From the NCBI GenBank assembly GCA_032358255.1, contig JAULBX010027783.1, positions 1-34,255 of the forward strand: a stretch of DNA of 34,255 nucleotides, written 5' to 3'. The translations under genes were made by a program, and so were the position numbers. How positions within the stretch are numbered: the stretch's first letter is position 1; each line of letters opens with the position of its first letter. Shown here in pieces: positions 1 to 34,255 of the stretch. The stretch comes from Heterotrichella gracilis. Its lineage: Eukaryota > Sar > Xanthophyceae > Tribonematales > Xanthonemataceae. Under the pieces are notes generated by a model, which saw nothing but the letters and a program-made list of their open reading frames with translations, searched no databases and was not told the DNA's origin.

Positions 1-103
1 CTAAACCCTAAACCCTAAACCCTAAACCCTAAACCCTAAACCCTAAAACCCTAAAACCCTAAACCCTAAACCCTAAACCCTAAACCCTAAACCCTGAACC
101 CTG
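1..103. repeat. Telomere, CCCTAAA repeat (chromosome left end)
   Basis: Uninterrupted head-to-tail CCCTAAA units run from base 1 and decay into CCCTGAACCCTG at about 91-103. Two adjacent units at 41-48 and 49-56 are CCCTAAAA, the variant typical of Chlamydomonas telomeres, inside an otherwise Arabidopsis/Chlorella-type array. The C-rich strand reads 5' to 3' inward, as expected for a true left end. The array is short, so the assembly probably captured only its inner part. Confidence 0.96.
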
Positions 104-184
104 CTAATCTGGCGGTGTTGCTAGACCGCAAGTACAACGTTGCACTACGGACTTACAATCTTTTCCAGCTACCAGGGACTTCAA

Positions 185-804
185 CTAGAAGCAAGTGTGT
201 GACATGAGCAAGGGCCACAACCCCACCCAGCCCTGCACCCCGACTTTCTCAGCTCCGCCCGCACCATGTGTATCATTGTCCCCTCGCCCAACCCTGTGCT
301 CCGTCTTCCTTGCCGCCCACATGGACCCCTCCTCCACCCGCCGGTTGTTGCTGGCCACGTTGCGGAGCGTGGCAGCCAGGAAGCGGCGGTTGGGCGCTGT
401 GCGGGTAGGTGGAGCATGGGCATACGCGGTCACGCCCTCAACTGGGGCACACACAGCAGGTAATCAACATAGCAGGGCAACTCTAAAGTGAAGGGCCGCC
501 CAGCCTGTGGGTCACTACAGGGAGCTGGCAAAGTGTACACCCTCTCAAGCACGGCTTCTGGTCAACCATCAAAACAAATGATTTGTGCTGTTCCTGTTTG
601 CCAATAGCCTGAACAACACTAGACCAGTACAGAGTACACAAACGTGCTGCATGTGGCACCAGATTTGGATGTCTCCTCCGCCCCCCACCCACCTTCCGCC
701 CGCTCGGTGGACATCTGCGCCTCGCTCACCAGCAGCCTTGCCAGGCGCAGCTCCTCAAGCTGGTCTATGCGCCTGGTCAGGGACTGCCGACTGCGCTCGT
801 TCAT
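185..804 (-). CDS. Small subtelomeric two-exon protein, unrecognised
   Basis: I do not recognise the family. The model joins exon 804-693 to exon 396-185 (GT donor at 692, AG acceptor at 398-397, phase 1 on both sides) and gives 107 residues. The first exon is charged and probably helical, with a stretch reading RIDQLEELRLARLLVSEAQ. The second reads RRFLAATLRNVASNNRRVEE and then MW, and has the look of a conserved basic helical motif, after which the C-terminus becomes low in information. The start was taken at the ATG at 804; the frame is open upstream to an acceptor at 827-826, so an earlier exon is possible. The gene lies about 80 bp from the telomere array and is divergent from DEG9. Its coding status rests on codon character and matching splice phases only. 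Confidence 0.45.
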
Positions 805-2414
805 GGCACCACTAACCAGGGGCACCTGCCAGATCCCTGGGGTGGCAGTCAGGGTTGAAAGCGTACTGCATTGGGCTCTGTGGAGCACGTGGTAAACACT
901 TCCTCATAAGTTAGAAAAAGGCACAATGGGTGCTGGAGAAACGCAAGGTTGTTTGCCCACATCAACGGCATGTTGCAACTCTGCCACCACCACCCACAGC
1001 TGCATTCACTGTATGGAACCAGTCCCGCTTCCTGGGAAGGTCTGACACTACTTGAAAGTCCTTCAAGGTGTGGAGCACTCCGTCATAAACATCCTGTATG
1101 CATCCTAATCCAAACGTTTTTTGCATGCATGCATGTTTAGTCCAGGACGCTTACTGCAAAATGCTGTCCAGCTAGCTTTCCTCCGAATGTGATAAGTGGG
1201 CGATGAGTGGTTGTCGCGCACAGCTATTGAAAGGCGCGTTTATCCGGGATAGCGCAAAAATACACCCCCTGTCAAAGCTGCACCACACAGGCCAACTGGC
1301 AGGCAGCCGACAATATCCAGCCGACTATCGCCAATGCAGGTGCATTAAACGAGCAGTTGCACAAGTGGGTATTTCAAGCCACCAACTTCTTACTCTGAGC
1401 TGAGCATCGTAAACGTTGTAGGTTGAGAGTACGTATTGTTGCAGCGCTCGTCCCAGTTTCAGTTCGAAAAGTCTGGGCGCGGTGCTTAAAGCTATAAGCA
1501 GGTCGCCAGAGGCTCATGCCAGCTCGCAACGGTTCTTTGCAGGTAATCAGGTCTGCTTAATGTGGCTGCCTCGGAAGTATGCACGCGAAAGCACGACGAA
1601 AAAACGCATCCCATATGCATGCATATGACCCACAGTCCTGTTCGGTACAATGCGGGTCTGTCAACGTCTGCAGTTGTTGTTTTAGAGTACATGTTCGTTG
1701 TAAATCGTGCAGATACTTTAATTCGCGCACTGCTGGGTCACAGTTATCACGGCAACTACTGCAAGTGCGCCAAGCCATACCAGCAGCCACACCCGTGTCC
1801 AGCGTGTGCATTCAACACATCCACAGCGCAAGGGCAACGTCTTATGAACGTATGCTTGTTTCTTTGCACGTGTGCAGGCCGTCACAATCTTGCGCCCAGC
1901 GCATTTCAGCCACACAATGTCCGCCTAGACCAGCACCAGTGTAGGAGGCGTAAGTAAGGGGTGCTGAAAGCAACGCAGGTATGCACACAGCGCCAATACA
2001 ACCACAACTCAGCCGTGATTGTGCTTTGCGCTTTCTGTCCCTTGTCCAGCTGGCTGGTGGTCAGCCCCCTCCTCACCCTGTGACCCCTGGTGTGTCCAGG
2101 TGGGAGGTGGGGTGCCATGACGGGTGTCGCCGCACACTTGGGGCAGCTAGGCGTGGCAGTAAAACAGCGGCAGGTGGAGAACGGACCCCGGCAACAATGC
2201 TTGTCAGCATCCAGCAGGCGGCTTCGCAGGTGAGCTTGTGCGCTGCCTGTCTACCTGAACCTGCATCGCCACTCGCTATTACCATGCACAACGGAAGGTA
2301 CACCAAGCCACACAGGAGCAGACCAAACATCTGCTCTCCATTTTGATTTTTTGCGCGTGTGCCTGCAGTGCGTCATGCGCATTCCGTGCTGGGCGAGCCA
2401 TTCCAGGCGCCACC
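805..2414. other. Intergenic region between divergent genes; no gene seen
   Basis: No convincing coding exon, tRNA or rRNA was seen. The stretch must hold the promoters of the minus-strand small gene and of DEG9. It contains a perfect 16-bp palindrome, CATATGCATGCATATG, at 1612-1627 and a TGCATGCATGCATG run near 1123-1136. An acceptor-like site at 2367-2368 is followed by sequence open in the DEG9 frame, so a non-coding or short coding upstream DEG9 exon could lie near 2369-2414. Confidence 0.5.
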
Positions 2415-5400
2415 ATGCACGCACTGGGTACCAGACAAGGTGCGTAGAATGACACATGCTGAGGAGCCGCCGTGCAATTCAAGCGCTGTGGATTCACAGG
2501 TCCTTGCATGATGCGGTGCTTCCAGCTGGCTGCTGTTCACCCCCAGCCATCTTGTCCCCCTGCAGGCAGCCCTTCCCCCAGTCCTGTGCAGTGCAAGAAG
2601 GGCCGCAAGCCTGGCAAGGGTGGGCAGGGCATTGCCACCAATGGCAGCATGGCTCTGGCAGTGGATGACATTGACGCACTGGACCTGGCGCCAGTGGGGC
2701 GGGGGTACATGCCTCGCCAGGTGGAGCAGGACGCAGACCAGGAGCTGGTGCGCTGCATGATGGCTGCATGACAAGGGGCGGCCGGGATATGGCCTTTTTT
2801 CTGCACGACAGCCAGGCCTGTGTGCGCCTGTGCCCACCCCCTGCCACCCCCTTGCATGTGCAGGGCCGCATCATGGACGCCGTTGTGAAGGTGTACTGCG
2901 TGCACTGCGAGCCCAACCACAGCCTGCCCTGGCAGCGCAAGCGCCAGATGGCCTCCACCAGCAGCGGCTTCATTATCACGGGCCGCAATGGGGAGAGGTG
3001 GCTGCTCACTAATGCGCACAGCGTGGACTACTACTCACAGGTGCGGGCATGGGATGGAGGGCGGTTGCGGCATGCGCATGCTGCACCACTTGAGCCCCAT
3101 TCCCCCTCCCCTGACCATGGCCCGTGCTCCTCCCCCTTGTCACACTGCCTCTTGTCACACTGCGCCGGCCTCCACACGCCAACCCGCAGGTGAAGGTGAA
3201 GCGGCGCGGGGACGACCAGAAGTTCCTTGCGCGTGTGCTTGCCATCGGCACCGAGTGCGACATTGCCCTTCTGTCTGTGGATGATGACGCGTTTTGGGAG
3301 GGGGTCACTCCGCTGGAGTTTGGGGCGTTGCCGCGGCTGCAGGATGCGGTAGCGGTGGTGGGCTACCCCATCGGCGGGGACACGGTGCGCGCTGGCAGGG
3401 GAGGAGAGCACTCGCTGGCTACATATGCAGACTGTATCGCATAGACATGGTGCCGTGTGCACTGCCCTGTGCTGGCCCCCACTCACCCGCGCTTCTCCCT
3501 CCCGCATGCAGATCTCTGTGACCAGCGGCGTGGTGTCGCGCATTGAGGTGACGGCGTATGTGCACGGCAGCACAGAGTTGCTGGGGGTGCAGATAGATGC
3601 CGCAATCAACAGTGGGAACAGTGGTGGGCCAGTGTTCAATGACATCGGCCAGTGCGTGGGCATTGCATTCCAGTCAATGGCTGGAAGCGATGCAGAAAAC
3701 ATAGGGTGAGATGGTAATGTGCGCATTTTTGTTTGTCACTGGCGTGGCCATGCAATGCGCTTCCTCTTCGTTTATTTCTTATTATTTCATTTTTATTCTT
3801 TTCAGTTGTTATTATTAAAGTTTTGTTTTTTTGCTAACTCCTCCCACTTCCAACCCTCGTGCCTGCAGCTACGTCATCCCCACGCCCGTCATTGACCACT
3901 TCCTCACCGACTTCATGCGCCACGGGCGGTTCACGGGCTTTCCATCCTTGGGCATCAGCTGGCAGAAGATGGAGGCGCAGGCGCTCAGGTGAGGGAGGGT
4001 AGAGGAGGTGTGGAGGGGGAGGCATGGTGCAGCTTGTGGTTCACGCCTGTTGTGATGTTGCATGGGCAGTAGGCGCCAAAGTGTATGCGACTGCAAAATC
4101 CCTATCTCCAATTCCCCCACAGGACGTACTACAAGCTACCCACTGGTCGCAAGGGTGTGCTGGTACGCAAGCTGAGCAAGGTGGCTGACGTGGCGCGGGT
4201 GCTGCAGCCTGATGACATCATCATGACATTTGACGGAGTGCAGATCGCATGTGATGGCACTGTGCCCTTCAGAACAGGGGAGCGCATCTCATTCAGTACG
4301 TATGGAATTGCCATCTTGCTCAGTATGTGACGGAACTGTTGGCGCACCTTTTTAGCTGCTGCCAGGCAATGTGATGAGTGGCACTGTGCCTGCACTGTGC
4401 CACATGTGGTTTCCGCGGAATAGGGCATGTGTTGCTTGCGGTGTTGACCTACCCAACATGTACTGCATATCAAGCTGGTATCCCACTTTGCAGGCTACCT
4501 CCCATCTCAAAAGTTTTCTGGTGAAAGTGCTGTGCTGGTCATTCTGCGTGACGGCCAGGAGATGACTGTGGAGGTCAAGTGAGTGGCGAGCAGGGATGAG
4601 CATGTACAGTACACGGGCATGTACAATACACAACCTGCTGCATGCACTTTTATCTGTGACAGCAAACCAGCTGCTGCCTATTGCAGTCTCCTGCCGCCGG
4701 TGTCGCATGAGTGTCCACCCAGGATGCCCCTCCCCCTTTCCTTAGGTTGAGCACCCCCTACGGCCTGGTGCCCTCGCACCTGCGCGGCACCGACCCCTCC
4801 TACCTCATTGTGGCTGGTGTGGTGTTCTCCCCCGCCACTGAGCCCTACCTGGACTCTGAGTACGGCCACGACTACGCGCATGATGCACCCGTCAAGCTGC
4901 TGGACAGGCTGCTGTATGGAGAGAAGAAGTACAGCGAGGAGCAGGTGGGACGGAAGAGAGGGGGAAGGGGGTGTGTGGCACAGCCATACAATACACTGTT
5001 TGCACTGAGGGCTGCTGAGGACTTGCCTGTCCGTGCCTCGCTGCCTGACCGCCCTTTCATGTGTGTTGCAGGTGGTGCTTGTGTCCCAGGTGCTTGCATG
5101 CGACGCCACTCTAGGCTACGAGGAGATCTACAACACACAGCTGTACAAGTTCAACGGTGTGGATGTGCGCAACCTGCGGCACCTGGCCCAGCTGCTGGCC
5201 GCTAACCAAGAGCCCTACTTGCGCTTTGACATCGACTATGGCGAAGTGGTGGTGCTGGAGGCGGACAAGGTGGCGGACGCCACACGCGAGACACTGGTGC
5301 TGCATTCCATACCCGCGCCCTCCTCGCGCGACCTACTAGACTTGGTGCAGGGTGGGGAGGCACAGGGGATTGAAAGTGTGCAGGAGGGGGAGGTTGAGGG

Positions 5401-5437
5401 TGAAGAGGGCACACAGGAGGCGGTGGCAGCGCAGTAA
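2415..5437 (+). CDS. DEG9: DEG9-type Deg/HtrA serine endoprotease
   Basis: This is an ATP-independent serine protease of the Deg/HtrA family. Its closest remembered relative is Arabidopsis DEG9, a nuclear/nucleolar protease reported to degrade the response regulator ARR4. Exons: 2415-2439, 2566-2720, 2864-3040, 3190-3384, 3512-3705, 3869-3988, 4123-4295, 4494-4578, 4746-4944, 5072-5437. All introns are GT-AG, phases agree, and the product is 562 residues (Arabidopsis DEG9 about 590). The triad is visible: His112 in TNAHS, Asp143 in CDIALL, Ser221 in GNSGGP. The Deg-typical [12 protein letters not shown] follows, then two PDZ-like regions (about 270-375 and 430-530). The N-terminus is basic ([10 protein letters not shown]), fits a nuclear protein and lacks a clear transit peptide. 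The start was chosen for its GCCACCATG context and because the first exon joins in phase; the N-terminal 60 residues are the least certain part. Confidence 0.9.
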
Positions 5438-6102
5438 TAGTAGTTTTGTTTTAGTGGGGGATACAGGGATTGTGCACTGCGCATCTATTGGTGTTGTGGT
5501 GAACGAGCTGTAGCACAACCGCAGTCCCCCTACCCCCCCCCCGGGATCCTGGTTGGCGCTAGGTGCACTAGAGGATGGAATGCACTCCACACCAGGCTGC
5601 TCCTGCTAATGATACCATCAAGAGCCTTGCAGCATATTGATGTGCTGGATTATTCCACGTCTTCTCTCGCAAGTGGTAAACCATGTGGTAGAGCTTGCCA
5701 GTGGCAATGGTTTTCTTTCTGCCTATATCCTATGGGGTGCATTGCGCCAGAGCCCAGTCTGGATAATCAGTAACTGTGACACGCTACAGGCAACCATGCC
5801 AACGTCATGTGCTAGCAGCTGTCAGTGACTGTTGCATTCAATTTTCGGCATGCATGTGCAATGACCATGATGGCCTCGCATTGCGCATACTTCTCCAACG
5901 GAATTTAAATTGTCTATCCATTTGGCAGCAACTCGGTTCGAATACTTGTAGTACACTGTAGAGTGACTCAGCAGGCTACACTTGTGGTACACTCAGCAGG
6001 CTACAAACAAACAAACAAACGAAAGGCGTTCCAAGCCGTCATCGGCTTATTGCCCTGTGCAGGCTACACTATTAATTCAGTGAAATTCATACTGTAATTG
6101 GA
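5438..6102. other. DEG9 3' flank and intergenic DNA
   Basis: No gene seen. It holds the DEG9 3' untranslated region, a run of ten C bases near 5533-5542, a near-duplicate CTCAGCAGGCTACA at about 5968-6004 and a short (CAAA)n tract at about 6005-6020. Composition becomes AT-richer towards the retroelement-like ORF. Confidence 0.5.
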
Positions 6103-6777
6103 ATGCATTTATCATTACAGATGCTGAAGGCCACCCCCCCCCGCTACACAACCCTGCCCACATGGTTAATTCCTCCCACCATGGCTGCTTTCTATACTAA
6201 ACCTGACATTGTTTTTGTCACTCCCATAGGCAATCTTTCATCAGACCCCACCCATGTCGCCCGCGGCCGCCGCAGCTCCCATACAGTCCACCTCATCGAG
6301 GTCAAATGCCCTCATGACCTCGCCATTTATGACCGCTTCACCACGGCGGCAGCACAACATGTCAGACTTCAAGACGCCCTCCAGCAGCACCATTGGACAA
6401 CACATATCCACCCGATCATCATTGGATCCACAGGCATTATTGCCACGGGGACCCTAAATAGTCTCATTTCCTTGGGTCTCCCCACATCCACAGCCCTATC
6501 ACTTCTAAAACGTTTACAAGTTATCGCCATCACCCGCACACATGCTCTCTATACCACTGGCCGCCGCCTAACACGTAGCCCGCACGGGGCACCACCCTCG
6601 CCAGATACTGACAGCCCGCAGTGGGCACAGCCGCACCTTGATACCCCCAGCCCGCAGTGGGCACTGCTTCACCTAGTTTTGACAATCCCCACCCAGCCCC
6701 TTTTCTCCACCGCTCTACCCCTAGTGCTCACCCATCCCCAGTCCTTCCCCCATTTTTTTCTAGTGCTCCTACCATAG
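6103..6777 (+). mobile_element. Retroelement remnant with PD-(D/E)XK (RLE-like) nuclease domain
   Basis: A single uninterrupted 224-residue frame, unlike the intron-dense neighbours. Residues about 30-36 read KPDIVFV, and after a spacer HLIEVKCPHD, the P-D ... E-x-K signature of restriction-like nucleases. Then comes an AAAQHVRL helix and an HPIIIGSTG strand, the order I associate with the C-terminal restriction-like endonuclease of some non-LTR retrotransposons. The last 75 residues are proline-rich, and a repeated AGCCCGCAGTGGGCAC occurs near 6618 and 6648. No reverse transcriptase was seen upstream and the frame opens only at about 6076, so the copy looks 5'-truncated, as is usual for dead non-LTR copies. 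An ATG occurs at 6103 (and at 6121). It could instead be a host gene of the same fold. Confidence 0.5.
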
Positions 6778-7292
6778 TCCTTTTGCCGCCCACGCCTGCC
6801 CATATACGCCCTGTTTTCGCCACCCCACGGGGTTCTTCTGTATTCCCTCTCAGACCCTCCACTAACCCCCCCCATGCCACCACTCCCTCCACCACCTCTT
6901 TTTTACCCCCAAGGGACGGGTTCCCTGACTGACTTGACTTGGGGGCTATGCGTAGTTGCTATGCCGCCTTATTTACGCCTTAGGCGTCTTTTTTCTTTTC
7001 TTTCCTTTTCTTAATTGGATTCAATTTGTTGCATCTTTCAACGGTTGCAAGGTAATCTTGTGTTTGTCCAACCGTCAACAATCCCTGTTAGTGTTAACGA
7101 TTCACCGTGATCATCAGTGTAATCACAATTGTAGATGTCATATACATTTTAGTCCGACTGCAATCACATGATACAAAGCATACGGCATGCCTCAGAGATT
7201 TTCTTTTCTAAAGGGCGCAGCGCTGTCATCCGGGCGCAATGCTGTTATTCAATGACTTCAAATGAAGTCTTGAAGTGAGCCATGTACATAGT

Positions 7293-7316
7293 CATTGGAA
7301 TTTCGAAATTCCAATG
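7293..7316. repeat. Perfect 24-bp palindrome
   Basis: Two 12-bp arms, CATTGGAATTTC and its reverse complement, meet with no spacer. The flanks do not continue the symmetry. It is AT-rich, can form a hairpin, and lies in gene-poor DNA. Confidence 0.9.
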
Positions 7317-7677
7317 TTGAAAAACCTTTGCTTCTCTAACTTCAAGAAGACTCATCAACATGCCGCTGCAGCATTCCGTCAAGTTGACACTATCAGAATA
7401 GCCTTCGGAAGCTTGCAAAGCTACCATATGCATTCTACCACAATTTCAAGCTCCATACACAGTCCGCCATTTGGTAACCTGAGATGTAAACCTTCCTACA
7501 TGTTTTTGACGGCCTTGGCCAAGTGCGCTGCCTGACTGGATGACCCTAAACTTGATCTTGCATGTGCTCAGCATACAAACCTATGGGCGCCCCAATCTAT
7601 TCCTTTGCTCCAACTCCAGCAACTGTAACAGTTGCTGTATCACGTGATGCTCATGCCAACCATTGCTGCCAATGGCT

Positions 7678-7720
7678 AATGCTTGAATCTGGGGCCTGGC
7701 GAATGCTTGAATCTGGGGCC
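7678..7720. repeat. 19-bp direct repeat pair
   Basis: AATGCTTGAATCTGGGGCC occurs at 7678-7696 and again at 7702-7720, separated by five bases. It looks like a short tandem duplication of a 24-bp unit. Confidence 0.85.
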
Positions 7721-8059
7721 ACCACTGTTATAGCTTCAGGTGGTGTCTCAATGGGAGGTTGGGCCACCATGGCGCCCGCGCGCTTGACTACTGAGATTAT
7801 CTTCTTGGCAACTTGGGAGTCTGCAAGTGGCGCATCGGAGCGCATCAATGGCAAGGCTTATATCATAATTGTTGTGTATTGAGAAATGTGATAGAAAGCG
7901 TGCAGGATCAAGGGTGTAGAGTTTGGGTGCGTACAGTGGGTAATCAGAAAAAAGCTCCATCTGCAGGGGCGGGACGTTAGGGTTTATGACAGCTGTGGGT
8001 AGGGTTCAGGGTTACACAAGCATACTTAATACCCCACCTAGCTTAAAGACACTGCAGCC

Positions 8060-8190
8060 AAACCCTAGCAAAACCCCTGACCCGCCACCGTCCTCCCCCA
8101 ACCTGACTGGGTTGTGCACACCCTACAAAAAAAACCCTAGCAAACACCCTGATCCCAGACCCCTCCTCCCCCACCTTGACTGGGTTGCGC
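8060..8190. repeat. Diverged tandem duplication starting with telomere-like AAACCCTA
   Basis: Two units of about 58 bp (8060-8117 and 8132-8190) each begin AAACCCTAGCAAA, continue through a C-rich middle with TCCTCCCCCA, and end in GACTGGGTTG plus a few bases. They differ at several positions. A TTAGGGTTTA motif on the opposite strand sits about 80 bp to the left. The second unit ends about 60 bp past the stop codon of the minus-strand PARP gene, so it probably lies in that gene's 3' untranslated region. Confidence 0.75.
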
Positions 8191-8248
8191 GGGCATGCCC
8201 TCTGCAGCTTGACCACCTTGTTGCTCATGGTGGCGGAGAACAGTTGCG

Positions 8249-11200
8249 TCACTGCTTGAGGTGCAGGATATACTCGGGGTACGCCTGTGCATGGTCGTAC
8301 ACCGCGTAGATGTCGCCGCTGTTGGCGGAGTGGGCGCCAGGGGTGGGGCGATTACCAGCTGCAACCACAAACATGCAAATCATAAATTCCAACACAATTC
8401 CGTGGTAATTTCGATTCCATAATAAACTCCAAACCCAGGGGAAATCTTGTCAAACTGGTACTACGGTATATTATGCGGGGAGATGGAATAAAGCATTCAG
8501 ATATAGTTTTTTCATTTACTGACCCGTCAGTTGATTTACGTAGTTTATTCCCCAAACAAATACGCTGGTCCTGACAAAACCTCATGAAACAAATACTCTC
8601 AGACAACTGTACACTAATCAATAGTATTATGATTGATGCCAGCGCACCTGCACTGTTGCCGAGGACCACCCTGCACAGGAGCATTGCATGCGTCCCCTTG
8701 CACACAATGTTTCTGCGCACCCCTGCTGTCGCGGGTGGTCCTGGAACTGCCCCGCCTCCCATCGCCAAGGACCCTGGGAGGGAGGGCATGACCCCGCCTC
8801 CCATTGCCAAGAGCCCTGGGAGGGATGGTATGGCCCCAAATCCCATTGCCAATGGCGCCGGGACGGGAGGTCTGCAGTACAATCACCTGGTCAAACTTAC
8901 TGCAGGCAAAGAGTGAGCTGCAGTCGCACCCAGTGCGACAGCGAAAGCATTCCTCAAGGGCAGGGGGACAATGCGGGCAGTCATTGAGTGATGAAGCATG
9001 CTCAAGTTGATCAACCGTTGACCTTAAAAATATACCTGGAAAAAAACAATTGATTGACTACCAGCTTGACTTCAACAAACATCATAGGTGGCAGACCAAT
9101 GACCACACAGTCCCAGAAACAAGTGATTGACTACTCAGTACAGTCCAAAAGCAGGTGTGCCTCACGCACTGCCATGTAGCAAAATAAAACACTTGCTGAT
9201 CTGCCCGAATCGTTTGTGGCAGGTGCTTCCATATTGGCACTTGCATGGTGTACACGTTACCCGTAAGCAAGTCCAACACGCACCCTTTCTGCACGTAGCT
9301 CCCACTGTAGCTGGAATGGAGAGCAAAGTAAGCCCCTGTAAGACACAAAAGGCCATATCTTGTCACAACAGTCAATGCAGTATAGGAGTACATGTGTGAA
9401 CACGTTTGGTGTATTTAACATGATCCAATGCTGAGGTTGACCACCAGAAGCGACTGGCATTTCATACATTTGCATGCCAATAGGGTCCCCGGTGCCACCA
9501 CTCAATGCAAAAAGGACCACCTGCAATAAAAAATGGACAGCATCCATGTGTTGTATGCAGCATCAATAGGAAACATCTATCTTAGTAGTGCAATAAATAA
9601 GCAAGGGATGGCTACTATGATTGTAGCGCTGTAATAGCATGTAGGTACATGTATTTGCATTGCAATGGCTAGGCAACACCTACAGCAGAAAGTAAAAGCC
9701 ACAAAAGGTTTCCACACGCTCCAGTGCTGCTTAGTGTAAATACGCTAGTATGGAAAGAGTGTTGCGTATTACAAAGCTCGTCAATTTTAAAAGGCGTACC
9801 TTGCCCCAATGTTCCGTAAGGGTTGCTGACTCTCAGGTCAAACCCATCCTGCACAATTGCCTGGATGTTGCTCCATCCTGTACCGTGAAACAGCCACTGC
9901 TTATTGGCAGCCTCCTCCCCACGACACTCGCGCACAATTTTGGTGTACGCCAGGTGGTGGGCAAGCCACAGCTCAGGGTTCTGCACGCGCTGCGGCAACA
10001 CACAAGCGCGATGGAGATGTCATCTCATCTCTTGAGTTGTCAACAAGTGCAAGAAGTAGCCAGCATGCCATATTGCAACACCTGCTTCACATGCTGTGCA
10101 CCTGCCCTGTGTGTAGCAATGCCGCGCTCGTAAACGAAAACGGACCCTGGAGATCATGTACCTTGGATCATTAATGCCAAAGTTGTCTTTTTATTTACCA
10201 CGTGTTAAATCTGTTAAAACCTAGATTATATGTATTTAAGCAGCCCCAACACTGGTGCATGGCTGATTCTGCGCCATAGCGCTCACCTGGACAGCAACCA
10301 CTGCCTGCGTGCACCTGGTGCCTCGCTTGAGGGCCTGCACCACTCGCTACACCTCCTCCTTCAGCTGCTTGCTCTTTGCAACTTGCGCCCTTTTGGCAAC
10401 ACTACAACAAATGGAAAACGAATTTTGATGCATTAGATTGTTTGGATCTATGATTGTTGTTCAACCATCACCAACATCCAGCAGACATAGAATGCAAACA
10501 ATTGCAATACATTATTAAATCATCTATGTGTAAAATGACTGGGCTGGAGTTTGCAAGCTCAGAGTCTACCGAGTCACATGAGGGTCTGGGGCCTGGTGGG
10601 CATTCAGACGATGCCAGGGTTGGGCAGCAACGTGCGTGCATGTGCCAAACAACAGCAACTGGTGAAAATAAGCTTGTGTATCAACACACTGCATAGGCAC
10701 CGCCCCATGCCAGACTTGATAAAGAATCCATGCTGCATAAATTTAAATAACGACGGTGAACAGCATCATACCTGGAGGCAGCGCTTGCTTCTCGCTTTCC
10801 TGGTGGCAAAGCCAGAGGCACCCCCACTTCCAATGCCTGCACAGCCCACAGCAGTGCCGCGTCTGGGTCCCCGCCAGCCACTCCCAGTGCCACCACGGCA
10901 TCACGCACGCTAAGCCCGTTGGCCAGCAGCGGCTCCATTTGCGCTGTGCAACCCAGATGTGGTCAATTAACACTTAGCCACCCAACCAGTACACGCAACA
11001 AAGGTTTACAAACTCTATATGTATACAAACTGGTCCTGTGCATTTGAGAGCTTTACCAGCATGTCACGTTGCTGGTCAGTGTCACATTACAACACCTCCT
11101 TGGAAGAGTATTTCCACCCATTGTACCTAAGGTTTGCACGTTGACATTCATAATGAAAAGAGCAGTTGATCTGATTTGCTTGCAGATATGCCACACCACG

Positions 11201-14200
11201 CCTACCATCAGTGTAGGGAGCTGTTCCACCTCCGTCTCCAGACATTTGTGCATCTGCAGCCTGGCTGCCAACACCCCCCCGCAGCAATCTTGAAGGCCCA
11301 GCACGGCCGCCGACAGTGTTGCCGCCTTCCGGTGTCCATGGCAAGTCCACAACACGCACCCCCTCGCCTGGAGCCCTGAACAGATGCACATCATAGAATA
11401 AATGATACCGGAGAAACACAGCTGGGAAAAGAAGCACAAAATGTGCAATGGGAATACCAGTCACTTGTAATGACAATGCCAATTTGAAAATGAGGTGATC
11501 ATGCATGTTTTACATTGCAATGAAGATTTCTGTGTCACATGTTGTGCCACTCAGCTTTGCAGCGCTGCGCAGAAAGGGCCCTGCCGGCAGCCGACATCAA
11601 TACATGCATGCATGGTGTCAGCTTGTCGCTTGTAATGTATCTGATATTTTATTCAACCAAATTGCTGTATTTGATTCAACCTCATTGCTTGCAAGACTTG
11701 CAAGGATATGCATTGTCGTAGCCATCAGCTGCCAGCAGGACGCCTGTGGCAAGCAAATGACATGTGAGCGGGAATCATATGTGACCTCACAGCATGCATG
11801 TGAAGTACCAGGGGCCAATGCATGGTGCTTGCACTTACATAGGCTCCCAGTGGTCGGGGAGGCGGGCGTCCGGCACCACAGCCGCATGAGCAGCCGCCAG
11901 CGCGCCCTGCACAGAGAGAGGTCATGCCAGCGGATAACATATGTCCAGGATATCCAGGTAAAGTAAAGTACGACGGTGACACCGGGAGCATAATATTATA
12001 GGGAAAACTGTTTGAATCATGGTCAGCCCACACCGCATGAGTGTTATGGCTTTTGGTTCAAGCAAAACAGCGGCTGTTGGTACTATCCCCTCCCTTGCAA
12101 ACCCTCACAAGGTTGTTTCTATCGCCCTTGTCAAGCCTCCCACCAGCCATTGTACAAGCGCTGCTGCACTGCTCACCCACCTGCTGCACCTGCTGCATCA
12201 GCTGCTGGTTGAGGCGCTGCATGTGTGCCACCTGGAGCTGCAGGCGTGCAGCGTCACTGGGGCCGCCTGGCACTGCACCGCCGCCTTTGCCACCCCCCTC
12301 AACCACATCCTCAGCATCGCTGCCTGTGAAGTCAACTGCGCCTGCCCCTCCACCGCCTGTGAGGTCCACCACATCCATGCCGTGTGCATGTCCTGCACAT
12401 CCACTGCCAACACATCAAGACCGTGGCAGAGCAGTTGAGGGCTGGCACCAACACCACTGAAGCAGGCTTGTGTGTAGACATCGCATTGGGTGCACAGCGG
12501 CTTGGGTGTGGACGGGCCCTCTTGCACTGTACTTGGCTGGTCATAGCTTATGACTTGTCACCACATGTCCAGGCATCACATGTCCGCGGGCAAGGCACTG
12601 CACTCATCGTGAATATATTACATTGGAGATTGACCTGCCACAGATAAATCACAAAAGACCTCTTGAGTGCCACTTGCCTTGCTGGTGACAGGTACGCTTG
12701 CGGGTGGCAGGTCCGCTTGCTGCCACTGCCCTGCTGCTGCTCATACCACCACCACCTCCTTGGGACGCGGCTCTGCGCTTGCCCTTGTGCAGCACCTGTG
12801 CAGGGCGTCCGCCTGTGGCAGCTGGCCCAACTAGTGGAGCGGGCCTGCTGCTGTGCACGACCCTCTTGCCCTTGCCGTGTGTAGGTGCATCGCCAGCACC
12901 TGCGTGGCCCCATCCATGGCTCCTGTGGTGCGCTTCCATTCTTCTGTAAGACTGACGCGCCTCGCTCTCGGAATAGGCCTGCAGGAACAAGTGGTCACAC
13001 ACAGTGTTATTATCGACCTGATGAGGGCGCAGGGTGCCACAGGCTTTGGGGCGTTGGGGGCCACTGCTGGGGGCGAGTGCCACAGGGAATTATTTCTTTT
13101 AAATTAACATTATATGTATACTGATTATTGTTGTATAAAAGTAATCCAGAACAATTTGACAGGACTTATAGGATGTAATTGTTATAATGTAAACAGTACC
13201 ATGCAGTTTGTAATGCATAGATTGAAAGTATTTTGAAAATACATTACTTTAAATAAATATTGCTAGCTAATCTAGATGAGCTGCGCCTCAATATGAGCCC
13301 CTGTGGGCTGCACCCTTGGCTCTGCCATGCAAACTCGTGCTCTGCACCCACCCCCCACCTGCATTGGTGCGGTAAAATTCACCCTGAGCGGCCCCGACAC
13401 CCCCCCTGGCCCAGTCGCCGTCTGCACCAGCACTGCCTCGCACTGCACCATGTTGGACAGGACCACCTGGACCAACACACACCGCCGCTGTCAGCATGAA
13501 CATAGCAGTGAGGTCACCTAGGTCACCACAAAGGAATAAAGGTGTGGAACCTTGAACACGAGCCAGGGGTGTCCCAGGTGTCCACAGCGCCTTCTGGTTA
13601 ACGTTGGAAACAGCTGTATGTAGTGTGGGAAACAGTTGACGCACAGGTTCTGACTGAACCGTTCAGTACTCTTGGCAGAGGCTGCATGGCAATGAGTGAC
13701 CCACCTGCAGCACTGACTCAAAGCTGTAGTCTGGCTTCCAGCAGTTGTCGCTGCCGCTCATGCTCAGCACCTCAATGCACACGGCACCACCTGCGGTCAC
13801 ATGGCCCGTGTACATCTGGCAGCGAGGTGTGACCACGCACAGCAGGAAGGGCTGAGTGGGGTAGTTTTCGGGGAACAGCGCCTCCATGAGGAGGTATACC
13901 TGAGCAGGTATCTACGTAGCCATGGCCGTGCAAGGTCTCAAGGCGGGCCAGGTCGGCGTTGAGCTGGGCGCCACCAGGCAGGTCAGAATCAAAGTGGTGC
14001 ACCTTGAACTGCCAGCGGTGCACGTTGTCTCCAACTGGTTTCAGCTCGAACACCTGAAGCAGGGACCATGGTTTCAGCTCGAAAACGTGAAGCAGGGCCA
14101 GCCAGGCGTGCACAACTCGCCTCTGTGTATTCCAACAAACCGCCATCGACTACTGTCTTAAGCACGGAGTACCTGGCGCTACACCCAACAAGCACCAGGC

Positions 14201-14419
14201 GATTATGTTACAGGCAGGTCGACCATTTGCCTGCAACAGCCACTTCAACGTACAAGTCAAAGCTTGCTGATTGCCAATATAGGTTGCGATACTGCTGCCC
14301 AGACCAACCTGTGCCAAGTTCCCCTTGGAAATCTCCTTTTTCATGTACTTCAACTCGGACATAACGCGCTTGGTCCCTTGCATAGCTCGCCACGGCGCCG
14401 ACTTTTGGTCACCCACCAT
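8249..14419 (-). CDS. Fusion of UBE2Q-like ubiquitin E2, UBA-like domain and PARP-type ADP-ribosyltransferase
   Basis: Exons on the minus strand: 14419-14309, 14053-13916, 13899-13705, 13466-13359, 12978-12900, 12392-12181, 11906-11839, 11375-11206, 10943-10772, 10401-10353, 9989-9800, 9335-9284, 8871-8648, 8358-8249; about 625 residues. Residues about 15-160 are a UBE2Q-like E2 fold: LFPENYPTQPF, then GHVTAGGAVCIEVL with the candidate catalytic Cys124. A VVDLT motif resembling a SUMO-interaction motif is followed by a Gln-rich helix. A UBA-like segment reads MEPLLANGLS ... GGDPDAALLWA. The C-terminus is a PARP fold: RVQNPELW, LFHGT (His469), GAYFA (Tyr500), MLLCRVVLGN, QAYPEY. The third triad position is Ile606, as in mono-transferases. 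Exon 5 could extend to 12696 in the same phase, adding 68 basic residues that look like a nuclear signal. An upstream in-frame ATG exists at 14602. The 13915-13900 junction is anomalous (see findings). Confidence 0.8.
8727..8852 (-). repeat. Three 42-bp coding repeats inside the PARP domain
   Basis: Three consecutive 14-codon units at 8852-8811, 8810-8769 and 8768-8727 encode LAMGFGAIPSLPGL, LAMGGGVMPSLPGS and LAMGGGAVPGPPAT. They lie in frame between the SSYSGSY strand and MLLCRVVLGN, so they form a Gly/Met/Pro insertion in a loop of the catalytic fold. The third unit has diverged most. Confidence 0.8.
14038..14100 (-). repeat. Tandem duplication of a 3' splice site and exon start
   Basis: Two adjacent copies of about 32 bp read, on the minus strand, CCCTGCTTCA followed by TTCGAGCTGAAACCA. 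The copy used in the gene model has CAG at the intron end (AG at 14055-14054). The other copy has CAC at the same place, so its acceptor is dead and it is left in the intron. Both encode FELKP if read through. Confidence 0.75.
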
Positions 14420-15355
14420 GGTGCACAAGGACCCTTCACCTACAAGGTGTCGAAGCTGACGATCAAGCGCAGGAAGCCTCCAGTTTGAGAGCAGACCACT
14501 GCCCTCGGCTCTGGGAATGGAGATTGGTTTTCTCAGCGGGCAGCAGCGACTAGGCGAACATGAGAAGTTTAACGACTGAGGAGACTGGGCACTTAAATGC
14601 ATGCATGCATCCTCCACCCAAGTCAACCCAACACAGAAACGACTGCATACTTCTTGCTGCACCTGTATCGACCCACAATTTTCTCGTACCTCAGTCCCGA
14701 CGTTTGTTCGAAGGTTAAATCGCCTGGTCCAAGAAAGCACAAGCGCCAGCCCTTATACACGACAGCAGCTTGCGGAAATATTTATTATAGGAGTACCGTA
14801 TACCAACGACCTGGGTCATCAGTTGGCCTTGCTTTCAGCACCCTGTTGTCTCTCGTCTTCTGTCTCGAGAGCTACCGGTTGCCCATTTCTATTTATCAAT
14901 GTCGCCGTTTCGCTGCCATGAGTATCAAGTTTTAAACCCCTGTGCCTTGTGGTCCTGTTTTGCCTCTTCAGCTGTCAAGGTATCCCTGCACAATGTGGAC
15001 CCGGGATACCTTGACCAAACAACAACGACGGAAGTTCAACGTACACAAGCGCAGGAGCCTTCCAACCAGCGCTTTGGATGGAATTCAACTGTGGATTTGC
15101 AAGGGATGCTAGCCGTACTATGACGCATGCTTCTATGACACGCTGTGGCGTCTCGGTACAGTGTTTGATCTTAGGTCTAGTTGCTGTTATATTGGAACCA
15201 CCAGTGCCACCGGTGCCTTACCAGCAGGTTGTTATAACGCTACTTGTTAAACACTGGCCAGTTTGTTACACTTCCATGCAGTGCTCTCAGACTGCGCCCG
15301 CCAAGCAACGGCAGCTCAACCTGGGCAGTCCATGGTATGCGTGGCCAAATAATTG

Positions 15356-15360
15356 TTACA
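15356..15360 (-). terminator. Probable TGTAA polyadenylation signal of TPLATE
   Basis: TGTAA on the minus strand lies about 140 nt past the TPLATE stop codon. TGTAA is the common poly(A) signal of chlorophyte algae such as Chlamydomonas. A five-base motif occurs often by chance, so this is only suggestive. Confidence 0.4.
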
Positions 15361-15402
15361 TGTAAGGAGTGTTCACATAGGCAAGGACCATGCGCTCCCC
15401 CG

Positions 15403-15427
15403 GTCTCAGTCTCAGTCTCAGTCTCAG
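15403..15427. repeat. (GTCTCA)4 microsatellite
   Basis: Four perfect hexamer copies plus one base, in the TPLATE 3' flank. Confidence 0.9.
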
Positions 15428-15499
15428 GTACACTGACCATAGGATGTGTGTGCCACATAAGCGCACCCACTGCCGGACAAACGGCTGGTGTGCCGAGGC

Positions 15500-18400
15500 T
15501 CACGCCACGGTTGCCGCCTTGATGCGCTGCCACTCCCTGACACCCAGCCCCTCCCAGTGCAGCTGCGCCTGCGGCCCTGTTGCGGGTGCGGGTGCGGGGG
15601 TGCGGTGCGCATACAGGGTGGCCAGGCGCTGGCCCTCCTCAGGAAGGGGGCCGATGGGAGGGGCGCCAGCAGGGGGGGCGTCAGCACTGCCAATGGAGTT
15701 GCCTGGGGCGTATGGGGTTGCCGTGAGAATAAAGCAGTCAACATAAACGGTGCTATTAAGTTGCCCTGAACGCTAATAAACCATTTCCCTCTGATGCCGC
15801 CAGCAAATGCACGCATGGTAGTTGATACAGACCCGTGCCCATCCATGCGTGGCGCTGTGTCCCACCCGGCCATACCTGACACGCCCGCTAGCCAGGCCTC
15901 CCCGTCCCGCTCCACGCTTGCGATGACATCAGCGCATGAGGTGCGCACTGACAGGCGCACAGCAGTGGTGCCGCTGCCCCCCCCATTACCCTGCTCAAGG
16001 TGGCCAGTCACCACCAGGGCAACGATCTCCCCCGTCAGAGTCTGCGCAAGGTATCCCCCTTGGAACCCGCCAGCAGAGGGCACGCCCTGCACACCGCCAT
16101 GCACTCATCAGCACTAGCCACCACAGCACGCGCCTGGTACTCAGCTTACTACCCACTAGGAATTCATGATACGTAATACGTAATACGCAGTACGCGATTC
16201 GTAATTACGTCACAATACATATTTTGTGTTTTAACATACGTTGAAATTACGAGGTGTGGGGTAATTTAGTATTTTATTTTGATATATTTACATTACTTCA
16301 ATGGTAATATGCATTTCACGTATCGTGCGTATTCCAACAAATGGCTATAAAATGTGATACGTATAACCCTGTAAAGACATATTATTGTGAACCCCTAGCC
16401 ACCCCACCCCCCACCTGCAAAAACACCTCCTGGAATGGTGACGCGCGCAGGCCCCGCAGCAGCGCCAGCCCCCCTGTGGGACCTGGTGCAGCCGCCTGCC
16501 CTGACAGCAGCGCATGGAAGGGCAGCGCAGGCAGGTCGTGGTAGAACTGGGAGGGGGTCACGGCCTGAGGGAAGGGGGGGGGGGGGGCAGCGGGGTGTCA
16601 GGAGAGACGAGGGGAGCACAGCAGGTCTCCAGGTGACAGGAGGGGATGGGCCAGGCCAGCTGTCGGCCGTGTGTTACCTTTGTAGGTGCTGTGAGCAGCG
16701 CTGTGACTGGTAGGACGTATGGCGCACACCGCAGGCTGAGCTGCTCCCCCTGGCTGTCAAAGCCTATGAGGCTGAGGGTCACAAGCACCTGCACAAAGCC
16801 AGGGGGGGCACAGGTGAGTGGTGCAGGAGGTCAGTGGTGCAGATGGTGGCAGATTGGCCCTCTACCATCCAATTGCGCATGGCAAAAGTGAAGAAGAACA
16901 TGGGGGGAGTATAGGGAGGAAAACGTGAAAGCAGCGAAGCAGTCATTTTGCTGCAAGGGACAGCGCAATACAACATGGCATGTCACAGTGGAAATGTTTG
17001 CTCCATGCCAACAGCGCCACACCCCACACCACCGGCCAGCAGCCACTATGAGTTTGCACATGCAGCAAGGGCCATGCCACTTCCCCCCGCCCCCTGCCCG
17101 CCCCACCTGCACCGCCACCCTGTCAAATGCCTCCAGCTTCACCGCCGTCTGCAGCACCACGCTCCCACCCGCAGGGATGGCTGGCAGGCTGTGCGAGGTG
17201 CTGTCCAGCGGCCCAGTGTGGCAGGTGGCGCCAATGTCCACGCACACCATGCTCATGCCCAGGCTCAGCATGTTGTGCAGGGTCACACTCACAACCAGGC
17301 GACCGTCCTGCGCACACAGGGGAAACCCGAGTGGGCACAGTTGTGCAGGCAGGCATGGGGACAGGCCACATGCATGGGTGCACAGCCTGGGCGGCAGGCG
17401 TGGCCAGGGGTGGGGTTGTTCGCACCTGCAGCGTGTGTGTGGCAGTGACTGTGATAGGGTCTGATGCGCCAGTCAGCAGCCGCCCTTCGCCCAGCGCCAC
17501 CCCCTGCAGCAGCGCCGCCGCCTGCACCCCGGCTGTGTCCTGCATCCCCCCCTGCGCCGCCATGTCCCCATACACCCCCCGCACAGCAGTGGCCACCTGG
17601 CCCCGCAGCGCCTGGTGACGCAGAATGCGCCTGGAGCAGTGCAGCGCGGGTGCGGCGGGCAGCAGCAGCGGGTAGCCCTGGCGGCAGCTCAGCGAGGAGG
17701 GCAGCGCCATTACTGGCGCCTTGGCCCCCACCTGCGGGGCCTCCTCCTCCTCCTCTGGTTCCACGTCGCTGTCATCCGACATGCCCGCAGCCGCATCAGA
17801 GGCCTTGCTCACCTTGGTGGCCAGCTGGGAGGAGGAGGTAGGGCGGGGCGTTAGGCATGCAGTGTGCGCAAGCAACCAGAGAAGCAGGCAGGATGGCATG
17901 CAGCACTAGGTGGCACACTATGCGGTTGTGTGGTTGTCAACAATTTGCCAATGCCCAGCTCTCACCGCTGTGAGTGTTGTGTACAGCCTGGACATGCGCT
18001 CCCTTGAGGCGGGGTCCAGGGCCTGTGGCGCGTGGTCATGCAGGCGACCAGACAGGCGCACAGCCACGTCAGCCACCCCAGGCAGCGTGGGGTCAGCCTG
18101 CGCCCATGCCGCCAGCAGCGCCACCAGTCGCTCATACGTCGCTATGCCCACCTCCACCCCCTCCAGCTCTGCTTCAACCTCCTCGGCGCTCCTGGATGAA
18201 GGCGATGTGGCCGACGCCTGCAAGTGGGGGCAAGGGCTGAGCAAAGAAAACAGATCTCTGAAACTCCATTTTTCTTACTTTTTAGCCTTCCATGTGACAT
18301 ATATTTTGAAAAAGTTCAAGGAAAACTGCATAGCACCCAAATGAACACCCTTAGTTATGGAGTGACTGAAACATTATTATATTACATTCAACAGTATCAT

Positions 18401-21400
18401 ATTTATGATACAGTATCCTTACGGACTTCCTGCCGGTAGGCAGCATGGACATCCGGTAACTGCCTCCGCTGCCCGTCCCCACCCACCTTGGCCTCAGCAA
18501 ATGGGTTTGCTGTGCGCGTGGCCAGCTTGCCCTCATGCGCAGCTAGAGATGGGTTGCTGGCCGCTGCCCCTGCTTGAGCCAGCTGCGCAGGCGTGACCAG
18601 CACCGCACTGGCTGCCGCTGACACCGCCTCCCAGAACTCGCTCCACTGCGGCCCCAGGTCTGTGAGGTGGCCAATCACCCACAGCGCACGCGGCCGGACA
18701 ATGGGGCTCAGGACCTGTACAGGGGAGGGGAAGGGTGATGCCTGTGCGCAAGGATATGCTGTTGCTGTCCTTTACACATGCTGAGTCCTAACAGCGCTAA
18801 AAAATTGGCAACACGTATCCCCCGCCCGCCACCCACCTGCCAGTTCCTGAGCAGCTGCGCCACGAGCTCTTGCAGCGCCTGGCGATACCCACTCGCCAGC
18901 GCCGCCACACGTGCGTACAGATCTGCCACACTGCTCCCTGGGCCCAGCTCCTCAAAGTCTGCATTCACTGCCTCACCACCATTGGGATCCACAGGCAGCC
19001 GCTCAGCAGCCACCATGGCGGTCTGAAGCAGCTCAAACCACGAGTCCACCACCTGGACACACAACCCCATGGTCAATAGCTGGCACCCGCCATGGCACGC
19101 TCACGCTATAGCTGCACCCCGTCACCCACATCCCTTTCCCCCAGCGGCCCTTCCCCCCCACCTGCGTGTGCCCCACCACCGTGTCCCCCCCCTTGCGCTC
19201 CCAGCCCAGGCAGCTCTTTGTGCCCTGCAGCGCAATCTTGGCGGCGCCCAGCCACTCAGCGGCCTCAGACAGGCGCTGCAAGGGAGGGGAGGGGTGGGTC
19301 GTCAGGCGGCAGCACAGGCAAGCACCTTGTGATGCAGGCACATGGCAACAGGCGTATGACATCGACAGTGCATGCCCCTGCGGCTTGATGCGCAACTCCG
19401 CCCTCCTCACCTGCAAGTGCGCTGCCAGCGCCTGCAGCTCATGCGAGTCCGCCGCCACCGCCACATCCACACCAGGGCAAGGCGATGGCAGGCTTGACAG
19501 GGAGCGGGCTACAGGGTGGTACCTGCAGGGGGCAACGCAGGGGTGAATGCCATGCGAATGAAGACATGGAGGAGGACAGTAGACAGGGCCAAACGGCATG
19601 CACTTTAAAGGCCAAGAGCTGGCGCAGCATGGCTGCCCTCTTGCCCCCTGTCCCCGCCCTGTCCTCACCTCACAATCTGTAGCAGCGTTGTAACAAGCTC
19701 CTCCCTGAAGGCGGGGTAGCTGCCCTGGCCGTCACCCTCCAGGCCCAGGCCGCCGCTCACCACATCTTTCACATAGGGGTCTAGCAGCAGGGACTGGAGC
19801 TCGCCGCCTGGGGAGGGGCGGTCGCCGCTGCGAACCTGGGGGGGAAGGGGATGGAGGGTGCAGGCATTAGCACATGGGCAGGGCTACACTGGGGCGCTGT
19901 GGCCATGTCCACATGTGTGGGTGGTGTGTGCATGTTCGCCGGCGCTCCCCCCATCCACCCACCAGTGCGCGTGAGTCCAGGTCCCTGAGCAGCAGTGCGT
20001 GGCTGATGTGCGCCAGGGCAGGCACGCGGTCGCATGCGGCGGGCAGGGTGCACACCAGCGGTAGCAGGGTGTGGATGAGCTGGACCTGCGGGTGGACGGC
20101 GGGGCGGTGGGTTGGTGATATTATCCTTTTTCAAAATTAGTAAGAATATGTCCACACTTTGAACATTGGACATAATGAATGGATGGACATTTTGAAAACA
20201 CAATTCAAATATGTGCACAAATGCGACCAGGGCACGCTCATGGAACACACGTGGATTCAAAATGCAAAAGAACAATACTCGTTGTAAAAGAAAAGGTTGG
20301 TTGCTGTACGTAAATGGCTGTGTGTACAGTGCACAACAAGGGCAAGCATCAACCCACACACATCCCTGCCCACCTGCAGCACATGTGGTGTGTGGACTAG
20401 GTTGACAGTGAGTGCCTCCACCAGCTGGGGCTGCACCGCGGGTGAGGGGTGGCGCGACCACAGCTCAAGGAGGGCGCGGGCGGCACTGGCGCACCAGGTG
20501 CTGCGGGCGGCCTGCAGGAGGGGAAGGGGGTGCTTACAGGACATGGGGCAGATGAGCAGCTGCATCATGCACACAGGCCCTGGTGAGCGAAATGCGCTCT
20601 GTTGATTCAGCCTGCTAGTGGTGCATGCATTGGTGTTGCGCTCCCATGTCATCTGCGTGCCTGTCCCGCGCCCCCCACCTGCATGCCCGGCGCCCCAGTG
20701 TGCGCCGCCGCCCCCAGCGCCAGCAGCCCCTGCGCCCCCGCCAGCACCGCCTCGCCATCTGTGTGCGCCAGCAGGCCCTCCAGGAATGCTGCGGTTTGGC
20801 TCAGTCCCCAGCTGCTGGCACGCACCACGCTGGCGGCACTCAGGGCTTCGCTCCAACCAGACTGCGAGGTGGGTGGATGGATGAGGGAAGAGGTGGGAGC
20901 ACGTGATGAGGTGGTGCACCGTGGAGTGGATGAGAAAAGGGGAGCGCAATCAGATTATGAGGGGTGGACCCACAGTGCTGTGTCTGTCCCCACCTGTGGC
21001 TGTGTGACGTGCAGCGTGTATGCGGTGAGCAGCTGCGCCACTGCCGCCAGGCCGCTGCCAGGGAGCTGAGGTGCGCGCGTAAGGATACCGTTCACTCGAC
21101 TCGCCAGGCTCCTGCAGGGGGCAAGGGAGTGGAGAATTAAGCCAGGCCAGGGGAAGGATGGGGAGGGGTGGGGCAGGGTAGACAGAAAGCATCCAACGCC
21201 CAGACTGCCCCAACCAGTATCCACTGCTATAGGCACCCCACCCCCCCTCATGTCCCCGCGCTGCCCACTCACTTGCACGCCGCCTGCACCAGCCTGAGCC
21301 TCAGCGTGTCTGCATGCAGGTCCAGCTGGCGCGCCTGGTCCAGGAATGCAGCCAGCGACGCCACCGCCGCCAGCGACACTCTGTAGCTGTTTGCCGTCAC

Positions 21401-22292
21401 GCAGCTCACCAGCGCCGCCCACAGGTCCAGCAGGTTGGAGGAGGAGTCGGGCGAGGCGCCCAGGGCAGACAGCAGGGGGGCGGAGGTGAGGCAAGCGCAC
21501 ACCGAGGTGATGGTGGCGGCCTGCAGGGGGCATGGGGGGCACGTCAGAAGGAGGCGTGCTAGGCGCATCTCATTCGTGTTGGATGATGAGAGACAGGTGA
21601 TTGGTGCGCCCTGCCTGGGGCTGCGTATGCCTGTCTACACACCTCAATCTCATCCACACCACAGGCCAGGCAGCGCTGCAGTTTTGCAAAGAACTCCTGG
21701 TCGCCCCACACGCCCAGGGCTACGTGCGGCGGCAGCGCGGGCAGCAGCGCCAGAGCAGGTGCCTGCAGCTCGGCCACCGGCGCACCCGCCAGGTCTCGCT
21801 GCAGCGCCTGTGCCACCGGCTCCCAGTCTGCATCCGCCAGCGTTGCCCCTGCCACCAGGCGGTAGGCCAGCTCCTTGACTGGCGCGGGGGAGGGGCCGCT
21901 GGGGAACGAGGAGAGACACGGGTGATTGTATGGGAAGCTTGGCACAGAGATCAAAATTACTGCACTGCTAGCTTCGGAGTGATGTTGTGAGTTGGGACGG
22001 GTACCACTATACCCCGGATGGTACTGTAATGAGAAGTGGACAAAGAGAGAGGCGGGCCGCAATATGCACAGCCTGTCGTGCTGGCGTCAGCTTTGACCCC
22101 CTCATGCCTTCATCTATAGTTGCCCAGCCACCACCTGCCCAGTGCCCGTACCCACCGCAGTACATGGTTGCAAGCTGTTGTCACAAACGCCGTCACGCTC
22201 TGCCCGCGCGCACTGAGTGCCAGCAGGCGTGTGAGTGCAAGCGCCTGTCGGCCGCTGTCTCCGCTCTCAAGGTCAGCACGCAGGTCGGCCAT
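15500..22292 (-). CDS. TPLATE: TPLATE, large subunit of the TPLATE/TSET endocytic adaptor complex
   Basis: TPLATE is the beta-adaptin-like subunit of the TSET complex, which acts at the plasma membrane in clathrin-mediated endocytosis in plants. Nineteen exons: 22292-22156, 21898-21643, 21520-21273, 21111-20994, 20861-20679, 20511-20374, 20085-19963, 19835-19669, 19522-19411, 19275-19162, 19052-18837, 18714-18487, 18217-17966, 17824-17426, 17307-17107, 16788-16678, 16564-16415, 16086-15876, 15702-15500. All introns are GT-AG with matching phases, giving 1188 residues (Arabidopsis about 1176). The N-terminus MADLRADLESGDSGRQ aligns with plant QADLRSNDALRQ. Residues about 45-760 are the HEAT-like trunk (KELAYRL, FREELV). 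An acidic patch DSDVEPEEEEE sits near residue 780. The appendage region carries LLTGASDP, then SLRCAPYVLPVTALL and TPSQFYHDLPALP, all matching plant TPLATE. The plant lysine/glutamate-rich tail is absent: the protein ends WQRIKAATVA. Confidence 0.92.
16160..16380. repeat. AT-rich ACGTA-bordered insertion in a TPLATE intron
   Basis: A sharply AT-rich island inside the 328-bp intron between TPLATE exons 17 and 18. It opens with ATACGTAATACGTAATACG and closes with TGATACGTATAAC, imperfect inverted copies of each other. It contains GCGTATTCCAACAAAT, close to a segment of the hydratase intron island at 24755-25105. It could be a MITE-like element. Confidence 0.4.
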
Positions 22293-22306
22293 GGGGAAAG
22301 ACAGGC

Positions 22307-23130
22307 TCAGCGCCGGGTGGTTGCCAGGTGGCGCTTCACCTGCACAAGGGGGAGGGTGTGGGAGGGGACAAACTGGTTCTTCGGAAAAAGCAGGGTTTGG
22401 TTGTGGAGCAAGGTTATGAGTGCTGGGTGCTGACGTGGCCTACCTCATGCCTGAAGCACTGCCTGAGAGCACTGAACTCCGCGTCACAGCTGCCGCGGGT
22501 GACCTACAACCATGGCCACACAGTTACCAAGTGCCAGAAGCGGGTTGATACGTTGGGCACCCGGCACAGCACACACCCGCCCCTTCGCCTGGTGTCGCCT
22601 TACCTCTGGCAGCTGGGCCTTGACGCACAACCCGTAGCGCTCAGCCTGCAACAGGGGAGGTGGAGATAGCGCACAAACCTGTTGCTTACCACCACATATG
22701 CAGAGCAGCAGGACAAACGCACTGCTGCTTGGCACCTTGGTGCTAGTTGCCAGCCCCGGCAACAAGTACGGCACCTTCCACCAACAATCACCACTGCACA
22801 CAAAAGTACACCAAGCAGGATGCCCAGGATAACATGTAGCAGGGTGGCGGTGCAGCAATGAACACAATAAATGCCGATGCTTTGGCACACCAGGCAGTGG
22901 AGCACATGCCCCTGCACCCACCCAGCAAAGGCGAGGGGCCTATGACCCACATCTGCAAGATCACGATGTCTGGATCTGCCCCGTCAAACAAGCCACACCA
23001 AGTAGCACAACAACAGCAGCGTGACTGCAGGTTGGTGTGCCCATCCCTTGCGCACCTGGAGGGAGCAGTCAGCGAGTGCCTTGGCCCACGCTATCAGAAA
23101 CCGATCTCCTTGTCTGGGTTTGGCAGGCAT
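22307..23130 (-). CDS. NDUFAF8-like mitochondrial complex I assembly factor (twin-Cys)
   Basis: A 69-residue protein from four exons: 23130-23056, 22645-22604, 22503-22444, 22339-22307, all GT-AG and all phase 0. It matches my memory of the small plant 'complex I assembly factor-like' family related to human NDUFAF8, which assists assembly of the mitochondrial complex I Q-module with NDUFAF5. Diagnostic features: QAERYGLCVKAQLPEV, then C-x12-C spacing from Cys to the next Cys, and CDAEFSALRQC, a C-x9-C pair, followed by FRHE and a basic tail VKRHLATTRR. An RFL...A..C segment in the first exon also fits. The start is the ATG at 23130, which yields the usual length (about 70-80). The stop (22309-22307) lies 14 nt upstream of the TPLATE ATG on the same strand and inside the exon that carries the TPLATE start. 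Confidence 0.82.
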
Positions 23131-24286
23131 AACCTTGATGGATAGAGGACCGGTAAACGAGCTGACGGTGGAGAAGCGGTGCCAAGCAAAGTCCCCTCAA
23201 GTGCATGCACCCCTGCCGGTGGGACCCTTCGTGCAGTGCAGCTCTCAATCACCCAGTTGAGGTCACGAGGAGACTGGAATAGCGAAACAAGGACTGAGAG
23301 ATTGCACAAAGCTATTTTGCTGCACTCTGTAGCTAGAACGGGCACTGTTGTAGCAGCGTTGGGATGTCGCATTGGAATATCGCCCAGAAAAAGGGTCTCG
23401 GCGGGCCATTGACGGACAAAACGGCGGGCTCGCCGCCTCTGACACCTTTGCAAAGCGCTCAATCTGTTTGTTGAAGAACTGCGTCACAACGAAGGCAGTT
23501 TCTTGAAGAGGCTTCGCGCTGTGTGATGCCGCCGACTTATATCTGCACACGCATTGGTGTCAGGGTTTGGTCAGCAAGACGCTCAAGGGCAGCAGGTGGG
23601 CGCAGCCGCACAGGTGATGCGAATATCGCGTTGCAGTCTTAGAAGTCTAATTCTACGACATGGCGATGCACCGACACAACACGGTGACTGAATAAAATAT
23701 GTCAGCACCATGTCGACGCCAGTTTGCAAGTGCATGCATATAATTCGGGGTGTCGGAGGACCTTACTCAGCCGGTACTTAATCTTGTCGAGACTTCGTGA
23801 CGTTTTGACGTTTCATAGCTTGTGAGTTTATATTTTACTGGTAGTAACAAGTAGCTACTGCGCTCACCGTGCTCTGCAGTCCAAGTTGGTTCGTGCTGAT
23901 GACGTATGGCATGTCCTAAATGGCGGGAGTGGGCGGAATTGTTCCGGGAATAGGGTAGGTCAAGCCCTAATGAACAAGTGGAAAAGCGGGATTGCTGAGA
24001 ATAGCATCGTGTTCCTCCGAACAGTATGCCTTCTTGCGGTCGAATAAAAGCCAGCGCCTTGTGTTGCCCTGCAGGGTTTTGCAAGGTTGTGAGTGGCACA
24101 CCCCTGCAGGGCGCCCTACTGCAACCCACACAACAGCTGCTTATTGGCCGAAGCACTGCCACTGACACCTGTCGCAGACAGTGTCTGTGCCTTCCTGCCA
24201 CAGCCCACTCAGCCCGTTACACAGCGCGCCCCACTACCACCCACCTACCAGCTCCTGCCTGCAAGCACGCCCACCGACCCCCAGCC
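23131..24286. other. Divergent promoter region
   Basis: About 1.15 kb between the starts of the minus-strand complex I factor and the plus-strand hydratase; both products are predicted mitochondrial, so shared control is possible. Frames on the minus strand at 23263-23550 and 23767-24201 have no family motif and are not called. A GTGCATGCATATAA stretch lies near 23730. Confidence 0.5.
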
Positions 24287-26589
24287 ATGACCCGAGCTGC
24301 CCTGCCCTGTGCACGCTCCTGTGTGCGCCACCTGTCCCCGCTGCTGCTGCGCCCCTTCAGCAGTGGCCACCTGCACGTGCAGCTTGAGCCACTTGACGGG
24401 GACAACGAGGGCATATTCAAGCTCACACTCACCAGGTCACCTGCTGCACAGCCTGTGCGCAAATAGCATGAACACTGTGCGCATGCTGCACCACTGTTTG
24501 CCATCCTTCTCTACTGTGTCCTGGCACAACACAGCCCCACCACCTGCCGCTTGCCGTGCTATGATAACACCCCCTCCTCCGTCAGGCCCGAGTCCCGCAA
24601 TGCCATTGGCCGCCAGATGCTGCGCGAGCTGGTTGAGGCGCTGGACCAGCTGCGCCAGGAGCGGAGCACCAGGTGTCTCATTGTGGGGTCAGCAGTCGGA
24701 GGCGTGTTCTGTGCAGGGGCGGACCTCAAGGTAGGGATGTGGTGAGGGTAGGTATTTCACAATACTACGCATCTTCCAACAAATACGTAATAAGACGTAT
24801 TTTCAGGAGGATTTCAGCATGTCACGTGGCATTTTAAACTCCTCCTGTCACAAGACTATTATACTTGAAAATATGTTAGAACATTTCAATATTAAATTCG
24901 GTGAAAATATTAAAAGTAAACCTCCCAACTATTTTTTGGCGGTGAAACAAGAAGGTCAAAGGAGTTATGGTGTAGGCTTATGGTTGGGTATGGCTTTTGT
25001 CTTTTGCTTTTATGACATCACGCATTTTTCACGCATTTTTGAATTATGTACATAAAAAACGTCCGTTGCGTGTTTACGTCTTACGTATCACGTGTCATGA
25101 GTCCCTAGGCAAGGGTGGGGGTAGGTCTTGAACAGGACTAGAGGCTGCAGGCCGGGGGGCGCGCCTGCGCTCCATTGCTCATTGGTGAGCGGTGTATTCT
25201 ACCCTACTTCAGCTGATCTGCCCCCTCCCCTTGCTTCTGCTCAGGAGCGCGCAACCATGACCGAGTGGGAGGCAGCAGGCTTTGTGAGGCAGCTGCGCAC
25301 AGCATTCACCGCACTGGAGGTATGGAGGTACCCTGGCGCATAGAACTCTGACCTGGCCATGCAGGCACCTCGCATGTCACCCACCCTCGAGTTCTCATGC
25401 CCACCCTCGAGTTCTCACCCACACCGACATCATGGTAGTCACATGTCACCCACGCCCTGGTTCTTACCCGCCCACATTGCCCGAAATCCCGTGCAGTGCC
25501 TACCCATGCCCACCGTGGCGATGGTTGAAGGCCTGGCGCTGGGTGGCGGCGCTGAGCTGGCGCTGGCATGTGACCTCAGGGTGGCGGGGGCACAGGCAGA
25601 GTTTGCATTCCCAGAGACAAAGCTGGGCATCATCCCAGGGTGAGTACCGCGCAACCCCATCATGCGCCACATGTACGCCATCACAGCAGGTGAATGGCCT
25701 ATCCACCCAGGTTTGTTTTGCTGCAGAGCGGGCGGCACCCAGCGCCTGCCACGTGTGATTGGCCGCACCCGCGCCAAGGAGCTCATATACACAGGCAGGA
25801 GGGTGGGGGCACAGGAGGCGGCAACAATAGGTAAGTGGGTGGGGAGATGGGGGGGGCTCGCCACTGCAATCTCATGCTACCTGCAGTACCTATCACTGTG
25901 ACTCGCTTTACCCTCTGTATTTTCCAAAGCTGGTTGTGAACTGGCTCCCTGTGCGCTCTTTCCTGCTCCTTCATTCCACCCCCCCTCCCACCCAGGCCTG
26001 GTTGACCATGCTGTGGCGGGTGGCAGCGCCGACGAGCGTGCGCTGCGCCTGGGGAGGGACATCGCCAGCGGTGGGCCCCTCGCGCTGCGCATGGCCAAGG
26101 AGGCCATTGATGGGGGCATGGAGGTGTCGCTGGGGATGGGGCTCAAGCTGGAGGGGTTGTGTTACGCACAGGTGAGGGTAGCGGCCTAGGGGGGTGCAGG
26201 GGAACTGCGCAAAGATGCGCGCATGACTGCAAGTGGTAGCAGTCTAACGCACAGGATAATTGCATCTGACATTATAACCAGCAACGATAACTCTTTTTTA
26301 GAAATGCCGCTCCAGCCTCAATGGCACATTCATGTCACTCTGCTGTGGCCATTGCATTGCGGGCAATATGGGCAGTGCATCCTACTTGACTGAGCACCAG
26401 GCTGAAGCCCATATGCTGCATGCTGCTGACAGGGCCATGAGGGCACTAGGTGGAGTAAGCAGGTGGCGCCAATATCCGGTGCTACCTAGGTTGACCGCTT
26501 CCTTCCTGCAGGTCCTTCGCAGTGAAGACCGGCTGGAGGGGCTGCGCGCATTCATGGAAAAGCGACAGCCAAAGTTCACTGGGAACTAA
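24287..26589 (+). CDS. Mitochondrial enoyl-CoA / methylglutaconyl-CoA hydratase (crotonase family)
   Basis: A crotonase-fold hydratase like human AUH and plant 'enoyl-CoA hydratase 2, mitochondrial', which act in leucine breakdown or fatty acid beta-oxidation. Exons: 24287-24435, 24586-24730, 25245-25319, 25497-25639, 25727-25830, 25996-26171, 26512-26589; phases agree and give 289 residues (plant relatives about 300). The N-terminus, with Arg and no acidic residue up to RPFSSGH, is a typical mitochondrial presequence. The oxyanion-hole segments are VFCAGADLK and ALGGG. The two catalytic glutamates are Glu143 in [11 protein letters not shown] and Glu163 in [11 protein letters not shown], almost the same numbers as Glu144/Glu164 of rat crotonase. 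[13 protein letters not shown] follows. The exact acyl-CoA substrate cannot be read from the sequence. Intron 2 (24731-25244) carries an AT-rich island. The gene is convergent with the RWP-RK gene. Confidence 0.93.
24755..25105. repeat. AT-rich island in hydratase intron 2
   Basis: It begins with CTACGCATCTTCCAACAAAT and ACGTAATAAGACGTA and ends with CTTACGTATCACGTGTCATG. The ends are loosely inverted copies around an ACGTA core. The composition contrasts strongly with the GC-rich exons, and it shares a TTCCAACAAAT segment with the TPLATE intron island at 16160-16380 in the same orientation. Confidence 0.4.
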
Positions 26590-26946
26590 TGTGGGTCAGG
26601 CCAAGCGCTGAGGGTCAGATACAATGCACCACGTAGAATCAGCTGCATACTATGCCAAAATTCGTGTAGCACAGACTCTGTGAGCCCGTCGGGGTCTAAA
26701 AAAGTAGGTTTTATGGTGCCATTGCTTGAGCCAGTGGCCCCTAACTCCGCCTTTGTGCGTCCCTTTCCAAAAGTCCTTTCTTTCATTTTAATCAGGAGGT
26801 GATTGGTAACTATTTGCGGTGTCACTGACTGTGGGCCACCTTTTGTGTATAAGACTGTGCGCTGAGTCTCGCAATGCCTGGCAAGGCAATGGACAATGAT
26901 ATGCATGGCGTGGTACTCTGTATGGCATACGGCATGTCACCCTAGC

Positions 26947-26970
26947 TAAACCCTTAAACCCTAAACCCTG
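26947..26970. repeat. Interstitial telomere-like repeat
   Basis: About three units, TAAACCC, TTAAACCC and TAAACCCTG, in the same orientation as the terminal array. It lies 15 bp from a perfect 44-bp palindrome. Confidence 0.85.
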
Positions 26971-26985
26971 CGTTGAGAAAACTTG

Positions 26986-27029
26986 ACCCTTCACCCTTTC
27001 TTTGGTATACCAAAGAAAGGGTGAAGGGT
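26986..27029. repeat. Perfect 44-bp palindrome
   Basis: Two 22-bp arms meet with no spacer at GGTATACC. The left arm begins ACCCTTCACCCTTTC; the right arm ends GAAAGGGTGAAGGGT. Symmetry breaks at 26985 (G) against 27030 (A). I checked all 22 base pairs. Confidence 0.95.
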
Positions 27030-27486
27030 ATACCACTGGTGGCACGTTCTTCAAGCTTCAAGTTGAAGCGCTTGCGCAAAGTTTCGTAAATTTAATGAAG
27101 TTCCTGATCTAATGACATTGAATGGAATTTCCTGTCAACATTGACTTGAGTGAAGTTTTTGACATCCATGTCGATTCATACACTGACAGACATTAATCGG
27201 GGCTATGCGCATAGGCAAGCGCTTAGGTGCTATAGCCCATATATGCCCTTGCCCGGCAAGGGTAACCATGATGGTTACCCGTAGCCACGCCATTTCCCGT
27301 CCAACTTGGTTCTTGCCGGCATGTCCCGTAGGTTCTTGTTGGCCCCGCCTGACTCTGTGTTTAAAATTTTTCAACATTGGTGGTTGTGGTGGGCTGCCGT
27401 GTGGGGGGACGTTTTGTTTCTTTCTATGGAGTCACCATGTAAAACCTGCCAAGATGTAGGCGGCCTGCTGCCAAAACCCAACGATC

Positions 27487-27528
27487 ATTGGAAAATCGAT
27501 TAATCGAAAATCGATAATTTTTTCCAAT
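27487..27528. repeat. Nested AT-rich inverted repeat
   Basis: Outer arms ATTGGAAAA (27487-27495) and TTTTCCAAT (27520-27528) enclose a perfect TCGATTAATCGA palindrome (27496-27507) and an ATCGAT. The outer start resembles the palindrome at 7293. Confidence 0.8.
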
Positions 27529-28343
27529 TATCCACATTTGATGAAAGGATTTCAAATTGCATCCTTACTGCGCACGCTGGCAGCTGCAACCTGCCCTGCT
27601 CAGCCTGGGCAAACAGGCGATGGTCACTGCGTGCACTTTAACATCCCTGATTGAGTCAACAAGGGGTTATTAAATAACTAAATCAAATAGTGGGCGTAAA
27701 CTGGCGGCGCCAGCGTTAATGTAATGGCTATCACATCGATCAAATCACACAACCAAAGATGAATTTTAAACAACAACCTGCTGAGCAAATGCAAGAGTCC
27801 TACGTGTTGATGGCGGGGGAAGTTGTTGCCAGCCTGGGGATGGACCAAGACCACCATGGCAACCTGCAGGCAGGATGTACAAACCTGACCAAGTGTTTGG
27901 ATGACAGTTTATGTTTAACAAGGGGCAAAACAAAAAATGACGGCCGCCCATGCAACGGGGTTACCACCTGCATCCATTTGTATGCTACTTATCAAGTGCG
28001 CCATGTACTACACACCTACAATATGGTATTCACTACCCATCAGCACCTGCCCTCCCCCATGCAGCTGCAAACTCTTCAGCTGCCATCGTGATATGTGCAC
28101 TACATTGTATCATCATGCAAGATACTGCCCCATACACTTCCCACATTCCTGCCCGGCACCTCCAGCACAGCCTCCTCACCCAGGCTGGGTCCTTGGGACC
28201 AAGCACCTTCACAGGTCAAGTGCAGCAAATCAGAAGAAACTTGGTAGCAGCGGTTGCCAGCTTCATCACTTCCTGAAACCCAAGTAATGCAGAAAAAAAT
28301 TGAATGCTTGCAGCCCATAAGGCTGCCTCCTTCTCCTCCCCTT

Positions 28344-31300
28344 TCACCCCCCCTCATTGTCATTGTCTTCCACAATCTTGTCCAGCAGCTCCAGCAGCAC
28401 TGCATCGTCGCCGCCATCGTCAGGGACAGAGGGGCCGCCGCCTGGGTGGGGGAGTGAGGCGGGTGAGCGAGGGGCCAGGGAATTGGGGTGTGCAACGGAC
28501 AGGGAGGGAGTGCAAGTGGGGCACATGATGGGAGGGACACAATACGCTGGCACACTGCCTACATGGCAGATTTTCTGCCGGGCATATGATGACGATGAAG
28601 AAATGGAACAAACAGGAAAGGACCGAACTGCTTTTGCCGCATGTGCAAAAGCTGCTTAACAATTTTATCCAAGGGCATTTAATTAGCATGATGGCCAAGT
28701 TGGTGTCAGGCAGTGCCACAGTAACAGGCAAGGGGTGCATCATGCGTGATGCATGAGCGCCAGCTGGGCATCAAGGCACAGGCAGAAAGGTGTTGGCTGT
28801 CCGCACATTTGACCTTCCTCCTCAGCTTGCAGCGCAGCGCAAACACCTTCTGCCTGAACCGCCGAATCTCCCCGGGCAGCTTGGGCTCGGTGTACAGCTA
28901 CGACACAGGGGGGAGGGGCAGGGTGAGCTGGCGGACAGCGCATGTACAGAGGATTGTCCATACACACAAACACACACACATGGCACATGGAGCAGCACAC
29001 GCACGAGACCATCCGCATTTCCCTTCCCACCAGCAAACTCCACAACTGCAGCAGCCCCCCCCACCCCCCCTTCTCACCTTGACCTTGTCCAGCACCAGCC
29101 CCTCCAGCACCGTCAGCACCTGTGTGGTGTCAGCATGCAGGGCCTCAACGTCGGCGGAGCGCTGGGGCAGCGACACAACATGCTCAACGATGCGGCGGCT
29201 GACCTGCAAGGGACAGGGAGGGGGGGTGTTGCACAAGAGGGCCTCGAGGGTGGCAAACATGAAGTGCACATTCTGGCCAAGAGCTCACATGGCGCCCTGC
29301 AGGCCTATCAGCAATGCGTGTGCACATCCCAGTGTGTACCCCAGCCCTACCGTCAGCAGGCTGTTGAGGCTCTTCTTCTTGCGGTAGGGCCAGCGGTCTA
29401 TGCGCAGGTCACGGCAGATCTTCTTGAGCGTGGACTGGGCCAGCTGGAGCTTGCGGGCAGCATCCTGGGTGGGGAGGGGGAGGGGGGGAGTGGTTCAGAG
29501 GAAGGGGAGGGCAACCAGCAGGCGGGTGCGAGTCTGTCCCAGCCTCATGCAGCAGCATGCATGCCAGCAGTGTTTTCCTCATCCTCACCGTGATGGGCAT
29601 GTCAAACAGGCCCTGCGTGTCCAGCCAGTCCAGCGTGATACCATCACCCTTGGTGGCCTTCACAGGCTTGGGGACTGCTGGCGGGGAGTGGGGCATCATT
29701 CCGCCGCCACCATCCGGCACCATGCCGCATGCCGCGTCCACCTGTGCGGCGTGCGGGAGTGCAGAGGCCATGGCGGCCAGGCCAGGTAGCACTGCATGCC
29801 CTGCCGCACGCTGCATGTCCAGCAGCTGGGCGGCGCTGGGTGGCAGGGCGCGGCTGGCAGCGGCAAGTTGTGCCTCCAGGGCAGGGGGCAGCGGGAACAG
29901 CGGCGGTGGCTGGGCAGCGGTGGCGGGTAGGTGCGGAGGCCCCAGTGGGAACATGCCCTGCTGCCCCTGCTGCCCTGCTGCGTAAGCGCCCATGAGGTCG
30001 AGTTTCAAGCGCTTGTTGGCAGCAGCCATGGCGTTGCCAGGAACTGCCCCGGACGGGAACCTGGGCGCTGGTGGTGCGTGGCTGGCGGTGGCAGGGGCGA
30101 CGCCGCCATTTGTGTGCGCGGCCATGGCCTCCATGCGCGCCCCCCCTTGGTGGTACTCCAGCTGCACCTCCCCCCTTGCCAGCTGGTCCAGCTGCTCAGC
30201 CATGGCGCGCAGGCGGTCACCCATGTCCACTCCCTGACCCTGCTGGGTGGCGTAGTAGGCAGTGGAGTAGCGGCCGGCGCCAGACACGGTGGCACCGCTG
30301 GACCCGCTACCGCCACCGGCCCCAGGGTAGGTGAAGCCCAGGTGGGGGGGCGGCGCGGAGCTGGTGCCAGGCAGGGAAGGGGGGTGGGGCACCATGCCCA
30401 AGCCCGTCGGGCCTGCAAGCGCGGCCTGGCCCCCCTGTGCGGCCATCCACTGGTCCGCTAGCGACTGCTGCGAACCACTGCCTCCTGCCGCAACCAGTGA
30501 TCGGTGCATCGCCTGGCCCGTGTGGCCCTGCTGCGGCTGCTGTGGCGCCTCCAGCTGTCTGTACATCTGCATCATCTTGTCACGCTCAACGCTTGTGCTG
30601 CTCATGATGCCGCCGCCGCCCTGCGACCTCGCCATGGCGCCGCCGACCTGTGGCGCACACAAGCCACAGTGAGCAAGCCCACCCGCAGGCAGCAGCTGCC
30701 TTGTGGCTTGTAACAACAGGCACCCCCACTTAACGCGCACGACAGCCACTGCACGCAGCATGGTGGTGCAACCGACATGGCCACAGGACTTGGCCCCACC
30801 TGTTGCTTGGGGCTAGGCCCCGCCTGCCCCCCGTGCAGTTGATGTCTGTGCGCGGTCGCGTTGGCGCCGCGATACTGCGCGGGCCACTCGCCCATGTCCT
30901 GCACCAGCGATGCAAACTCGTGCGGCGCAAGCTTTTCGCTCATGCGGCGCAGGAACAGCGCTGCAGCAGAGTTGGGGTCGTCTGGCTCGCTTGCATGCAC
31001 CTGGTTGACCACCTGCGTCACCTCCTCGGGAGCCATCAGCGAGGACAGGCGGCGCCAAAACAGCTCACTGATCAGAACGCCAAAGTCATCAAGCTCGTCC
31101 TGCAAGGTTGCGGGCGTGGGGGTGCGCTGAGTGGGTGTGTAGGCTACTAAGGTATGTGCGCATGCAAGGTGCTCTTGACTGCACCACTGACCCTCAGCAG
31201 CACCAGGTCAGGCAGCCACAGGCAGCAATAGGCAGCAATAGGCAGGCAGGCGTGTCTGTCCCCCTGCCGCACCTCGTTGCTTGCCGAGCCATCCATCGGC

Positions 31301-32585
31301 AGAGGCTGCACATCCGCCATGACCAGGGGGTGTGGGACGGGGGCGAGGGGAGGTTCGCTGCCCGCAGGGGGTGGGAGACCCATGGAGGTGGGTGGGACCT
31401 TATCGGCGGGCTGCGCACTGTGGGCCTGCAGTGCGGGGTGTGCACGTGCTTCAGACCAAAGCTCCACACAGCCAAGGTGCATACCCCGCCATGAGCCCAG
31501 TACCCACTGCCCCTGCCTTGTGTTCATGCCCCTCACCTGTGTGGTTGACGGGTAGGGCAGGCTGCCCATGACCAGCGCCATCTTGTCCGCACTGATCAGC
31601 GAGCTCATGCGCGACCAGAAGGCGTGCGGGTCGGCCTCGCCCCCGTCCATGCCGTCCACAATCGCCGCCAGCTCGCTCTTGTCAAGCACGCTGCTCATGC
31701 GCGTCCACAGCAGCTCAGCGGTGGAGGTGGCGGTGTCGCAGCCGTGCGCGTCCACGCCTCCCCCGGGTGCGGCTACAGATGAGGATGAGGCCTTGAAGGA
31801 CTCTGCCAGCTCAGCCAGCTCCCCTGCCGGCAGCAGGTCGGTGATGCTCTTCCAGGTGGTCTGCTCGGACAGGGAGGGGGGCGCAGGCGCCAGGGAGTCA
31901 TCCTGGGACAGGGGAGGAAGAGGGTGGGTGGAGGGGGTGGGGTGTGCTGGGTGTGTAGTGCAGGGCTGGGTCTGCGCCAACCCCAGCAGGCGCACAGTGT
32001 GCAGAGGCGTGCAAGGGAACCAGCCATGGCTGTGCTGCGGCCATCAAGCAGCAGCACCAGGCGCAGGTGAGGTGCAGCAAGCAGCACCCACTTGTTGACT
32101 GGTGGCTGTGTGGCACACTGGAAGCTACATGTGGCGGGCGACAACACAATGCACTCGTAGCCTACTGGCTGTCTTGGTGGAACGCACGGAACTACCCACC
32201 AGTGTGCCGCTAAGGGCAGTGGCAAGGATGAGCAAGCAAGGCGCTGGCTGCCCCTGTGGGTCGGTTTCCCAGCTGCTTGCGCCCCGGTGCAGGTGCTGGC
32301 CCCCGCAGCCGTGCATCCAGGGGTGCGGGGGAGGGGGGCGAAGACCACAGTTGCGCCACTCACATCCACCTGTGCAGGCCCCCGTGCACACGGCTGTGTC
32401 CCCACGCCCTACCCCACCCCACATGGGTCGCAACCCACCTGTGGTATGCAAGCTGGTGGTAGTAGCTGTGTGTGTTGCGTGCAGTGTGTGTGTTGTCGTA
32501 CCCCTTTGGCCTTGCTGCCTGAGGGTGCCAGCTGCACAGCGCTCACAGCGCCTGGCCCGCTGCCCTTGCTGCTGAGGGAGGCCAT
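28344..32585 (-). CDS. RWP-RK domain transcription factor with five N-terminal 22-residue repeats
   Basis: RWP-RK proteins are plant and algal DNA-binding regulators (NIN/NLP, RKD, NIT2, MID). Exons supported: 32585-32502, 31902-31537, 31425-31273, 31099-30800, 30647-29589, 29464-29351, 29203-29078, 28897-28814 (all phase 0, about 724 residues), plus a terminal exon ending at the stop 28346-28344 that reads DDAVLLELLDKIVEDND. The joint to that last exon is unresolved, since its phase does not match the 28814 donor. The RWP-RK domain spans residues about 635-692: FDMPIT, DAARKLQLAQSTLKKICR, then DLRIDRWPYRKKKSL, as in the family. The 353-residue exon is Gln/Gly/Pro-rich with ANKRLKLD as a possible nuclear signal. 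Five repeats of the form FW-R-MSSL----EL--VV occupy residues 43-270. The start is the ATG in GATGCCATGG; a further exon between 32502 and 31902 cannot be excluded. Which RWP-RK subfamily it belongs to is not clear. Confidence 0.85.
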
Positions 32586-34178
32586 GGCATCAGGGGGCTG
32601 GAGGGGGTGGGGGCCACTGCTGGCCACCTACAGTATGGCGGGAGTAGCGGCGGTGGCACGGAGGTGTGTGTGTGGGTGGGTGGCGGGGATATGCATGCAT
32701 ATGCTCCCTTGCCACACAGGAGGGGCCTCTCGCCCCGCAGCCCGTCACCTTCACGCCACTTTGCTGCCCCTTCTGAGGGTGGTGCGGGGGGCAGGGGCTG
32801 GAGTGGGCTCCGTGTCCCGCCAGACAGGCCTGCATGACAGGTGACAGGTGAGGGGGCCAGGCATGCAGTGGTGATGGTGGATGTCAGGCCGGACCTCCTT
32901 GTATGCAGCACCTGCTTGTGGCAACCGTGATGGGTGGGCACAATCGTACCTGGTGAAGTGCTGCCGCCCGCTTGCAGAATGTAGGACGAGCGCCAATGGA
33001 GGGGGTGTGGGAGGGGGGTTCTCACCGGTGCCACCACGTGCGTAGGGACAGGCCAAAGGTCGCGGCGATTGAGGGGGGAGAACTGCACGCTGATGAGGGT
33101 GAAAGCTTGCTATTGGGCATGCACGAACGAACCAGTAGTAGGTCCAGTTGGGACATGCGCGGCTTGTTCGAAAAGCACACAACCGTATCCCCCGCTGCTT
33201 TCAAAGTGCTTTGTCACTGACACCAGCCTGGCGCCTGGCGGTACACAACTGTACGTCATCGATGGGATCCGTACAATCCTCCCCGTACACTCCTCCCCTT
33301 GACCACAAAAGGGCAAACTTCAAACCTTTCCCAAGCGGACATCGATCGAGCACAATCAGGCTGCAGCTACTTAGCATGCAGTTCGCCAGCAGTCTGATCC
33401 GCCTCCGATCACAAGCTTGCAGTCCCGTACAGGTACCTGCACGCGCAACAGCTCAACACGCAGGGTAAGCGGTAAGGAGGTCGACATGGGTGTGGCACGC
33501 AGATTGGCATATACGATAGCCCAGCCTTTGCCCAGCGTTGTACGGCTGTGTGACAGGGCACCCGCTTTCCGTGCCAACTTTGTGTCTTGGTGTGTGGGCG
33601 ACTTGGCAGCTTTTGGGTTGGGTAGGGTACCACACCACAGCAGGTGCTTGCATGCCCAGTGTGCCTTGCCAGGGCACTTGAACGCGCTGGGTCAGCATTG
33701 GCAGTGCTTAGCTGCATGTAATAAGTACTATTCAGGGCGTGGCATTTGCCAGCTGCGTGGGTTGGTGTGTCTGAGCATCAGCCACTGCATTGACGCAGCA
33801 GATGCCAACTATTCTGGACATGAATTGCAACTATAGTACACTAGACCTTACTGCTATGACTGAACACCGATATGTGCTGGTGGTGGTGTGCTGCAGGGCC
33901 ACGATCAACTGCAGTGGCAGAAACCAATTTCCCTTGCCCCACCTCTCACACAACACCGTCCATGCAGGTTGCCCACCCACACCACACCATACCACACCAC
34001 ACCAGTGCGAAGCCACACCAACCCTGTGCCACGCCACATCACAATACAGGTGAGGGACGCACCGCCAGCATAGGCATATGTGCCACGTACAGGTGCTGGT
34101 ACACCAACATAGCTGCATGGGTATGTGCATCCACCTCTGTGGATCTGCACACACGCCCATGGCCCTCTCTGTCCCTTT

Positions 34179-34180
<2 letters not shown>
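32586..34180. other. RWP-RK upstream region; no gene seen
   Basis: Frames on both strands were inspected without finding a family motif or a chain of exons with matching phases. The right-hand side of the RWP-RK gene must hold its promoter here. It contains a perfect 14-bp palindrome, ATATGCATGCATAT, at 32689-32702 and a short CCACA-type repeat at about 33976-34004. Exons of a gene beyond the window edge could be hidden in 33100-34100. Confidence 0.45.

Positions 34181-34255
<75 letters not shown>
34181..34255. other. 75-base poly-G tract, likely sequencing/assembly artefact
   Basis: The window ends in 75 uninterrupted G bases preceded by TTTTT. Two-colour Illumina chemistry reports absent signal as G, and assemblers extend contigs into such tails. 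A real 75-G run at a contig end is much less likely. Confidence 0.8.

What the first reader, a model, noticed from the sequence alone, without database searches (positions are those of the whole stretch)
8249..14419. Ubiquitin E2, SUMO-binding-like motif, UBA-like domain and PARP transferase on one polypeptide
The exon chain is continuous in phase from a UBE2Q-like E2 fold with its active-site-type cysteine to a complete PARP catalytic domain at the C-terminus. The middle adds a VVDLT motif and a UBA-like segment. E2-type folds joined to PARP domains are known, as I recall, from fungal proteins where the E2 part is on the C-terminal side; here the order is E2 first, with a UBA in between. The layout suggests coupled ubiquitin transfer and ADP-ribosylation, perhaps ADP-ribosylation of ubiquitin or of ubiquitinated or SUMOylated substrates. 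That function is inference.
Basis: partly seen in the sequence, partly recalled or inferred. Interest (0 to 1): 0.85.

Follow-up and report, generated by a model that had tools for sequence, protein, structure and literature searches.

The report
Algal E2–UBA–PARP gene, window copy disrupted
A green-alga gene joins a ubiquitin-loading enzyme, a ubiquitin-binding domain and an ADP-ribose-adding enzyme in one protein; the copy in this window looks broken, but an intact sister copy lies elsewhere in the same genome, so the fusion is real and could couple the two protein tags.

Summary
The domains are real and in the stated order on the minus strand: UBE2Q-type E2, linker with VDLT motifs, UBA-like segment, PARP. 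The window chain is not continuous, however. Exons 2 and 3 join with all shared residues kept only if a 16-nt GT..AG gap is left out, and an in-frame TAG lies between UBA and PARP. The decisive evidence is a second copy on contig C201 of the same assembly: same exon order, 12 of 12 paired introns of equal phase, a complete 720-aa frame. It reads straight through where the window copy has a 22-bp insertion, and has a sense codon at the TAG. Both copies kept their frame through an old duplication (dS about 0.78; dN/dS 0.23 in E2, 0.33 in PARP). The architecture is thus a selected gene family, and the window copy a recently disrupted duplicate or an assembly error. The PARP domain is PARP12/tankyrase-like with an H-Y-I triad (predicted mono-ADP-ribosyltransferase). 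UBCc plus PARP in Chlamydomonas was reported in 2014, so this is a variant of a known kind. A UBE2Q-like, possibly hydroxyl-directed E2 tethered to a mono-ART suggests ubiquitin placed on or near ADP-ribose; that is untested.

The parts
14309..14419 (-). exon 1, start codon and first E2 helix
   Evidence: ATG; 34-aa match to C201 exon 1; donor GTTGGT
13916..14053 (-). exon 2, E2 domain
   Evidence: about 77% DNA identity to C201 in a match spanning exons 2 and 3; alignment
13897..13918 (-). 22-bp insertion relative to C201, not a multiple of three (placement ambiguous by three bases); holds the 16-nt GT..AG stretch 13915-13900
   Evidence: alignment with C201; read without leaving out the 16 nt, the frame ends at a TGA at 13774-13772 (ORF 13772-14149)
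13705..13899 (-). exon 3, E2 core with catalytic-position cysteine (GGAVCIEVL)
   Evidence: UBE2Q1 alignment
13359..13466 (-). exon 4, E2
   Evidence: matches C201
12678..12978 (-). exon 5, E2 C-terminal helix with the His409- and Trp414-equivalent residues of UBE2Q1, then disordered-looking linker; 3' end uncertain (GC donor used here; DNA similarity to C201 ends at 12746)
12181..12392 (-). exon 6, VVDLT and AVDFT motifs (SIM-like); C201 has VVDLT and two AVDLT
   Evidence: SIM label recalled, not tested
11839..11906 (-). exon 7, RLPDHWEP linker
11206..11375 (-). exon 8, VRVVDLPW linker
10772..10943 (-). exon 9, UBA-like segment
   Evidence: C201 counterpart reaches the Pfam UBA cut-off as a segment; window segment alone has no match
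10287..10401 (-). exon 10, PARP N-flank, holds the in-frame TAG (codon 510)
9800..9989 (-). exon 11, PARP: RVQNPELW..WLFHGT (triad His)
9284..9335 (-). exon 12, PARP: GAYFALHSSYSGSY (triad Tyr)
8648..8871 (-). exon 13, Pro/Gly-rich insertion and PARP strand AMLLCRVVLG
   Evidence: counterpart in C201
8249..8358 (-). exon 14, PARP end IYAVYDHAQAYPEYIL (Ile at the third triad position), stop TGA

Best explanation
This is one of two copies of a green-algal gene that encodes, in one polypeptide, a non-canonical UBE2Q-type ubiquitin E2, a linker with tandem VDLT (SUMO-interaction-like) motifs, a UBA, and a PARP12/tankyrase-like ADP-ribosyltransferase with an H-Y-I triad. Shown here by sequence: the domains, their order, the shared exon plan and long purifying selection. 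Inferred: the intact C201 protein is a mono-ADP-ribosyltransferase held next to an E2 that takes ubiquitin from E1 and, like UBE2Q1, may pass it to hydroxyl groups; the UBA and VDLT motifs dock it on ubiquitylated or SUMOylated targets, so that one target receives ADP-ribose and ubiquitin, possibly with ubiquitin ester-linked to the ADP-ribose. The window copy has a frameshifting 22-bp insertion in the E2 and an in-frame stop before the PARP; as assembled it is probably a recently inactivated duplicate.
For: Second copy C201:50063-55776: same order on one strand, 12 of 12 paired introns of equal phase, 720 aa, no internal stop. With the 16-nt stretch left out, 13 of 13 paired exon lengths are equal (2) or differ by multiples of three (11); exons were chosen partly by homology, and equal phases already imply most of this. 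dN/dS 0.36 overall, E2 0.23, linker 0.53, UBA 0.40, PARP 0.33 over 647 aligned codons, the one with the stop skipped. Best solved-structure matches: UBE2Q1 for the E2 of both copies; PARP12 and tankyrase-2 then PARP12 for the PARP. UBA above the Pfam cut-off as a C201 segment. Residues aligned to UBE2Q1 His409 and Trp414 are kept (window; C201: by its alignment to the window copy); UBE2Q1 and UBE2Q2 discharge ubiquitin on Ser, Thr, glycerol and glucose (PMC10971424). Lesions. TAG is not a sense codon here: 0 of 53 HSP70 matches hold an internal TAG.
Against: No transcript or protein evidence. The residue aligned to UBE2Q1 Tyr343 is His in both copies; in UBE2Q1 only Phe was tolerated there of the changes tested, so hydroxyl activity may be lost or altered. 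Both copies have a Met just before VVDLT in exon 6 and a TGTAA (a green-algal poly(A) signal by recall) at or soon after the exon 5 read-through stop, so two adjacent genes cannot be ruled out. The lesions rest on one assembly and could be errors. Full-length C201 scores UBA below the curated cut-off. 1 of 30 E2-family matches holds an internal TAG.
Confidence: 0.72

Rival explanations
1. Two adjacent genes on the same strand: a short UBE2QL1-like E2 gene ending after exon 5, and a SIM-UBA-PARP gene starting at the Met before VVDLT.
For: Both copies have that Met, an open read-through of exon 5 into a stop, and a TGTAA close by.
Against: The gap from exon 5 to exon 6 is only 221 nt in C201 and 285 nt in the window, little room for a terminator, promoter and leader. 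Exons 5 and 6 meet in phase 1 in both copies, with a GTGAGT donor in C201. No blocks outside the gene are shared between the window and C201:42001-64000 apart from one interspersed repeat. UBCc plus PARP in one protein is already reported for C. reinhardtii (PMC4245714).
Confidence: 0.1
2. The window copy is functional and the two lesions are assembly or read errors.
For: Only one stop and one frameshift in about 2.1 kb after an old duplication; dN/dS well below 1. Neutral drift at d = 0.39 would give about 18 stops, and 0 of 500 simulations had one or none.
Against: Two separate lesions in one copy and none in the other; recent loss explains the same numbers (at d = 0.02 a mean of 1.5 stops).
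Confidence: 0.22
3. The window copy escapes the frameshift by splicing, either with a 16-nt micro-intron or by skipping exon 2 with a normal-length intron from exon 1 to exon 3, and makes an E2-like protein that ends at the TAG, without PARP.
For: The 16-nt stretch begins GT, ends AG and its omission restores frame. Exon 2 is 138 nt with phase 0 on both sides, so skipping it would also keep the frame.
Against: The other window introns are 238-464 nt, C201 introns 141-446 nt, and C201 has no intron there. Skipping exon 2 would remove 46 residues of the E2 fold that C201 keeps. With 155 frame-keeping GT/GC..AG removals in these two exons, finding one is no evidence.
Confidence: 0.08
4. It is a member of the known fungal/plant PARP6/8 (clade 6) UBCc-PARP group.
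For: UBCc and PARP in one green-algal protein, no Glu in the triad (PMC4245714, PMC2964712).
Against: The PARP domain matches PARP12, tankyrases, PARP14/15/10; no PARP16 chain among the 47 matches or the 60 shown of 102. The E2 is N-terminal, unlike fungal clade 6A.
Confidence: 0.15

Closest known systems
Chlamydomonas reinhardtii and Physcomitrella patens PARP with UBCc domain (Perina 2014, PMC4245714)
   Same: UBCc and PARP domains in one green-lineage protein
   Different: there assigned to PARP6/8; domain order not given in the text read; no UBA or SIM mentioned for these two; here the PARP is PARP12/tankyrase-like.
Fungal clade 6A PARP-UBCc proteins (Citarelli 2010, PMC2964712)
   Same: E2 fold with catalytic Cys plus a PARP lacking the triad Glu
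   Different: E2 is C-terminal, FPE (RWD-like) N-terminus, clade 6 PARP
UBE2Q1/UBE2Q2/UBE2QL1 (PMC10971424)
   Same: E2 domain including the C-terminal helix with His409 and Trp414 equivalents; no HPN
   Different: no N-terminal RWD found; Tyr343 equivalent is His; fused to UBA and PARP
Human PARP10/PARP12 (clade 3 mono-ARTs)
   Same: H-Y-I triad (recalled for these) and a YPEYI-type end (PARP12); PARP10 also carries ubiquitin-binding UIMs (PMC4245714)
   Different: no E2; UBA instead of UIM; Pro/Gly-rich insertion inside the PARP domain
Deltex E3 / MARUbylation (PMC12000418)
   Same: would join ubiquitin to mono-ADP-ribose
   Different: Deltex is an E3; here an E2 and an ART share one chain; product not shown

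Membership tests
UBE2Q-type E2 | E2 fold best matched by UBE2Q1/Q2-type structures | tested here: met
   2qgx 6.8e-15, 1zuo 4.6e-13; C201 1.2e-9 and 1.5e-9
UBE2Q-type E2 | catalytic Cys351 equivalent, no HPN motif | tested here: met
   GGAVCIEVL / GGSVCIEVL; TGHVTAGG in the place of HPN
UBE2Q-type E2 | Tyr343-His409-Trp414 triad | tested here: not met
   His and Trp kept in both copies, Tyr position is His in both (for the window copy; C201; triad from PMC10971424)
UBE2Q1/Q2 full-length | N-terminal RWD domain | tested here: not met
   the C201 ATG lies 9 codons after an in-frame stop and the protein has no RWD match up to E = 10; further upstream exons not excluded
PARP superfamily | PF00644 catalytic domain with His and Tyr of the triad | tested here: met
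   1.3e-19, 1.6e-17; FHGT, GAYFA/GIYFA
Poly-ADP-ribosylating PARP | third triad residue Glu | tested here: not met
   window Ile aligns with PARP12 Ile; C201 Ile with tankyrase-2 Glu
PARP clade 6 (PARP6/8/16) with UBCc | PARP domain closest to PARP6/8/16 | tested here: inconclusive
   PARP12, tankyrases, PARP14/15/10 rank first; no PARP16 among 47 matches or the 60 shown of 102; no tree with algal sequences possible
PARP clade 6 (PARP6/8/16) with UBCc | PfamB_2311 / Cys-rich region before PARP | not tested
   model not at hand; no pattern search made
UBA domain | PF00627 above the curated cut-off | tested here: inconclusive
   C201 segment 23.5 bits (cut-off 22.4), whole C201 18.8; window segment no match
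SUMO-interacting motif | hydrophobic core with acidic flank that binds SUMO | not testable with these tools
   VVDLTCDEE, AVDLTAKEE, AVDLTANED in C201; motif recalled

The most novel reading that the evidence does not exclude
The intact gene encodes a self-contained writer of ubiquitin on mono-ADP-ribose: its PARP half attaches ADP-ribose to a SUMO- or ubiquitin-marked target, and its hydroxyl-directed UBE2Q-type E2 half passes ubiquitin directly onto that ADP-ribose, with no Deltex-type E3.
Probability: 0.15. Interest if true: 0.82.

Novelty: new variant of a known kind. Interest (0 to 1): 0.52.

Why it matters
If the intact protein works as its parts suggest, nature has fused the two enzymes whose joint product, ubiquitin ester-linked to mono-ADP-ribose, was reported for the first time in cells in 2025 (PMC12000418, abstract). 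A single-chain enzyme would make that chemistry directly testable in vitro and would put it in green algae. It also places a UBE2Q-type E2 in a green alga, whereas one survey passage (PMC11354881) treats UBE2Q domains as specific to Metazoa with lower scores in Fungi and Protista.

Tried and rejected
Recoded TAG: rejected. 0 of 53 HSP70 matches hold an internal TAG (3 of 53 hold another stop), 1 of 30 UQ_con matches holds a TAG, and C201 has a sense codon there.

Retrocopy: rejected. The window copy keeps introns that pair with 12 of 12 introns of C201; the exact border at exon 5/6 is uncertain.

Segmental duplication with neighbours: no shared blocks found. The whole window against C201:42001-64000 gave 9 DNA matches, 8 inside the gene and one (24891-25015) an interspersed repeat with 10 further matches in the assembly; the protein comparison gave matches only inside the gene.

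Viral origin: two scans of viral contigs found no relative. The genome-contig scan was not used.

Other ADP-ribose machinery in the assembly: the PARP family search found only one C201 exon and missed the window's own PARP, so it cannot show that other PARPs are absent; the protein search gave 10 matches, 4 in the window gene, 3 in C201 and 3 weak ones at E 0.077-0.67, one of which I looked at without result. Macrodomain exons on C13. No WGR match at E 0.001. Deltex DTC gave no match, but neither did the control genomes, so that is uninformative. Rfam: no match in the window.

Structure prediction was not run: the tool takes unchanged window translations and this is a spliced protein.

Literature: E2-PARP proteins were searched (20 of 35 papers listed; 10 of 13 listed); of what was listed, only Citarelli 2010 and Perina 2014 were seen to describe them. 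Perina's figure with the domain order is not held. The ADPr-Ub review PMC12687431 has none of the terms fusion, fused, UBE2Q, algae, fungal, plant. Searches gave the UBE2Q1 and MARUbylation papers. Passages of PMC10951314 on UBE2Q1 were read and not used.

First gene model: the exon borders near 9284 and 8722 and the exon 5 donor were wrong; the donor was revised and the other two. The searches used the shorter PARP model. Odds changed for that reason: the splicing-escape rival now covers exon 2 skipping and rises from 0.04 to 0.08, and the error rival falls from 0.25 to 0.22.
Full report
What was checked. The region 8249-14419 was read on the minus strand and an exon chain was built from splice sites, phases and protein similarity. 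Fourteen blocks, joined by AG acceptors and GT (one GC) donors, give 721 codons plus stop. The E2 part matches Pfam UQ_con (3.5e-8) and, best of the solved structures, UBE2Q1 (2qgx, 6.8e-15, residues 12-207) and 1zuo (a hypothetical protein in the listing, 4.6e-13, residues 12-159). The PARP part matches PF00644 (1.3e-19) and, best, PARP12 (2pqf, 2.1e-14), then tankyrase-2, PARP14, PARP15, tankyrase-1 and PARP10 (47 distinct sequences at 1e-3). So the domains are real and in the order stated.

What does not hold in the window. Two places break the chain. Exon 2 (14053-13916) and exon 3 (13899-13705) join with the residues on both sides kept only when 16 nt (13915-13900) are left out (or 4 nt). 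Read straight on, the frame ends at a TGA at 13774-13772, at the catalytic cysteine codon but in the wrong frame. In all, 155 GT/GC..AG removals keep these two exons open to their end; those of normal length delete E2 residues that C201 keeps, and skipping exon 2 altogether (138 nt, phase 0) would also keep the frame at the cost of 46 residues. Codon 510, in exon 10401-10287, is TAG. The other 12 introns are 238-464 nt long.

The second copy. Searches of the window's own assembly (68.5 Mb, 903 contigs) found one close relative, on contig C201: E2 exons at about 54.2-55.8 kb and PARP exons at about 50.1-51.8 kb on the same strand. Its 13 exons (L015) give 720 aa with no internal stop. Its 12 introns pair in order with window introns and have the same phases, 12 of 12. 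At the 16-nt gap C201 reads straight through, and the alignment shows a 22-bp insertion in the window copy. At the window TAG it has a sense codon. With the 16 nt left out, 13 of 13 paired exon lengths are equal or differ by multiples of three; since exons were chosen partly by homology and equal phases imply most of this, it is not a blind test.

Age and selection. Over 647 aligned codons, Nei-Gojobori dS is 0.78 and dN 0.28 (ratio 0.36). The ratio is 0.23 in the E2, 0.53 in the linker, 0.40 in the UBA-like part and 0.33 in the PARP part (the low-complexity stretches are poorly aligned and raise some of these). In a simple one-rate simulation started from the C201 coding sequence, drift for half of dS (0.39) gives about 18 stops and 0 of 500 runs had one or none; at d = 0.05 the mean is 3.4 and 15% of runs had one or none; at d = 0.02 the mean is 1.5. 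So both copies kept their frames for most of their history, and the window copy lost its frame recently, or the assembly is wrong at two places. TAG is not recoded: 0 of 53 HSP70 matches contain one, though 1 of 30 E2-family matches does.

The UBA and the VDLT motifs. As a 57-aa piece the C201 segment reaches PF00627 at 23.5 bits (cut-off 22.4, E 5e-5) and UBA_7 at 3.9e-5 (below its cut-off). In the whole protein it scores 18.8, below the cut-off, and the window segment gives nothing up to E = 10. The best solved-structure match is ubiquitin-specific protease 14 (1wiv) at only E 0.081, with UBA proteins and uracil phosphoribosyltransferases both among the 9 weak matches. C201 exon 6 reads VVDLTCDEE, AVDLTAKEE and AVDLTANED; the window has VVDLT and AVDFT. 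From memory this is the shape of tandem SUMO-interacting motifs; no binding was tested.

Active-site reading. Both E2 copies have a cysteine aligned with UBE2Q1 Cys351 and no HPN. UBE2Q1 and UBE2Q2 discharge ubiquitin on serine, threonine, glycerol and glucose, and UBE2Q1 needs Tyr343, His409 and Trp414 (PMC10971424; abstract, passages and section 10 read). In the alignment the window copy keeps His409 and Trp414, while the Tyr343 position is His. C201 has His at the Tyr343 position too and the His and Trp by its alignment to the window copy; its own UBE2Q1 alignment ends before the C-terminal helix. In the PARP half the triad Glu of tankyrase-2 is Ile in C201, and the window Ile aligns with Ile of PARP12. 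By established knowledge an H-Y-I PARP is a mono-ADP-ribosyltransferase.

One gene or two. The rival of two neighbouring genes has some support: a Met just before VVDLT in both copies, and a TGTAA at or soon after the read-through stop of exon 5 in both (window 12622; L015 6019). Against it are the short gap (221 nt in C201, 285 nt in the window), the matching phase 1 at exons 5 and 6 in both, the strong GTGAGT donor in C201, and the published UBCc-PARP of Chlamydomonas. Transcripts would settle it.

Known relatives. Citarelli 2010 (PMC2964712; passages and section 12 read) describes fungal clade 6A proteins with a UBCc in a C-terminal extension after the PARP, and green-algal clade 6B proteins without other known domains. 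Perina 2014 (PMC4245714; passages and the clade 6 section read) states that PARP6/8 homologues of Ascomycota, Basidiomycota, Physcomitrella patens and Chlamydomonas reinhardtii have a UBCc, and that those of Acanthamoeba castellanii and Trichomonas vaginalis have a UBA. The E2-PARP pairing in green algae is therefore known. What is not described in the text I read is the UBE2Q type, the N-terminal E2, the UBA and VDLT repeats in the same protein, and a PARP closer to PARP12 and tankyrase than to PARP16. A 2024 survey (PMC11354881, passages read) calls UBE2Q domains specific to Metazoa, with lower scores in Fungi and Protista.

Mechanism. The most likely working of the intact copy is a mono-ADP-ribosyltransferase with its own E2 on a flexible tether, docked on ubiquitin or SUMO. 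Steps supported by sequence: the domains, catalytic Cys, His and Tyr, loss of Glu, UBA likeness, selection. Steps inferred: ubiquitin loading, hydroxyl discharge, targeting, and any joint product. Ubiquitin esters on mono-ADP-ribose exist in cells (PMC12000418; outline and abstract read), which makes the joint product plausible, but the Tyr343 change speaks against a simple copy of UBE2Q1 chemistry. The window copy itself, as assembled, should make neither enzyme: the frameshift removes the E2 core unless splicing avoids it, and the TAG lies before the PARP, with no Met between the TAG and the PARP core (sequence).

Verdict. This is a new variant of a known kind.

Noticed in passing
G000 C201:50063-55776 (L015 2063-7776, minus strand): Intact paralogue of the finding, 720 aa, with three VDLT motifs and a Pro/Phe/Gly-rich repeat inside the PARP domain.
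   Followed up: yes
window 4711-5202 (+): Open frame with a PDZ_3 domain (Pfam 4.5e-12), the type found in DegP-like proteases by recall.
   Followed up: no
window 24891-25015: Interspersed repeat: 10 further matches (66-81% identity) on other contigs of the assembly.
   Followed up: partly
window 6001-7000: Kilobase with an extreme GC skew of -0.388; a 233-aa open frame there (6076-6774 +) has no Pfam match at E 0.01.
   Followed up: no
window 15427-17905 (-): What looks like a neighbouring multi-exon gene; its two long open frames tested (15427-16104, 17126-17905) have no Pfam match at E 0.01.
   Followed up: no
window 14083-14036 (-): TTCGAGCTGAAACCA occurs twice (14083-14069 and 14050-14036), on either side of the exon 2 acceptor: a short local duplication.
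   Followed up: no
G000 C13:63074-63957 (-): Macrodomain exons (PF01661, best 1.4e-12), a possible reader or eraser of ADP-ribose in the same genome; two of the three matches hold stops inside, perhaps introns.
   Followed up: no
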